From assembly GCA_030123605.1 (NCBI GenBank), contig CP126123.1:1592001-1656000 (forward strand): a stretch of 64,000 nucleotides of DNA. The letters run 5' to 3'. Source of the stretch: Nitrospira sp. Lineage in GTDB: Bacteria > Nitrospirota > Nitrospiria > Nitrospirales > Nitrospiraceae. Positions 1-64,000 of this stretch are shown here, piece after piece. The stretch's first letter is position 1, and each line of letters begins with the position of its first letter. Made by a program: the position numbers and the translations under genes. Under the pieces are notes generated by a model. It did no database searches and had not been told where the DNA came from. It worked only from the letters and a program-made list of their open reading frames with translations.

Positions 1-762
1 CAGAATCAGCAGATCTTCCGGACAGAGTCCCATGACTGTTTTGACTGGCAGATGAACCGGCTTCAACCGACTCCAAAACACGCTTCGATCGAGACGGAAC
101 CCAAAGTGGCGACGGGTCATGATCCACTGGAGATCCACGGCGACAATGCCGTTCCTTTTTTGGAAAAAGTGATAGGGTTCCTCCGACTCTTGGTCACCTT
201 CCATATCAGAGCTGGTAAGCTGATACCCTAGCGACCACAGGACCTGCCTGGCCTGGGGAATCGATCCTTGATCGACGATCAAATCCACGTCGGCGCATTC
301 ACGCAAACCGAGATCGCCATAGGCGGTCTGGGCAAGCGTGACGCCTTTGAAGGGAATGGCATGGACTCCCTTCGCCGCCAACGCATCGAGCACCGCCACG
401 AGTTCCTTGGCCAGCAATGTGTTCAGTAGTGCGTTCGCCTGAATGTGCCGGCGAAAGGCCTCGTGAACGGCTGAGGGTATCGCCGCAGGACAAATCGCAA
501 CCAGATTGCGATACACCAACGGCGCCACTCCGTGGTCCTTTGAGAGACGCCAGACCAATTCCCAATCGGCAATCTCATCAGCCAGGTCCGTCACTTCCAC
601 TCGAACAAACTCATTGATCGTCGTCCGTGCACAGAGCACGAGCAGCCGTCCCTCACGATGCATCTGAGAGAGTCCGGACGACGGAGCCATCCTTTTAGGC
701 AAGGGAACCATTGTTTGAGAACGCTTCCAACGTGCGGCCCGCGACATCAATTGTTGCCCCAT
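1..762 (-). CDS. NTP_transf_5-like nucleotidyltransferase, C-terminus beyond window edge
   Basis: The gene starts at an ATG at 762, two bases past the end of the kinase gene, and reads open to base 1, so about 254 residues are visible. Residues near 135 read IPFKG, followed by a YGD-x-x-LR stretch and a DVDLIV motif near 157 with the paired aspartates expected to bind metal; PEDLLIL lies at the edge. This pattern matches the uncharacterised nucleotidyltransferase family that accompanies HPr-kinase-like enzymes in lasso-type peptide clusters, where some members are reported to add nucleotide or phosphate groups to the peptide. The tight coupling with the kinase and precursor suggests a tailoring role; the substrate is inferred. 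Confidence 0.8.
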   Translation of the reverse strand, partial: MGQQLMSRAARWKRSQTMVPLPKRMAPSSGLSQMHREGRLLVLCARTTINEFVRVEVTDLADEIADWELVWRLSKDHGVAPLVYRNLVAICPAAIPSAVHEAFRRHIQANALLNTLLAKELVAVLDALAAKGVHAIPFKGVTLAQTAYGDLGLRECADVDLIVDQGSIPQARQVLWSLGYQLTSSDMEGDQESEEPYHFFQKRNGIVAVDLQWIMTRRHFGFRLDRSVFWSRLKPVHLPVKTVMGLCPEDLLIL

Positions 763-763
763 G

Positions 764-1804
764 TCAGTTCTCCATCCTTGCTTGGCACCGTTCCAAGAGC
801 GGCCCCACCAACCGCGGCAAATCCAGCACATCACGGCCGAAGTAGAGCCGATAACAATCCGCCTGCTCAACCAACCGCACAAGCGCTTGAAACTCCCGGC
901 GCGCCACCTCGGCGTCATACACCAACAGGGAATGCGGAAGGATCATCGCCAACGCCTGCTTCTTCGACAGGGATTCAAGGCAACTGTGGGGGGCGTCAAC
1001 CACCTGAGGAAACAGGATGACTGCAGCTTCACAGGGTTTTCCCAACGGAGCCGGATACAGTTCCTCTGCGTGAAAATAGCGCTTAGGACCTCCTGTGCGA
1101 AGAATGGACGGCGGCGCGTCACGCAATTCGGGAAAGAACGATACGGTGTGATCAGTCACATTGATCTTGAGCGGATAGGGCAGAATCTCCACACGAGATC
1201 CGTTCAATCGAAAAAACGGATGGTCGTCGGAGAGGTAGCGGTACCCCGACCTGAGGAGGGACAAGAACGACGTGGTCTTCCCCCGTCCACTGAACCCAGG
1301 AATCAGTACCCCTCGTCCGTGTTGTTCGAGTGCTGTCGCATGAAACGTATAGAGCCCTCGCCGCTTCAACAGTTCGGTCATGGCGAAATGCACAAAACTC
1401 ACGCGGATGTCCGATGTCATTTCTTCAGGCCGCACCAGGTAACCGTGAACGGACTGCGTAGCCCCATCGACGACCACGACCCCCTCCCCGTGGAAGTCGG
1501 CAATCAGCAACCCGCGGTCAGCATAGATATCGCAGAGCCAGGTCACCTGCCGGTCGACTCCGTCCACAAGTCCGGAGCCCTCGTACAATCGTATGGCGGA
1601 CGCGGAGGGCTGCACCGGCACAACCTCGCGCCGGTGGACCGCATCGAATTGCATCGTCATCGGCCGGCCATCATGACTCTTGCACTCAAAGTGGTGGAGT
1701 AATGCCGCGACGGAAGCGGCCAATGGGGTGGAATTGGTGACGAATTTCATCTCGATGCCGTGGACTGAGAAGCGACACTCGTTCACCGCAATCGTCAGCG
1801 ACAT
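764..1804 (-). CDS. HPr kinase-like peptide-tailoring kinase
   Basis: The 346-residue protein has a Walker A motif GFSGRGKTT near residues 170-178, a histidine just before it (TFHAT) and a downstream LSDDHPFF acidic motif, the layout of the HPr kinase/phosphorylase C-terminal domain. I chose the ATG at 1804 because an AGGGAG ribosome-binding site lies six bases upstream; ATGs at 1825 and 1846 are in frame but less well placed. Related kinases in lasso-peptide clusters phosphorylate the precursor. Here the gene sits directly downstream of the 38-residue precursor and upstream of a nucleotidyltransferase, so a role in modifying that peptide is likely but inferred. A true HPr kinase is less likely because no phosphotransferase gene is nearby. 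Confidence 0.75.
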   Translation of the reverse strand: MSLTIAVNECRFSVHGIEMKFVTNSTPLAASVAALLHHFECKSHDGRPMTMQFDAVHRREVVPVQPSASAIRLYEGSGLVDGVDRQVTWLCDIYADRGLLIADFHGEGVVVVDGATQSVHGYLVRPEEMTSDIRVSFVHFAMTELLKRRGLYTFHATALEQHGRGVLIPGFSGRGKTTSFLSLLRSGYRYLSDDHPFFRLNGSRVEILPYPLKINVTDHTVSFFPELRDAPPSILRTGGPKRYFHAEELYPAPLGKPCEAAVILFPQVVDAPHSCLESLSKKQALAMILPHSLLVYDAEVARREFQALVRLVEQADCYRLYFGRDVLDLPRLVGPLLERCQARMEN

Positions 1805-1915
1805 CACGTTCTCCCTTGCAGTCATGCAGTCGATTGTATCGACCATGCCTATGACCCGGAAGCCGGTCGGTATTCGTCACCGACCGGCTCACGGCCCTCA
1901 CTGAAAACGGTTACC

Positions 1916-2032
1916 CTACTTAGGCTCACACCATCTTCCACAGCGGGAGAGAGCGATCGCCGTCACGTCGCGGAGTAATTCATGCTTCACGAGTTCCGGC
2001 TTCGCATACTGCTCTTTTTTCTGCTGATCCAT
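1916..2032 (-). CDS. RiPP precursor peptide, 38 aa, lasso-type leader
   Basis: This small ORF has a near-perfect Shine-Dalgarno (AAGGAGGTGA) seven bases before the ATG at 2032. Its leader carries Tyr9, Pro12, Leu14 and Thr24, the exact spacing of the Y-x2-P-x-L ... T pattern bound by PqqD-like recognition proteins and cut by B2 proteases two residues after the Thr. Cleavage there would give the core IALSRCGRWCEPK. That core has two Cys flanking GRW and only one acidic residue, Glu11, which is too far from the N-terminus for a normal 7-9 residue lasso ring. The conserved Gly four residues after the Leu is Glu here. I infer a ribosomally made modified peptide of unknown final structure. Confidence 0.72.
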   Translation of the reverse strand: MDQQKKEQYAKPELVKHELLRDVTAIALSRCGRWCEPK

Positions 2033-2038
2033 TCCGAC

Positions 2039-2356
2039 TCACCTCCTTTCAGTTTGAAGTAACCCTTCCTGTTCCAACTGCGCCACCAAGTCGAGAAGAT
2101 CGTCCTGCGCTTGCCGAACGGATACGTCGAACCTCTCGCACACCGCTGAGAGGATCCGATCCAATGGACGGTCCCCTCCGCAAAGATTCCAAATCGCTGA
2201 CCCGGCGGCATTCAACGTGTAATAGCGGCCGGTGACGAGGTTGAGTAAGACACTTTCACCGTCTACCAGGCAACTATGGACGCCTTCGTTCTGCTTGGGA
2301 AACACCTCGGACAAAGAATCAACACGCACGTTCCACTGTCGGGTTGTGACCGCCAT
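2039..2356 (-). CDS. PqqD-like RiPP recognition element protein (lasso B1-type)
   Basis: The 105-residue protein has the PqqD fold signature: LLNLVTGRYYTLN followed by a helical AAGSAIWNL stretch and a C-terminal DLVAQLEQEGLL helix. The ATG at 2356 is preceded by GAGGAGG with five bases of spacing, which decides the start over the longer ORF from 2479. Proteins of this family bind the leader of a RiPP precursor and deliver it to the protease or other enzymes. The stop lies seven bases before the precursor start, so the two are almost certainly co-translated. Confidence 0.85.
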   Translation of the reverse strand: MAVTTRQWNVRVDSLSEVFPKQNEGVHSCLVDGESVLLNLVTGRYYTLNAAGSAIWNLCGGDRPLDRILSAVCERFDVSVRQAQDDLLDLVAQLEQEGLLQTERR

Positions 2357-2710
2357 GGGAACCTCCTCAATCAGATGATGAGAAACAGACGGATCGTCAT
2401 CACACAGGCTTGTACTCCGACACGATATCGGCTGGATACGTTTGAACACCGGAAGATCGATATCCTTGATCGTCACCATGTAGAGGCGAACATATCGTCA
2501 TCGCGTCTGTTTCGCTATTCCCAGTGAGGCTGGACGACACCTCCATTTGGGGGAGTTTCGACCTCTGCCTGCGTACTCACACACGGAAACGGCAGTGGAA
2601 AGAGAGGGTGAAGGGATAGACACCGGCAAGCGTCAAGGCCGAGCCGCCAGGAATCCGCGGCGGGAATCGACCGAACGATCGGGAATGACCGGGAAAAGGT
2701 GAAACTGGAC
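2357..2710. other. gene-free gap inside the RiPP cluster
   Basis: The 354 bases between the recognition-protein gene and the B2 protease gene contain no ORF with a credible ribosome-binding site on either strand and no clear hairpin or promoter. An in-frame extension of the PqqD-like ORF to 2479 exists but lacks a ribosome-binding site. A promoter for the PqqD-precursor-kinase set may lie here. Confidence 0.4.
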
Positions 2711-3154
2711 TTACGGGAAATCGGACGGCTGGCCGGGATCTGGGAGAGGAGCGGGTGGAAATGCGACCGTCACGGTGAAGAATTGCCAGTACCGAGAAGG
2801 TTCCATGAAATCTCGCCCATCCAACATCAACCAGGCATGGCCCTCAAGCCGTTGGTTGAGCTTCATCACCCCGCAGCGGAATTGAACCGCGAGACCACAT
2901 CGACGGGCAAATCGATAAAGTGTCAGGGCACGCGGAAAACAGTTTCCCTTCGGATTGTACGGAAACAGCGCAAGCCAACGATCGACATAGTAAACGACGT
3001 CTTCCATTGTCTCCTGAACCGGCTCCCCTGCGACCGGATTACAGGTCAACCACCTCAGCAACTGCGGAAGACTCATCACCTGCAACGCGAAACGGATTAA
3101 AAACACTGCCATGCCGGTGCCGATGATCAACCGATATCTCCTGATCAGGGCCAT
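2711..3154 (-). CDS. lasso-type B2 leader protease (transglutaminase-like)
   Basis: The C-terminal half carries the cysteine-protease layout of lasso B2 proteins: Cys72 in GNCFPRAL, His106 in EGHAWL and Asp112 in LDGRDF. The N-terminal 45 residues are hydrophobic and may be a membrane-associated segment. The ATG at 3154 gives 147 residues, the usual B2 size; an in-frame extension would run into purF, so an upstream GTG/TTG start cannot be excluded. The enzyme should cut the leader off the precursor encoded downstream. The gene begins 80 bases after purF on the same strand, so it could be read from the purine operon. Confidence 0.82.
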   Translation of the reverse strand: MALIRRYRLIIGTGMAVFLIRFALQVMSLPQLLRWLTCNPVAGEPVQETMEDVVYYVDRWLALFPYNPKGNCFPRALTLYRFARRCGLAVQFRCGVMKLNQRLEGHAWLMLDGRDFMEPSRYWQFFTVTVAFPPAPLPDPGQPSDFP

Positions 3155-3234
3155 GTCGGCCAGTGTAGCAAGGCGCACAGAGAAGTCTACACGATCCAAC
3201 CTTCTCCACAGACATCGGAAGCAGTCAGGAAGAT

Positions 3235-4665
3235 TCAGCGTGAGGATTCGAACAGGCCCAATTGGAGTTCTTCCGCGCGGGTAAAGGAGATGGGGTACTG
3301 CTCGGTGAAGCAGGCATTGCAATACTGCCCCGGGCTGCCGGGAGAAGCTTTCAACATCCCTTCCAGGCTCAAGTAAGCCAGGCTATCGGCGGTGATGTAT
3401 TTGCGGATTTCTTCCGTGGTATGGCTGGAGGCGATCAACTCTTTCTTGGTCGGCGTATCGATCCCGTAAAAGCAAGGCGACTGAATCGGAGGAGAACTGA
3501 TCCGCATGTGCACTTCCTTGGCTCCTGCATGGCGCAACATCTTGACGATCTTTCGACTCGTCGTCCCCCGAACCAACGAGTCGTCCACGACGACGACGCG
3601 TTTGCCCTCGAGGACTTCTGGAACGGCGTTGAGCTTCACCTTCACGCCGAAGTGGCGAATCGATTGTTCCGGTTCGATGAACGTGCGCCCGACGTAGTGG
3701 TTCCGAATGAGTCCGGTTTCGAAGGGAACCCCTGATCCTTCGGCATAACCCAAGGCCGCCGGCACCCCGGAATCCGGCACCGGGATGACGATATCCGCCG
3801 GCACCCAAGATTCTTGAGCCAGTTGACGTCCGAACGCTTTCCGGATGGCATACACGGCGCTGCCTCCGAAAATGCGACTGTCCGGGCGAGCGAAATAGAC
3901 GTACTCGAAGACACACATGGCCGGTTTGGTCGGTGCGAACGGCTTATAGCTCCTGACGCCCTCGTGATCCAGCACGACCAACTCACCCGGCTCGATCTCC
4001 CGCACATATTCGGCGTCCAACAAATCGAATGCGCAACTCTCGGACGCCACGATCCAGGCATCGCGAAAACGTCCCAAACAAAGCGGGCGGAATCCATGCG
4101 GATCGCGCGCCGCGACAATGCCTTGGTCGGTCATCAGCACCACCGAAAACGCACCACGGACCTGGCTCAGCGAATCGATCACGCGGTCGAGCAGCGTATC
4201 GGCCCGCGAATGGGCGATGAGGTGGATGATGACTTCGGTATCGGAAGTCGATTGGAAAATGGCACCGTAAGCTTCCAGCTCGCTGCGAAGCATCGTCGCA
4301 TTGATGAGGTTGCCGTTGTGCGCCACGGCCAGGTTGCCGAAAGCGAAGTTGACGCTCAGGGGTTGCACATTCTTGAGCCCTGCGCCTCCCGCCGTCGAGT
4401 AGCGATTGTGGCCGATGGCCATCGTTCCAGGGAGCCGCGCCAAGGCTTGTTGGGAAAAGATATCGGCGACGAGGCCCTGGCCTTTTTCGATGTAAAAGTG
4501 TTCGCCGTCGTTCGAGACAATTCCTGAGGCTTCCTGTCCACGATGTTGCAGCGCGTAGAGGCCGAGATAGGCGAGGTTGGCCGCTTCCTTATGGCCGTAG
4601 ATGCCGAAGACGGCGCACTCGTCGTGAAATTTGTCGGGAGAAATCAGCGGCAATTCTTTGGTCAT
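3235..4665 (-). CDS. purF: amidophosphoribosyltransferase
   Basis: PurF makes phosphoribosylamine from PRPP and glutamine, the committed step of purine synthesis. A 16-residue propeptide precedes the catalytic Cys17 in [10 protein letters not shown], and the PRPP loop [14 protein letters not shown] is present. Four further cysteines (MCVFEY, PCFYGID and the QYCNAC pair) match the iron-sulfur cluster ligands of Bacillus-type PurF, so this is the Fe-S, propeptide-processed class. The length of 476 residues is normal. The gene starts 12 bases after purL stops, at the tail of the purine operon. Confidence 0.97.
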
Positions 4666-4677
4666 GACGTGTCTGTC

Positions 4678-6930
4678 TTAGTCCTGACCCAGCGCCCGGG
4701 GGATCGCCGTTGCCCATCGATCATACAATGTCGTCACTTCGAGATCGACGGAACAACCGGCGGTACGTTGATCGCCTTCCACCTGAATCACCAATCGATC
4801 TCCTCCGACGGTCCCGATCCGCGCGGCATGCACACCGACATCCCAGGCCTGGTTGAGCACCCGTTCAACCTGTTCGGATCGTACCGAGAGCAGGATTCGT
4901 GACTGGCTTTCCCCAAAAAGCAACGCATCTCGCCGAAGGCCATCGACCGGTAATGTTACCACAGCTCCCAGTCGTTCGTCCGGACCGGAGATACAACATT
5001 CCGTCAAGGCGACGGCCAATCCTCCATCGGAACAGTCATGGGCCGACAGCACCAACCCTTCCCGAACGAAGCGGACCGTACAGGCCTGCACCGCCTTCTC
5101 AACCTCAAGGTTCAACAATGGCGGCGAACCCTGCTCCCGATGGTGCAATACCTTGAGATATTCCGTCCCCCCGAGATCTTCGCGCGTCTTGCCCAGGAGG
5201 ATGATCGCATCACCGCTCTGCTTGAACCACTGCGTGACCGCACGATCGGCCGGTTCGATCAAACCAACCATCCCGATCATCGGCGTGGGATAAATCGACA
5301 GGTCATTCGTCTCATTGTACAGACTCACATTGCCGCTCACGATAGGTACGTTCAGGGCCTCACAAGCGTCCTTCAGTCCTTCGACGGCAAGGATGAACTG
5401 CCACATAACCTCAGGGCGCTGCGGATTCCCGAAGTTCAAACAGTCGGTGACGCCGATCGGCTCCGCCCCCGAGCAGGCAAGGTTGCGCGCACATTCGACA
5501 ATGGCAATCTTCGCACCTTCATAAGGGTTCAGCAGACAATAGCGTGCGTTGCAATCGACCGACAGCGCCAAGGCCTTGTTCGTTCCCTTGATGCGCAACA
5601 CCGCGGCATCCGACCCCGGCCGCACCATTGTGTTCGTACGCACCATGTGGTCGTACTGTTCATAGACCCAACGTTTGCTGGCAATGGTCGGTGAATCCAA
5701 GAGCGCAAGCAGCGCCGCATTCGCATCCTTCACATCAGGCAAGGCGTCGTAATTCAGCGCCTGCAACATCTCCTGATAGGCAGGCGGCGAACTGGGTCTG
5801 TCATAACGTGGGCCCTCGTCGGCGAGCGCCTTGGCGGGAACCTCGGCGACCACTTGGCCATTGTCTTTGAGAACAACCTTTCCCGTCTCGGTCACCCGAC
5901 CGATCACCGCCACATCTAGATCCCACTTCTGACAAATCTTGATGACCTCATCTTCCCTGCCAGCCTTGGCCACCATCAACATGCGCTCCTGCGATTCGGA
6001 GAGCATGATCTCGTAGGGTGTCATGCCCGGCTCGCGGCGCGGTACATGGGCCAACTCCAGTTCCACACCGGTCCCTTCGCGTGACGCCATCTCACAGGCG
6101 GAACTCGTCAACCCCGCCGCCCCCATGTCTTGAATGCCGACCAATAGATCACCGGACATCAGTTCCAAACAGGCTTCCAGCAGCAGCTTTTCCGTGAAGG
6201 GATCGCCGACCTGCACAGTAGGCCGTTTCTGCATCGCTCCCTCATCGAACGAATCCGAGGCCATCGTCGCGCCGTGAATCCCGTCCCGCCCGGTCTTCGA
6301 GCCGACATAGATCACCGGATTGCCGACACCGGCCGCCTTACCGAGAAAAATCTTGTCCTTCCGGGCAATCCCCAAGCAGAAGACATTCACCAGGGGATTC
6401 AGCGCATAGATGTCGTTGAAGACGATCTCTCCTCCAACCGTCGGCACCCCCATGCAATTCCCATAACCGGCGATGCCGGACACGACGCCTTTGAGAAGAT
6501 GGCGGGTGTTCGCATTGTCCAACCCCCCGAATCGCAGCGAGTTCAACAGCGCGATCGGCCTTGCGCCCATCGTGAAGATATCGCGTAGAATCCCGCCGAC
6601 TCCCGTCGCCGCGCCTTGATAGGGCTCGATGAACGAGGGATGGTTGTGCGACTCCATCTTAAACACCGCGCAGAGGCCGTCGCCGATATCCACCACTCCG
6701 GCATTCTCCCCCGGCCCCTGTACCACACGCGGTCCCGTCGTCGGCAGCTTCTTGAGATGGATGCGCGAACTCTTGTAGGAGCAATGTTCGCTCCACATGG
6801 CGGAGAACATCCCCAGTTCGGTCCAGTTCGGCTCACGCCCCAGGATCTCCAGGATTTTTTTATACTCCTCCTCGCTCAGTTTATGCTGGTCGAGGACGGC
6901 TTTGGTGATGATTTGTTCACGTGCCTTCAT
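4678..6930 (-). CDS. purL: FGAM synthase large subunit (PurL, small type)
   Basis: With PurQ and PurS this protein converts FGAR to FGAM using ATP and glutamine-derived ammonia. The 750-residue length is that of the multi-subunit form, which lacks a built-in glutaminase, consistent with separate purQ and purS genes at 7.9-9.0 kb. The N-terminus has the [11 protein letters not shown] motif, then KMESHNHPS and later SHNH/ATP-binding repeats such as [10 protein letters not shown]. The operon order purS-purQ-purL-purF is interrupted by about 980 bases of foreign-looking DNA upstream of this gene. Confidence 0.97.
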
Positions 6931-7067
6931 TAGACAACCACGCCGCTGGTGCGAAAATGTTTAACCAACTCGTATATTCGATCAATATAAATAACAAGGT
7001 TTCCAAGATTGGCTAATAACACCCCACGGTCTAGGTCCGGAACAATTTGTGGGTGGCCAATCTCGTT

Positions 7068-7399
7068 TCACGTGATTCGGCAAAACTGGAACATGGTACC
7101 AATGACCACTGCAATGTCATGAGATAAAACAGGATCGCTTGGCTTACTCTTACAACTCTTAAAGGACGTTACAAACTCGTCGTACTTCTTAGAAATCATT
7201 TTGTTGGTGATCCGCCCCAGAAACTTGGTTTTATTGCTCTCGTCCTGAATCGAGTCACCATAAGCATGGATAAGCAGATTGATAGCACGCTCCGATGCTG
7301 CGCCAATCATAAAAGCGGCTGCTAAGAGTGCATCGTTCTTGATACATTTAATCGCTTGTTCGACAAAGGCTACAATTACTGGGTCACAATCAGGAACTC
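7068..7399 (-). pseudogene. 5'-truncated HEPN/DUF4145-like protein fragment
   Basis: An open frame of about 110 codons follows directly after an in-frame stop and has no usable start before the internal Met of AAAFMIGAASERAINLL. The stretch DPVIVAFVEQAIKCIKND followed by a helical MIGAASERA segment resembles the N-terminal helices of HEPN or DUF4145-like proteins, a resemblance I judge by eye. Base composition is AT-richer than its neighbours. It lies in an insert splitting purQ from purL, so I treat it as the remnant of an acquired gene. Confidence 0.45.
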
Positions 7400-7422
7400 A
7401 GCTTCTAATCGTGTCAGGGAAG

Positions 7423-7686
7423 TTATCGATCTCGAACGGAAGGGCCTGACCTGACCCAATCCTCATCAATCGCCTTCTTCGTTTCCAAGAGAAGGGTCTT
7501 CAGAGGAGAGTCAGGCCCTCCAACGACTATCGCTCCGGTGTTGTATACATTGACTGTTGTTTTTTGGGTTCCGCTCTGAATCCTAAGTTGTATGCCACTC
7601 TGAACATCAACGGACTCGCTGTCGAGTTTTTGCCCATCAAGGAATGAGATTACAGAAGCCAAAACTTTTGAATCTGCACCACTCAT
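7423..7686 (-). CDS. small unknown protein, possible TBP-like fold
   Basis: The 87-residue ORF starts at an ATG at 7686 with AGGAAG six to seven bases upstream. The central part, LRIQSG followed by TTVNVYNTGAIVVGG, looks like the strand pair of the TBP-like N-terminal domain of RNase HIII, but this is a visual resemblance only. It sits just upstream of the truncated HEPN-like frame on the same strand and in the same AT-richer insert, so the two may have arrived together. I do not recognise a function. Confidence 0.5.
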   Translation of the reverse strand: MSGADSKVLASVISFLDGQKLDSESVDVQSGIQLRIQSGTQKTTVNVYNTGAIVVGGPDSPLKTLLLETKKAIDEDWVRSGPSVRDR

Positions 7687-7910
7687 ATCACACTTCCTGC
7701 AAGTGACGACCAGGACCTGCATTGAGCATCACACGGAGGCTCAGGTCATCGCACTTGCCGAACGGATGCGCTCCGCTGAATGGACGGCGAGCACTGTTCG
7801 ACGTTCCGTTCGAGTATTGCTCGGAACGGAACGAGTTGCGCAGCAGAGCAGTCGTGAGGTTTATTGTGACAGAGCCGGAGTGTCGGGTAGGGCAGGTCGT
7901 GGCCGTCACG

Positions 7911-8633
7911 TTATGCCCCCATCATCTTGAGTTGCGGCGCCGAGCCTTTCAGACTGTTCAACATGGACAGAAAAATCAACCGCCCGTCTTCATTGCCTAA
8001 GACCGCTTCCGCGCTCCGCTCCGGATGCGGCATCAGGCCCAACACGTTGCCGGCGGCATTCATGACCCCGGCGATATTATCCAGCGAGCCGTTCGGATTG
8101 GCTTCAGGCGTCACCTTGCCATCGGCGGTGCAGTAGCGAAAAATCACTTGGGCATTGGCCTTGATGCCGGCAAGGGTGACCGGATCGGTATAGTAGTTGC
8201 CGTCGGCATGGGCGATGGGAATCTTCAGCACCTGGCCGGATTCGCAGCGATTCGAGAAACTGGTCGCCGCATTCTCCACCTTTACATAGACATCTTTGCA
8301 GATAAAATTCAGCGAGGTATTCCGCAGCATCACACCGGGCAACAGGCCGGCTTCCAAGAGAATCTGAAAACCGTTGCAAACGCCGATCACCAGCCCGCCT
8401 TTGTGCGCAAACTCCTTCACCGCTCCCATGACCGGGGAGAAGCGCGCGATGGCGCCGGTCCGCAAATAGTCCCCATAGGAAAACCCGCCCGGCAGCACGA
8501 TCGCATCGAGCCCCGTCAGCAGGGTTTCCTTGTGCCAGATCATCTCCACAGACTGCCCCAGCACATCCTTGAAGATATACCGGCAGTCGTGATCGCAATT
8601 GCTACCGGGAAACACCGCCACGCCGATGTTCAT
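7911..8633 (-). CDS. purQ: FGAM synthase glutaminase subunit
   Basis: PurQ releases ammonia from glutamine for PurL. The protein opens with [16 protein letters not shown], contains the class I glutaminase nucleophile motif GVCNGFQIL and the C-terminal LMPHPER with the catalytic His. Starting at the ATG at 8633 gives 240 residues, normal for bacterial PurQ; a start 24 bases upstream is possible. Its normal partner purL is displaced by an insert of about 1 kb, so transcriptional coupling may be weakened. Confidence 0.96.
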
Positions 8634-8697
8634 CTTCGCTTTCCTACCCCCGCTCATCCTGAGTTGCGATGTATATTGACCAGGTGGCGGGGCTTGG

Positions 8698-8766
8698 TTC
8701 TACTGCGCGCATCGAACGAGCACTGTTTCATCGTGCGCGTTCTGCGAGCAAAGAGTCGAGCCCCAC
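8698..8766 (+). repeat. partial copy of an interspersed repeat (copy C)
   Basis: About 45 bases containing CTGCGCGCATCGAACGAGCA and CGTGCGCGTTCTGCGAG match the core of the longer copies at 9303-9437 (same strand) and 25300-25452 (opposite strand). It fills the purS-purQ gap and codes for nothing recognisable. Confidence 0.6.
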
Positions 8767-8781
8767 TACCTGGTCCTGAAC

Positions 8782-9021
8782 CTATTGCAACTCGTACCGA
8801 TAGTCCTCAATGACCGTATTCGCCAGCAGCTTCTCGCACATCGCCTTCACTTGCGACTCGGCCTTCGCCCTGTCCGATTCGTTCACATCCACTTCCATAT
8901 ATTTGCCCACCCGCACATTCGCCGCGTTCTTGAACCCGAGCGAGTCCAGCGCATGCTCGATCGCCTTCCCCTGCGGATCCAGAATACCCTGCTTCAGCGT
9001 CACATGAATCTTGGCCCTCAT
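8782..9021 (-). CDS. purS: FGAM synthase subunit PurS
   Basis: The 79-residue protein reads KIHVTLKQGILDPQGKA at its start and GFKNAANVRVGKYMEV in the middle, both diagnostic of PurS, which bridges PurL and PurQ and helps pass ammonia between them. The ATG at 9021 overlaps the stop of the upstream membrane-protein gene (ATGA), so the two are translationally coupled. The longer reading frame upstream is not part of the protein. Confidence 0.95.
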   Translation of the reverse strand: MRAKIHVTLKQGILDPQGKAIEHALDSLGFKNAANVRVGKYMEVDVNESDRAKAESQVKAMCEKLLANTVIEDYRYELQ

Positions 9022-9245
9022 TGTGCCTTCCCCACTTCCTGCTGCTCCTTGGTTACCCGCTTCACGTATTTGCGAATTTGAAAGATCGCCCAGACCGTCC
9101 CCAACCCTGCCAACGACAAGAGGACAAAGGCCCAACGCCAGGGTGACTCCTTGAGGTGGTACGCCATCAACGCCACCGTGGCGGCCCACACCACAATCGC
9201 CGCCACCAGGCCATAATTCAAAAACAACTGCAGAAACCGGTTCAT
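9018..9245 (-). CDS. small two-helix membrane protein
   Basis: The 75-residue protein has two hydrophobic segments, roughly residues 10-28 and 38-56, and a basic, lysine-rich C-terminal tail. It ends in a four-base overlap with purS, so it is co-translated with it, but nothing in the sequence ties it to purine synthesis. I do not recognise a family. Confidence 0.65.
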   Translation of the reverse strand: MNRFLQLFLNYGLVAAIVVWAATVALMAYHLKESPWRWAFVLLSLAGLGTVWAIFQIRKYVKRVTKEQQEVGKAQ

Positions 9246-9302
9246 CTTTTCCCCGTCCCACCATTAAAAATCCAATGAGATTGACGAGGGGAAATGGAAT
9301 CA

Positions 9303-9437
9303 AAGAGAGTCACCGGACTATCCTTCCCTGCGCGCATCGGACGAGCACCGTTTCACCGTGCGCGTTCTGCGAGGTGCGCGACGCGAGGAATAACGAGCGT
9401 CACGTTTGCGCACGCCGGCGAGGCGGTGAGCCGGCAG
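9303..9437 (+). repeat. interspersed repeat, about 135 bp (copy A)
   Basis: This stretch, in the 277-base gap between purC and the small membrane gene, is about 80% identical by eye to the reverse complement of 25300-25452. Shared landmarks are GAGTCACCGGAC, GACGAGCAC, GCGTTCTGCGAGGT and GACGCCGGCGAG-type blocks. A shorter copy is at 8698-8766. It has no good coding frame and looks like a REP/BIME-like genomic repeat. Confidence 0.65.
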
Positions 9438-9522
9438 TGTCTTCGAAGGACAGTCTGGCGACTCCCTCGTATCCTTCCAAGGTCGCGCGTTGCGCGAACA
9501 AAGAAGGCAGCCCTACCGCCCC

Positions 9523-10239
9523 CTACCCACACACCCGCTTCAACACCTCTTGATACGCCTCTTCGATCTTGCCCAAATCCTTCCTGAACCGATCCTTATC
9601 CATCGACTCCTTCGTGGTCTGATCCCACAACCGGCAGGTGTCGGGGGAAATTTCGTCGGCCAGGATGAGCCGATTGTGAAAGACGCCGAACTCCAACTTG
9701 AAATCGACCAGGATCATGCGACGTTCTTTGAAGAACGGCAACAACACCGCGTTGATCTTCCTGCCCAGGTCACGCATCTCCCGCAGCACGGCCGGCGTCG
9801 CCACGTTCAACAGGCGGAGGTGATCGTCGTTCACCAACGGATCGCCGAGGGCATCGTCCTTGTAATAGAACTCGATGATTTCCGGCTCGATGGAAACCCC
9901 TTCCTTGAGTCCGAGCCGCTTCGCAAGGCTCCCCGCGACGACGTTCCGCACCACCACCTCGACCGGCACGATCGTCACCTTTTTGGTCAGCATCTCGCGG
10001 TCGCTCACGCGGCCGATGAAATGCGTCGGAATCCCCTGTTGCTCCAAGAGCCGGAACAGTCGTTCCGACACCTTGTTGTTGACCACACCCTTTTCGACGA
10101 TGGTCCCGCGCTTCTGTGCATTGAACGCCGTCGCGTCGTCCTTGAAATACTGCAACACTTGGTCGGGCCGGTCGGTCGTGAAAATTTTCTTGGCCTTGCC
10201 CTCATAGATCATCGTGTCCGTGGGTTCACCAGCCATCAC
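9523..10239 (-). CDS. purC: SAICAR synthetase
   Basis: PurC joins aspartate to CAIR to form SAICAR. The 238-residue protein shows the family opening IYEGKAKKIF, the GTIVEKGVVNNKVSE loop, PVEVVVRNVVAGSL and the signature LVDFKLEFG with LADEISPDTCR. Length is standard. It lies ten bases downstream of cld and upstream of a repeat-containing gap. Confidence 0.97.
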   Translation of the reverse strand: MMAGEPTDTMIYEGKAKKIFTTDRPDQVLQYFKDDATAFNAQKRGTIVEKGVVNNKVSERLFRLLEQQGIPTHFIGRVSDREMLTKKVTIVPVEVVVRNVVAGSLAKRLGLKEGVSIEPEIIEFYYKDDALGDPLVNDDHLRLLNVATPAVLREMRDLGRKINAVLLPFFKERRMILVDFKLEFGVFHNRLILADEISPDTCRLWDQTTKESMDKDRFRKDLGKIEEAYQEVLKRVCG

Positions 10240-10248
10240 GCGCCTCCG

Positions 10249-11043
10249 CTACCGTGCGAACATTTCGAGAATATCGTCGAGGGGCCTGACTGTCCCCAAC
10301 AACGTCGGATGCCCGAACCGCCGATTGTGACGAAACTCTTTCACCTGTTCGAGGGCGCGGATCAGGCCGTGAAACTCCTCCAGCTTCTCCGTTTCGAAGT
10401 AGGTGATGAAGTCGAAGTCGTCCAGTCCGCTGGAATGGTACAATTTTCGTTTCACGACGGACATATAGGGAAGCGCCGCCACGGTGTGCTCCTGTATCAT
10501 GGCCATACGCTGGTCCTGATCGAGGGTCCACCATTCGGCATCTTTTCTGATCGGAATCACGATCACGTAGGATTTTGTCCCGGCCTCGCTCGGCGCCTGT
10601 AGGTCCTTCTTCATCTGCTCAGGGAACCCCGGCACATAGACGGCTTTTTTCGTCAGGCCATGGAAATAACTGGTCGCAACGAGGTGCCGCCCGAACCGCG
10701 TTCCCAACAGCGAGGCCAGAAACTGCTGGCTGTCCGACAGGGCGCGGGCGTGTAACCTGAACATGAAATCGGCATGGTCGGACAGTCCGCGGAGCAGATA
10801 CGACTCGATCACGATCTTATTCGAGAACTGCTCGATCAACCCCTTGGCCTCCGACACCGCGATCACGCGCGCCTCCCCCGTGAGGTCCCACCAATCGTGA
10901 TCCATTTGGAATGCGGCAAACGTGCCGTAGACACCGGGCTCCGTGAGCAATTTGTCTCGTTCATTCGCGCGCGCCGGCCAAGCGGTCGCCGTCACCAGAA
11001 GACCGATCATCAGCGCCATCCTCACGACCGACCAAAGGTTCAT
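10249..11043 (-). CDS. cld: chlorite dismutase, Nitrospira type, exported
   Basis: The heme enzyme splits chlorite into chloride and oxygen. A signal peptide of about 26 residues ends in ARA, implying a periplasmic protein. Counting from the mature end, the proximal heme ligand is His160 (precursor 186, in QEHT) and the distal arginine is Arg173 (precursor 199, in VKRKLYH), both conserved. The long form of about 240 mature residues and motifs such as YGTFAAFQMDHDWWDL and EFRHNRRFGHPTLLGT match the Cld known from Nitrospira. Its place between purB and purC, with a four-base overlap into purB, is unusual for a detoxification gene. Confidence 0.95.
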   Translation of the reverse strand: MNLWSVVRMALMIGLLVTATAWPARANERDKLLTEPGVYGTFAAFQMDHDWWDLTGEARVIAVSEAKGLIEQFSNKIVIESYLLRGLSDHADFMFRLHARALSDSQQFLASLLGTRFGRHLVATSYFHGLTKKAVYVPGFPEQMKKDLQAPSEAGTKSYVIVIPIRKDAEWWTLDQDQRMAMIQEHTVAALPYMSVVKRKLYHSSGLDDFDFITYFETEKLEEFHGLIRALEQVKEFRHNRRFGHPTLLGTVRPLDDILEMFAR

Positions 11044-12374
11044 GCCTGCCTCCTCCGCCGTCGAGTCGATGTCACTGCGCCGATCCCGAACACGCGGCGA
11101 AAGACCTGGTCGAGATGCCGCAAATAATAGGTGGGATCGAAACAGGCCGCAATCTCGCCGGCCGTCAAATGTGCGGTGATGAACGGGTCCTTACCGACGA
11201 GGTCCTTGAACCCGACCCCGCCCTTCCAGGCGGTCATGGCATTGCGCTGGACCGCTTCGTAGGATTCTTTGCGCTGCGCGCCCTTCTCGATGAGCGCCAG
11301 CAGCAATCGTTGCGAGTAGACCAGCCCTCCGGTCAATTCCAGGTTCCGTTTCATGCGCTCAGGATAGACGATCAGGTTTTTCACCAGGTCGGTCACGCGG
11401 GCCAACATGTAATCGACCAAGATCGTGCTGTCCGGCATGATCACCCGTTCGACGGAGGAATGGCTGATGTCGCGCTCGTGCCACAGGGCCACGTTTTCCA
11501 TCGCCGCCAGGCTGTTCGCACGCACCAGGCGGGCCAGGCCGCAGAGGTTTTCCGATGCTATCGGGTTACGTTTGTGCGGCATGGCCGACGAGCCCTTCTG
11601 CCCCTCGGAGAAATACTCCTCCGCCTCCAGCACCTCCGTCCGTTGAAGGTGGCGTATCTCCGTCGCGATTTTTTCGATACTGGCCGCCACCAGCGCCAGC
11701 GCCGAGACATAGGCCGCGTGCCGGTCACGTTGCACCACTTGATTCGAGACCGGGTCTGACGTGAGCCCCAGCTTGACGCAGACATATGCTTCGATGTCCG
11801 GACCTTGATGCGCGAACGTCCCCATGGCCCCAGACAGTTTACCCACGGCAATGTCTTTTCTGGCCGCTTGGAGCCTGGTCCGGTGCCGGCAGGCTTCTTC
11901 GTACCAGATCGCCAATTTGAACCCGAACGACACCGGCTCGCCGTGGATACCGTGCGACCGCCCCACCATCACCGTCCGGCGATGTTCGAACGCCCGCTTC
12001 TTCAACACGGTGATCAATTCATCGAGATCTTCGAGGATCAGGTCGAGCGCTTCGGTCATCTGCACCGCCAGCGACGTATCGACGATGTCCGAGGAGGTCA
12101 GGCCCATATGGAGGAACCGATGATCCGGCCCTACGGAATCGGCGAGCGATTCGAGAAAGGCGATCACATCGTGTTTGGTCACCTTCTCGATTTCGGCGAT
12201 GCGCCTCACGTCGATCTTGGCCTTCTTGCGAATGCGGGCGCTGGTTCCTCGCGGCACCTGCCCGTCACGCTCGAACGCGGCGCAGGCTTGCAATTCGACC
12301 TCGAGCCAGATCTCGTACTTGTGTGTGAGGTCCCAGATGGCGCTCATCCTCGGACGGGTGTAACGGTCAATCAT
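11040..12374 (-). CDS. purB: adenylosuccinate lyase
   Basis: PurB removes fumarate from SAICAR and from adenylosuccinate. The 444-residue protein has the fumarase/ASL signature GSSAMPHKRNPI (residues about 260-272), preceded by the TSSDIVDT and HGEPVSFGFK regions that carry active-site residues. It begins MIDRYTRPRMSAIWD as is usual. Its stop overlaps the start of cld by four bases, so it heads the cld-purC part of the operon. Confidence 0.97.
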   Translation of the reverse strand: MIDRYTRPRMSAIWDLTHKYEIWLEVELQACAAFERDGQVPRGTSARIRKKAKIDVRRIAEIEKVTKHDVIAFLESLADSVGPDHRFLHMGLTSSDIVDTSLAVQMTEALDLILEDLDELITVLKKRAFEHRRTVMVGRSHGIHGEPVSFGFKLAIWYEEACRHRTRLQAARKDIAVGKLSGAMGTFAHQGPDIEAYVCVKLGLTSDPVSNQVVQRDRHAAYVSALALVAASIEKIATEIRHLQRTEVLEAEEYFSEGQKGSSAMPHKRNPIASENLCGLARLVRANSLAAMENVALWHERDISHSSVERVIMPDSTILVDYMLARVTDLVKNLIVYPERMKRNLELTGGLVYSQRLLLALIEKGAQRKESYEAVQRNAMTAWKGGVGFKDLVGKDPFITAHLTAGEIAACFDPTYYLRHLDQVFRRVFGIGAVTSTRRRRRQA

Positions 12375-12439
12375 GTTGGTCTCGTCGTGAGTATCTCGTA
12401 TCTTGCGAAACGTATCTCGTGCACTTCACGCTTCATGCT

Positions 12440-12892
12440 TCACCCATTGCCCACTACCGGCAATTCCGGAAAGGCGTGTTTCCGCTCCAGGCGGGCATCG
12501 GAACTGAGCACTTTGTCGAGGATCCCGTTCACGAATTTCGACGCGTCGTCGTCGCCGAAACTCTTGGCCAGTTCTATCGCCTCGTTCAACGTGACCTTGG
12601 CCGGCACTTCAGGGACGTGCAACAATTCGAAGCAGGCCATGCGAAGAATATTGCGGTCGATGATCGGCATGCGGCTGACTTTCCAATTGGTCGCATAGGT
12701 GGCGATCAGCGCATCCAGCTCCTTCTTGTCGGTCTGGACGCCGACGACCAGCCGTTCCGCGAACGTACGCAGTTCTTCCGTCAGGGGATACTGGATCCAA
12801 AAATCATCCAGCCACGGTCCGGTTTGGCCGTGGATGTCATATTGAAAGAGAATCTGTATCGCCCGCTCACGGGCTTGATGTCGAGAGGCCAT
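12440..12892 (-). CDS. nusB: transcription antitermination factor NusB
   Basis: The 150-residue all-helical protein opens with [16 protein letters not shown] and carries [30 protein letters not shown], the hallmark C-terminal part of NusB. NusB pairs with S10 and binds boxA RNA in rRNA antitermination. It follows ribH by 13 bases, the common ribH-nusB arrangement. Confidence 0.95.
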
Positions 12893-12905
12893 AGGACGAC
12901 GCCGA

Positions 12906-13448
12906 TCAGCGCTTCTGCCTCACAGCGGCCCGCCCGGCACGTCGGGGAGCGGTGACCGACGGGGACACATTCCCGCTTTCTTCCTTGCCCAGCACGCGCA
13001 TCACGTTCGCCATTTCGATGGCCGTTTTCGCCGCATCGGCACCGCGATTCATCTTCGCCGGAGCTGCGCGCTCGATCGCTTGCGCCACCGTATCGGTCGT
13101 CAAGACGCCGAACACCACCGGGACATTCGTCTCCATGGAGGCCTGCAGGATACCCCGACTGACTTCCGTGCTGATGAATTCGAAATGGGGCGTATCGCCG
13201 CGGATGACGGCGCCGAGACAGATGACCGCATCGAATCGACCGGAACGGGCGAGCCTGCGGGCTACCAGAGGAATTTCGAAGGCACCCGGCACCCGCACCA
13301 CCTCGATCGCCTCGTCTGTGGCTCCGGCCTTGGTCAAGGCCTTCACACATTCCGCCAGGAGCCGGCTGGTCACGAACTTATTGAATGTGCTCGCGACGAC
13401 ACCGAAGGTCAGGCCCGTCGCCTCATGGGACCCTTTGCGGAGCTTCAT
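12906..13448 (-). CDS. ribH: lumazine synthase
   Basis: RibH condenses the ribBA product with a pyrimidine to form lumazine, the riboflavin precursor. The protein has [32 protein letters not shown] (with the catalytic His) and [11 protein letters not shown] used the ATG at 13448 (180 residues), 24 residues shorter on the N side than the maximal GTG frame would suggest in function; the GTG at 13481 is an alternative. The C-terminal 25 residues are an Ala/Arg-rich tail beyond the usual end. Confidence 0.93.
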
Positions 13449-13615
13449 CGGATTGTGTGACGATTCAGGCGTCTCATCCACTCTGTGTGCGCTGAAGAAG
13501 GAATGGTGATCATACCTGGAATCGCTCTCAAATGGCTATACGTTTCAGGCCGTCCCTGTGCCGGCCGTAGCCGAACGGGGCGCAGTGAGTCAGCATCGAA
13601 ACCGGCAGACCGAGG

Positions 13616-14824
13616 TCAGACTTTTTTCAGAATGTGGCCGAGTTTGGACTTCTTTGTCCGGAGATATTTTTCGTTGTGGGTGCGTGGAGGGATCTCGATC
13701 GGGACCCGTTCGACCACCTTCAATCCATATCCATCGACTCCGACAATCTTGCGCGGGTTATTCGTGAGCACGCGGATTTGATGCAGCCCGAGATTGACGA
13801 GAATCTGTGCGCCGACTCCATAATCTCTGAGGTCGGCCTTGAATCCCAGTTTGAGGTTGGCCTCGACCGTGTCGCTGCCTTGATCTTGCAATCCATAGGC
13901 TTTAATCTTGTTCAGCAACCCGATACCGCGACCTTCTTGCTTATTCAGATAGAGCAGCACCCCTCGTCCTTCTTTTTGAATGATCTCCATCGCCTTGTGC
14001 AACTGATCGCGGCAATCGCAACGCAAAGAACCCAGGACTTCGGCCGTCAGACAGCCGGAATGGACCCGCACGAGCGTCGGTTCCTCGTTGACCTGCCCCT
14101 TCACTAAGGCAATGTGCGTCGCGCCGTCGATTTCACTTTCGAATGCGATCGCCTCGAAGTCGCCGAACATGGTCGGCAAAAACGCGCTGGCCGCCCGCCG
14201 CACGAACGTTTCGCGATGCATGCGGTATTCAATGAGCGCCTTGATGGTGATCATTTTCAATTTGTGTTGCTTGGCGAACTTGGTCAATTCCGGCACACGG
14301 GCCATCGTGCCGTCCTCGTTCATGATTTCGCAGATGACTCCGGCGGGATAGAGCCCGGCCAATCGCGCGAGATCCACCGATCCTTCGGTCTGACCTGCGC
14401 GCCGGAGTACGCCGCCGACTTGCGATTTGAGGGGAAAAATGTGGCCGGGTCGCGCCAGATCGACGGGTTTAGAATGGGGATCGAGCGCGACATGGATGGT
14501 CGTGGCGCGGTCCGAGGCAGAAATGCCGGTGGTGATGCCTCTGCGGGCATCGATGGAGACGGTAAAGGCGGTGCCGAACGTGGCGGTATTTTCCACCGCT
14601 TGCGGCGGCAATTGCAGCTCTTCCACCCGCTCCGGCGTCAGCGTCAGACAGATCAAGCCGCGCGCATGCCGCGCCATGAAATTGATGGCCTGTGGGGTGA
14701 CCTTGCCGGCCGCCATGACGAGATCACCCTCGTTTTCGCGATCCTCATCATCGACGAGGATGATGAACTTCCCCTTTTTAATGTCCTTGATTGCGTCTTC
14801 GATCGAGTTAAACGGTGTCGTCAC
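13616..14824 (-). CDS. ribBA: bifunctional DHBP synthase / GTP cyclohydrolase II
   Basis: The N-terminal half makes 3,4-dihydroxy-2-butanone 4-phosphate ([15 protein letters not shown] metal/substrate motif; [13 protein letters not shown]-like region), and the C-terminal half opens the GTP ring (zinc cysteines in [16 protein letters not shown], followed by [16 protein letters not shown]). Both feed riboflavin synthesis with ribH downstream. The family usually begins close to FNSIEDAI, so I chose the GTG at 14824 giving about 402 residues; its ribosome-binding site is very close, and an ATG at 14917 with AGGTG upstream is a real alternative. Confidence 0.93.
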
Positions 14825-14927
14825 GGTTCCTCGCTTACGCGCGCTCCCGACCACCGACGGTCTGTCGCCTTGCCTCGTACCTGCTCGGCCGTCTGTGGCC
14901 CAGCTAACTCTTTTCATCACGCACCTG

Positions 14928-16157
14928 TCAATGGGAAAACCCGCCGACATTGCGAGTCGCGGCAACCCCTCTATGACGCCACCGCAAGGCCGGGCTCACC
15001 GTCACAGCCGCACATGCACTGACGACGGCCAATCCGATGAACCCGATCACGAAGGTTCCCGTGCTTCCCCACAGCAGTCCGAACCAGAGAGGCACGAGAA
15101 ATCCACCGATTCCCCCCGCCGCCCCCACCAATCCTGACGCCACGCCGATATCCTTGGGAAACCACTCTGAGACAATCTGAAAAATCACTCCGTTTCCAAG
15201 CCCCATCACCGCGATCACCGCCATGAACAACCCGACGCCCCCGGTCCGTGCAGAGAGAGATCCCGCCAATGCGGTCGTCAGGGCAAGGAAAACAAACACC
15301 CCCATCAACACCGGTAGGCCACCCCATCGATCCGCCACATACCCACCCACCGGCCGAATCAGGCTCCCTATCAACCCACAGAGAGCCGCAATAGAGCCGG
15401 CGGCGACCGGATCGCTGTCGTATTGTTCATGCAACAACACGGGAAGAAAACTCGTCAACCCCACAAATCCGCCGAAGGTGATGCCGTACATCACACAAAG
15501 CCAGTAGACGGACGGCAGGCGGACCAGCCCCCAAACGGCCTGTCGCCAGGTTCCGCCTGCCACATGACGGGTGGGAGGCGCTTCCTGCACCACCCTCGCG
15601 AAGACGCCCAAGGCCATCAGAATGGGAAGGGCCATGACCCCGCAGGCACCATGCCATCCCAGGGTAGCTTCCCAACGTGGGGCCAATAGGAGGGCCAACA
15701 CCGTCCCGACATTGCCGGAGGCGACCAGTCCCAATACCAGGCCTTGATGGGAGGTGGGATAGACCCGGCTGGCAACCGGCATGGCAACGGCAAAACTCGC
15801 CCCCCCGGCACCCAGTAGAAGACCGATGCCCAGCAGCTCGCCGTAGCTCGTTCCACCAAGGGCGGCCCACAAGGCTGCCGCCAGCTGAAGCCCCAGGACC
15901 AGTAGACCGGTCCGTTTCGCCCCATACCAATCACAGGACCAGCCCGCCGCGACACGCAGCAGCGCCCCGCTCAGAAGCGGCACCGCCACCAGCACACTCA
16001 GTTGGCTCGCCGTCAGCCGAAGTTCTTCACCGATCGCCACGGCCAACGCCCCGAAGAGCAGCCACACCATGAAGCTCACGGCAAGGTGCAACCAAGCACC
16101 AAGCAACGTCGGCCAATGTCCTGAGAGCAGGGCGGAGCCCAAGGTTCTGATGTTCAT
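14928..16157 (-). CDS. NarK-type nitrate/nitrite transporter (MFS)
   Basis: The 409-residue protein has about twelve hydrophobic segments and the two glycine-rich signatures of the nitrate-nitrite porter family: [17 protein letters not shown] near residue 110-125 and [18 protein letters not shown] near residue 325-340. The family carries nitrate in, nitrite out or both. In a nitrite oxidiser it could supply substrate or export nitrate; the direction is inferred. It lies at the head of the ribBA-purF run on the same strand and diverges from the sigma factor gene. Confidence 0.85.
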
Positions 16158-16231
16158 ATCGTGGAGGCACTATACGAGGCGCAATTTCAGAGACGCAAGG
16201 GACCAGCCACGCCGGCCAGGTGAACTCATTG

Positions 16232-16259
16232 TTGCCCGATACCCGACATCTGGTATAGT
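16232..16259 (+). promoter_or_regulatory. predicted promoter of the sigma-32-like gene
   Basis: TTGCCC at 16232-16237 and TATAGT at 16254-16259 are separated by 16 bases and lie 31 bases before the ATG of the sigma factor gene, giving a short leader of about 24 bases. Confidence 0.5.
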
Positions 16260-16289
16260 CACAACTTGCAATGAACGGTTTCGACCAAC

Positions 16290-17300
16290 ATGGCACCACG
16301 TAAGCAGATACAGGACTCCGATGAAGGCTTGGCCGAAGACCAGGTCGAACCTGAACCTCTCGAACCAACGGAGCAAGAGGTCACGGAAGAACATGACGCA
16401 GCGGTCCGGCAGGAATCGAAGGAACCGGAAGAAGCGCCTCTGTCCACCTCGCTGGTTCCGGTCACCACCCTCCAGCAATACCTGACGGAAGTCAGGCGGT
16501 ACCCCTACCTCACCAAGGAAGAAGAGCTGCGCCTCTTCGAGGAATACCAGCAACACGGGAGCCGAGAGGCGGCGGTGAAACTCATCTTGGCCAACCTGCG
16601 GGTCTCCGTCTCCATTGCATCGGAATACCTGCACACCGGCGCCGACCATATGGATTTAATCCAGGAAGGCAATGTCGGATTGATGCAAGCCATCAAAAAG
16701 TTTGACCCGACGAAAAACGTCCGGTTTTATGCCTATGCAGCCTGGTGGGCGCGAGCCTACATTCTCCGATACCTACTGAACACCTACCGCCTAATCAAGG
16801 TCGGCACCACGCAAGACCAACGCAAGCTTTTTTACAATCTAAAAAAAGAAAAGGCCAAGCTCGAACGGGAGGGCTTCGCACCGGACAGTAAACTCTTGGC
16901 GGATCGCCTCAACGTCCGCGAGCGCGATGTCATCGAAATGGACCAGCGGCTGGGCAGCTGGGAACTGTCGTTGGATCAACCCCTCGGCCCGGAACAAGAC
17001 GGCACCTTGATGGATATCCTGCCGGCACGTGACCAGCCGGCGGACGAACAACTGGCCGAGAACCAACTGAAGGCACTGTTTCGACGGAAGCTGGCCGAAT
17101 TCATCACGACCCTCGACGAACGTGAAGAAGACATCCTGCGCAACCGCATCCTCTCCGAAACTCCGTTGACGCTCGAAGACATGGGCGCCAAATACGGCAT
17201 CACCAAGGAACGCACCAGGCAGTTGGAGGCGCGGATCATCAAGCGCCTCCGCGACTACATCAAAAAAGACGTCAAGGACTTTGACCACCTTCGTATGTAA
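16290..17300 (+). CDS. rpoH: RpoH-like alternative sigma factor
   Basis: After an acidic N-terminal extension of about 55 residues the protein has sigma-70 region 1.2/2 (QQYLTEVRRYPYLTKEEE, then ANLRVSVSIASEYL, HMDLIQEGNVGLMQAIKKFD and RFYAYAAWWARAYI) and region 4 (TLEDMGAKYGITKERTRQLEARIIKRLR). The sequence TTQDQRKLFYNLKKEKAKL matches the RpoH box, which marks heat-shock sigma factors. The groESL operon two genes downstream would be a natural target. The acidic N-terminal tail is unusual for RpoH. Confidence 0.82.
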   Translation: MAPRKQIQDSDEGLAEDQVEPEPLEPTEQEVTEEHDAAVRQESKEPEEAPLSTSLVPVTTLQQYLTEVRRYPYLTKEEELRLFEEYQQHGSREAAVKLILANLRVSVSIASEYLHTGADHMDLIQEGNVGLMQAIKKFDPTKNVRFYAYAAWWARAYILRYLLNTYRLIKVGTTQDQRKLFYNLKKEKAKLEREGFAPDSKLLADRLNVRERDVIEMDQRLGSWELSLDQPLGPEQDGTLMDILPARDQPADEQLAENQLKALFRRKLAEFITTLDEREEDILRNRILSETPLTLEDMGAKYGITKERTRQLEARIIKRLRDYIKKDVKDFDHLRM

Positions 17301-18816
17301 AGCAGCCATCGCCGTGGTTCTGGCGGCCATGGCATTTTTCGTCCCCGTCCGCTCGTACGCCGCCTCCCCGATCGCCCTGGAGAATGCTCGGCTGGGAACG
17401 TCCCATTGGGTGCTGACCGATCCCGCCGATCATGAGGTCGAAGGCTATGCCTCAGCCACCAGTGTCCAGCGCGGCGAACCACTCCGACTGTATATCAACA
17501 GCACAGATCCAAGTGTGACAGTCGACGTCTACCGCATGGGGTGGTATGGAGGCAGCGGTGCAAGGTTGGTCCAAGGCGGCATCATCCTACCGGGAATCCA
17601 ACAGCCCATGCCGGCTCCCGACCCTGTGACCGGCCTCATCGAGTGTGACTGGCAGGTGTCCTATACGTTGTCCACGCAGGCCGATGATCCGCGTGAGTGG
17701 CTGAGCGGCGTTTATCTCGCCAAGTTGACCGGTAGGCCCAGCGGCAAACAGAGTTACATCATCTTCGTCGTCAGGGAAGACGAGCGGCCGTCCGATTTTC
17801 TCTTTCAGTCCAGTGTCACAACCTTTCAGGCTTACAACAACTGGGGTGGGAAATCGACCTATCCCTCGAACAGTCGCGAGGAGCGATGGGCCAGAACGGT
17901 CTCATTCAACCGGCCTTACGGCAAAAGCCAACACCCCCGCGGCGACAGCGGCACGGGCGCCGGGGAATTCCTGACCGCCCTGTCGATCCACCCTACCAGG
18001 TCCCTCTCGACCGCCGGCTGGGAATACAACATGGTCCGTTGGCTGGAGCGCGAAGGCTACGATGTCACCTACAGCACCGACCTCGACACGCACAGCCGGG
18101 CAGACTTTTGGAAGGGACACAAGGCCTGGCTCTCGGTCGGCCATGACGAATACTGGTCATGGGAAATGCGGCGCCAAGTGGAGGAGGCTCGAAGCCACGG
18201 AATCGGCCTCGGCTTCTTCTCCGCCAATACCTGCTATTGGCAGATCAGACTCGAGCCCAGTCGGATCACGGGCGAGCCGAACCGAACCATGGTCGCCTAT
18301 AAGGAAGCAGCCCTGCAGGAGGATCCCTTGGCGCTGGATGAAAATCCATCCAACGACCACCTGATCACCGTCCAATGGCGCGACCAACCGGTGAATCGCC
18401 CAGAGCAGGACCTGCTCGGCGTCATGTATGGGGCGGTGCCGGTGGAGGGAGATATCCTGATCACATCGCCCTCACACCCGTTGTTTGCTGCAGTAGAGTT
18501 GCCTACCGACCATCGCCTCCCCGGCCTGCTGGGTTACGAAATCGACCGCGCTTTTCCGAACGGACCGGCCGGTTTGACCATCCTCGCCCACTCCCCTTAT
18601 TCCAAGGACGGACCGATCGTCCATGGTGATATGACCCTGTACGAAGTACCAAGCGGCGCCCGGGTGTTCGCGGCGGGAACGATCCAATGGAGTTGGGGGC
18701 TCGACGATTACAACGTTCCGCAGTTGCGGACCGCCCGGTCCAGCCAGGCGGTCCGGCAAATCACCCGCAACGTGTTGGAGTTTCTTGCCCGAACGGCTCC
18801 GCCTGTTGCTCCATAA
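17281..18816 (+). CDS. secreted dimethylformamidase-beta-like protein
   Basis: A TTG at 17281, overlapping the end of the sigma gene, gives a 511-residue precursor with a signal peptide (hydrophobic VVLAAMAFFV, cleavage near SYAA). The body shows VDVYRMGWYGG, TTFQAYNNWGGKSTY and the SVGHDEYWSWEMR motif characteristic of the large subunit family of N,N-dimethylformamidase. That enzyme hydrolyses amides, but most family members are uncharacterised and I see no direct proof of the substrate. An ATG at 17329 would remove most of the signal peptide and is less likely. The overlap implies co-expression with the sigma factor. Confidence 0.75.
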   Translation: MTTFVCKAAIAVVLAAMAFFVPVRSYAASPIALENARLGTSHWVLTDPADHEVEGYASATSVQRGEPLRLYINSTDPSVTVDVYRMGWYGGSGARLVQGGIILPGIQQPMPAPDPVTGLIECDWQVSYTLSTQADDPREWLSGVYLAKLTGRPSGKQSYIIFVVREDERPSDFLFQSSVTTFQAYNNWGGKSTYPSNSREERWARTVSFNRPYGKSQHPRGDSGTGAGEFLTALSIHPTRSLSTAGWEYNMVRWLEREGYDVTYSTDLDTHSRADFWKGHKAWLSVGHDEYWSWEMRRQVEEARSHGIGLGFFSANTCYWQIRLEPSRITGEPNRTMVAYKEAALQEDPLALDENPSNDHLITVQWRDQPVNRPEQDLLGVMYGAVPVEGDILITSPSHPLFAAVELPTDHRLPGLLGYEIDRAFPNGPAGLTILAHSPYSKDGPIVHGDMTLYEVPSGARVFAAGTIQWSWGLDDYNVPQLRTARSSQAVRQITRNVLEFLARTAPPVAP

Positions 18817-18993
18817 CCAAGCCCGTTCTGCATTCTCCATCCTCTCCGGTCGCAAGCCGGTCACATTCGCGGCTCCGAACAGGCACTTTTCTGATTCACG
18901 GACAGAAAACCGCAAATATTCTACAGGGAATCAATAATTTACGAAGCATTATCCCATTGCATATGGACGCGGAATAATTTTATAGTTCATCCA

Positions 18994-19021
18994 TTGACTT
19001 GCCTCGGTCCAGCGCTATCTA
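18994..19021 (+). promoter_or_regulatory. predicted groESL promoter
   Basis: TTGACT at 18994-18999 and TATCTA at 19016-19021 are spaced by 16 bases. The rest of the 319-base gap before groES holds no CIRCE inverted repeat, so HrcA control is not evident; control by the sigma-32-like factor upstream is possible but no clear sigma-32 box was found. Nothing else was seen in 18817-18993. Confidence 0.55.
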
Positions 19022-19135
19022 TGTGTCGAGTTTTCTGCAGGTCGACCTTGCAGTAACACGTCAGAGCTGAATTTCCAGCTTTTACACAACTGTACATCGG
19101 GGCCTAGATGCTCACTACCAGAAGGAGGATTGGGT

Positions 19136-19438
19136 ATGGCTACGGAAGCGAAGGAGAAGAAGTCAACGGCTGCGAAGAATTTCCAACCGCTCGGTGATCG
19201 TCTGTTCGTCACCTACACCGAGGAGATGGAACGGACCTCCGGCGGAATCTACGTGCCTGACTCTGCAAAAGAAAAGCCGCAGCGGGGTATCGTGCAAGCT
19301 ATCGGGAAGAAGGTCGAGAACATCAAGGTCGGCGACCAGATCCTGTTCGACAAGTACTCCGGCAGCAAACTGCGGATCGAAGATGAAGAATGTCTCATCC
19401 TCAAGGAAGAAGATGTCCTAGGCATCTTTACCCATTGA
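19136..19438 (+). CDS. groES: co-chaperonin GroES
   Basis: The 100-residue protein contains QPLGDRLFVTY, the mobile-loop region ERTSGGIYVPDSAKEKPQRG and VGDQILFDKYSG, all typical of GroES. It has a lysine-rich N-terminal extension of about 15 residues. The ATG at 19136 follows GGAGG by seven bases. It caps GroEL and lies 51 bases before groEL. Confidence 0.96.
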   Translation: MATEAKEKKSTAAKNFQPLGDRLFVTYTEEMERTSGGIYVPDSAKEKPQRGIVQAIGKKVENIKVGDQILFDKYSGSKLRIEDEECLILKEEDVLGIFTH

Positions 19439-19489
19439 ACTCAGCTGAACCAACCGATTACCAGACGATCAGACTAATGGAGGAAGACC

Positions 19490-21126
<1,637 letters not shown>

Positions 21127-21130
<4 letters not shown>

Positions 21131-22941
21131 GGTTTCCGTTTCTTCTTCGCTGTCGAAGACCGGTCCGGCGGTGGCCCCGCCGGACCGGTCTCTTTTTCGG
21201 CGCCGGATCGGCTGCGGTCGAGGTGGCCCTCGGCCGCAGCCACTATCGCGGTGAAGAAAGACGATGTGTCCGGATGGTAGAACAGCGATCGGAACAGTTC
21301 ATTCACAATCGCCGTGTGCCGCGCCCGATCTTCCCGAAACTTCGCCAGAGCCGTCCCTCGCGACTCCGTCCCATACCCCATCCTGATCGCACAATGTTGG
21401 AGTTCCTCGTCGTTGTCCGGTAAGGCATGCGTCTGTAGATCGTGCACCATCTGCAACTTGTGCTCCACGTCTCGCAAGAACCAATAGGCCTCGGTCAGCC
21501 GTCGTTGGTCGTCCGGCGCGACAAATCGATGCCGGCACAATCGCTCAAGCGCGCGGACGGTTCCACGGTCAAGAATATCCCGCACAGTCCTTCCGACAAG
21601 CACTTGAATCGTTTGGACCAGGAATTCGATCTCCCTGATGCCGCCCGTCCCCAATTTCACGTTGCGATGTTGCTGCCCGCGTCCCGCGATCTTCTCATCG
21701 ATCATTTCTTTCACGGAACGTACGTCGCCGATGACCGCCAGCGCCCGTTCTTTGGTCAGGGACGGAGCATCGGATTGAAAGATGAACCGCTCCGCCATGC
21801 TCACGAAGGATTGCCCAACCCTGTCGGACCCGGCGATCGGCCAGGCCTTCAACAATGCCAGCCGCTCCCACACCTGCCCACGCTGAGCATAGTACCGGGC
21901 ATAGGCCTCAACCGAGCGTGCGAGCTGCCCCACGCTTCCCTCGGCACGGAGCCGGAGATCAACGCGAAAGACGGCGCCCTCCCTGGTCTGTTCCGCCAAC
22001 GCCTTGGTGAGCGAACGCGCCAGGATCTCGAAATACTCTTCGTTGGACAGGCCATGGTCGTGAGGCTGACGACCTCCCTTTCCTTTCCTGGTCTCACCTT
22101 CGGCTGACGCATAGACGTAAATCAGATCGACGTCCGAGCTATAGTTCAGTTCATGGGCCCCGAGTTTGCCCATCCCGATCACGGAAAACTCCGTCTCTAT
22201 CCATGGGCCGTTCTCCTGCCGATGCATCGGCGTCCCATGAACCGCCTTCAGGTCTCGATCGACGATCTCATAGGCCGCGTGAATGAGGACCGACGCCAAA
22301 TCGGACAGGGATCCAGTGGTCTCCTCAACCGTGGCCAGACGAAGCAGATCCCTCACGCCGATCCGCAACATTTCACGACGACGCACACGCCGCAGCACAT
22401 CAAGCTTCAACTCAGTACTCTTGAGGGAATCTACGCTTTGATGAAGCGCCGCAGCCATCCCTGCCCTGGTCGGCGCGGTCGATACCACATCCTCTTCCGC
22501 CAACCAATACACCAGCATCGGATCACGGATCAGCGCGAAGGCAAGTGCATCGCTGTTCCCAAAAATCGTGCAGAGCAGCCCCAGCATCTTCGGCGAGGAC
22601 TGGAGGTAGCGAAGCAGCGACGAGCGGTTGACGCTCCCGGAAACCAGTCGCTCCCAATGGTTCAACGCCTGATCAGGGTCGGCCGTCCGAGCGATCTCGG
22701 CCAGGAGATTCGGCAGGATGGTGACCAACAGCTTGCGGGTGTGGGGCTCGCCCGCCATGCTCTGGATATTGGCATCGGCTTGCGCCGGTTTCGTAACCCC
22801 ATAGGGAGCGAGGAGGGCAGAGACCTGCTCAAGATCAAGGCTTGAAGCCACCAGCAACGGGGTCGGGTCGGGCAATTCCTTGGCGAGGGGAGACTGCCCA
22901 CCCCGTCTCCGCAATCCCCGATCCGTGGCGCGACCTTCCAT
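21127..22941 (-). CDS. GlnE-type glutamine synthetase adenylyltransferase-like protein
   Basis: The 604-residue protein has a helical N-terminal part, a nucleotidyltransferase core [20 protein letters not shown] with the metal-binding pair Asp270 and Asp272, and a C-terminal PII-uridylyltransferase-type helical domain ([13 protein letters not shown]). E. coli GlnE is about 946 residues with two such catalytic halves; this protein has only one and resembles the deadenylylating half (ELN-x-SSD-x-DLI). The divergent neighbour at 23012 supplies a second, different half. Together they may replace one GlnE acting on the glutamine synthetase at 34-35.6 kb. A TATAAT box ends eight bases before the ATG, so the mRNA may be leaderless. 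Confidence 0.85.
21158..21197 (+). terminator. groEL terminator inside the convergent gene
   Basis: A 13-14 bp perfect GC-rich stem (GACCGGTCCGGCG / CGCCGGACCGGTC) with a short loop is followed by TCTTTTT on the plus strand. The same bases encode the Gly-Pro-rich C-terminal tail of the GlnE-type protein on the minus strand. Confidence 0.85.
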
Positions 22942-23011
22942 GGCGCCGCATTATACTGGTGCAATTCTTCCGGTACAATGAAACCGCCTTCGGGTATACT
23001 CGCGCTGAACC
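22942..23011. promoter_or_regulatory. compact divergent promoters, probably leaderless mRNAs
   Basis: On the minus strand TTGTAC, 17 bases, TATAAT is followed after eight bases by the ATG at 22941. On the plus strand TATACT (22995-23000) is followed after 11 bases by the ATG at 23012; its -35 is weak. Neither ATG has room for a normal ribosome-binding site between a transcription start and the codon, so both mRNAs may begin at or just before the start codon. Confidence 0.5.
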
Positions 23012-25285
23012 ATGCTGCACGGGAACGCCGATCGCGAGCGGATCCTCGCCGTCATCACGCCGCTCTGTCAGGATGTGGAGGCGGACATCCTGCAGGACTT
23101 TGTCACGCGGATGGACCGCGATTATTTCGCCGCCTTTCCCCCGAACATTCTCGCGACGCACATCCGACAGGCCGCTTCCCTCACGCCGGACCGGCCCTGC
23201 GAGGTCTCCATCGTCGATGCGCCGGGCGGTCGTTGCACGATCACCGTGGTGGCTTACGACTACTTTTCCGAGTTCGCCACGATCTGCGGCCTGCTCTCGG
23301 CCTTCGGGCTCAATATCGAGGAAGGCCAGATTTATACGTTCGCGGAAGCCGCTGCGCCGGCTCTCGCCCGTAGCGCCTGGACCGACGGCCCACGCGCCCG
23401 GCCGAAAGGCCGTCCGGGTCTCAGCCGGAAAAAAATCGTCGATGTCTTTCGCGTCGAACCGGTGCGCAGCGCCTCATTCGGACCAGAGGATCGCCGCCGG
23501 CTCGTCGTCGAACTCACCCAGATGATTGCCCTGCTGGATGCGGATCGGTTCGACGAAGCGCGCCAGGCGGTGAATCGACAACTCGTCGAGTATCTTGGCC
23601 AGCGCCGCGGATCCTTCAGCGGGCTGCTCCACACCGTCCAGATTACCTTCGATAACAGCCAGTCCCCGACCGATACGGTAATGGACATCCAGTCGGACGA
23701 TACCCCGGCCTTTCTCTATGCCTTCGCCAACGCCCTGGCAATGCGCAACATGTACATTGCGAAGGCGCAGTTCTCGATCGAAGGCGGTAAGCTGCACGAT
23801 CGGTTCTACGTCCGCAATCGCCACGGTCAAAAGCTCACCGACCAGGCGGACCAACAGCACCTGCGCCTGACCGCGGTGCTCATCAAGCAGTTTACCCATG
23901 CGTTGACTTGGGCGCCGGACCCGGCCAAGGCCCTCGAAGCCTTCGACCAATTCCTGGACTTGACCGTACAAGAAACCAAGGGTAAGGCGCAGAAACAGGC
24001 CCTCGCCTTTCTCAGCGACAAAAAGACCTTCCCGCTCCTGGCCCGCCTGCTCGGTACCAGCGACTTCCTGTGGGAAGACTTTCTCCGCCGCCAACACGGC
24101 AATTTGCTGCCGCTCCTGCAGGGGTACCGCGATGCCCCGCTCATCAAGCCACAGGCCTCGCTCCGCAGGGAACTGGACCGTTTCATGGCCAAGGCTACAA
24201 CCGAGAAGGTGAGCAGGGAAGCCCTGAACCGATTCAAGGACCAGGAACTCTTCCGCATCGATATGAAGCACATGGTCGATGCATCGAGTCTCGCCGACTT
24301 TTCAGAAGCGCTGACTGAACTGGCAGAAGTGATCGTGGCCCGGAGTCTGAAAGACTGTCGAGCCAAGTTGGACAAACAATACGGCGCGCCCCGCCTGGCC
24401 AACAGAAAACTCTGCTCCTTTTCCATCCTCGGCATGGGGAAGTTCGGTGGGCGTGAACTGGGCTATGCCTCGGATATCGAAGTCCTGTTCGTCTATGGTG
24501 GAGCCGGACGCACCGGCGGGAGACAGGGCATCGAAAACAGCGAATACTTCGAACGGCTGGCGCATGAACTGCTCCAATGGATCGAAGCCAAGCAGGAAGG
24601 CATCTTTCACCTGGATGTTCGCCTCCGTCCCCACGGCGGCAAGGGTTCCCTCACCAACCCACTTGAAGAGGTCACCAACTACTACAGCACCGCCGGGCTG
24701 GCCGCGCCCTTCGAACGACAAGCCATGATCAAACTGCGATTCGTCGCCGGAGACGCGGTACTGGGCAAACAGGTCGAAGCCCACCGGAACCAGTACGTCT
24801 ACAGCGGCGAACCGTGGGACCTCACGATAGCCTTGGACTTGCGACGGCAACAATTGAAACAACTCGTCGAGCTCGGCACCGTCAACGTCAAGCACAGCGC
24901 CGGCGGGCTCGTCGACATCGAATATGCCGTGCAATACCTTCAAGTGATTCACGGACACAAACATCCATCGTTGCGAACACCGAACACGATGCAGGCACTG
25001 ACGGCGCTTGTCGAACGCGGAATCGTCACCAGGCAGGACGGGGAGCATTTGCGGAAAGCGTATCTGTTTATCCGCATGCTGATCGACGGGCTCCGCATGG
25101 TTCGCGGCAATGCCAAGGATCTCGTGCTCCCGCCATCGGACTCAGACGACTTTATTTTCCTTGCACGACGTGTGGGGTACCAGACGGATGATTGGCAAGC
25201 GGGAGCCAGACATTTGCAGACAGATATTGAGGAACATATGCGGGCGACGAAGAGGTTTTTTGAGAAGACGTTTGGGAAATTGTAG
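23012..25285 (+). CDS. ACT-domain GlnE-type nucleotidyltransferase fusion
   Basis: The 757-residue protein begins with two ACT-like modules (around residues 60-110, with DYFSEFATICGLLSAFGLNI, and around 210-275, with FANALAMRNMYIAKAQFSIEGG), then a GlnE-type core GMGKFGGRELGYASDIEVLF near residue 475-495 and a C-terminal helical domain (HSAGGLVDIEYAVQYLQ). The metal-binding D-x-D is D-I-E here, a conservative change that may alter activity. ACT modules bind small ligands and occur in GlnD as glutamine sensors, so this looks like a GlnE catalytic unit with built-in sensing. Activity on glutamine synthetase is inferred from family and neighbourhood. Confidence 0.8.
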   Translation: MLHGNADRERILAVITPLCQDVEADILQDFVTRMDRDYFAAFPPNILATHIRQAASLTPDRPCEVSIVDAPGGRCTITVVAYDYFSEFATICGLLSAFGLNIEEGQIYTFAEAAAPALARSAWTDGPRARPKGRPGLSRKKIVDVFRVEPVRSASFGPEDRRRLVVELTQMIALLDADRFDEARQAVNRQLVEYLGQRRGSFSGLLHTVQITFDNSQSPTDTVMDIQSDDTPAFLYAFANALAMRNMYIAKAQFSIEGGKLHDRFYVRNRHGQKLTDQADQQHLRLTAVLIKQFTHALTWAPDPAKALEAFDQFLDLTVQETKGKAQKQALAFLSDKKTFPLLARLLGTSDFLWEDFLRRQHGNLLPLLQGYRDAPLIKPQASLRRELDRFMAKATTEKVSREALNRFKDQELFRIDMKHMVDASSLADFSEALTELAEVIVARSLKDCRAKLDKQYGAPRLANRKLCSFSILGMGKFGGRELGYASDIEVLFVYGGAGRTGGRQGIENSEYFERLAHELLQWIEAKQEGIFHLDVRLRPHGGKGSLTNPLEEVTNYYSTAGLAAPFERQAMIKLRFVAGDAVLGKQVEAHRNQYVYSGEPWDLTIALDLRRQQLKQLVELGTVNVKHSAGGLVDIEYAVQYLQVIHGHKHPSLRTPNTMQALTALVERGIVTRQDGEHLRKAYLFIRMLIDGLRMVRGNAKDLVLPPSDSDDFIFLARRVGYQTDDWQAGARHLQTDIEEHMRATKRFFEKTFGKL

Positions 25286-25299
25286 GAAAGTGGCCTGTT

Positions 25300-25452
25300 G
25301 CTCTCCTGCGACACGGCCGACTCACCGTCTCGCCGGCGTCCACAAACGTGGCGCTCATTATTCTTCGCGCCGTGGACCTCGCAGAACGCACACGATGAAC
25401 CAGTGCTCGTCTGATGCGCGCAGTGAAGGACGGTCCGGTGACTCCCTTGGAC
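25300..25452 (-). repeat. interspersed repeat (copy B)
   Basis: The reverse complement of this stretch aligns with 9303-9437 over about 135 bases at roughly 80% identity by eye. It lies immediately after the GlnE-type fusion gene, at the left border of a scar zone. The remainder up to 25621 holds no recognisable gene. Confidence 0.65.
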
Positions 25453-25621
25453 GAGAAGGTGTAAGGTGTAATGGTGCAGAGAAAAAGACAGAAGGCTCTC
25501 GTTGGATGCGCACAGTGGGAGAGCAACCAAACCACCTTCCATGGGTGAGAAGCGAGTGGAAGCCCGCCACTGGACTCGAAATGTGTGATTCAAGACCTGA
25601 CACTCATTACTCGGCTTCATC

Positions 25622-25789
25622 CTGCAAGAGCAGCATGCTATTATTGAGCCCGCGAAATTTTGGCTTGATCCAATCAGGTTGCAAGAAAGCGGCGGCTTTT
25701 CTCGGTCTGAACTGAACCGAATTCAGAAACTCATCCACCGTAACCAGAATCGCCTTGGAGAGGCCTGGCATGAATACTCTGGCGATTGA
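25622..25789 (+). pseudogene. DUF4160 protein, N-terminus missing
   Basis: The frame ending at the TGA at 25787 encodes AKFWLDPIRLQESGGFSRSE followed by LNRIQKLI and WHEYSGD, the conserved C-terminal two-thirds of DUF4160 proteins. The usual N-terminal strand and His-x-His region is absent and no start codon with a ribosome-binding site is present. It overlaps the following DUF2442 gene by 20 bases, the standard arrangement of this toxin-antitoxin-like pair, so the first gene of the pair has lost its 5' end. Confidence 0.75.
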
Positions 25790-26114
25790 CATTGTCACCC
25801 CCACAGCAGAATCAGTCAGGGTGACGAACGACACGTTGATGGTCGAGTTGAGCGATGGACGAAGCCTTTCGGTTCCGCTCGCCTGGTTTCCGCGCCTCGT
25901 GCATGCGACCTCGACTGAACGGAAAAGTTGGCGGTTGATCGGGCGAGGGCGCGGGATTCATTGGGATAAGCTGGACGAGGACATCAGCATTGATGGACTT
26001 TTAGTCGGCAAACCATCGGGAGAAAGTCAGGCCTCGTTCAAGAGATGGCTCACTTCCCGGCAAAGCGCCCGAACCAGTCGAGCGGGTTCCCGCGCCAGCA
26101 CACGCCGGCGCTAA
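25770..26114 (+). CDS. DUF2442 protein (partner of DUF4160)
   Basis: The 114-residue product has the DUF2442 features LMVELSDGRSLSVPLAWFPRL and GIHWDKLDEDISIDGLL. The ATG at 25770 lies within the end of the DUF4160 frame. DUF2442/DUF4160 pairs are often considered toxin-antitoxin-like; no biochemical role is established that I can rely on. The basic C-terminal tail (many Arg and Ser) extends beyond the usual end and runs up to a copied gene fragment, so the 3' end may also be altered. Confidence 0.75.
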   Translation: MNTLAIDIVTPTAESVRVTNDTLMVELSDGRSLSVPLAWFPRLVHATSTERKSWRLIGRGRGIHWDKLDEDISIDGLLVGKPSGESQASFKRWLTSRQSARTSRAGSRASTRRR

Positions 26115-26284
26115 TGTGTTTTTTGCTCCCACTGGCCGATTCCGACGAGTATATCTTCCTCGCCCGCCGCGTCGGTTACACCACCGACGATTGGCAAGCA
26201 GGAGCGAGGCATCTGCAGACAGATATCGAGGAGCACATGACAGCAACCAAGAGGTTTTTTGAGAGGACGTTTGGAAAGCTATAG
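26115..26284 (+). pseudogene. diverged echo of the 3' end of the GlnE-type fusion gene
   Basis: The frame here encodes DSDEYIFLARRVGYTTDDWQ and continues to RFFERTFGKL and a stop, matching the last 50 or so residues of the protein ending at 25285 with only a few substitutions. DNA identity is about 80%, so it is not a recent copy. No upstream part of the gene is present. Confidence 0.85.
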
Positions 26285-26433
26285 GAGGGGTGGTCGTTAT
26301 TTGGGGGAGAGCTTCCTCAAAACCGATAATTTGAGGTTGTGTCATGATTTCTTGAAGCGATTCAGGAGCATAAGCCGTACGGTTCGAGTGTTGAAATTAT
26401 CGATTCCCACCCTGCCACGTGGAATCCGCCATA

Positions 26434-27052
26434 TCATCGCCCTTGGCTGACGGTACACATGATAGAACAACGAACACTCCCAGCCTGGGTGTGCATTGGG
26501 CCGATTTCAACGCCTTCATATTCGCGCTCAGAATTGGCTGACAATATTTCATACAGCGTCTTCGAAACAATTCCAATCTGGGTGCCACTTGTCCCGTAGG
26601 TCGCGCATGCAATTGTAAAATCTTTCAATGCTTGGTCAGTTGAGTTATTCACAAGAAAACTGACAAAGAGGGTTCCGAACCGAGATCGAGACCACTGAAA
26701 ATCAGAAAGAATAAAAGGACTGGGCTCACTGGAGTTTGATGAGTGCGTACGGGACTGAGTTGAGGCAGCGCCTGGCGGATTGATATTCGACAATTGCATA
26801 ACCGTAACACTCCAGTCGTTCATACTCGTGATTTCTAGATAGTACGTTCCGCCGCGTGGATGATAAGAGCTGCCTTGCCCAGACTTCATGCTAGAGCCCC
26901 CCTCAGCCACTAGCTTACCGTCTGGACTGCGTATACCGATATGAATTCCTGCTTTGCTGTCCCATTGGATTTCCCAGTTGTCAGCGACCGTAAACGGTCG
27001 TAGGTTGCGACTCCCGCTTGCACTCAATTGTTGGATAACTTCGTCCTCCTCC
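26434..27052 (-). pseudogene. secreted-type protein of unknown function, 5' end lost to IS
   Basis: The frame reads without a stop from the IS boundary at 27052 to the TGA at 26434 and encodes ASGSRNLRPFTVADNWEIQW, then SSYHPRGGTYYLEI and SVTVMQL, a beta-rich domain I have seen in exported proteins of unknown role. A Ser-rich linker and a second domain (FGTLFVSFLVNNSTDQALKDF) follow. No signal peptide remains because the IS at 27053 replaced the 5' end; a TTG at 27027 could still start a truncated product. Confidence 0.6.
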
Positions 27053-27115
27053 GCCCCACGATTTCCTTGGACACATCATTGGGGCATACTGTCCCCATCA
27101 TTGATGGAGGTGTTC

Positions 27116-27439
27116 ATGGCGAAATCGAAAGCAGAGCGAGGCCGGTGTTCCTCGCGGAAGAAGCTGGACGTGGTGCTGCGTGTATTGCGTGGCGACGATC
27201 TGGATCTGGTCTCGCGAGAAGCAGGGATCACCGCCGCGAAGGTGTCAGAGTGGCGGGACCAGTTCGTGGCGAGTGGCCAGGCCGGGTTGAAGAGCCGGGC
27301 TGCCGATGGCCGCGACGACGAACTCGTGCGGCTGAAGGCCTTAGTCGGAGATTTGACGATGCGCTTGGCACTATCGCGAGAAGCGGTCCAGCGTCTCCGA
27401 GGTGGCGCCCCTTTGGCCACCGGGAGGTCGACGCGATGA
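27116..27439 (+). CDS. IS transposase orfA, helix-turn-helix
   Basis: The 107-residue protein begins MAKSKAERGRCSSRKKLDVV and has a helix-turn-helix (LDLVSREAGITAAKVSEWRDQF) followed by a coiled helix. The ATG at 27116 follows GGAGG. It is the DNA-binding subunit of the IS. It overlaps orfB by four bases (ATGA), so orfB can be made by re-initiation without a programmed frameshift. Confidence 0.8.
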   Translation: MAKSKAERGRCSSRKKLDVVLRVLRGDDLDLVSREAGITAAKVSEWRDQFVASGQAGLKSRAADGRDDELVRLKALVGDLTMRLALSREAVQRLRGGAPLATGRSTR

Positions 27440-28332
27440 GCCACACCCCGTCGCCTTCCACGCAGCGTCCGTATGGTGTGGTCCGGGTCTGTCAGGAATG
27501 GGGCCTGAGCCGGTCAACGTGCGATCAGCAGCGCCCCCGTGCCAAGACGCCTCCAGCCACGCCCAGCAAGCGTGGCCCCAAGACCTTGTCCCCCGACACA
27601 GTCTTGACCGAGTATATCCGGCAGGTGCTGGTCACCTCACCGTTTCTCGGGGAAGGCCATCGCAAAGTCTGGGCACGGCTACGGGCGCGAGGGATTCGCA
27701 CCTCGAAACCCCGTGTGCTGCGGCTCAGGCGGCAAGCCAACCTCTTGGCCCCCAGCCGGGTGCCGCGCGTCGTGGGGCCGCGGGGCCACGATGGCACGAT
27801 CACCACCGAGCGCCCGAATCAGATGTGGGGCACCGATGCCACCAGCACGGTGACGGTAGAGGCCGGGGCCGTCACGGTCTTCGTCGGGGTGGAGCATTGT
27901 ACGCTCGAAGGGAGCGGCATCCATGCGGCGAAGCGGGCCACGCGGTTCGAGGCCTTGGAGCCGATTCGCCAAGGGGTGCGCCAGCAGTTCGGGGCCGTCG
28001 CTGCGGGCATCGCCACGGGCGTGCAGGTGCGGCATGATCATGGCCGTCAGTATATGAGCGACGAGTTCCAGACGGAACTTCGATTTCTGGGCATTACGTC
28101 GAGTCCGGCGTTTGTGCGCGCCCCAGAAGGCAACGGCGGGGCGGAGCGGTTTATTCGGACGCTCAAAGAGCAGCTCTTGTGGGTGCGCACGTTTCAGACC
28201 GTGGAGGAGCTCCGCCAGGCGCTCCTCCACTGGTTGCGTCTCTATAATGAGCAGTGGTTGGTCGAACGGCAGGGGTTCCGCTCACCGGCACAAGTCCGTC
28301 GAGACCTGCTCGCCACGCCGGAGGCCGCATGA
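27436..28332 (+). CDS. IS transposase orfB, DDE integrase core
   Basis: The 298-residue protein has a basic N-terminal helical region (GHRKVWARLRARGI) and an rve-type catalytic core with the acidic triad in WGTDATS, VRHDHGRQYMS and GNGGAERFIRTLKEQ. No disruption is visible, so the element may be functional. GGGAGG precedes the ATG at 27436. Confidence 0.85.
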   Translation: MSHTPSPSTQRPYGVVRVCQEWGLSRSTCDQQRPRAKTPPATPSKRGPKTLSPDTVLTEYIRQVLVTSPFLGEGHRKVWARLRARGIRTSKPRVLRLRRQANLLAPSRVPRVVGPRGHDGTITTERPNQMWGTDATSTVTVEAGAVTVFVGVEHCTLEGSGIHAAKRATRFEALEPIRQGVRQQFGAVAAGIATGVQVRHDHGRQYMSDEFQTELRFLGITSSPAFVRAPEGNGGAERFIRTLKEQLLWVRTFQTVEELRQALLHWLRLYNEQWLVERQGFRSPAQVRRDLLATPEAA

Positions 28333-28499
28333 CGAGGTCGATCGTCGAGGAGTGGGGGCTTCTGGTGAAGTGGCCCTCCAAAACCGACGCACACCGTTGG
28401 CTCAGGAACGACGATCGCCGAACATTGCGCCCCACAGGTCGGGGCCAATATAGCTACAACCGTGTCCAAGAAATCGGGAGCGGTACAGGAGTGAGGACG

Positions 28500-29523
28500 A
28501 TGACGACAGATCAGAAGATCATCAAGCCGAAAGTCGGTGTGTTGGAATTGGCGAAGTAACTCGGCAATGTCTCCAAAGCTTGTCAGTTGATGGGGTATAG
28601 TCACGATAGTTTTTATCGGTTCAAAGAGCTCTATGAGACCGGCGGCGAGGCCGCCCTCCAAGAGCCCTCACGGCAGAAACCGCTCCTCAAGAACCGGGTA
28701 GCGCCAGAAGTCGAGCAGGCCATCGTACAGATGGCCATTGAGCAGCCGGCGTGGGGGCAAACCCGCGTGGCGAACGAACTGCGCAAGCAGGATCTGACCA
28801 TCTCCCCGGCAGGTGTGCGCTGCATTTGGCTCCGCCATGATCTTCAAACGATGCGGAAACGCTTGAAGCGAAGGTGGCGCAAGAGGGCCGGGTGCTGACC
28901 GAAGCACAGGTCGTGGCGCTAGAAAAGGCCACTACAGACAAAGAAGCCCATGGCGAATTCGAGAGTGAATATCCCGGCTACTGCGGAGCGCAAGATACGT
29001 TTTATGTGGGCACCTTGAAGGGCGTGGGCCGCATCTATCAACAGACCTTCATTGATACCTACAGCAAGGTCGGGTTTGCCAAGCTGTACGATCGCAAGAC
29101 GCCGGTGACGGCGGCGGAGCTACTCAATGACCGCGTGCTGCCATTCTTCGAACAACACGAGATTCCACTGAACCGCGTCCTCACGACCGTGGCACGGAAT
29201 ACTGTGGCGCTCCCGAGCGGCATGAGTACGAACTCTACCTCGCCGTCGAGAACATCGATCACACGCGCACGAAGACGCGGCATCCGCAGATCAACGGGAT
29301 CTGTGAACGGTTCCATAAAACGATGTTGAACGAATTTTACCACGTGGCGTTTTGGAAAAAGATCTACCGCACGCTAGAGGAACTCCAGGGCGACTTGGAT
29401 GCCTGGATGCAGGAGTACAACGAACAGCGGTCGCATCAGGGGCGTTGGTGCTATGGCAAGACGCCCTTGCAGACATTCATCGACAGTGTGCCGCTCGCGA
29501 AGGAGAAAGCATTGGCAGCCTAA
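28500..29523 (+). pseudogene. IS481-type transposase, broken by a stop and frameshifts
   Basis: Pieces in three frames rebuild one IS481-like protein: TTDQKIIKPKVGVLELAK then a TAA at 28558, [20 protein letters not shown] to about 28860, a shift into QVVALEKATTDKEAHGEFES and GAQDTFYVGTLKGVGRIYQQ, a further shift near 29190, and the C-terminal frame from 29323 (FYHVAFWKKIYRTLEEL to KEKALAA). The catalytic region around the second aspartate is out of frame, so the enzyme is dead. Confidence 0.88.
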
Positions 29524-29557
29524 CCTGGGCTGGACTCGCTGTCTGTCAGATGAAGTC

Positions 29558-29773
29558 TTGACTTATACACTTGAAAATCAAGTGGTCACAGATGGGTCAT
29601 CTTTAGAGTCAGGTCTTGTAATCACACATCAAGAAACCTGTGCAGCGCGGTTAGCCATCCGGCTTGATCCCACGGTGCTCCGCTGGCTCAAATCAGTCGC
29701 AACGAAACGGCAGATTCCGTATCAATCGCTCATCAACGACCTTCTGACGAGCGAGATGAAAAAGGTCGGCTAA
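29558..29773 (+). CDS. short ribbon-helix-helix antitoxin-like protein
   Basis: The frame ends in AIRLDPTVLRWLKSVATKRQ followed by YQSLINDLLTSEM, similar to the DNA-binding end of BrnA/CopG-type antitoxins. Only TTG (29558) or GTG starts are available and no toxin gene is adjacent; the IS481 remnant lies directly upstream. It is either a solitary antitoxin or a 5'-truncated remnant. Confidence 0.45.
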   Translation: MTYTLENQVVTDGSSLESGLVITHQETCAARLAIRLDPTVLRWLKSVATKRQIPYQSLINDLLTSEMKKVG

Positions 29774-29835
29774 GCGACATCCATCGGTTCTACCCTCAGC
29801 CGCTCACGCCGTCGCAATGTGCTGGCGTCCGCGGT

Positions 29836-30612
29836 CTACAGCTCGAGCACCTTCTCGTACGCCCTCAGCAAATCGCCCACGGACAGCACGCCGATGATCG
29901 TGCCGTCCTCGGTCACCGGCAGGTGGCGGATGCCTTCCTTCTTCATCAACCCGAGGGCGTCCATGAGCGGCTCGCTGTCTTCGATGGTCACCACCGCCTT
30001 GCTCATACAAGACATGACCGTCGTACTGTTCGGGTCCAACCCCTTGGCCACGGCTTTTCTACTGAGATCGGTATCCGTCATGATGCCGATATAGCGCGAC
30101 CCATCGTCCACCAACAGGGACCCGACGCGCCACTTCTGCAACAGTCGTCCTGCCTCCTTGATCGACGCGCCCTTGTGCACGCTCCGGACCTCCGACGACA
30201 TGAACTCCCCCACGGTCCGGCCGTCGAACCGCTCGGCGAGGGTTTTTCGCCAATCACGGCCCGCTCTGGCGGCCTTTTTCAACTCCAACTGCGCCAAACA
30301 ACTCTCCAGCACCTGCTTGCGTTGATGGAGACTTTCCCGGTCCCTGCTCTGTACCCCAGCCTCCTGCGCCTCCTCCGGAAGAAGTGCAGTTTCACCCAGC
30401 TTCGCGTACTGATAGGCTTCGAGTTCCTCGGACGCTCCGCCGAACGTGTCGCTCAACACTTCTTCCGCCCCTTCGTCGAATCCTTCCAATGACACCGTGG
30501 CCTTCCGTCGGGATAAAAATGGTTGAAAGGCCGACAACGTTTCGCGAATCCGTTCGATATGCCGGTTGAGCACCTCTGCGGACTCATCACTCGATCGTAC
30601 TCTCTTAGCCAT
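29836..30612 (-). CDS. CBS-domain-pair protein
   Basis: The 258-residue protein has a helical N-terminal half with a Glu/Gln-rich coiled region and two C-terminal CBS motifs (VGEFMSSEVRSVHKGASIKE and VMSCMSKAVVTIEDSEPLMD). CBS pairs bind adenosyl ligands and regulate partners; the N-terminal half is unlike TraR, channels or IMPDH and I do not recognise it. AAGGAGG precedes the ATG at 30612. It follows nirA by 60 bases on the same strand, so it may be the last gene of the nitrite/cyanate operon. Confidence 0.75.
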   Translation of the reverse strand: MAKRVRSSDESAEVLNRHIERIRETLSAFQPFLSRRKATVSLEGFDEGAEEVLSDTFGGASEELEAYQYAKLGETALLPEEAQEAGVQSRDRESLHQRKQVLESCLAQLELKKAARAGRDWRKTLAERFDGRTVGEFMSSEVRSVHKGASIKEAGRLLQKWRVGSLLVDDGSRYIGIMTDTDLSRKAVAKGLDPNSTTVMSCMSKAVVTIEDSEPLMDALGLMKKEGIRHLPVTEDGTIIGVLSVGDLLRAYEKVLEL

Positions 30613-30672
30613 GCTGCCTCCTTGGTAAGCCAAGAGAATAACGGAAGTTCGGGGACGGCTCAAGCCTGCTCG

Positions 30673-32280
30673 TTACACTGAAAATGGTTGTGGTGTGAGC
30701 GTCGGCAGGGGACCGGCTGCCTCATTGCCGGACGTAGACGCCTTCACCGCTCCCTTGTCCTTCAACACTGTCTTTCCACGCACGCGGTGCATCTTCTCGC
30801 GCGTATGGTAGGGCATGAGCGCCTCCAACACTGCCGGAAGCCTGTCGCAGGGCACATCTTCCATGATCTTGGTGGCGAGCTTGGGATCAGGCCCCGAACG
30901 ACCCCCGACAAAAATATCCACGGCATCGACGACCTTGCCGCTCACCTTCGCCTTCTTCCCCAACAGCCCGATATCCGCGACCAGATGGTTCCCGCAGCCG
31001 GCCGGGCAGCCGGACCAATGCAGCGTGATCGGCCTGAGACTATCGCCCAGCTTGTGCTCCACGGCACGTGCCGTTTCGACGGCCCGGCTCTTGGTTTCAA
31101 TGACAGCCAAATTACAATAGTCACTGCCCACACAACTGACGAGCCCCTTGTACAGGGCCGAGGGGTTATAGGCGAATTGTTTGACCAGCGGCTCTTCCGC
31201 CAGCGCGCCGACCAGCCGATCGCTGACATGCGGAATCACCAAGGCTTGCGCCGGCGAGAGCCGCACTTCGCCCGTGCCGTACCGCGCAGCCAATACAGCG
31301 ATGTTTCGAAGATCTTCCGCCTTGATGCGCCCGACCAGTACCTTGAGTCCGATATAGTTCATCCCCCGTTGCTTTTGGCGAAAAATCCCGATGTGGTCAC
31401 GCTCTGCCGCAGCCCTGGCGTCGATACCGGCGACGGGCAAGGTCCGCCCCATCCGCACCTCTACCTCATGGCGTAGCCGCGCCTCTCCCCACAATTCCAC
31501 GAGAAACGCGAGACGCGCTTGCGTGCGATTCTCACGCGGTCCATGGTCGCGGTAGATGTGGAGAATGGTCCGGCAGACTTCAAATGCTTCCGCCGGATTC
31601 ACGAACAGATCCAACGGAGTCGCAATCCTATAGCCACCGGATCCCAGCTTTCCTCCGATCAACACGTTATAGCCGTAACACTTGTCGTGCCCCAGATCAT
31701 GGTACGCCGGCACCAACGCGATGTCTTGCGTCTCCGTGTGCAGGCAATTGTCCGGACAGCCCGTCACGGCGATGTTGCACTTGCGCGGTAAATTCGTATA
31801 GGTGGGATTGCCCAGCACCTCCTGATTGATGGCGCGAACGATGTCCGTACCGTCCAGCAGCTCATTGGGATTCAAACCAGCCACGGGACAGGTCATGACG
31901 TTGCGCACCGTATCCATGCCGGTTTGCAGAGAGGTCAGTCCTGCTTCCTCCAGCTTGGCGAGCACTGTCGGCACATTCTCGATCGTCAGGTGTCGGAGTT
32001 GAACTTGTTGTCTCGTGGTCACATCGATCACACCGTTTCCGTAACCGAGCGCGATCTCCGCCAGTGCATGAAGCTGGGACGACGTCGTCTGACCGCCGGG
32101 CAGGCGCACCCGCAGCATGAAATGACCCGGCGTGGGATTGCGCAGGAACAAGCCATGCCATTTCAATCGCTGAACATCGTCCTCGGGAATGGCCTTCCAC
32201 CCCGCTTGGGCATACTGTGCGATCATGTCGCGCACCGCCAACCCATCCCGTTCCGACTTGATCGCCTCGATCTTGTTCAT
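30673..32280 (-). CDS. nirA: ferredoxin-nitrite reductase
   Basis: NirA reduces nitrite to ammonium for assimilation using siroheme and a 4Fe-4S cluster. The 535-residue protein shows both sulfite/nitrite reductase repeats; the cluster/siroheme ligands are the Cys pairs in SCVGSDYCNLAV and SGCPAGCGNH. PVAGLNPNELLD and CPDNCLHTETQD lie in the first half. Its ATG overlaps the stop of the small wHTH gene. Nitrite enters through the FNT channel encoded three genes upstream. Confidence 0.95.
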   Translation of the reverse strand: MNKIEAIKSERDGLAVRDMIAQYAQAGWKAIPEDDVQRLKWHGLFLRNPTPGHFMLRVRLPGGQTTSSQLHALAEIALGYGNGVIDVTTRQQVQLRHLTIENVPTVLAKLEEAGLTSLQTGMDTVRNVMTCPVAGLNPNELLDGTDIVRAINQEVLGNPTYTNLPRKCNIAVTGCPDNCLHTETQDIALVPAYHDLGHDKCYGYNVLIGGKLGSGGYRIATPLDLFVNPAEAFEVCRTILHIYRDHGPRENRTQARLAFLVELWGEARLRHEVEVRMGRTLPVAGIDARAAAERDHIGIFRQKQRGMNYIGLKVLVGRIKAEDLRNIAVLAARYGTGEVRLSPAQALVIPHVSDRLVGALAEEPLVKQFAYNPSALYKGLVSCVGSDYCNLAVIETKSRAVETARAVEHKLGDSLRPITLHWSGCPAGCGNHLVADIGLLGKKAKVSGKVVDAVDIFVGGRSGPDPKLATKIMEDVPCDRLPAVLEALMPYHTREKMHRVRGKTVLKDKGAVKASTSGNEAAGPLPTLTPQPFSV

Positions 32281-32474
32281 AGTGTGCTCCCCAATGCGAC
32301 GGAATAATCCAATCCGGACTTTCTCAACACCACCGTCCCAGCCCGGCTCAATCGATCGACGATCAGCAACACCTGTGGCGCGCTGAGGCCTGAGAGGGCC
32401 ATCAGTTCTTCGAACGTGTGTGGAGCGTGCCCCTCCAGAAGAGTGAGCACAGTGGTTTCTTCCTTCGTCCTCAT
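32277..32474 (-). CDS. small winged-helix protein upstream of nirA
   Basis: The 65-residue protein carries HTFEELMALSGLSAPQVLLI followed by a two-strand wing (GTVVLRKSGLDYSVAL), a minimal winged-helix fold. AAAGGAGG precedes the ATG at 32474 and its stop overlaps the nirA start, so the two are translationally coupled. A regulator of the operon is plausible; no DNA target can be read. Confidence 0.7.
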   Translation of the reverse strand: MRTKEETTVLTLLEGHAPHTFEELMALSGLSAPQVLLIVDRLSRAGTVVLRKSGLDYSVALGSTL

Positions 32475-32527
32475 GGTTGCCTCCTTTCGTCTGATCGCCG
32501 TTCCGGCGTCATCACATGACCATCCGG

Positions 32528-32968
32528 CTAAAAGGTCTTGTACTCGAGCCACTTGCCGTTCAAGGTAATCTTGCAGCGTGCTTCGCCTTGACTGCCGGTC
32601 ACCTTTTCCATGTCCAGCGTAAAATCAATGGCGCTCATGATGCCGTCCCCGAACATCTCATTCGCCATCTCCCGCAAAGAATCCCCGTAGACCCCGATGA
32701 CTTCGAGCAGCCGATACTTGAACGGATCCGTCGCGTTCGGAAAATCCGTGCGGACGGGAAACGAACTGAGTGCGCCGATCTGCTCCTTATCCAAGTCCAA
32801 CAGTTTCCCGACCTTCGAAGCCTCCTCCGGCGACAGGCGGTGATTGCCGTTCAAGGCCGCAGCCACGAACGTCGGATTCTTGCCGACTGTTTGTGCCACC
32901 TCGGCGATCGTGACCTTCTTACTCATCCGTTTTGCCTTAATCGCTTTCCGAACCGCTTCTTTTTCCAT
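32528..32968 (-). CDS. cynS: cyanase
   Basis: Cyanase converts cyanate and bicarbonate to ammonia and CO2. The 146-residue protein has the N-terminal helix-turn-helix-like domain (TIAEVAQTVGKNPTFVAAAL) and the conserved catalytic region: Arg and Glu in YRLLEVIGVYG and Ser in GIMSAIDF, matching the Arg-Glu-Ser triad of the E. coli enzyme. The ATG at 32968 has AAGGAG six bases upstream; another ATG lies one codon before. Located between the FNT channel and nirA, it adds ammonia to the same pool. Confidence 0.95.
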   Translation of the reverse strand: MEKEAVRKAIKAKRMSKKVTIAEVAQTVGKNPTFVAAALNGNHRLSPEEASKVGKLLDLDKEQIGALSSFPVRTDFPNATDPFKYRLLEVIGVYGDSLREMANEMFGDGIMSAIDFTLDMEKVTGSQGEARCKITLNGKWLEYKTF

Positions 32969-33021
32969 CATGGTCTCCTTGAAATGATCTGTCTGTAGAA
33001 TAATGATCCTCTCCTCGTTCC

Positions 33022-33852
33022 TCACGATCCTACGACTGCCGACGTGACCGGTTGGGGTGCCGAGACTATCTGCGTTTCGGTCACGCGGTAGGGGCTCACC
33101 AGCCAATAGAGTCCGCCGACAAACAACCCGCCGCCGACGATGTTGCCCAGGACCACGAAGGCCTGGTTGTACCAAAAACCCGCCCAGCTGACGGCTGCGT
33201 CATGCGGCAAGAAAAGCGCCATGCCCAAGAATGATTGATTCGCGATGCTGTGTTCGAAGCCGATCCCGATGAACGCGAACAGGCACCAGAAAATCAGCAG
33301 GATCTTCGCCGTGTCATTGCTCGTCCGCCCCGCCATCCAGACCGCCAAACAGATCAGCCAATTACAGAGAATCCCCCGCACGAACAACTCCCAGACCGGA
33401 AGCGACATCTTGACCGCCGCCACCTTCTCGATCAGTTCCATCGTCGGCCCCTTTGCAAACACACCGGATTGAATCACGAGCCAAGCCAACCCCAAAGACC
33501 CGGTCAGATTCCCCAGCCACGACCAAGCATTCAGTTGAACGACCTGCGTCCATGACAAGCTTTTGGATAAGCCCCCGATAGCGCCGACCAGGTTGTTACC
33601 GGTGAACAATTCCGATCCGGCGAAGATCACCAGGGTCAAGGCAATCCCGAACGACACCCCCATGATGAGTTTGACCAACGGGGACCCGTCCGCCGCCAAG
33701 GGACCACCGATGCTGAAGATCAGCGCGATTCCGAAGCCGAGGTAGACTCCCGCCAAGGCGGACAAGATGAGATAGCCGCCCGGCGATTGCTCGAAGAACG
33801 ACCACTTCTTAGTCGCCACCGCCGCGATCCGCTCGTGATCTGCCGTGTGCAT
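33022..33852 (-). CDS. formate/nitrite-family channel (NirC/FocA-like)
   Basis: The 276-residue protein has six hydrophobic segments and the FNT signatures GSELFTGNN (near residue 80) and WLICLAVWMA plus FEHSIANQSFLGMALF. FNT proteins pass nitrite, formate or related anions. Adjacency to nirA and cynS suggests nitrite, possibly also cyanate, as cargo. GGAGGGAC precedes the ATG. A 250-base leader with antitermination-type hairpins lies upstream. Confidence 0.9.
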   Translation of the reverse strand: MHTADHERIAAVATKKWSFFEQSPGGYLILSALAGVYLGFGIALIFSIGGPLAADGSPLVKLIMGVSFGIALTLVIFAGSELFTGNNLVGAIGGLSKSLSWTQVVQLNAWSWLGNLTGSLGLAWLVIQSGVFAKGPTMELIEKVAAVKMSLPVWELFVRGILCNWLICLAVWMAGRTSNDTAKILLIFWCLFAFIGIGFEHSIANQSFLGMALFLPHDAAVSWAGFWYNQAFVVLGNIVGGGLFVGGLYWLVSPYRVTETQIVSAPQPVTSAVVGS

Positions 33853-33890
33853 GGACTGTCCCTCCTATGATCGATGCGCCGCCGCGATTC

Positions 33891-34049
33891 AAAAAAAACG
33901 TCCTCATCCCGCCGCCGGGAAGAGGACGTCGTTGTCCTGCTCAACGAGGCTTCCAACGCCCCGTCCGATCGATGAGGCCGACCGTAACGTCGGCTGAAAA
34001 CAAGAAGGCGTCCGCCACTCTCGCAAGAATGACGGACGCCCTTGTCCGT
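33891..34049 (-). promoter_or_regulatory. ANTAR-type antitermination leader, FNT-cynS-nirA operon
   Basis: Reading on the minus strand: hairpin ACGGAC-AAGGGC-GTCCGT (34032-34049, six-base loop with A1 and G4) whose 3' arm overlaps a terminator stem 34007-34014/34033-34040 followed by a T-rich stretch; a plain hairpin near 33980-33997; then hairpin GGAC-AACGAC-GTCC (33924-33937, loop A1/G4) whose 3' arm starts a second terminator ending in eight T (33891-33898). Hexaloops with A1 and G4 next to a terminator are the known target form of ANTAR-domain proteins. Alternative pairing would let a bound protein stop terminator formation. Confidence 0.75.
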
Positions 34050-34110
34050 TTTCACGTTCTATTGTGGGCTCAACTCAAGCGCCGTTGCCTGCTTGCACCC
34101 ACATTTTCCA

Positions 34111-34139
34111 CGTATACCATCCTCCCACCGAGACGTCAA
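34111..34139 (-). promoter_or_regulatory. promoter of the FNT-cynS-nirA operon
   Basis: On the minus strand TTGACG (34134-34139), 17 bases, TATACG (34111-34116). It lies just after the glnA stop and about 260 bases before the FNT start codon, placing the hairpin leader inside the transcript. Confidence 0.7.
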
Positions 34140-34166
34140 GCATCTGCGGCATGGAGGACGACTCCG

Positions 34167-35576
34167 CTACACGTCGTAATAGAGGAAGAACTCATAGGGG
34201 TGCGGCCGCAACCGCATCGTATCCACTTCCTTGCTGCGCTTATACCCGATCCAGGCCTCGATCAAGTCTTCGCTGAACACCCCGCCCTTCAGCAAGAACT
34301 GATGGTCCTTCTCCAGGTGGCTGAGCGCCTCGTCCAAACTCCCCGGCATCGTACGGATCTTGGCCGCTTCTTTGGCTTCGAGATCGTACAGGTCCTTCTC
34401 GGCCGGCTCACCCGGATTGATCTTGTTTTCGATCCCGTCCAAACCGGCCATGAGCATGGCGGAAAAGGCCAGATAAGGATTAGCGGCAGGGTCCGGGAAT
34501 CGCACCTCGATGCGCTTCGCCTTCGGGCTGGGTGAGTACATGGGAATCCTGATGCCGGCCGACCGGTTTCGGCTCGAATAGGCGAGCAATACCGGCGCTT
34601 CGAACCCCGGGGTCAACCGCTTGTACGAATTCGTCGAGGGGTTGGTGAAGGCGGCCAAGGCCGGCGCATGTTTCAGAATCCCGCCGATGTAGTGCAGGCA
34701 CATCTGTGACACCCCGGCATATTCCTTCCCGGCGAACAGGGGCTTCCCCTCTTTCCAGATGCTCTGGTGGGTGTGCATGCCCGACCCGTTGTCGCCGAAG
34801 ATCGGTTTCGGCATGAAGGTGACGGTCTTGCCGTGCCGACGCGCGACGTTCTTGACGATGTATTTGAACATCATCATTTTATCGGCTGTCCTCACAAGGC
34901 TGTCGAATCGGATGTCGATTTCCGCTTGGCCGGCCGTGGCCACTTCGTGATGGTGTTTCTCCGTGGCGATGCCCGCCTTTTCCATTTCGAGGATCATTTC
35001 CGTACGGATGTCCTGCTGCGTATCGGTCGGAGGAACCGGGAAGTACCCTTCCTTGTGGCGGATCTTACCACCCAGGTTGACGCCTTCCTGCCCCATGTTC
35101 CAGACGCCTTCGTCGGAATCGATATAGTAGTAAGCGCTGTGGTTCGTCTGGTCGTAGCGCGCATGGTCGAAGATGAAAAATTCGGCTTCCGGCCCCCAGT
35201 AGGAGGTGTCGCCTATCTTGGTGCTCTGAAGATATTTCTCCGCCTTCTGTGCGATGAATCGCGGGTCACGGTCGTAGGTTTCACGCGTGATCGGATCGAC
35301 GACGTTGCCGACGAGGCTCAACGTCGGAATGGAACAAAACGGATCCAGACAGGCGGTCGCCGGATCGGGCACGAGCAGCATATCGCTGTTGTTGATCGCT
35401 TTCCAGCCTCGGATCGACGAACCATCGAGTCCGGAACCGTCCTTGAACAGACCTTCCGTCAGCTCGCTGACCGGAATGGTGAAATGCTGCCAAGCCCCGA
35501 TGAGGTCCACGAACTTCATATCCACAACCTGGACCTTGTTTTTCTTTGCAAAATCCAACACCTCACGAACGTTCAT
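34167..35576 (-). CDS. glnA: glutamine synthetase type I
   Basis: The 469-residue enzyme makes glutamine from glutamate, ammonia and ATP. It carries DGSSIRGW, the ATP region [25 protein letters not shown] and the adenylylation loop [14 protein letters not shown] with Tyr397 at the canonical position, so it is the GSI-beta class regulated by GlnE-type enzymes. AAGGAGG precedes the ATG. It is the last gene of the porin-amt-amt-glnB-glnD-glnA series. Confidence 0.97.
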
Positions 35577-35627
35577 CCCCCTCCTCCTTTCAACCGCCGA
35601 TGAAAATGACTACCCGTGCCCCATGCC

Positions 35628-38312
35628 TTACGCTGCATCCGCACCGAGAAACGTCTCGATCTCCCGGAGAATCGCCGTCCGGATCGATTCCAGGCGATCG
35701 GCTTCCTCCACCTTCTTGCCCTCCCTACTCGTCACATAGAACACATCCGCCACCTGATCCAGGCGGGTGGAAATCCGCGACGCATGGACCGAGAGGCCCA
35801 ACTGAAAAATCGCATTGGTGATGACGTACAGTAGCCCCTGCCGGTCGTCCGCAAACACATCCAGAATGGTAAACCGGTCGGACGTTTCATTGTCGATCCG
35901 CACTTCCGCCGGCTGCCGATGCGCCGGCATCGGCCGCCCCATATTGAGACGGGCCCCGCGACGCATCACCGTCTCAATGGTCTGGCGACCGGTCAAGACC
36001 TGCGTGATGGTGTCTCCGATCGACTCGCGCCGACTCACGGGAGGGGCGCCTTGATAGTCCGGATCGGCGACCTGAAAGGTATCGACGACCACCCCGTCTT
36101 TGCGCGTGACGATCTGCGCATCCAGAATCTGCAACCCACCCGCCGCCATCACCCCGGCAATTTTCGAAAACAATCCGGGAATCAGGTCATTGTGCGCGAT
36201 CACCGTATATTCGCAGGTTCCCAATTGCGCGTAAAATTCCGTCTCGACGACGACGCCGCCTGCCTGAAGCCGACGAATCGCGGCCAAATGCGCGACGATG
36301 CGGCGCGGAGAGGTCCCATCGACATAGCGCAACGGAAATTGTTCGAGTTCCGACCGGATCCGAGCCTGTTCTGTCGGAAGATCCCGATCGGCATCCTGTT
36401 GCGCCGCGACCTCGGCGGCGATACGGGCAAGCCGCTGGGGCTCATCGGCCGTCTCACGCTCTCCCGACACCTCCTGCATGGCTCGCAGGTACAGCTCGAT
36501 CAGCAGGGATTCTTTCCATTTCGTCAACACCTCCGGGCCGACGGCGGCGATATCCGCAGCGGTCAGGGTCAGCAACTTCCGCAAGACTTCCGGCGTGCCC
36601 ACCTCTCGCGCGAACGGCAACAACACCTTTTCATCATAGGGGTCCCGGCGGAAGGCCGTATGGGCCATCAGCAGGTGACGGTGAACGAGAAACATCAGGG
36701 TGGCGGTGTCCTGCTCATCGAATCCCAAACGTCTCGCCGTGTCTTCGGCCAGTCGCTTGCCGACTTCGCTGTGGTCTTCTTCGTGCCCCTTCCCCAGATC
36801 GTGGAGCAGCAGCGCCAAATGCAGAATGTCCTTCCGCTTGATTTCTCGATAGACATCCCCCAACACCCCCTGATGTTCGGCCAACGCTTCCGCCTTCGCC
36901 ACTGCCAGCAGGCTGTGCTCATCGACCGTGTACTTATGATACTGATTGAATTGCATCAATCCACGTACGCGTGAAAAGGCCGGCACCAGTTTCTCCAACA
37001 GGTGCGCCCGATGCATGGCCTCCAACGTCCGCGCCGTCCCGGGCCCCGCCAGGATCGAGAGAAAGGTCCGGCCGGTCTCCGGCGTGTGGAAGCGTTCGGC
37101 CGACAACGTTTCCGCATGGCGGTGAATGTCTTCGAGCAGAGCGGGATCGATGTTCAACCGGCGTGCGCGCGCCAGATCGAAGAGCGCCAGGAGCGAATCC
37201 GGTCGATCCAACACCTGAGAGCGCAGTTCGACCGGTACCGTCAGCGCCTCACCCTCGACGACAAAATAGCGATCAATACGCGAGGCCGGCAACCATTGCC
37301 GAAGCCGCTTCCACAATGAGCGGCGGCGACAGCGATCGACAAATCGCATCGACGCGACGTGGAGCCCCATGGTATGGCGATAGTATTGCTGCATGAACTG
37401 CTCGACGGCGAGCAGATGCGGCCGGTCGGTAAAGCCCAGTTGTTTCGCCAACCAGACTTGATCGTCGAAGGTCAAAATTTCCTGCGCCATGCCGGCACGG
37501 ATATGGAGAAAGGACCGTACGCGCAGAAGAAACTCCCGCGCCTCCTTGATCGCTCGGTAATCGGCTTGGGACAATATTCCGCGATCGGACAATTCACGGA
37601 TCGTCGGCGCATGGTAGCGCGCCGACCCGATCCACTGCAGGAGATGGACATCGCGCAACCCACCCTTGCTTTTCTTGACGTTCGGTTCCAGCAAATATAC
37701 GGTCTCACCGAACTTGTGGTATTCGCGTTGCCGCTCTGCTACCTTTTGCGCCAGGTACGCGTCGAACCCGCGCGACACGACTTTTCGAACATAGCGCGTA
37801 TGGAAGCGCTGAAACAGCTCGGGGCTGCCGGCGAGAAACCGCGCTTCCATCATCGAGGTCCGAACCGTCAGGTCGGTCAGGCCCAAGTCCACACAGTCCT
37901 GAATAGTACGGACGCTGTGTCCCACTTGAAATCCGCCGTCCCACAGGGGATGGAGCACCTGCTTCACCAACTCGGGAATCACCTTGGCCGCATCCTGGTG
38001 AAACAGGAACATGAGGTCGATATCAGAGTGCGGCGCCAATTCGCGCCGACCGTAGCCTCCGAGTGCCACCAGGCAACAATGGTGGAACCCCGCCGTGGTG
38101 AGCGCTTCGCCGCCGGTTCGGGCCGCAGTCCGGTATCGGCCGACGATCAATCCGTCGACCAGATCGGTGATGGCATTGACTACGTCGTCGCCCGACGCGC
38201 CGGCCAGCAGCCGTCGTTGAATCGCCTGACGCTGCTCCGCCAACAGCTCGGACACCGACACGGGAGCCGTCTCGTGCAACATATGTGACCCTGCATCCAA
38301 CGCCTGCGACAT
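35628..38312 (-). CDS. glnD: PII uridylyltransferase / uridylyl-removing enzyme
   Basis: GlnD senses glutamine and uridylylates or deuridylylates PII. The 894-residue protein has the nucleotidyltransferase motif GGYGRRELAPHSDIDLMFLF near residue 85-105, the HD phosphohydrolase site LLHDLGKGHEEDHSE near residue 500, and two C-terminal ACT domains (around residues 700-750 and 800-850). All catalytic elements are present. It starts two bases after glnB stops. Confidence 0.96.
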   Translation of the reverse strand: MSQALDAGSHMLHETAPVSVSELLAEQRQAIQRRLLAGASGDDVVNAITDLVDGLIVGRYRTAARTGGEALTTAGFHHCCLVALGGYGRRELAPHSDIDLMFLFHQDAAKVIPELVKQVLHPLWDGGFQVGHSVRTIQDCVDLGLTDLTVRTSMMEARFLAGSPELFQRFHTRYVRKVVSRGFDAYLAQKVAERQREYHKFGETVYLLEPNVKKSKGGLRDVHLLQWIGSARYHAPTIRELSDRGILSQADYRAIKEAREFLLRVRSFLHIRAGMAQEILTFDDQVWLAKQLGFTDRPHLLAVEQFMQQYYRHTMGLHVASMRFVDRCRRRSLWKRLRQWLPASRIDRYFVVEGEALTVPVELRSQVLDRPDSLLALFDLARARRLNIDPALLEDIHRHAETLSAERFHTPETGRTFLSILAGPGTARTLEAMHRAHLLEKLVPAFSRVRGLMQFNQYHKYTVDEHSLLAVAKAEALAEHQGVLGDVYREIKRKDILHLALLLHDLGKGHEEDHSEVGKRLAEDTARRLGFDEQDTATLMFLVHRHLLMAHTAFRRDPYDEKVLLPFAREVGTPEVLRKLLTLTAADIAAVGPEVLTKWKESLLIELYLRAMQEVSGERETADEPQRLARIAAEVAAQQDADRDLPTEQARIRSELEQFPLRYVDGTSPRRIVAHLAAIRRLQAGGVVVETEFYAQLGTCEYTVIAHNDLIPGLFSKIAGVMAAGGLQILDAQIVTRKDGVVVDTFQVADPDYQGAPPVSRRESIGDTITQVLTGRQTIETVMRRGARLNMGRPMPAHRQPAEVRIDNETSDRFTILDVFADDRQGLLYVITNAIFQLGLSVHASRISTRLDQVADVFYVTSREGKKVEEADRLESIRTAILREIETFLGADAA

Positions 38313-38314
38313 CG

Positions 38315-38734
<420 letters not shown>

Positions 38735-38756
38735 TCACCGACCGCGGTGCGCTTCA

Positions 38757-40154
38757 TCACGAATAGGCCCGCTCGTTGTGCTGACTCAAATCAAGGCCGG
38801 TCGCTTCCTCCTCGGAAGACACCCGCAGCCCCGTCATCGAATCGACCAGTTTGAGGATGATAAAGGTCCCGATCATCGAGAACATCGTCGTGACCACCAC
38901 GACGAGCACCTGAACGCTAAAGAGGTCGGGATTGCCGAACAACAACCCGTCGCCGCCTCCAGGGTTCACAGCCTTGCTGGCACAGAGTCCTGTGGCGAGA
39001 ATGCCGATCACCCCTCCGACTCCGTGGATGCCTACGACGTCAAGCGAGTCATCATAGCCGAATCGCCCCTTCCAGACAATCGCCGCGTAACAAACCATAC
39101 CGGCCACGGCACCGATCACGATGGCGAACAGCGGGCTGATATAGCCTGCCGCAGGGGTTACCGTCGCCAATCCGGCCACGGCACCGCTGGCGACACCGAG
39201 GACCGTGGGTTTGCCTCGATGCGCCCACTCGACTCCACACCAGGCCATGGCACCCATCGCCGCCGCCGCATGGGTCGCGAGGATCGAGGAGACTGCAATA
39301 GCATTGGCTCCCAGCGCGCTGCCTCCGTTGAAGCCGAACCAGCCGAACCACAGAAATCCGGTTCCGAGCAACGTCATCGGCAGATTGTGTGGGGCCATGT
39401 AATCGGTGCCATATCCTCGGCGTTGACCCAACACGATGGCACAAACCAAGGCCGACGCGCCGGAACTGATGTGGATCACCGCCCCGCCGGCAAAGTCCAA
39501 CGCGCCCAATTTGGCCAACCACCCTCCGCCCCAGATCCAATGCGCCAGCGGCACATAGACCGCCAGGGACCAGAGCGCACCGAAAAGCACGACCGACGTA
39601 AAACGCTTTCGTTCGGCAAAGGCACCCGTAATCAACGCCGGAGCGATCGCGGCAAACATCAACTGAAACAGCATGAACGCCTGATGAGGAATCGTCGGCC
39701 CATAGGTCGGATGTGGCTCGGCACCGACCCCGCTCAGTCCCACCCACTCCAATCCACCGATCACTCCCCCTTTATCCGGCCCGAACGCCAAACTGTATCC
39801 GAACAGAATCCACAGCACGCTGACCACGCTCAAGATCATGACGCTTTGCATGATCGTTGCGAGCACGTTCTTGGTTCGCACGAGTCCGCCGTAAAACAAG
39901 GCAAGCCCCGGCATCAGCATCGCCAATACCAACGCAGAAGAGATGAGGACCCAGGCGGTGTCCCCTGAATCCACTTTCACTGATGGGCTCGATGCGGCCG
40001 CAGCCGGCAACGCAGACGTGTCCTGGGCCATCGTGACCGACCCGACAGAGGCATACGAACAGACCAGGATCACAATACCGATGACCCCAAACCACGATCG
40101 GTTTGCGTTTTTTCGATTGCGATCTCTACCAGGGGCACGCACCATATTCCTCAT
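38757..40154 (-). CDS. amtB: ammonium transporter (downstream copy)
   Basis: After a signal peptide the 465-residue membrane protein has about eleven helices and the Amt landmarks DSGDTAWVLIS, DFAGGAVIHISSG (first conserved His) and DVVGIHGVGG (second His), which line the ammonia pore. It is about 60% identical by eye to the neighbouring copy at 40182. GGAGGAGG precedes the start. Tandem Amt proteins may differ in affinity or one may act as a sensor; neither carries an extra signalling domain. Confidence 0.95.
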   Translation of the reverse strand: MRNMVRAPGRDRNRKNANRSWFGVIGIVILVCSYASVGSVTMAQDTSALPAAAASSPSVKVDSGDTAWVLISSALVLAMLMPGLALFYGGLVRTKNVLATIMQSVMILSVVSVLWILFGYSLAFGPDKGGVIGGLEWVGLSGVGAEPHPTYGPTIPHQAFMLFQLMFAAIAPALITGAFAERKRFTSVVLFGALWSLAVYVPLAHWIWGGGWLAKLGALDFAGGAVIHISSGASALVCAIVLGQRRGYGTDYMAPHNLPMTLLGTGFLWFGWFGFNGGSALGANAIAVSSILATHAAAAMGAMAWCGVEWAHRGKPTVLGVASGAVAGLATVTPAAGYISPLFAIVIGAVAGMVCYAAIVWKGRFGYDDSLDVVGIHGVGGVIGILATGLCASKAVNPGGGDGLLFGNPDLFSVQVLVVVVTTMFSMIGTFIILKLVDSMTGLRVSSEEEATGLDLSQHNERAYS

Positions 40155-40181
40155 TCCTCCTCCTGTTTGGTTCCTTCACTC

Positions 40182-41546
40182 CTACGAATAGGCTCGTTCC
40201 TCGTGCTGACTCAGATCCAATCCCATTCGTTCTTCGTCCTCCCTGACCCGCAGACCCATCACCCCATCGAGCAGCTTCACAATCACGAAGGTCCCCACAA
40301 AGGCGAACACCACGGACACCAGGACCGCCAGAGCCTGAATCCCAAGTTGCGCGGGATTTCCAAAAAACAACCCGTCCGCTCCGGCCGGATTGATCACCTT
40401 TGACGCAAAGAGACCTGTTGCCAGCGCACCCCAGATCCCTCCGATCCCGTGAATCCCGACCACATCGAGCGCATCATCGTACCCACATTTCGACTTCCAC
40501 AACACGGCCAGATAACAGAACACTCCTGCTCCGAGGCCGATCACGACCGACGTCATCGGTCCGACAAATCCCGACCCCGGGGTAATCGCCACCAGTCCCG
40601 CGACAGCGCCACTCGCCGCCCCGAGCACGGTCGGTTTTCCTCGATACATCCATTCCACCACCATCCAGGACAGCGCTGCCGAGGCCGTAGCCGTATTGGT
40701 CACGACGAAGGCGCTGGTCGCCAGCGCACCGGACGCCACCGCACTCCCGGCGTTGAACCCAAACCATCCAAACCACAGCAGGCTGGCGCCCAACACCGTC
40801 ATCGGCAAATTGTGGGGAGCCATGTGCTCCTTGCCATAGCCCAACCGCGGTCGCAACACAATCGCGCAGGCCAACGCGGATGCGCCGGAACTAATATGCA
40901 CCACGGTACCTCCGGCAAAATCCAGCGCGCCCAAATTGCGCACCCATCCTCCCACCGCCCAAACCCAGTGGGCCAGCGGATCATAGATCAGCGTCGCCCA
41001 CAAAAGGGTAAACACGAGAAAACTGCTGAACTTCATTCGTTCCGCGAAGGCGCCGGTGATGAGCGCCGGCGTGATCACGGCAAACATCATTTGGAAAATC
41101 ATGAAGGCCTGATGGGGCACGGTCGCTCCGTAGTCGGTATTCGGCTCCAATCCCACGCCGTTGAGGCCAAGCCATTCGAGACCTCCGATGAGATGACCCT
41201 TGTCCGGTCCGAACGACAAACTATATCCCCACAACACCCATTGGACACTGATCAGGCAGAGGATAATGAAACTCTGCATGATCGTTCCCAGGGCGTTCTT
41301 CGACCGCACCATCCCGCCATAAAACAACGCCAGCCCCGGCGCCGTCATGGCAAGGACCATAGCTGTCGATATGAGCAGCCAAGCCGTGTCTCCCGTATCG
41401 ATCTTGGGAGGAGGCGTCAGTGCAGATTGGGACGTTGCGGGAGGCGGTGCCGTCTCTTGCGACCAGGCTCCTGCAGCCCCCAGCATTATCGCAAAGCAGA
41501 CCGAGACCGGCAGGATCATCGTCACGAAACGCCATCGTCGTACCAT
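40182..41546 (-). CDS. amtB: ammonium transporter (upstream copy)
   Basis: The 454-residue protein has a signal peptide, the motif DTGDTAWLLISTAMVLAM, the twin pore histidines in GGTVVHISSG and DVVGIHGIGG, and the conserved C-terminal tail (GLDLSQHEERAYS) that interacts with PII in the family. It lies 27 bases upstream of the second amt and 23 bases after the porin gene. Confidence 0.95.
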   Translation of the reverse strand: MVRRWRFVTMILPVSVCFAIMLGAAGAWSQETAPPPATSQSALTPPPKIDTGDTAWLLISTAMVLAMTAPGLALFYGGMVRSKNALGTIMQSFIILCLISVQWVLWGYSLSFGPDKGHLIGGLEWLGLNGVGLEPNTDYGATVPHQAFMIFQMMFAVITPALITGAFAERMKFSSFLVFTLLWATLIYDPLAHWVWAVGGWVRNLGALDFAGGTVVHISSGASALACAIVLRPRLGYGKEHMAPHNLPMTVLGASLLWFGWFGFNAGSAVASGALATSAFVVTNTATASAALSWMVVEWMYRGKPTVLGAASGAVAGLVAITPGSGFVGPMTSVVIGLGAGVFCYLAVLWKSKCGYDDALDVVGIHGIGGIWGALATGLFASKVINPAGADGLFFGNPAQLGIQALAVLVSVVFAFVGTFVIVKLLDGVMGLRVREDEERMGLDLSQHEERAYS

Positions 41547-41569
41547 GATCTATTCCTTTCTCATCATTC

Positions 41570-42907
41570 TCAGAACACGTAGATGACCTCGAACGAGAGG
41601 GTCTCCTGGTTATTCGCCGGCCTGCTGCCGTAGAGGAATACATTTTTGTCCGACTTGTCATACCGGAATTCGACTCGTGTGATCAGCGACGGCGTCGGCT
41701 TGTACTGGAGCGTGTACGTATTCTCCCATACCGTTTGAGCAACCGGAATAGAGGTCGTGGTATTCGTTGCCCCTGCGCAGGTATTCGTGCCACCCGCATT
41801 GTTCCAGGTACCGGTGCACAGACGGGCTCCACCGGCGTCCTCGAAAATTTCTCCCCGCAGGCGCAAACTCCACTGGTCGGTGAAATCGTGGATCAGGTAG
41901 GCAGCCAGTCCGTTCCATCGGGCGTTCGCCTTGAGATTGGGGTTCGCCGCCACCGCTGGATTGCTGGCTTCATTCACATAATACGGCTCCAGCACCACCG
42001 TGTCCTTATCGGTGGGCTTCATCGTAATGATGAGACCGTTGGCAAAGCGCTTGGCGGAAGGATTCCCCGGCGCGCCACCTGAGGCCGTATCCCCGAATTG
42101 GCGATTCGCCTGTTCCGGCCCATAAGAGCCGTACCAACTGATCCCAAATTTCTCGTGCGGGGTCAAGGCCACGAGATACTCAATCGTCTTCCCTCTGTTG
42201 TTGTCATCCACATTGTCCCATCCATTGACCACGCCAAAGGACGCCGTCACCATTGGACTGAACGTATACGTGAGCCGGATACCGGTCGTCGTGAAGGCCT
42301 GGCCCGTTCCGAACATGAAGGAACGAGAAAAGTTGGCATTCTCGAAGCCATTGATCACCTCATACCCGATCAGCGTATTCATTTTGCCGGCCTGGACCTT
42401 GAGACCGTTGCCGATCGGCAGAATGTACTCGGCATAGAGTTCCTGAAAGTCGAGTTCATCGTTGCTGGTTCCCGTTTGATAGTTGGTCCGTGCCCTCGTC
42501 ACCCGCGAGTCGAGGCCGAAATTCAGCCTGGCCCGGAACCCGGCCCGATCCAACAGACTCCCACCTGCGTCAGCCGGCCGTTCCAGCATGATCTGGGCTA
42601 AGTGCGGCATGAAGGCATTGGCGTTGGTGTCGAAAATATGCAGTTGGTTCAGATTCGTGTTGGGGTTGTTAAAATTCTGCGTATAGGCCACATCCAGAAA
42701 CCCGGAAACCTTGAACCCCAACGTCTTCCAGATGGACGGAGCATCCACTTTCTTTTCTAAGGAATCCAGTCGCTCCTGCACCGCCGCAATCGACGCGGGA
42801 ACCGGCGCGGCTCCCTGCCCCAAGGCTTGTTCGTCGCCGAACAACAAGGGGCCGATCAACACAATGAACAGATAGACATACAGGACCTGTATGTTGCCTA
42901 CGCGCAT
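41570..42907 (-). CDS. outer-membrane porin heading the nitrogen operon
   Basis: The protein has a signal peptide (ending near QALGQG), a short coiled segment (AAVQERLDSLEKKVD) and then a beta-barrel with alternating strands ending in the aromatic LSFEVIYVF, typical for outer-membrane insertion. I chose the ATG at 42907 because GGAGG lies eight bases upstream; ATGs at 42922 and 42928 are alternatives. As first gene of the amt-gln operon it probably admits small nitrogen compounds; cargo is inferred. A related C-terminal remnant lies at 56700-56825. Confidence 0.85.
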   Translation of the reverse strand: MRVGNIQVLYVYLFIVLIGPLLFGDEQALGQGAAPVPASIAAVQERLDSLEKKVDAPSIWKTLGFKVSGFLDVAYTQNFNNPNTNLNQLHIFDTNANAFMPHLAQIMLERPADAGGSLLDRAGFRARLNFGLDSRVTRARTNYQTGTSNDELDFQELYAEYILPIGNGLKVQAGKMNTLIGYEVINGFENANFSRSFMFGTGQAFTTTGIRLTYTFSPMVTASFGVVNGWDNVDDNNRGKTIEYLVALTPHEKFGISWYGSYGPEQANRQFGDTASGGAPGNPSAKRFANGLIITMKPTDKDTVVLEPYYVNEASNPAVAANPNLKANARWNGLAAYLIHDFTDQWSLRLRGEIFEDAGGARLCTGTWNNAGGTNTCAGATNTTTSIPVAQTVWENTYTLQYKPTPSLITRVEFRYDKSDKNVFLYGSRPANNQETLSFEVIYVF

Positions 42908-43007
42908 GACGATCGCCTCCATTCTCATCCTTCCCACAGCACCTTCTCCGCATGGCATGCCATCGTTCTGGGTCGTGAGGGTCTCATCTGGAGCGTTCGT
43001 GCAAGGC

Positions 43008-43102
43008 AAAAAAAAACGCCCCCAGGCCCCCATGGCCCAAGGACGTCGTTGTCCCCGTCGTCGTACCTTCAAACAAACCGGCAAAGAAACGTCTTTGTTT
43101 CC
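43008..43102 (-). promoter_or_regulatory. ANTAR-type antitermination leader, porin-amt-gln operon
   Basis: On the minus strand, hairpin GGAAAC-AAAGAC-GTTTCT (43085-43102, loop A1/G4) is followed 30 bases later by hairpin GGAC-AACGAC-GTCC (43041-43054, loop A1/G4). The 3' arm of the second hairpin also begins a GC-rich terminator ending in nine T (43008-43016). The pair-of-hairpins-plus-terminator layout is the textbook ANTAR target and is in the transcript of the whole nitrogen operon. Confidence 0.8.
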
Positions 43103-43120
43103 CTACCTATTTCGTGGGCG

Positions 43121-43150
43121 CTTCTAGCATCCCTACAGAGAACGTGTCAA
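43121..43150 (-). promoter_or_regulatory. promoter of the porin-amt-gln operon
   Basis: On the minus strand TTGACA (43145-43150), 18 bases, TAGAAG (43121-43126), about 20 bases upstream of the first leader hairpin. Confidence 0.6.
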
Positions 43151-43290
43151 CTTGTTTTTTCTCCGCTGCGCATCGAGTCCCACTCCTCTCTCTTCCCGAA
43201 GAAAACGGCCCTGAAACGTTGCCTTTAGGAGAGCATTCAGACAAACTACACCCCCGAAACAAAATATGAGAACCTCTGTGCGGTGAGAGG

Positions 43291-44736
43291 ATGAATCGAA
43301 TAACCCTTGGGATGTTGGCCGGAATGGCCGGCGTGATTTTCTTCCTCGATGTATTTTCACCGCCTGCCGTGGCGTGGTGGATTCTTTACCTCTTTCCTCT
43401 CCTGTTGGCGTTCTCGCTTCCGCACCGGATGGCGCCGGCCCTCGCCGCCGCCATCGCAACGGCTCTGATTTCGATCGGAGCGTTCCTCCCCGGCTCTTCT
43501 TCCCCTGATTGGCCGGCACTGGTCAACCGTGCCTTAGCAATCGCTGTGTTATGGGGAACTATCACCCTCATCAGGCAGATTCAAGACGGGCACCGGAGGC
43601 CATCGCCTCAAACGAACTCAATACATCATGATGACCAGAGAGAGCTTCGCCATCTGTTCGGCGAACGCGTCAAGGAACTGACCGCGCTGCATCGGACCGT
43701 TCATCTCCTGCAAGACAGTACGAAACCGATCGAAGAGGTGTTGAGTCAGATCGTCGCATTGATGCCTCCCGCCTGGCAGTATCCGGAAATCACCCTTGCC
43801 CGCATTACGTTCGGCGACCTGGTCTTCACGACGCCGAACTTCGTAGAATCGCCATGGAAACAGACGGCCTCCTGGGTCACGCTGGACGGTGCAAACGGAA
43901 CGATCGAGGTTGTCTACCGAGAGGGGAGGCCGCCGGAAATCGAGGGCCCGTTTCTCGCCGAGGAGCGCGACCTCATGAATTCGTTAGCGGATAGCCTGTG
44001 CTCCTATCTCAATCGTCGGCGCGCGGAATTGGCTCTCCGTGAAGCCCATGAGCGCATGCAAGCCCTCTCACAGCAACTGATGGAGGTGCAGGAAAGCGAG
44101 CGTCGCCGACTGGCGCTCGATTTGCACGACGAGATCGGCCAAGCTCTCACCGTCGTGAAAATGAACCTGCAAACGATTCAGCGCTGCCGTGACACCTCGG
44201 ACATTGCGAATCTGCTGAAAGACAGCTCGACGGTCATCGACCAGACTCTGCACCATGTTCGCGATCTTTCACTCGAACTGCGCCCCTCACTGCTGGATGA
44301 CCTCGGACTCGTGCCGGCGGTGCGCTGGTACCTGAGCCGCCAAGCTGAGCGGGCCGGATGGAACCTCGATGTGCAGGTGGACGAGTCCCTTTCGCCGCCG
44401 CAGAGCGTTGCCATCGCCTGCTTTCGCGTGATCCAGGAGGCCGTTACGAATGTCATCCGCCATTCGAATGCGACTCGCATAACCGTATCTTTACAAAAAC
44501 ATGAAGGTGACCTCTTGTTACTCATCCGTGATAATGGAAGAGGATTCGAGGTCCAGAAGGCGTTGGCCGAGGCAACCAGCGGACAGAGCATGGGCTTGCT
44601 GGGGATGCAAGAACGCATTCGGTTCTTGAACGGTACCATTTCCATCGACTCCAACCCCGGACATGGGACCGAGGTCCGAGTGCGTGTGCCTTTATCTCTC
44701 CTTTCATCATCTCCTCGGACCGAGGCTTCGACCTAA
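43291..44736 (+). CDS. NarX/DegS-type sensor histidine kinase
   Basis: The 481-residue protein has three N-terminal membrane helices within residues 1-95, a middle region of about 130 residues that may be a GAF-like sensor, and a HisKA_3 kinase core with the phospho-His in RRRLALDLHDEIGQALT and an ATP-binding RDNGRGF motif. It ends one base before the response regulator gene. The signal is unknown; divergence from the nitrogen operon suggests, but does not prove, a nitrogen link. Confidence 0.85.
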   Translation: MNRITLGMLAGMAGVIFFLDVFSPPAVAWWILYLFPLLLAFSLPHRMAPALAAAIATALISIGAFLPGSSSPDWPALVNRALAIAVLWGTITLIRQIQDGHRRPSPQTNSIHHDDQRELRHLFGERVKELTALHRTVHLLQDSTKPIEEVLSQIVALMPPAWQYPEITLARITFGDLVFTTPNFVESPWKQTASWVTLDGANGTIEVVYREGRPPEIEGPFLAEERDLMNSLADSLCSYLNRRRAELALREAHERMQALSQQLMEVQESERRRLALDLHDEIGQALTVVKMNLQTIQRCRDTSDIANLLKDSSTVIDQTLHHVRDLSLELRPSLLDDLGLVPAVRWYLSRQAERAGWNLDVQVDESLSPPQSVAIACFRVIQEAVTNVIRHSNATRITVSLQKHEGDLLLLIRDNGRGFEVQKALAEATSGQSMGLLGMQERIRFLNGTISIDSNPGHGTEVRVRVPLSLLSSSPRTEAST

Positions 44737-44737
44737 G

Positions 44738-45391
44738 ATGAGTACGATACGCGTGCTCCTTGCGGATGATCATCGTCTCATGAGGGCCGGTCTTCGTGCG
44801 CTCTTGAAGAGTCTTGCGTTGGTCCAGGTCGTCGCGGAAGCGGGGAACGGTCATGAGGCCATTCAGCTCGCCGAGCAACACCAGCCTGATATTGTGATCA
44901 TGGACATCGGCATGCCTGGGCTCAATGGCTTGGAGGCGACGGCCAGAATAGTGAAACTCGCCCCGGCGCCTCGAGTCATTATCCTCTCGATGCATGCCAA
45001 CGAGGAATACGTCCGGCGGTCTCTGCAGGCCGGAGCGGCAGGCTATCTTCTCAAGGGTGCCGAGCCGGCCGAGTTAGAGTTGGCCATTCAGGCCGTGATG
45101 CGCGGAGAAACCTACCTCACACCGGCCGTGTCGAAACACGTGGTCCAAAACTATCTCCATGGAGGCGGAGTGAAGGCTGATTCGCTCCAGGACCTCACCC
45201 CCCGCCAACGAGAAATCCTGCAACTCGTGGCGGAAGGCCACTCGAGCAAAGAGATTGCCAACAAGCTGAACCTCAGCATCAAGACCGTGGAGACCCACCG
45301 AGGCGAGTTGATGAACCGTCTGAACATCCACGATATCGCGGGGCTTGTCCGGTACGCCATTCGCACCGGCCTCGTGACCCCTGAATCCTAA
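44738..45391 (+). CDS. NarL/LuxR-type response regulator
   Basis: The 217-residue protein has a receiver domain (LLADDHRLMRAGL with acidic pair, phospho-Asp in IVIMDIGMPGLNG, Lys in YLLKGAEP) and a C-terminal LuxR helix-turn-helix (LTPRQREILQLVAEGHSSKE). It is the cognate partner of the kinase upstream. It has no ANTAR domain, so it is not itself the antitermination factor. The bases from 45030 onwards are exactly duplicated at 47910. Confidence 0.92.
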   Translation: MSTIRVLLADDHRLMRAGLRALLKSLALVQVVAEAGNGHEAIQLAEQHQPDIVIMDIGMPGLNGLEATARIVKLAPAPRVIILSMHANEEYVRRSLQAGAAGYLLKGAEPAELELAIQAVMRGETYLTPAVSKHVVQNYLHGGGVKADSLQDLTPRQREILQLVAEGHSSKEIANKLNLSIKTVETHRGELMNRLNIHDIAGLVRYAIRTGLVTPES

Positions 45392-45595
45392 TACGACGCG
45401 ACGACTGGTCATCCCCACGCCCCCAACCTCATCCCCTTCCTGTCCTGCGGAATCGCCGGCTCACGGTCCAGGGTATCCCTTGGTCTTTGTCAGGGGTTCC
45501 CCCGATACTCTTAATCGCGCATCAATCAGATAATGGGAGCCAGAACACGGTAGGGCTCGAAGAAACTAACCCGGGCGATTGATACCAAGAGGTGG

Positions 45596-46000
45596 ATGAT
45601 GATCAGAATAGGTCAGACCCAGACCACGCGACAGATGCTCTGGACAATCCCAGCTCTTCTCTCCCTCACCCTGATTGGGGGGGTAGGATGCTCCTTCGCA
45701 ACGGATCAGGTCCTTCCGAGAGACCTCCAGACCCGTATCGCCTCTCATGGCACGGCCGATGACCACATCGCCGCGGCCCTGTTGTACCAGCAACAGGCTG
45801 ATCAGGCTCAAACCGAAGCGGACCAATATAAACAGGCTGCGGCGTCGATCAAGCCCCTTGAGGATCCCAAAGGGTTCCGGCGCAGCGCACTCATAACCGC
45901 GGCGCAGACGCACCAGCTCTATGCGGGTGAAATGCAGCAGCTCTATGCCGCGCATCAGACCAAGGCCGAAACCATGCTGGGTAAACAGCAACCACAGTAA
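45596..46000 (+). CDS. small lipoprotein, EDPKGFRR family
   Basis: The 134-residue protein has a signal peptide with a lipobox ending IGGVGC and then a helical, Gln/Ala-rich body with DDHIAAALLYQQQADQAQTE and LEDPKGFRRSALITAAQTH, likely a coiled coil at the cell envelope. Paralogues are the identical copy at 48476, the diverged one at 49349 (opposite strand) and a degraded one near 47452-47645. AGAGGTGG precedes the ATG. Function unknown. Confidence 0.8.
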   Translation: MMIRIGQTQTTRQMLWTIPALLSLTLIGGVGCSFATDQVLPRDLQTRIASHGTADDHIAAALLYQQQADQAQTEADQYKQAAASIKPLEDPKGFRRSALITAAQTHQLYAGEMQQLYAAHQTKAETMLGKQQPQ

Positions 46001-46014
46001 CCGCCCCAGCGTCG

Positions 46015-46059
46015 GGGGCCAAGACCATCGGAGCCGGACAGCCGGATGCTCTTGGCCCC
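46015..46059 (+). terminator. lipoprotein terminator-like hairpin (also at 48895-48939)
   Basis: A ten-base perfect stem GGGGCCAAGA / TCTTGGCCCC lies 15 bases after the lipoprotein stop. There is no T tract, so it may stabilise the mRNA end instead of terminating. The duplicated copy has the same hairpin. Confidence 0.5.
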
Positions 46060-46256
46060 ACGCATGTGCTTTCCGTCAGTACGGCTCTTTCACTCGTTGC
46101 GCCCCGCTCGCCGTCGTCACCTCCGCCTCAATGCAAGCCACCTGCTCTTCCTACAAAGGTTCACGCTCGCCCCGAGCAACTACCGGTTGGCTGCCTTTTG
46201 TTGATGGGCCGTGGTTATCGTTACGGGCCCATGTGAATTTATTTAATGGTTGGGTA

Positions 46257-46285
46257 TTGACAGAGTGAGTGGGTCTTGGTATACG
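46257..46285 (+). promoter_or_regulatory. promoter of the SH3-lipoprotein unit
   Basis: TTGACA (46257-46262), 17 bases, TATACG (46280-46285), nearly identical to the promoters of the other hairpin-led units. Confidence 0.75.
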
Positions 46286-46299
46286 TGACTCTGTAGGAT

Positions 46300-46480
46300 A
46301 GGAAACAAAGGCGTTTCCTGTCCAGTGCGTGGACGATGAAGTCCTCCGGTCTTGTTGACCAGAGGACTTTTTTATTGAACTAGCGAATTCTTGGAGGCGA
46401 TGGCGCCTCCGGCTGGGTTAATCCCCGGCAAACGGACGAGGACGTCCTCCGGTCATATGGACCAGAGGGCGTTTTTTTTT
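46300..46480 (+). promoter_or_regulatory. tandem ANTAR-type leader with two terminators
   Basis: Four hairpins with six-base loops follow each other: AGGAAAC-AAAGGC-GTTTCCT (46300-46319), GGAC-GATGAA-GTCC (46331-46344), GGAGGC-GATGGC-GCCTCC (46393-46410) and GGAC-GAGGAC-GTCC (46434-46447). All loops have G at position 4 and a purine at position 1. Hairpins two and four each overlap the 5' arm of a strong terminator (stems with GGTC...GACC and six or nine T). This looks like two complete antitermination units in series. Confidence 0.75.
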
Positions 46481-46527
46481 GGTTCAATTTACCTTTTGAA
46501 ACGAACAAGGACACTGAGGAGTCACCG

Positions 46528-47445
46528 ATGCATGCTAGGCGAATGATCACCAATTATGCACTCCTTTTCGTATTCGCTTCTCTCGTCGCAGGGTGCGTGT
46601 CCGTGGCGGCCCCAGTGAAGTCTGACACTCCACCCGCTCTATCAAAGACCTATGATCTTCCCGGCAACATGGATTCGAATGTGATTATTCGCATCCTGGA
46701 GGATTCCTTCTTGCGCACCCTGAAGGCCCCACCGACCATTACTGAAGGAGCCATGCCCACGCCGATGCCGCTTGCCCCTTCGGGTTTTCTTGTCGAATAC
46801 AATGTATTGACCTTGGATCGATTGGGTGCCGTGCGTTTCCCACATGTCGTCTGCCCTCATTCGTTAGCGATGATCGAGGGACTTCATGGCGGCTCTCGAG
46901 CCGTCTATCGGTACGCAGCCTGCCTCCAAGCCTACCGTGATGGATACCGCGTTCATCTTGTCGAGACACGGACAACATTGGCACACAATGATTCCACTCC
47001 ATCGTCGTCGGCCTCATCTTCAAATCTGCTGGAGCATCTTGTGAACCGTATGATCGAAGGTCTGTCTCACGCACGGCTTGCCTTGACCTTTCACGAAACG
47101 ACACCGGTTGAATCAGAGGACACGCTCCGAGCACTCTCGGATGCGAATCGGAGCTCGCTTGTCCCATCAACACAAGCACCCGCACCTGGAACCCTACATT
47201 CACATGAGCCTGAATTGGATATGGAGGCCATCTCGCCGTTAGTTTGCCTGGCTCTGGATCGAAGCGAGGTCGTCGTCCGATCGTCACCCGGCGAGGGACA
47301 CGTCATCGGCACGTTGCGATCTGAATTGGCGCTCGGCGAAAATACGCCGCTGGATGGCGCGTATGTTCGAATCCGGACCGAACAAGGGCTAGCGGGGTGG
47401 GTGAAGAAGAGCGACCTGCATTGGAGTCCATGTCCGATCGGCTGA
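46528..47445 (+). CDS. lipoprotein with C-terminal SH3-like domain
   Basis: The 305-residue protein has a signal peptide with lipobox VAGC, a central domain with paired cysteines (VVCPHSLAM and YRYAACLQAYRDGY), a Ser/Pro-rich linker and a C-terminal bacterial SH3-like fold (VVVRSSPGEGHVIGTL to GWVKKSDLHW). SH3-like modules often bind cell-wall peptides. GAGGAG precedes the ATG. Its expression appears gated by the tandem leader. A decayed copy of its 3' end lies at 49034-49290. Confidence 0.8.
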   Translation: MHARRMITNYALLFVFASLVAGCVSVAAPVKSDTPPALSKTYDLPGNMDSNVIIRILEDSFLRTLKAPPTITEGAMPTPMPLAPSGFLVEYNVLTLDRLGAVRFPHVVCPHSLAMIEGLHGGSRAVYRYAACLQAYRDGYRVHLVETRTTLAHNDSTPSSSASSSNLLEHLVNRMIEGLSHARLALTFHETTPVESEDTLRALSDANRSSLVPSTQAPAPGTLHSHEPELDMEAISPLVCLALDRSEVVVRSSPGEGHVIGTLRSELALGENTPLDGAYVRIRTEQGLAGWVKKSDLHWSPCPIG

Positions 47446-47451
47446 ATTGGT

Positions 47452-47645
47452 TTACTACGACGGCTGCTTTCCCATCATCGCCTGAGCCTTGTCGATATGA
47501 GCAGCGGAGAGCTACTCCTCTTCAGAAGCCTCCTACCGTAGCGTCTGAGATGCCGTTCGAAGCGCATCTCACCGAAACCCTTTGAGATCCATGGATGGTG
47601 ACTCCCTCCGCGTGCTACTCCAATCGAGCCGCATCACCCGCGATG
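47452..47645 (-). pseudogene. degraded copy of the EDPKGFRR lipoprotein 3' part
   Basis: The plus-strand bases, with runs such as GCCGTTCGAAGCGCATCTC and ATGGATGGTGACTCC, align with 49380-49560 (the 3' part of the lipoprotein gene at 49349-49732) with many changes and stops. No open frame survives. It shows that the SH3-lipoprotein and this family were once duplicated as a block. The stretch from there to 47909 has no recognisable gene. Confidence 0.7.
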
Positions 47646-47909
47646 CCCACATGATTCATGAGCTCTTCTGCGACACACGTGGATCCGCTATTGAAGAAGC
47701 ATCGTGGCAATCGGTATCGGCCGATGGTACCGAAGAATAATGATTGATCCACACAGTAAGCTCTGTAAGGACCCTCAATACAGAAGGCAGTGGCTGACAA
47801 GCCCGACTTGGGGTGTTTCTTCATATTCACAAAGCGCCAACGCCAAGAGACGCCATGGGTTGAGAGTAACATGGCACATCACGCGTAACTCACTCCGCTT
47901 CCCGCCATC

Positions 47910-48271
47910 CCGGAGCGGCAGGCTATCTTCTCAAGGGTGCCGAGCCGGCCGAGTTAGAGTTGGCCATTCAGGCCGTGATGCGCGGAGAAACCTACCTCAC
48001 ACCGGCCGTGTCGAAACACGTGGTCCAAAACTATCTCCATGGAGGCGGAGTGAAGGCTGATTCGCTCCAGGACCTCACCCCCCGCCAACGAGAAATCCTG
48101 CAACTCGTGGCGGAAGGCCACTCGAGCAAAGAGATTGCCAACAAGCTGAACCTCAGCATCAAGACCGTGGAGACCCACCGAGGCGAGTTGATGAACCGTC
48201 TGAACATCCACGATATCGCGGGGCTTGTCCGGTACGCCATTCGCACCGGCCTCGTGACCCCTGAATCCTAA
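47910..48271 (+). pseudogene. response regulator fragment inside the duplication
   Basis: The copied segment begins within the receiver domain, so only the last 30 or so receiver residues and the whole LuxR DNA-binding domain remain. A GTG or TTG start around 47960 could still give a free DNA-binding domain of about 100 residues, which might compete with the full regulator; no ribosome-binding site supports this. Confidence 0.8.
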
Positions 48272-48475
48272 TACGACGCGACGACTGGTCATCCCCACGC
48301 CCCCAACCTCATCCCCTTCCTGTCCTGCGGAATCGCCGGCTCACGGTCCAGGGTATCCCTTGGTCTTTGTCAGGGGTTCCCCCGATACTCTTAATCGCGC
48401 ATCAATCAGATAATGGGAGCCAGAACACGGTAGGGCTCGAAGAAACTAACCCGGGCGATTGATACCAAGAGGTGG

Positions 48476-48880
48476 ATGATGATCAGAATAGGTCAGACCC
48501 AGACCACGCGACAGATGCTCTGGACAATCCCAGCTCTTCTCTCCCTCACCCTGATTGGGGGGGTAGGATGCTCCTTCGCAACGGATCAGGTCCTTCCGAG
48601 AGACCTCCAGACCCGTATCGCCTCTCATGGCACGGCCGATGACCACATCGCCGCGGCCCTGTTGTACCAGCAACAGGCTGATCAGGCTCAAACCGAAGCG
48701 GACCAATATAAACAGGCTGCGGCGTCGATCAAGCCCCTTGAGGATCCCAAAGGGTTCCGGCGCAGCGCACTCATAACCGCGGCGCAGACGCACCAGCTCT
48801 ATGCGGGTGAAATGCAGCAGCTCTATGCCGCGCATCAGACCAAGGCCGAAACCATGCTGGGTAAACAGCAACCACAGTAA
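48476..48880 (+). CDS. small lipoprotein, EDPKGFRR family (identical copy)
   Basis: The gene is identical to that at 45596-46000, including the upstream 200 bases and the ribosome-binding site, so any promoter in that gap is doubled too. Gene dosage of this lipoprotein is therefore two. Confidence 0.8.
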   Translation: MMIRIGQTQTTRQMLWTIPALLSLTLIGGVGCSFATDQVLPRDLQTRIASHGTADDHIAAALLYQQQADQAQTEADQYKQAAASIKPLEDPKGFRRSALITAAQTHQLYAGEMQQLYAAHQTKAETMLGKQQPQ

Positions 48881-49033
48881 CCGCCCCAGCGTCGGGGGCC
48901 AAGACCATCGGAGCCGGACAGCCGGATGCTCTTGGCCCCACGCATGTGCTTTCCGTCAGTACGGCTCTTTCACTCGTTGCGCCCCGCTCGCCGTCGTCAC
49001 CTCCGCCTCAATGCAAGCCACCTGCTCTTCCTA

Positions 49034-49290
49034 ACACTCACATGGGTCTGAATCGGATGTGGAGGCCATCTCGTCGCTAGTTTACCTGGCTCTGGATCGA
49101 AGCAAGGTCGTCGTCCACTCCTCACCCGGCGAGGTGGATACGTCATCGACACGTTGTGATAGGAATTCACGCTCAGCGAGAAGACGCTGCTAGACGACGT
49201 TTATGTTCGAATCCGGACCGAACAGGGATCAGCGGGGTGAGTGAAAAAGAGCGACTTACATTGGGGTTTCTGCCCGATCGATGACCTTTG
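49034..49290 (+). pseudogene. decayed 3' end of the SH3-lipoprotein gene
   Basis: The sequence aligns with 47203-47445 over its whole length (CACATG, GGATGTGGAGGCCATCTCGT, TATGTTCGAATCCGGACCGA and others) but carries in-frame stops (for example TAG in place of a Leu codon and TGA in place of Trp). It is a dead copy of the SH3-like domain. Confidence 0.8.
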
Positions 49291-49348
49291 TCGTCGCCAA
49301 GGCCTCTGTAACACGACGACTCATATGCGTAGATTCCAGAAAAGCGCC

Positions 49349-49732
49349 TTACTGCGATTGCTGCTTCCCTGTCACGCTCTGAACCATGCCGGTGTAAGCG
49401 GCATAGAGCTGTTCCATTTCCAACGCCTCCTGCCGTAGTGTCTGAGCTGCCGTTCGAAGCGCATCTCGCCGAAACCCCTTAGGATCTTCATGGATGGTGA
49501 CTCCTTCCGCCTGCTGCTCCAATCGTGCCGCATCACTCTTTAACTGATTGGCTTTTTGTTGATACAACAGCGTCGCCGCAACATGATCTTCGGCGATCCC
49601 GTTCGCAACAGAGCGCTTTTTCAGGTGGATCGGTATCGTACCATCACCCGCACATCCGGCGAGCGTGACCCACGCGATAGTCGCTACCCCGCTGAGCATT
49701 TGCATCGCAGAACCCATCACACTTCTTGTCAT
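49349..49732 (-). CDS. small lipoprotein, EDPKGFRR family (diverged paralogue)
   Basis: The 127-residue protein has lipobox TLAGC and a helical body with EDHVAATLLYQQKANQLKSD and HEDPKGFRRDALRTAAQT, ending in GKQQSQ. It is clearly paralogous to the two identical copies but on the opposite strand. Function is unknown; the conserved EDPKGFRR segment is likely the functional core. Confidence 0.78.
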   Translation of the reverse strand: MTRSVMGSAMQMLSGVATIAWVTLAGCAGDGTIPIHLKKRSVANGIAEDHVAATLLYQQKANQLKSDAARLEQQAEGVTIHEDPKGFRRDALRTAAQTLRQEALEMEQLYAAYTGMVQSVTGKQQSQ

Positions 49733-50255
49733 TCTGATTCACCTCTCTTCAGCCTGACGAAAACAATAAAATCTCCATCGTCACAAGATAAATCCGCTCA
49801 ATCCGGCTAAAATCGTTTGCTGCAGAAGCGATTCTAGGTGCACGGCCAGCAAAAACCGAGCCTAACAAAACACAGAAGCAGGAGCACATTGGAGCTTAGG
49901 AGCAAATCTCTTTAAAGATCTGTGATGTTTGCATTCAGTGATGTTGTCCCCGACGTGATCGATCTCTTGATCTGGCTAGGGCGCGAGAACGGTATGGGCT
50001 TTCTCGATCGCACCTTCTCCGGCTCCGGCAACTTCACTATCTTCGTTCCCGCTGTTCAGAATCAGTGCAGTGAGAGTCGCCCCACGACAAGAACTTCCAA
50101 TAAACTTCGCACAGTGCGACCTGTGCGGAACCGCTCGCATGAATTCCATCCGTGAGGTTCAGATTCGGATCAAGTTACTGTTGAAGACCGCTTCACCACG
50201 TCGCCCTTGCTCTTGCCCAATAATGACCTCTCATCTGTGCTAGACTCCTCCACCT
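49733..50255. other. 523-base intergenic stretch
   Basis: It is AT-richer than its surroundings on the left and holds no ORF with credible start or family resemblance. A TGTGCTAGACT extended -10-like box near 50236-50246 may serve the next gene, and a similar TGTGATAGACT lies before the paralogue at 63068. Confidence 0.4.
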
Positions 50256-51251
50256 ATGGCTCTCGTACGACATCGTTCGACAAGACGAACGTCTCACAGC
50301 TGTTCACTTCTCATTGTCATGTTCTGTCTCGTAAGCACCGCCTGTCATACGACCGCTCAGACCGGCACAATTGTCTTCGAAGACGCACGCGGAGCCGTGC
50401 TTCTTCAACAAATTTCAGATCGGTCTTTTCGAGCCAGCCACCCGATCAGTCTAGAACCGTCCCTTCTCATGCGCTTATTGAGCGGCATCCTGATCCAGGA
50501 ACGCCAGCAAGCCCTCCAGGCAGTTCTCGCAGGACCATCTCCCACCGTTCCAGTCTTTTCAGCGGAGGAAACCCAGTTTTTGGCTCCACTGCTTGCGAAA
50601 GCCTTGGCGACCGCCACGGAAAATCAAGCAGTAGGGTTTTCGGTCATCACTCGACGCCCCGGCCACTCACTGTTGGAGTCCTCAACCACCGAGACCACCA
50701 CCGGCTCTCTCTACACCTCCGGCCGATCGCTTTACGTCTCGCTCTCTCAGTATCGATCCGCGCCGACCAGGACCAACACGGAAAACATCGCTCACCGGCG
50801 TCTCCCTGATACATCTGGTCTGTCAAACCAGATCCTGCTTTTTACTCCTCGCTTCGCCCAAGGGTCCGATACCTCTCATCGATCGGCATCGGGTGCCGCG
50901 ACCGACAAGGTTCTGGTCATCGATTATCAGCTTCTGCAACAGGAGCCGCCATCGGTAGCAACACCCATGCAGGTTGGGTCTCAGCCCGAACATGTGGTTG
51001 AACCGTCTCGACAGGAGGTACCGGCCGTTCCGTCTTCTCAAACTCCGTTGAGCGCCCAGCAAGCGCTGGAACAGCGAGAAGTCGAAGTTCGTACGCTCAA
51101 AGACCTCATCGTCAAAAAGGATCTGGAGTTGGACGCACTCAAACTGGAACTGCAATCAATCCGACGACAACTCGACGATCAGATCACGCTGCAGGACAGC
51201 CAGAAGCGAAAAAGCAAACCACCTTCCAGGTCGAAGCCAACAAATCCGTAG
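50256..51251 (+). CDS. lipoprotein with C-terminal coiled coil
   Basis: The 331-residue protein has a 30-residue signal with lipobox STAC, a domain beginning GTIVFEDARGAVLLQQISDRS and containing TTGSLYTSGRSLYVSLSQYR and NRRLPD-like motifs, then a Pro/Gln linker and a coiled coil (LEQREVEVRTLKDLIVKKDL) with a basic tail. The gene at 63068 is a paralogue with the same order of motifs. I do not recognise the family; an envelope structural role is possible. Confidence 0.75.
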   Translation: MALVRHRSTRRTSHSCSLLIVMFCLVSTACHTTAQTGTIVFEDARGAVLLQQISDRSFRASHPISLEPSLLMRLLSGILIQERQQALQAVLAGPSPTVPVFSAEETQFLAPLLAKALATATENQAVGFSVITRRPGHSLLESSTTETTTGSLYTSGRSLYVSLSQYRSAPTRTNTENIAHRRLPDTSGLSNQILLFTPRFAQGSDTSHRSASGAATDKVLVIDYQLLQQEPPSVATPMQVGSQPEHVVEPSRQEVPAVPSSQTPLSAQQALEQREVEVRTLKDLIVKKDLELDALKLELQSIRRQLDDQITLQDSQKRKSKPPSRSKPTNP

Positions 51252-51296
51252 ACCTCGCCCTTCAAGCGGCCGAACCGTGGCTGAGCGGGCCACTAG

Positions 51297-53072
51297 CTAA
51301 TAGTTGCGATACCCGTTGGTGATCGGCATCCGTCGATCCTTTCCGAATGCCCGATGCGTAATCTTGATCCCGGGCGGCGATTGCCGACGCTTGTACTCGC
51401 TGCGATCGACCAATCCGATGACCCGTGCGACCGTCTCCCGATCGAATCCCATGCCCACGATGTCCTCCAACGCCCGGTCTTCCTCCACATAGGCCTTCAG
51501 GATAGGGTCCAAGACCCCGTAGGGCGGCAAATTGTCTTCATCTTTTTGATCGGGCCGCAATTCCGCCGTGGGAGGTCGGTCGAGGATACGTTTCGGAATC
51601 ACAGGGGCCGCCCCTGCGAGATTCCGCAGGTGGGACAGTTCATAGACCATCGTCTTCGGCACATCCTTGATGACGGCGAACCCTCCGGCCATGTCGCCGT
51701 ACAACGTCGCATAGCCGACACTCATCTCACTCTTGTTTCCGGTGGTCAGCACAAGGTGGCCGAACTTGTTCGAATAGGCCATCAAAAGATTTCCCCTGAT
51801 GCGAGCTTGGAGATTTTCTTCGGTCGTATCAGGCCGATACCCCCGGAAGGGACGGACAAGTGCGCGCCGGTAACTGTTGAAAGTCGCCGTAATGGAGAGC
51901 GTCTCCACTTGAATGTGAAGCCGACGGCCCAGGTCGGCCACATCCTCGCGGCTGGCTCGCGACGTGTACGGTGACGGCATGAACACCCCGAGGACATTCT
52001 CTGCACCGAGCGCATCGACGGCGATCACCGCGGTCAAGGCCGAATCCACGCCGCCGCTCAATCCGATGACGACACGTTTGAACTCATTTTTACGAACATA
52101 ATCCCGCACCCCGAGGATCAGCGCCCGATAGGCCTCGTCGAGCCGATCCAACTGCGGTTCCAATACCGGCACGACGATCGAGCGCGACTTCTTCTCCGAC
52201 AGTCGTACATCAAGCCGGTCGATGAGGGCCGCCTCGCGCGGGGGCAGTGGTTTCTTACGACCCTGCGCTAAACGTGTCCGCTCCACCGTCGCCACATCCA
52301 GATCCGCAATGATGAGGTCCTCTTCGAACGCCTTGCCCCGCGCCATGATTTCGCCGGCCTGATCGACGATGACGCTGTTGCCGTCGAAGACCAGTTCGTC
52401 CTGCCCGCCGACCTGATTGGTATAGGTGACGATCACGCGATTGTCGCGCGCCCTGGTCGCCAACATCTGTTCCCGCATCCGGCCCTTGCCCACATGGAAC
52501 GGCGAGGCGTTGATATTCACGATCACTCCGGCGCCTGCCGCAGCCTGCGCCCGCGTGGGTCCCTCGGGAAACCAAATGTCTTCGCAAATATTGACGCCGA
52601 CCATGGAGCCGTTGACCACCAGCAACGGGAGCCTCAGACCGGGATGAAAGTATCGACTCTCGTCGAAGACGCCGTAATTCGGCAAGTGTCGTTTACAGTA
52701 ACTGGCCAGCACTCGACGATCGAAGAGCAGGGCCGCCGCATTGTACAGATCATGGCGCCCGGTGGGGGGTAGTGAGGCACGGTCGGGCGAAGACACGGTC
52801 GTCGTCCCCCGGCCGACATAGCCGACCACAGCCACCAGCCCGCGCGTTTCCTTCGCCACCGCCTGTACTGCGCGATCGGTATCATCGATGAAACGGGGTT
52901 TGAACAGGAGATCTTCAGGCGGATATCCGGTGACGGCCAATTCAGGAAAGGCCACCAGATCGGCCTGGGCGCGGCGCGCCTCACGCATCCATGCCGCGAT
53001 CCGCCGGACGTTTCCAGACAGATCGCCGACCGTCGGATTCATCTGGACCATGGCAATTCGCAACGACCGCAT
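51297..53072 (-). CDS. nadE: glutamine-dependent NAD+ synthetase
   Basis: The 591-residue enzyme amidates deamido-NAD using glutamine. The N-terminal nitrilase-type glutaminase shows FPELAVTGYPPEDLL (Glu), KRHLPNYGVFDE (Lys) and NICEDIWFP (Cys); the C-terminal synthetase has the pyrophosphatase loop GLSGGVDSAL and TTGNKSEMSVGYATLYGDMAGG. All catalytic residues are seen. Its glutamine need may explain why it carries the same leader as the nitrogen genes. Confidence 0.96.
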   Translation of the reverse strand: MRSLRIAMVQMNPTVGDLSGNVRRIAAWMREARRAQADLVAFPELAVTGYPPEDLLFKPRFIDDTDRAVQAVAKETRGLVAVVGYVGRGTTTVSSPDRASLPPTGRHDLYNAAALLFDRRVLASYCKRHLPNYGVFDESRYFHPGLRLPLLVVNGSMVGVNICEDIWFPEGPTRAQAAAGAGVIVNINASPFHVGKGRMREQMLATRARDNRVIVTYTNQVGGQDELVFDGNSVIVDQAGEIMARGKAFEEDLIIADLDVATVERTRLAQGRKKPLPPREAALIDRLDVRLSEKKSRSIVVPVLEPQLDRLDEAYRALILGVRDYVRKNEFKRVVIGLSGGVDSALTAVIAVDALGAENVLGVFMPSPYTSRASREDVADLGRRLHIQVETLSITATFNSYRRALVRPFRGYRPDTTEENLQARIRGNLLMAYSNKFGHLVLTTGNKSEMSVGYATLYGDMAGGFAVIKDVPKTMVYELSHLRNLAGAAPVIPKRILDRPPTAELRPDQKDEDNLPPYGVLDPILKAYVEEDRALEDIVGMGFDRETVARVIGLVDRSEYKRRQSPPGIKITHRAFGKDRRMPITNGYRNY

Positions 53073-53192
53073 GCGACGCCCTCGACAATCAGCTTTTAGC
53101 TGCCAGCCTTCCGGAAGTATTGGCTTCCGGCATCCGACCTGACCGCCGAAAGCTGAGAACCGATAGCTGAACCGTGATAGCTGTCTTCAGGT

Positions 53193-53285
53193 AAAAAAAT
53201 GTCCTCAAACCCACCGTGTGGATCAGAGGACATCGTTATCCTGCGCCATGTTGATACGAAACAACTCGGAGACTCCATTGCCCCC
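53193..53285 (-). promoter_or_regulatory. ANTAR-type antitermination leader of nadE
   Basis: On the minus strand, hairpin GGGGGC-AATGGA-GTCTCC (53268-53285, loop A1/G4, two G-T pairs) is followed by hairpin GGAT-AACGAT-GTCC (53228-53241, loop A1/G4) overlapping a terminator with stem TGTCCTC/GAGGACA and seven T (53193-53199). Confidence 0.72.
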
Positions 53286-53301
53286 GAAAAAATGTGGCGA
53301 C

Positions 53302-53331
53302 TGTATAACACCGGTCAGAATCGACTGTCAA
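53302..53331 (-). promoter_or_regulatory. promoter of nadE
   Basis: On the minus strand TTGACA (53326-53331), 18 bases, TATACA (53302-53307), shortly upstream of the leader hairpins and about 230 bases before the start codon. Confidence 0.68.
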
Positions 53332-53402
53332 TCGATTCCAGACTGCACTTCTCGGAAGACTCGTGCTGTTCGGTCGTCTGCCTATGGTACATTCCGCGCT
53401 CC

Positions 53403-53612
53403 ATGCTCCCCGTGATGCGACGCTTTCAGCCCGGGTGGTCACGGTCCACACGCCTTCGGCAGACCTGGCCGGTTCTTTTCCCTTGCCTGCTCCTGAGCGC
53501 CTGCAGCACCATGTCCACCGTACCCCCGTCGAAGAGGGTTCGTTGGGTACCGTCGTCGAGATACATCGAGGGAACAGGTGCCAGGGGTTCGTACAATGGG
53601 AACGAGCGATGA
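53403..53612 (+). CDS. possible small lipoprotein
   Basis: The 69-residue frame has a basic N-terminus, a hydrophobic core WPVLFPCLLL and a lipobox LLSAC, then a short Ser/Arg/Gly-rich tail. No ribosome-binding site is evident. It lies divergent to nadE. It may be a real small lipoprotein or chance. Confidence 0.4.
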   Translation: MLPVMRRFQPGWSRSTRLRQTWPVLFPCLLLSACSTMSTVPPSKRVRWVPSSRYIEGTGARGSYNGNER

Positions 53613-53669
53613 TCGTCTTGCCGTTTCGTCTCGCGTACTCGATCCGCAGCCTGCCGCCCATGGCGCAGG

Positions 53670-54713
53670 TCAGAACCGATACTCGACCCCACAGCTGACC
53701 GTGGAGGCGTGAAAACTGCGCGACCCGAGTGTCGAATGTTGCTGCGTCTGTTGAAATCCGAAACTCAGATGCAGTGAGTCGGAGACTGCATAGCGGAGTT
53801 CCCCGGTCCCTTGATGAGTCACATCACGCCGTCCGAACTCAATGTCTCCGGCCAGATCGCTGGTCCACCCTCTGAACCGGTAAATATACGCCAGATTCAG
53901 CGACAAGGGGTTCGCCAATCGGAACTGCAGGCCGAACGACGCATAGTGGAGGAAATAGGACATGTCCAGATCCGTCTGAGGATCGTCGCGTCCCGCCGCA
54001 AGCCCTCGTTCATACAAATAGGTGACGGTGATCGTCGACCAGGGCCTCGGCGCGAACCGGATCTGCGGGCCGGTGCTCCAGAACCGTGTATCCCGTTCCG
54101 TAAAAGGTTCATTGTACAGGCGAAGGCCATAGCGGCCGATGAGCTTGAGCGCCCATTGCTCGGTGATGTGCCGTTCCAAATGGGCGCGCCACACATGCGA
54201 GGTGGTCCGCACGTCATCGTAGTCGTCCGATTGCGAGCGCACACGGCCCGGCCCCAGCAACTGATGGGGAGTGTACCGATAGATCAATTCGACCGCCGTC
54301 TTCTTGGGTTCCAGCTCCTGCCGCAACGCAAGCCGGTAATAGGCGTTGTTGAACGACGGATTCCTCGTATATATAGCGCCTTCCGACTTCACGGAGAACT
54401 CGCCTGTTCCCAACTTCGACGACCAAGCCCGTGCGACCCGCAGGGACGGCTGCCAAATCACATCGGAAGGCTTGGACAGCGTATCTCGAACGACGATCGG
54501 TTGGCTGGGATCTTGTTCGATCGCAAGACGGCTCGCAGAGGAGAATTGGAAAAGGTTCGTCGTGTAGGAAACACTCGCGCCGGTCACGACCGACCACTCG
54601 GCGAACGATGGGTGTGCCCCGAGAAGCAGGGCACCCACGAGGGCATAGATGCGGCCCTGATCAAGGACGCGAGGAGGGACGGGCACGTTGATCCATGTGC
54701 TGCTAGCCCGCAT
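53670..54713 (-). CDS. outer-membrane beta-barrel protein
   Basis: The 347-residue frame has a signal-like stretch (ALVGALLLGAHPSFA) and about twelve alternating amphipathic strands ending HASTVSCGVEYRF, an outer-membrane insertion signature. The ATG at 54713 and the next codons come from the terminal repeat of the MITE-like element at 54705-54897, so the native start has probably been replaced; a downstream GTG is another option. No ribosome-binding site is obvious. Cargo or role unknown. Confidence 0.7.
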   Translation of the reverse strand: MRASSTWINVPVPPRVLDQGRIYALVGALLLGAHPSFAEWSVVTGASVSYTTNLFQFSSASRLAIEQDPSQPIVVRDTLSKPSDVIWQPSLRVARAWSSKLGTGEFSVKSEGAIYTRNPSFNNAYYRLALRQELEPKKTAVELIYRYTPHQLLGPGRVRSQSDDYDDVRTTSHVWRAHLERHITEQWALKLIGRYGLRLYNEPFTERDTRFWSTGPQIRFAPRPWSTITVTYLYERGLAAGRDDPQTDLDMSYFLHYASFGLQFRLANPLSLNLAYIYRFRGWTSDLAGDIEFGRRDVTHQGTGELRYAVSDSLHLSFGFQQTQQHSTLGSRSFHASTVSCGVEYRF

Positions 54714-54897
54714 TATTCATGACGGTTCGTGGCGAAATCGCGCAGTCACGTTGCGAGACGGGCACGCAGAGCCCCGAGAAACCGAGGCATACTTGAAACA
54801 GTCTGTCGAGGTTGCGAAGGGCGAGCCTGCCCGTCGAAGGCTTGTCGCAGCAGCGAATCCGCGATTGCAGCAGAAGCGTTCATGAATAATGCGGGCT
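54705..54897. mobile_element. 193-bp MITE-like element
   Basis: Perfect 18-base terminal inverted repeats, AGCCCGCATTATTCATGA at 54705-54722 and its reverse complement at 54880-54897, bound a 157-base interior without a transposase. A partial second copy of the right end is at 56842-56885. The element separates the ureG remnant from the beta-barrel gene. No target duplication is evident. Confidence 0.75.
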
Positions 54898-55528
54898 CGA
54901 CCCACCCGACGACGGAGTCGAGTCCTTCGCCGGACATGAGGTTCATGAAGACAAAGGGACGGTCGCCGCGCATCCGCCGACTGTCGCGTTCCATCACGGC
55001 CAGGTCGGCACCCACATGGTGTGCCGAGTCGATCTTGTTGATCACCAGGAGGTCGGACCTGGTGATCCCCGGTCCGCCTTTACGGGGGATCTTGCCCCCG
55101 GCCGCCACGTCGATCACATAGATGACACGATCCGCCAGTTCAAGACTGAAGGTGGCGGCCAGATTGTCGCCGCCGCTCTCGATGAACATGATCAGTCCAT
55201 CGGGATGGCGCTTGAGCAGGTCGTCCAGAACTTCCTGATTGTGTGACGCATCTTCCCGAATCACCGTATGGGGACAGCCGCCGGCCTCCACGCCGAGAAT
55301 GCGGTCCTGCGACAGGGCCCCCGACGGGCAAGAAACTCGGCGTCCGCTTGCGTAGAGATATCGTTGGTGGCCACGGTCATGCTGTATCGATCCCGCAGAC
55401 GCCGGCACAGTGATTCCACCAACGCCGTTTTCCCCGATCCACCGATCCGCCGATTCCGATGTTCGGCACTCCCTTCGCGCGGCTACATAGATCAGGAGCT
55501 TTTCCTGTTCCCTTGGCGTCAAATGCAC
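54898..55528 (-). pseudogene. ureG: ureA'-ureG fusion pseudogene
   Basis: The frame starts with a GTG and the first 17 residues of urease gamma subunit ([16 protein letters not shown]), then passes directly into urease accessory protein UreG. The UreG P-loop ([12 protein letters not shown]) and [18 protein letters not shown] are in one frame, while [31 protein letters not shown] and [20 protein letters not shown] are in another, so at least two frameshifts are present. The 3' end is cut by the MITE-like element. The rest of ureA, ureB, ureC and other accessory genes is deleted between the two parts. Confidence 0.88.
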
Positions 55529-55667
55529 GGGCTCACCCCGTCGGGATGACGCCGTCTCCGATTGCCAACTCCTCTTGCAAGCCGCGGAATGCTAGTCTAG
55601 GATTCCTCCTCTGTCAAGGCATTCTCTTCTGTAGATATGCGTAAGGACCGCTTGCAAGGGAGGACTC

Positions 55668-56714
55668 GTGGACGCGATTGCGTGGAGGGACCGATTCCTG
55701 AATCATCCCCGGCTAGGTATCGTCGATTGGGTGTTGCGAGGCATCGGGCAGGTCGTGTTCCAGAACAATCCGCTTTCCGGTGCGATCATCCTCGCCGCCC
55801 TCTACTACAATTCCGGAATCTACGGCACGGTGTGCCTGATCGGAGCCCTCACCGGCACCCTGACGGCGCTCTGGTTGAAGGCCGATCGGACTATGGTCGA
55901 GAACGGTCTATTCGGTTTCAACGGAGCCTTGATCGGATTGGCGTTGGTCGCTTATACCAGTCAGAACTTTGCTCACGGGGATGCGCCGAACGGGTACTTA
56001 TGGCTGTACATCGTCGTCGGCGCAGCGTTCACGTCGATCCTCGTGCCCACGTTCGGGGCCCTGCTTGGTCCCCATAAAGTGTCCGGCCTGACCATGCCTT
56101 TTGTGCTGTCCGGATGGTTCTTTCTTGCGGCACTCCTGCAATTCTCGACTATCGACGTCTCCTCGGCCCTCAAACCGACCGCACCCTCTGATTTCAGCGG
56201 TCCAAGACCGGACTATACCTGGGAAACCTGGTTCTACGGAATCACCAATGGGATCGCCGAGATCTTTTTCCAGGATAACTGGGTGTCTGGCGTGGTGATC
56301 CTATTGGGTATCGCGATTAATACTCGTATCGGTGCGCTCATGGCCCTCACGGGATCGACGCTCGCGGTCGCTGTCGCGGTTCTGTACGGCGCCCCTGATG
56401 ACGCCATCCGCGACGGTTTGTTCGGATACAACGCCGCCTTGACCGCCATTGCCCTTGGCGGCTTGTTTCTGGTTCTCAACCTTCCTGGATTCCTCTATAC
56501 CGTTCTCGGCGTCGTGGTCACGGCCAAGGTCTGGGCATCCATCGGCATCTTCCTGCAGCCGGCGGGAATGCCGGTTTTGACTTCGGCGTTCGTCTTTGTC
56601 ACCTGGTTGATGCTCCTGGCAAGAAACGGCTTCTCCACGCTGATCCCGATCGCGCCTGCCGAGGCCTCGACGCCGGAGGAGAATCTCCGGCGATACGGCT
56701 CTGCCCAGAAATGA
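55668..56714 (+). CDS. urea channel (UT family)
   Basis: The 348-residue protein has about ten membrane helices in two repeats and the UT landmarks GIGQVVFQNNPLSGAIIL and GIAEIFFQDNWVSGVVILLG, each followed by NGLFGFNGALIG or DGLFGYNAALTA. UT proteins pass urea through the inner membrane. GTG at 55668 has AGGGAGG upstream. The gene is intact although urease genes beside it are destroyed, so it may serve a urease elsewhere or be a relic. Confidence 0.92.
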   Translation: MDAIAWRDRFLNHPRLGIVDWVLRGIGQVVFQNNPLSGAIILAALYYNSGIYGTVCLIGALTGTLTALWLKADRTMVENGLFGFNGALIGLALVAYTSQNFAHGDAPNGYLWLYIVVGAAFTSILVPTFGALLGPHKVSGLTMPFVLSGWFFLAALLQFSTIDVSSALKPTAPSDFSGPRPDYTWETWFYGITNGIAEIFFQDNWVSGVVILLGIAINTRIGALMALTGSTLAVAVAVLYGAPDDAIRDGLFGYNAALTAIALGGLFLVLNLPGFLYTVLGVVVTAKVWASIGIFLQPAGMPVLTSAFVFVTWLMLLARNGFSTLIPIAPAEASTPEENLRRYGSAQK

Positions 56715-56825
56715 TAAAACGCTTCCAACGACAGCATCGGCTGATCGCTCGTCGCGCACGACCACAGTTGGAAGACATTCTGGTTGGACTTGTCGTAACG
56801 AAATTCGAGACGAGTCGTTCAGCCG
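56700..56825 (-). pseudogene. porin C-terminal remnant
   Basis: On the minus strand one frame gives TRLEFRYDKSNQNVF and later SLEAFYHF, matching the last strands of the porin at 41570 (TRVEFRYDKSDKNVF ... SFEVIYVF). No upstream part is present and the original stop is lost where it meets the end of the urea channel gene. Confidence 0.7.
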
Positions 56826-56841
56826 GACTGACAGTCAGCGG

Positions 56842-56885
56842 CGAACCCGCGATTGCAGCAGAAGCGGCCATGAATAATGTGGGCT
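56842..56885 (+). repeat. right end of the MITE-like element
   Basis: About 44 bases (CGAACCCGCGATTGCAGCAG to a terminal repeat with two changes) match 54855-54897. The left end is missing. Confidence 0.7.
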
Positions 56886-57090
56886 AAGGGATCGTACCGG
56901 GTGTTTTGTCGCGCCGAATTGATATAGCCAATGGTGCCGACGGACAATGAGATTCGTTTTGTGGTGTCATAGGACAACCGACCTCCTCGTGTCGTCAACG
57001 GTTGTCCGAGGCCGAAGAGCCATGGCCCGGAAGAACGCGGATATTCTTACTTGCGCGGTTAACGGCAATGAGTTGGTGACAGAGCACATT
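56886..57090 (-). pseudogene. outer-membrane protein fragment
   Basis: A minus-strand frame encodes GPWLFGLGQPLTTRGGRLSY followed by DTTKRISLSVGTIGYIN, alternating polar and apolar residues as in a beta-barrel. It has no start and is cut by the MITE fragment on one side and the IS630 element on the other. The family is not recognised. Confidence 0.45.
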
Positions 57091-57092
57091 TA

Positions 57093-58184
57093 CTCATAGG
57101 TCAGTAATATAGACAACAGTCTCTGGATGTGTGCTACTCCGTCTCGCGATGAAGCGAGACGGACGCACCCTCGAGCACGGGACCTTGGAGACCATCCGCA
57201 CGATGGCCGTGGCGCGTGTGCGCGAGGGTGAACGTCCGAGCGAGGTGATCGCCAGTTACGGGTTTCATCGCTGCACGATTTACAGCTGGCTCAAGGCGGC
57301 CCGCGGTCGAGGCCGGGGACTCAAGGCGTTGGCGGCACGCCCGGCGACCGGTCGCCCACGGACTCTGACCGCGGCGCAGGAACGGCAGGTGTGTCGCTGG
57401 ATCAACGGCAAGACCCCGCTGCAGTACGGGTTCGATTTTGGACTGTGGACCCGCCAGATCGTGCGCGAATTGATCGTCCGGCGATTCGGCGTGCGCCTGA
57501 GCCTGGCTTCGATCGGGGTGGTGCGGGCGCGCCAGGGACTGACGCCGCAGAAGCCGTTGCAGCGCGCCTACCAGCGCGATCCTGCGGCGATTGCGCGCTG
57601 GCAGCGCGAGACGTATCCGGCGATTGCGCGCACAGCCAAGCGGGACAAGGCCGAGATCTCTTTCTGGGACGAGTCCGGCTTTCGTGCCGATGCGGTGCAA
57701 GGCACGACCTGGGGTGCCAAGGGCCAGACCCCGGTGGGGTCGGTTCCAGGCCAGCGCCAGGGCATCAGCGCCGCCTCGGCGATCAGTTCCAAGGGGGCGT
57801 TCTGGTTCGCCACTTATTCTGGTGCATTGACCGGCGCGCTGTTCGTGGACCTGCTGCGCCGGATGATGCGCGGACGCCGCAAGCCCCTGCATCTGATCCT
57901 CGATGGATTGCCAGCCCACAAGACCCGCGCGGTCAAGGAATACGTCGCGGGGCTCGACGGCAAGCTGACCGTGCATTACCTGCCCGGCTATGCCCCAGAC
58001 CTCAACCCCGATGAGTTGGTCTGGAGCCATGCCACGCGTACCGGCCACGCACGCCGGCCGCTGCAGAACGGCGAACGTCTGGCCGACCGCATCACCGCGC
58101 AACTCGCCGAGATGGCGCGCCGCCCCGCACTCGTCCGCTCGTTCTTCAGCCATCCCAGTGTTGCCTATATTTCTGCCTGCTGAG
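57093..58184 (+). mobile_element. IS630-family insertion sequence
   Basis: Imperfect 26-base inverted repeats (20 of 26 matching) at 57093-57118 and 58159-58184 are flanked on both sides by TA (57091-57092 and 58185-58186), the target duplication typical of IS630. The transposase gene fills the interior and its stop lies inside the right repeat. Confidence 0.88.
57149..58183 (+). CDS. IS630 transposase
   Basis: The 344-residue protein from the ATG at 57149 has an N-terminal helix-turn-helix region (VIASYGFHRCTIYSWLKAAR) and the DDE domain with ISFWDESGFR, LILDGLPAHK and YAPDLNPDELVW carrying the D-D-E residues. It is uninterrupted. GC content and codon use are higher than the flanks, in line with recent arrival. 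Confidence 0.92.
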   Translation: MKRDGRTLEHGTLETIRTMAVARVREGERPSEVIASYGFHRCTIYSWLKAARGRGRGLKALAARPATGRPRTLTAAQERQVCRWINGKTPLQYGFDFGLWTRQIVRELIVRRFGVRLSLASIGVVRARQGLTPQKPLQRAYQRDPAAIARWQRETYPAIARTAKRDKAEISFWDESGFRADAVQGTTWGAKGQTPVGSVPGQRQGISAASAISSKGAFWFATYSGALTGALFVDLLRRMMRGRRKPLHLILDGLPAHKTRAVKEYVAGLDGKLTVHYLPGYAPDLNPDELVWSHATRTGHARRPLQNGERLADRITAQLAEMARRPALVRSFFSHPSVAYISAC

Positions 58185-58845
58185 TAATTCGACCGGAACC
58201 GTGAGAGCCGACGGCAACTCCTTCGAGATGCTTCCCGGCACCGCATTCAAGGTCGCTGCGGCACTCGTGCAATAGCCGATAAAAAGGTCCGCTTGACCAT
58301 GCTCGCCGAGAAGATCGACGGCGCTCAACCACTTGGTCGGGTTGAGTTCTCCCCCGACTAATTTCAACGCTTTGGCATCGAGTATCTGAAACGCACCTGG
58401 ACGCGCGGCCTCCGCCTTCTTGAAAACCGCCCAAGTGTAGTCCCCCAATGCATCGGCCTGCGGAGTCGAGGTACCGAGACGAAGGGATGGATCGAGCAAT
58501 GTCTCCAGCATGTGCTCTTCGTTCAACGGAACTCCCGCTCGTGCAACCACACACAGGGCATTGCGGGCGAAAATCCGGCTGTGCCGCATGATGTGTGCTC
58601 TCTGAAGCGCCTCCGTATGGGACGGGATCGCTGAGGCAAAGACATCGGGTACGGTTCCTTACTCGATTTCATGAATGGATACCCGTCTCTCGTTCAAACT
58701 CATCCAACAGATCAGGCAGCGCTTTCTTGAGGATTCCCGCGGAATAGACGGTCAGATCCTCGGCGTAGGCTATGGGCAGGGCCTGCATTAGGACCATCAG
58801 CCCGGCCATACCCCCGATCGCCCATCGCATCATCGATATCACCAT
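58185..58845 (-). pseudogene. molybdate/tungstate-type substrate-binding protein, broken
   Basis: From the ATG at 58845 the frame gives a signal peptide and AEDLTVYSAGILKKALPDLL, then stops after GIHS near 58670. A second frame resumes with DVFASAIPSHTEALQRAHIM and FARNALCVVARAGVPL, then LGTSTPQADALGDYTW and DLFIGYCTSAAATLNAVPG, typical of ModA-like proteins, and is cut off at 58190 by the IS630. An internal deletion plus shift and the IS insertion have killed the gene. Confidence 0.8.
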
Positions 58846-58895
58846 GCCCCGTGCCCCCTTTCCACGGATACGTTCCCGCTATTCCGCAGCGCGAT

Positions 58896-59129
58896 TTAGA
58901 ACGTGGCGGTCAACGTCCCCAACACCGTAAACGGGACTCCGGGAAACACCGAATTTCGCGAGTCAGCGGACTCAAAGTAGGTTTTGTTCAACAGGTTATT
59001 GACGCGCAAAGACGCTCGATAACGATTCCACGGATAGGAAACAGAGGCGTCGACCGTCGCATAGGAGGGTAAGGTGAAACTATTGTTGGCATCACCGTAC
59101 CTTGACCGGCGGCATGAGCCACCGTCAAG
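58896..59129 (-). pseudogene. TonB-dependent receptor C-terminal remnant
   Basis: The frame ending at 58896 encodes ANNSFTLPSYATVDASVSYP, RYRASLRVNNLLNKTYFESA and a terminal TVLGTLTATF, the final strands and closing Phe of a siderophore-type receptor. Everything upstream is replaced by the IS256 element at 59130. Confidence 0.88.
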
Positions 59130-60520
59130 AGGTGTGTAAAAGAACTTCAGGCGGCGATGTTTTTCGGCTGACGGCTCGCTTCGCTCCTCACCTGTCCTGA
59201 TTGCTTCCGCACCCCGTCCGTAAACTTGCCTCCAGAGGCCACCAGGGGCAGCAGCTCCGTCGCATTGAGCCTTCTCCACGTCTTCTCGGCGACGGTGAGC
59301 ATCTTCCAGATGATTGCCTTGGCGCTCTCGACCCGTTTGTAGCGGCGTGAGGCGTCCGTCCGAAGCCGCACGGCCGCGAAGGGTGACTCCACGATGTTCG
59401 TTGTTCTGAGGTGAATCCAGTGCTCTTTCGGGAAGGAATAGAACGTGACCATCCGGTCCCAGTCCCGCACGAGCGTCTCCACGGCCTTCTGGTCCGTCTT
59501 GTTGTACGTGCGGACGAATTTGTCGCGCAGCTGCTCGCACTCGGCCTGGGTCTCGGCATAGGGCATCGCCTTGAGCAGCTCGGCCGCCTTCTGCTGCTCT
59601 TTCTTGGGCACCGCGTCCAAGACATTGGTGATCTTGTGATTCCAGCACCGCTGCTCCTTACCGGTGGGATGGAGTTCCCCGAGAGCGGCCCAGATGCCAA
59701 GGTGTCCGTCAGCGACCGTGAGCTGCGGAAACTTCAGTCCACGCTCCCGCAGACTGCGCAGGACCTTCAGCCACGACTCCTTGCTCTCCCGCTCGCCGCT
59801 CTCGCAGGCCAGCACGATCTTTTTGCCGCTAGCGAGCGCTCCCACGATCGTCAGCAGCGCCGCCTTTCGGTCTTCGATCCCGGCCTTCACATACAGACCA
59901 TCAGCCCACCAGTAGACGACCTCCAGGGCCGACACATCCCGCGTCTTCCAGGCCTCGTATTCCAGTTCGAATCGGGCCTTGAGTCGCTGGATGGAACTGG
60001 CCGACAGCGGTGCCCCCTCACCGAGCAGCCCCCTCAGAGCGAGTTCGAAATCCCCGCTTGAGAGCCCGTGCAGATATAGCTCCGGCAGCACCTCACCGAC
60101 TTCCCGGGTGCGGCGCGTAAACAGCGGCAGCACCTTGCTCTTGAAGCGCTCCTCCAGGTCCCGAACTCTGGGGCGCCACACCGTCACCGTCCCGCAGCTC
60201 ATCGAAACATGGCGAGGGTTTCCGTAGCCGTTCCGACTGCCCTTAGGCGGGTCCAGCGGGGACACCCGTTCCCGCCGCTCATGCCGTTGGCGGCCCAGGA
60301 ACGTGGTCACCTCTTCCTCCAGGATGCGCTGGAGCTGGTCCTGAATCTGCCCTCTGGCCCACTGCTCCAGCGTGTCGTAACACACCTCGCTTGACTCGAC
60401 CGCCTCGTGTCTGCTCTTCTCACGCATGGTGGCGTATCCTTTCCCCTCCGCTCCAACGGAGGCTTGGTTGGTTGATGTCCAACCGAAAGGTTACGCCGCC
60501 TTTATCCTATTTCCACACCT
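59130..60520 (-). mobile_element. IS256-family insertion sequence
   Basis: Inverted ends share AGGTGTG and AGGCGGCG blocks (59130-59156 and the reverse complement of 60494-60520) around one transposase gene. No target duplication was found, which suggests a deletion or rearrangement at one side. Confidence 0.8.
59147..60427 (-). CDS. IS256-type transposase
   Basis: The 426-residue mutator-type transposase has VVYWWADGLYVKAGIEDRKA with the first Asp, QLTVADGHLGIWAAL with the second, and RTTNIVESPFAAVRLRT with the Glu, plus the RCWNHKITNVLDAVP segment of the family. It is intact and likely active. Confidence 0.93.
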   Translation of the reverse strand: MREKSRHEAVESSEVCYDTLEQWARGQIQDQLQRILEEEVTTFLGRQRHERRERVSPLDPPKGSRNGYGNPRHVSMSCGTVTVWRPRVRDLEERFKSKVLPLFTRRTREVGEVLPELYLHGLSSGDFELALRGLLGEGAPLSASSIQRLKARFELEYEAWKTRDVSALEVVYWWADGLYVKAGIEDRKAALLTIVGALASGKKIVLACESGERESKESWLKVLRSLRERGLKFPQLTVADGHLGIWAALGELHPTGKEQRCWNHKITNVLDAVPKKEQQKAAELLKAMPYAETQAECEQLRDKFVRTYNKTDQKAVETLVRDWDRMVTFYSFPKEHWIHLRTTNIVESPFAAVRLRTDASRRYKRVESAKAIIWKMLTVAEKTWRRLNATELLPLVASGGKFTDGVRKQSGQVRSEASRQPKNIAA

Positions 60521-60699
60521 TCTGATAGTAGCTCTTGGACGCCTTGTTGCGTATCCTGATGGCGATACTGACACCGACACGACACGTGAGCGGATCACGC
60601 ATAGCGCACAACAGTTGAGTTGTTCCGCAACCCGCTATGCTGAACTGCCCCGCAGTTGACTCAGTGAAAATCGGCATTGCCGGTTGCGCAGAAATTCAT

Positions 60700-61330
60700 T
60701 CGGCTGGGTTCTAGGATTTTTGACATACCTCGTATTGCAACTGCGAAATCTTGGCGGCAGGCACCTTCTTGGCAAACAATATCACCCGCAGGATTTTGTT
60801 CGTCATCCGCAGATAGACATAGTCGGTCCCCCTTCTTTGCTCATCAGGTATTCCTCGGCCGGCACCGCCTGCTGGTTCGTCGTCGCACCGGTAGAGAACA
60901 CGTTACGGGACCATTCTTCGCCTTCACATTGCATGAGATAGAAGAGCAAGCCGTTGTCCTGCACCAACAATTGTTTGGGCTTCTGCGCGAACAGGCCTCA
61001 GTTGGAAGCGGGATCGACGATCACCGGTTTCAGTTGGCGGCGCAGCACGTCGCCCTTCGCATTGATCTCTTCCATCACTATCGACACGACATCCTTGGGA
61101 AACACGTCGCTGATCGCCATCGTGACGCTGACGAGTGCAAGACTCCGATCTTGATCGGCTCCTTGTCGGCTCCATAGGACAGCGTCCAGTGGCCGAAGTT
61201 GCCCAGTAAGGCGGCAATCTCGGCGCCGGCGGCGGTTCGCGAGCTCTGAATCAAGAAATCTCGCTGCGAGGTGTGACCCTGTGCGGTCTGTGTGCCGTCG
61301 ATCTCTCGTCTTTTTTGATTTCGTCCATGT
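60700..61330 (-). pseudogene. urtA: urea ABC transporter binding protein, broken
   Basis: Pieces of UrtA are recognisable on the minus strand: a Tat-like start (RDFLIQSSRTAAGAEIAALL), SYGADKEPIKIGVLHS, then after a shift TMAISDVFPKDVVSIVMEEI and LKPVIVDPASN followed by a TGA, LFAQKPKQLLVQD, GEEWSRNVFSTGATTNQQAV, and after another shift TDYVYLRMTNKILR. The middle is shortened by deletion and the C-terminal half is absent. The other urt genes are not in the window. Confidence 0.85.
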
Positions 61331-61394
61331 TCAGGTTTCTCAAAGCCGTCAGCCATCAGCTGTCTGTCGAGAACTGAATGTCGACGGCATCCCG

Positions 61395-62762
61395 TCAGAA
61401 GTTGTACCAAGTCGAAATCATGAAGTTGTCGCCGTGGAACCGTTCACCGGTGGACCATTCGGTCATGAGATGATTCCATTCAAAGGAGGCATACAAGTCG
61501 CCCCAAATGTGGCGAATTGCCGTCAGGTAGGTCCGGTGGTTCAGCAAATACTGCGCATCAGGCCCGGCGGTCGTACCGCGCAAATCCGAATTCAGCGGGT
61601 TGTCGAACCCATATCCTGCGATGAAGGTGTGACACCGGTCATAGGCATAATCCAACTCGCCCCATCCGACCAGAGTCCGGATCGCCTTTCCCGTACCCAG
61701 GTTCCGATCCTGCCCGAATCGGAAAAATTCCACACCCAGCGCCTGCCCATAGGCGATTTCGCCGGTAAATTTCAGTCGGGCGGTCAGCGGCACCGCGAAT
61801 TCGGCGCCCACGAGATACGAGTTGATGTCCTGGCCGGATGGAATGCCCCCGGCCGTCGGCGCAGACCGGTAATGCCGAAAGGCCGCATTGACCGCAACCA
61901 TCAGGCCCTGCCGTCGGCCCGTGCCCATGTAGGCGAAACGGGTGCCGACGTAGGGCATTTGCACCGGATCGTTGAAAGCGTTTTCGGAACAGGCGAATCC
62001 GTTTCCTCCGCAACTTCCCGGTGCCACCGTCCCGGCGCCGCCACCTTGAAATGGGCGCCGCTGAGTCTGCGGTTGGATCGCCGACAGGCCGCGTTCGAAC
62101 CGCATGACCGTCAGCAAGCCGTTCACGTTGTCCGTGAATTGATGTTTGAGGGTGATCTGCGGCAGACGTTGCCAGAGATTCCCATTGTAGCCCATGATGG
62201 AAAAATCGATCAGGTTCGGATGGGAGGCCATGATCGGCGTCCAATCCATCCCGGCCGTGATGGTGGTCCGACTGTTGTTCGGAGAATATTTGACGTTCGC
62301 CAGCCGCAGGCGGGGCGAGATGTTGCCCGCATTGTCGGTCTGGCTATAGAAGTCCGCTTCCACGACGCCGGTGAGCACATGTTTCCCGTCCATTCGGTCC
62401 GCACGCAATCCAAATACGCTGTACCGGGGGTTGAGCGTGGACGACGCATTACTGCTCTTTCCGGCTGCGGTCGCATAGCCGTTGAATTGACCGGGGTCCA
62501 GCGGGTTGGTATTCCTGGTGCTGTAGATCGCATCCAATTCGATACGACCGTAGGGAACGATGCTGCCCTTGCCCTCGCCGGTAAAAGTAGGGGTCACACA
62601 CCCTCCGCAAATCACCGCAGGCGTGGTCTCGGTCTCTCGGCTGAGACGGCCGGAACCGACCGCCTCTACGGCGGTCTGATCCTCTGCATGTGCAGAAACC
62701 GTCACGACAACGATCATCACGACGGCACCGAGTAAGGTTCCTCCGAACATTCGTACATTCAT
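61395..62762 (-). CDS. outer-membrane porin (DcaP/FmdC-like)
   Basis: The 455-residue protein has a signal peptide (VVTVSAHA) and a beta-barrel opening with VPYGRIELDAIYSTRNTNP and ending DNFMISTWYNF. In Nitrospira relatives a porin next to the urt genes is annotated as FmdC-like, proposed for urea and short-chain amides; its position beside the urtA remnant fits. A Cys pair in VICGGCVTP near the mature start is unusual. GGGAGGG precedes the ATG at 62762. It has its own promoter and antitermination-type leader. Confidence 0.85.
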   Translation of the reverse strand: MNVRMFGGTLLGAVVMIVVVTVSAHAEDQTAVEAVGSGRLSRETETTPAVICGGCVTPTFTGEGKGSIVPYGRIELDAIYSTRNTNPLDPGQFNGYATAAGKSSNASSTLNPRYSVFGLRADRMDGKHVLTGVVEADFYSQTDNAGNISPRLRLANVKYSPNNSRTTITAGMDWTPIMASHPNLIDFSIMGYNGNLWQRLPQITLKHQFTDNVNGLLTVMRFERGLSAIQPQTQRRPFQGGGAGTVAPGSCGGNGFACSENAFNDPVQMPYVGTRFAYMGTGRRQGLMVAVNAAFRHYRSAPTAGGIPSGQDINSYLVGAEFAVPLTARLKFTGEIAYGQALGVEFFRFGQDRNLGTGKAIRTLVGWGELDYAYDRCHTFIAGYGFDNPLNSDLRGTTAGPDAQYLLNHRTYLTAIRHIWGDLYASFEWNHLMTEWSTGERFHGDNFMISTWYNF

Positions 62763-62819
62763 CCTGTCAGCCCTCCCGGTTAAGCACGATTCGAATGAAC
62801 CCAACGGATGGCAGCAGGC

Positions 62820-62914
62820 AAAAAAAACGCCCTTCCGATCCAAACATTGGACCAAAAGGACGTCGTTGTCCTCTGCCTGCCGCTGTCTGCGCCCGGTCAG
62901 GACATCATTCTCCT
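62820..62914 (-). promoter_or_regulatory. ANTAR-type antitermination leader of the second porin
   Basis: On the minus strand, hairpin AGGAG-AATGAT-GTCCT (62899-62914, loop A1/G4, closing G-G mismatch) is followed by hairpin GGAC-AACGAC-GTCC (62858-62871, loop A1/G4) overlapping a terminator that ends in eight T (62820-62827). The second hairpin is identical to those before the FNT channel and the first porin. Confidence 0.75.
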
Positions 62915-62949
62915 CACCTTCTCCTCACCTTTCACACATACAGCGGAAA

Positions 62950-62978
62950 CGTATACGCTCCCTCCCTCCTCCTGTCAA
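62950..62978 (-). promoter_or_regulatory. promoter of the second porin
   Basis: On the minus strand TTGACA (62973-62978), 17 bases, TATACG (62950-62955), just upstream of the leader hairpins. Confidence 0.75.
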
Positions 62979-63067
62979 GCAAGGGACCGACCCGTCCTTC
63001 CCTCAGTCGATACCGCTACACTCTGTGATAGACTGCCGTCGATCGCCTCTGCGAAAGGACCCTGCTC

Positions 63068-64000
63068 ATGCGACTCTCCACCCTGGTTCTGCTGGTGATG
63101 CTGTTCATCGCCGGCTGCAAGACCGGCTCACAACTCGATATGGCGATCTTGGAATCGCCTCAAGGGGCGGTCTACCTCGAACGTATTCCCACTCGCCAAT
63201 TTCAAGCGGCGCATCCCGTTCGACTCGACTCTCAGCTGATCGCACGAGTGTTACAGGGCGTAACCGTGCGCGAAGACAACGGCCTGCTACAGTCCATCGG
63301 CATGGGTCAAAAGCCGATTGTCGCGGCGTTCTCCCAAGCCGATATCGCCTTCCTTGCCCCGGCAATCGCAAAGGGATTGAGTCAGGCCGCCGCGGATCAG
63401 CAGATTGGTTTTCGCCTGTCACGGACTGAGGACACCCTCTACAGGGAACGAGCGGGGGCTGGAGTCGGGTCATCAGACCCTCCTGCGTACCGTGTATCGG
63501 AAAGTACGACCGCGGGCAGACTGTTTGTGTATGGGCGATCGCTTTACCTCACATTGCATCAATTTCGCCATCGACCGGAGCCGGCCGACAGCATCGACAT
63601 GCCGAATCGCCGGCTTCCCGATCCCACAGGATTGAGAAACCATACCGTTCGCTTCGTGCCGGAATCGGTCCTGCGCCCGGACATCTATACACCGGCCTTT
63701 GCGACGGAAGAAGGGTTCACCACCCTTGTCATCGACTACGATGTGCTTGCGAAACTCCCCGCGTCGGCTGTCACGCTGCCGCTCCAAACTCTGCCGCCAC
63801 CGGCTGCCGCGCAACCCCGACCGGCTCCAGCGAGTGCGCCAAACGAAGCTTCTCCCTCGAAGGACGATCTCCGGCAGATCAGGGAAGAGATGAAACAGAA
63901 AGAGACGGAGGTGGAAGACCTACGGAAGGAACTGGAGGAAATCAAACGCCAACTGAGCAACCGCCCCACGGACCGAGGCGGTCCTGCTTCACCGCCGCGG
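63068..64000 (+). CDS. lipoprotein with coiled coil, paralogue of 50256 gene (3' end beyond window)
   Basis: The frame is open to the window edge (311 codons). It has a signal peptide with lipobox IAGC, a domain with AILESPQGAVYLERIPTRQF, TAGRLFVYGRSLYLTLHQFR and NRRLPDPTGLRNHTVRFVPE, a Pro-rich linker and a coiled coil (QKETEVEDLRKELEEIKRQL). The same order of motifs is seen in the protein at 50256-51251. AAGGA precedes the ATG. It diverges from the second porin. Confidence 0.8.
   Translation, partial: MRLSTLVLLVMLFIAGCKTGSQLDMAILESPQGAVYLERIPTRQFQAAHPVRLDSQLIARVLQGVTVREDNGLLQSIGMGQKPIVAAFSQADIAFLAPAIAKGLSQAAADQQIGFRLSRTEDTLYRERAGAGVGSSDPPAYRVSESTTAGRLFVYGRSLYLTLHQFRHRPEPADSIDMPNRRLPDPTGLRNHTVRFVPESVLRPDIYTPAFATEEGFTTLVIDYDVLAKLPASAVTLPLQTLPPPAAAQPRPAPASAPNEASPSKDDLRQIREEMKQKETEVEDLRKELEEIKRQLSNRPTDRGGPASPPR

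Follow-up and report, generated by a model that had tools for sequence, protein, structure and literature searches.

A purF-linked RiPP locus of Nitrospira with predicted lasso-type leader processing, no lasso cyclase, and a probably linear, phosphorylated core

Lasso peptides are defined by their cyclase. BsfK, the B1-assisted kinase of a lasso cluster, phosphorylates Ser3 of the precursor core while the leader is still attached, and the B1 and B2 proteins of bsf then free the core in vitro with no cyclase present (PMC10368454). For the nucleotidyltransferase homologue of pseudomycoidin, transfer of a hexose to phosphoserine and prior transfer of a nucleotide are both left open in a review (PMC9266682). 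A search of the literature outside most subscription journals returned no description of the Nitrospira system considered here.

The system lies in a complete 4.3 Mb Nitrospira genome. The window is the whole 64,000-nt stretch that was analysed, and coordinates are positions in it unless prefixed C1 (the same genome) or L (a fetched locus). The first-pass annotation had described contiguous genes for a B2 protease, a PqqD-like protein, a precursor, an HprK-like enzyme, and a nucleotidyltransferase. All five are found on the minus strand, adjoining purF (window 4665-3235), in the order B2, PqqD/RRE (B1), 38-aa precursor, HprK-like kinase, and nucleotidyltransferase (Table 1). The last gene spans C1:1591467-1592762, its final 533 bases lying to the left of the window, and is followed on that side by a redoxin, a small protein, and a protein judged MBL-like by eye. 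Within the genus, the genes run purL-purF-B2-PqqD-precursor(s)-HprK-NTase-redoxin with little variation; the arrangement in other genera is PqqD-precursor-HprK-NTase-B2-ABC transporter. No exporter gene was found in the own-genus clusters, and an ABC transporter is present in many relatives. No radical SAM enzyme, such as sactipeptide and other radical SAM RiPP systems carry, was recognized among the cluster genes and their neighbors, and the ATP-grasp ligase typical of graspetides is absent beside purF in this genus. The redoxin was rejected as a member of the system because it also adjoins purF in genomes without it.

Table 1. Features of the purF-adjacent cluster (window positions unless prefixed)
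Feature	Position	Strand	Evidence
B2 leader peptidase (Transglut_core3), 147 aa	2711..3154	-	NF033537, PF13471
PqqD-type RRE / B1 protein, 105 aa	2039..2356	-	PF05402, TbiB1 match
GAAAGGAGGTGA, strong ribosome binding site just before precursor	2033..2050	-	Sequence
Precursor leader MDQQKKEQYAKPELVKHELLRDVTA	1958..2032	-	Near-invariant positions, purifying selection
Precursor core IALSRCGRWCEPK with its stop codon; Ser4 predicted as phosphosite	1916..1957	-	
HprK-like putative peptide kinase, 360 aa	764..1846	-	TIGR04352 below cut-off, motifs, predicted fold
Nucleotidyltransferase NTP_transf_5, 431 aa	1..762, on to C1:1591467	-	PF14907

Two further sets of genes in the same genome were considered as parts of the system and set aside. 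At L012:6495-10099 (C1:1192495-1196099), a second PqqD (C1:1192618) is accompanied by two radical-SAM-like ORFs and an HprK-like ORF; this is a separate set in which no B2 was seen. At L139:6147-8056 (C1:3452146-3454055), two overlapping ORFs occur at a sub-cut-off match to TIGR04187 (ATP-grasp peptide maturase), and this ATP-grasp protein (C1:3452305) is far away, with no precursor identified near it.

The B2 protein scores 44.0 bits against the lasso leader-peptidase model NF033537 (cut-off 33) and matches PF13471 at 3e-17. Its candidate catalytic residues are a Cys (GNCF), a His (HAW), and an Asp (LDGRD), and the H[AS]W motif is kept in 37/37 relatives. The RRE matches PF05402 (67.6 bits, 1.2e-18), is closest to lasso PqqD proteins, and has the lasso B1 protein TbiB1 (5v1u, 4.3e-10) as its best PDB match. 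An in-frame ATG at 2479 would extend it to 146 aa, and the likely start is 2356, where its homologues begin. Sequence searches of the PDB returned no solved relative of B2 or of the nucleotidyltransferase.

The kinase matches TIGR04352 at 1.7e-15, its 57 bits falling well below the cut-off of 200, and is predicted to adopt an HprK/PEPCK-type fold. It would be 346 aa long from the start site that most homologues use. A P-loop (GFSGRGKT) and SDD are present, the P-loop and DD motif occur in all 42 homologues compared, and in the alignment the His, P-loop Lys, and DD motif stand in an enzyme encoded beside a precursor, as in kinase-tailored lasso-type RiPPs. A scan of one genome for each of 84,980 species yielded 55 kinase loci at ≥43% identity, all Nitrospirota by name except one labelled Nitrospinota; among the first matches, the next best from other phyla reach 25-28%. 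The kinases of the cyclase-bearing clusters in the family form a separate clade (100/100 support, with some long-branch placements unsure). The nucleotidyltransferase matches PF14907 at 1.2e-66, and its structural model resembles, with weak scores, the NTase folds of MenT1, LnuA, FKRP, and ANT(2'').

The precursor leader carries Y(-17), P(-14), L(-12), and T(-2), spaced exactly as in the Y-x2-P-x-L ... T rule to which it had been assigned and as would suit a discrete RRE; position -8 is Glu. Together with the RRE and a B2 score above the NF033537 cut-off, this spacing supports the original proposal of lasso-type leader processing. Precursors were found in 83/100 fetched loci (some contigs having been fetched twice), and by profile search 63/175 family genomes have one, in almost every case adjacent to the RRE gene. 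The absence of the small ORF from related clusters, which had been named as grounds for rejecting the proposal, was therefore not seen. Among 108 distinct precursors, Thr-2 and Pro-14 are invariant, Tyr-17 occurs in 107, Arg-5 in 107, and His-9 in 106, and Leu-6 is also nearly invariant; the Y(-17)..P(-14)..T(-2) spacing is kept in every leader. The ribosome binding site of Table 1, or a close form of it, precedes nearly all precursors that directly follow the RRE gene. In own-genus leader codons, N/S is 0.35 against a neutral expectation of 3.17, indicating purifying selection, and this ratio and the recurrence of the precursor in the family argue that the locus is not a chance ORF. Core codons 1-6 give 1.06 against 2.56 expected. 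The core tail is hypervariable, and since tails were compared without gaps, its ratio is only qualitative.

The core has no acid at positions 7-9 and only Glu11 elsewhere, as previously reported, and the relatives have no consistently placed ring acid: an acid at 7-9 occurs in 11/27 own-type cores and in 16/54 type-A cores elsewhere, and 10/27 own-type cores lack any acid. The conserved core feature, unmentioned in the earlier reading, is a serine at position 3 or 4. In other genera, 52/54 type-A cores carry Ser3, where shuffling gives a mean of 9 and at most 22. Ser4 is present in every precursor listed for own-genus loci; the own-type class (n = 27) was selected by Ser4, making its 27/27 count circular. 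Own-type cores mostly begin I-[QA]-L-S-R-V, and five of the 27 end in Ser. Precursors at two other loci, L132:7846-8244 and L134:8757-8933 (a distant Nitrospirota genome and G115), lie near HprK, PqqD, B2 (L134), and a radical-SAM-like protein; two of them contain FFGxFSP.

That no cyclase gene accompanies the cluster had been noted up to the window edge. The check to the left of base 1 was run, and no cyclase occurs there for 9.4 kb, which holds the redoxin and other unrelated genes; the other ground named for rejection, a cyclase just downstream, thus did not arise either. In the complete genome, no lasso cyclase exceeds its NCBIfam cut-off, the best match to NF033535 being 276 bits against 525. 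The genome encodes five full-length asparagine synthetases (AsnB), all starting MCG, one of them after a short in-frame extension. In the lasso cyclases of the family, which score above this best match, Ser replaces the N-terminal Cys (MSG in 16/17 loci, the start of the 17th being unclear). The lasso cyclase HMM detects 0/100 fetched loci (some contigs counted twice) versus 17/17 control loci. The one strong match, at L083, proved to be a synthetase of MCG type some 4 kb distant, and the AsnB-like matches of about 476 aa beside clusters are PurF, matched in its amidotransferase part only; neither was retained as a cyclase.

Losses of the system in relatives bear on the role of the nucleotidyltransferase. 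In four own-genus loci (L061, L063, L251, and L252, the last two read only to 1.5 kb beyond purF), the precursor, kinase, and B2 are absent, and the nucleotidyltransferase is kept with an altered D-x-D. This fits relaxed selection on the enzyme after loss of the pathway, as expected if it serves this pathway. G037 (L250:2932-3760), with a PurF 99% identical, has a broken B2 and a deletion running from RRE to kinase; the D-x-D is intact there, and the deletion is apparently recent.

The favored reading, to which we assign a probability of roughly 0.6, is a RiPP system without a cyclase that makes a linear phosphorylated core and either descends from kinase-bearing lasso clusters or is their sister. 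The RRE (B1) would bind the leader via Tyr(-17), Pro(-14), and Leu(-12), and with the leader still attached the HprK-like kinase would phosphorylate the conserved core serine (Ser4 here, Ser3 in other genera). The nucleotidyltransferase may then add a nucleotide or sugar unit, most likely on the serine phosphate, and B2 is predicted to cut after Thr(-2)-Ala(-1). This would yield a short linear peptide in which the head, I-[QA]-L-S-R, hardly varies and the tail is hypervariable; it may serve as a signal, an antimicrobial, or a ligand. The sequences themselves show which parts and motifs are conserved, how the leader is spaced, where the serine lies, and that a cyclase is missing. Every chemical step and the order of steps we infer, the BsfK work on Ser3, pseudomycoidin, and the predicted folds pointing to a linear peptide that carries a phosphate and, in addition, a nucleotidyl or glycosyl group. 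The linear phosphorylated or nucleotidylated peptide, one of several products first suggested, is the leading option. Against this reading count the distant relationship of the kinase to the lasso kinases of the family, its sub-cut-off score, the lack of an exporter in own-genus clusters, the acid at 7-9 in 11/27 own-type cores, and the type-B precursors of relatives, which mostly lack Ser3/4 and often lie beside a related kinase. The core serine could also be conserved for B2 cleavage and not for phosphorylation.

The first-pass annotation went too far, on sequence alone, in proposing a distinct RiPP class. Since the pair of kinase and nucleotidyltransferase is known from lasso clusters (pseudomycoidin and bsf), the system is better described as a cyclase-free variant of these unless its chemistry differs. 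A separate class is possible, though less probable than the variant. It would comprise linear peptides with lasso leader recognition and B2 cleavage, defined by serine phosphorylation and nucleotidyl- or glycosyl-transfer near the N-terminus, with ring closure, where it occurs, performed by an ATP-grasp pair in the type-B clusters of other Nitrospira genera.

One alternative is a true lasso or other macrolactam peptide whose ring is closed by a cyclase encoded away from the cluster; the five full AsnB homologues of the genome, Asp8 in nine own-type cores, and the canonical lasso clusters of the family lend it some support. Yet all five AsnB proteins keep Cys2 and none reaches the cyclase cut-off, so that a search for a cyclase elsewhere in the genome yields only MCG-type AsnB. 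By our own count, a cyclase-grade gene is present in only 6 of about 61 family genomes carrying the system. At 8-13 aa, the cores offer little length for a threaded ring, the present one has no acid at 7-9, and 10/27 own-type cores are without any acid. This is the least probable of the readings. Hardly more probable is a lasso cluster in decay, with its cyclase lost and no product made. Partial losses in relatives (purF-RRE-NTase only at L061 and L063) and the deletion scar in the close relative G037 are what decay would leave, but such real decay is visible and looks different: the leader is under strong purifying selection, the catalytic motifs are intact in 42/42 kinases, and the cyclase-free organization extends across the whole genus and relatives.

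It is equally improbable that the system belongs to a class of disulfide or otherwise Cys-crosslinked peptides with C-x(2-5)-C as its key feature. The Cys-Gly-Arg-Trp-Cys unit had drawn attention to this chemistry, and 12/54 type-A cores outside the genus contain C-x(2-5)-C. The unit is not supported as a general feature: the present genome is the only one in the genus to have it, and the other own-genus cores all lack the motif. An enzyme that would form a thioether (radical SAM or LanM-type) was not recognized in the cluster, and the neighboring redoxin keeps its place by purF where the system is absent.

A second, type-B module often occupies the same purF locus in other genera (L072:1682-13891, also L067, L070, L071, and L073-L079). 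It combines an ATP-grasp pair and PqqD with fatty-acid-hydroxylase-like proteins, in many cases an HprK, and precursors whose leaders are of lasso type. These leaders end in TG and are followed by KYxEK-like or GxSG cores, and the ATP-grasp pair gives sub-cut-off matches to ribosomal-peptide ATP-grasp models. The module looks like a lasso-leader graspetide system, and its presence at this locus suggests that one leader system is combined with different core chemistries.

That a conserved lineage retains leader recognition, peptidase, kinase, and nucleotidyltransferase with no cyclase suggests a tailoring half able to exist on its own, and such clusters would escape any search built on the presence of a cyclase. 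For nitrite oxidizers including Candidatus Nitrospira defluvii, the system yields a predicted peptide of known sequence (IQLSRVLDRTPA in Candidatus N. defluvii) that should be findable by mass.

HprK-related kinases of the HPr-rel-A and GAK-type systems (TIGR04352 and TIGR04355) are associated with PqqD-like proteins. The present kinase resembles them in being HprK-related but scores far below those cut-offs. The canonical lasso clusters of the family (L104-L120) share an RRE, in most cases a B2, frequently a distant kinase and nucleotidyltransferase, and YxxPxL...T leaders. They differ in their MSG-type cyclase, in leader Gly(-8), and in Asp at core position 8 or 9 in 10/10 precursors found, the leaders of which are YxxPxL..YGxIxKLT-like. 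Paeninodin and pseudomycoidin from Firmicutes likewise involve an HprK-like kinase, and pseudomycoidin also a nucleotidyltransferase that adds a hexose to the phosphate (PMC9266682, PMC8498205). In contrast to the Nitrospira system, where a C-terminal Ser is uncommon in own-type cores, their C-terminal Ser is phosphorylated and a cyclase is present. The bsf cluster of Bradymonas sediminis has a cyclase, an ABC transporter, Ile(-2), Gly1, and Asp8 (PMC10368454), whereas the Nitrospira system has Thr(-2) and Ser4 and neither cyclase nor ring acid. The two are alike in their discrete B1, B2, HprK-like kinase, and nucleotidyltransferase and in leader Tyr(-17)/Pro(-14)/Leu(-12), and the bsf kinase, which acts on core Ser3 with the help of B1, parallels the step predicted here (PMC10368454).
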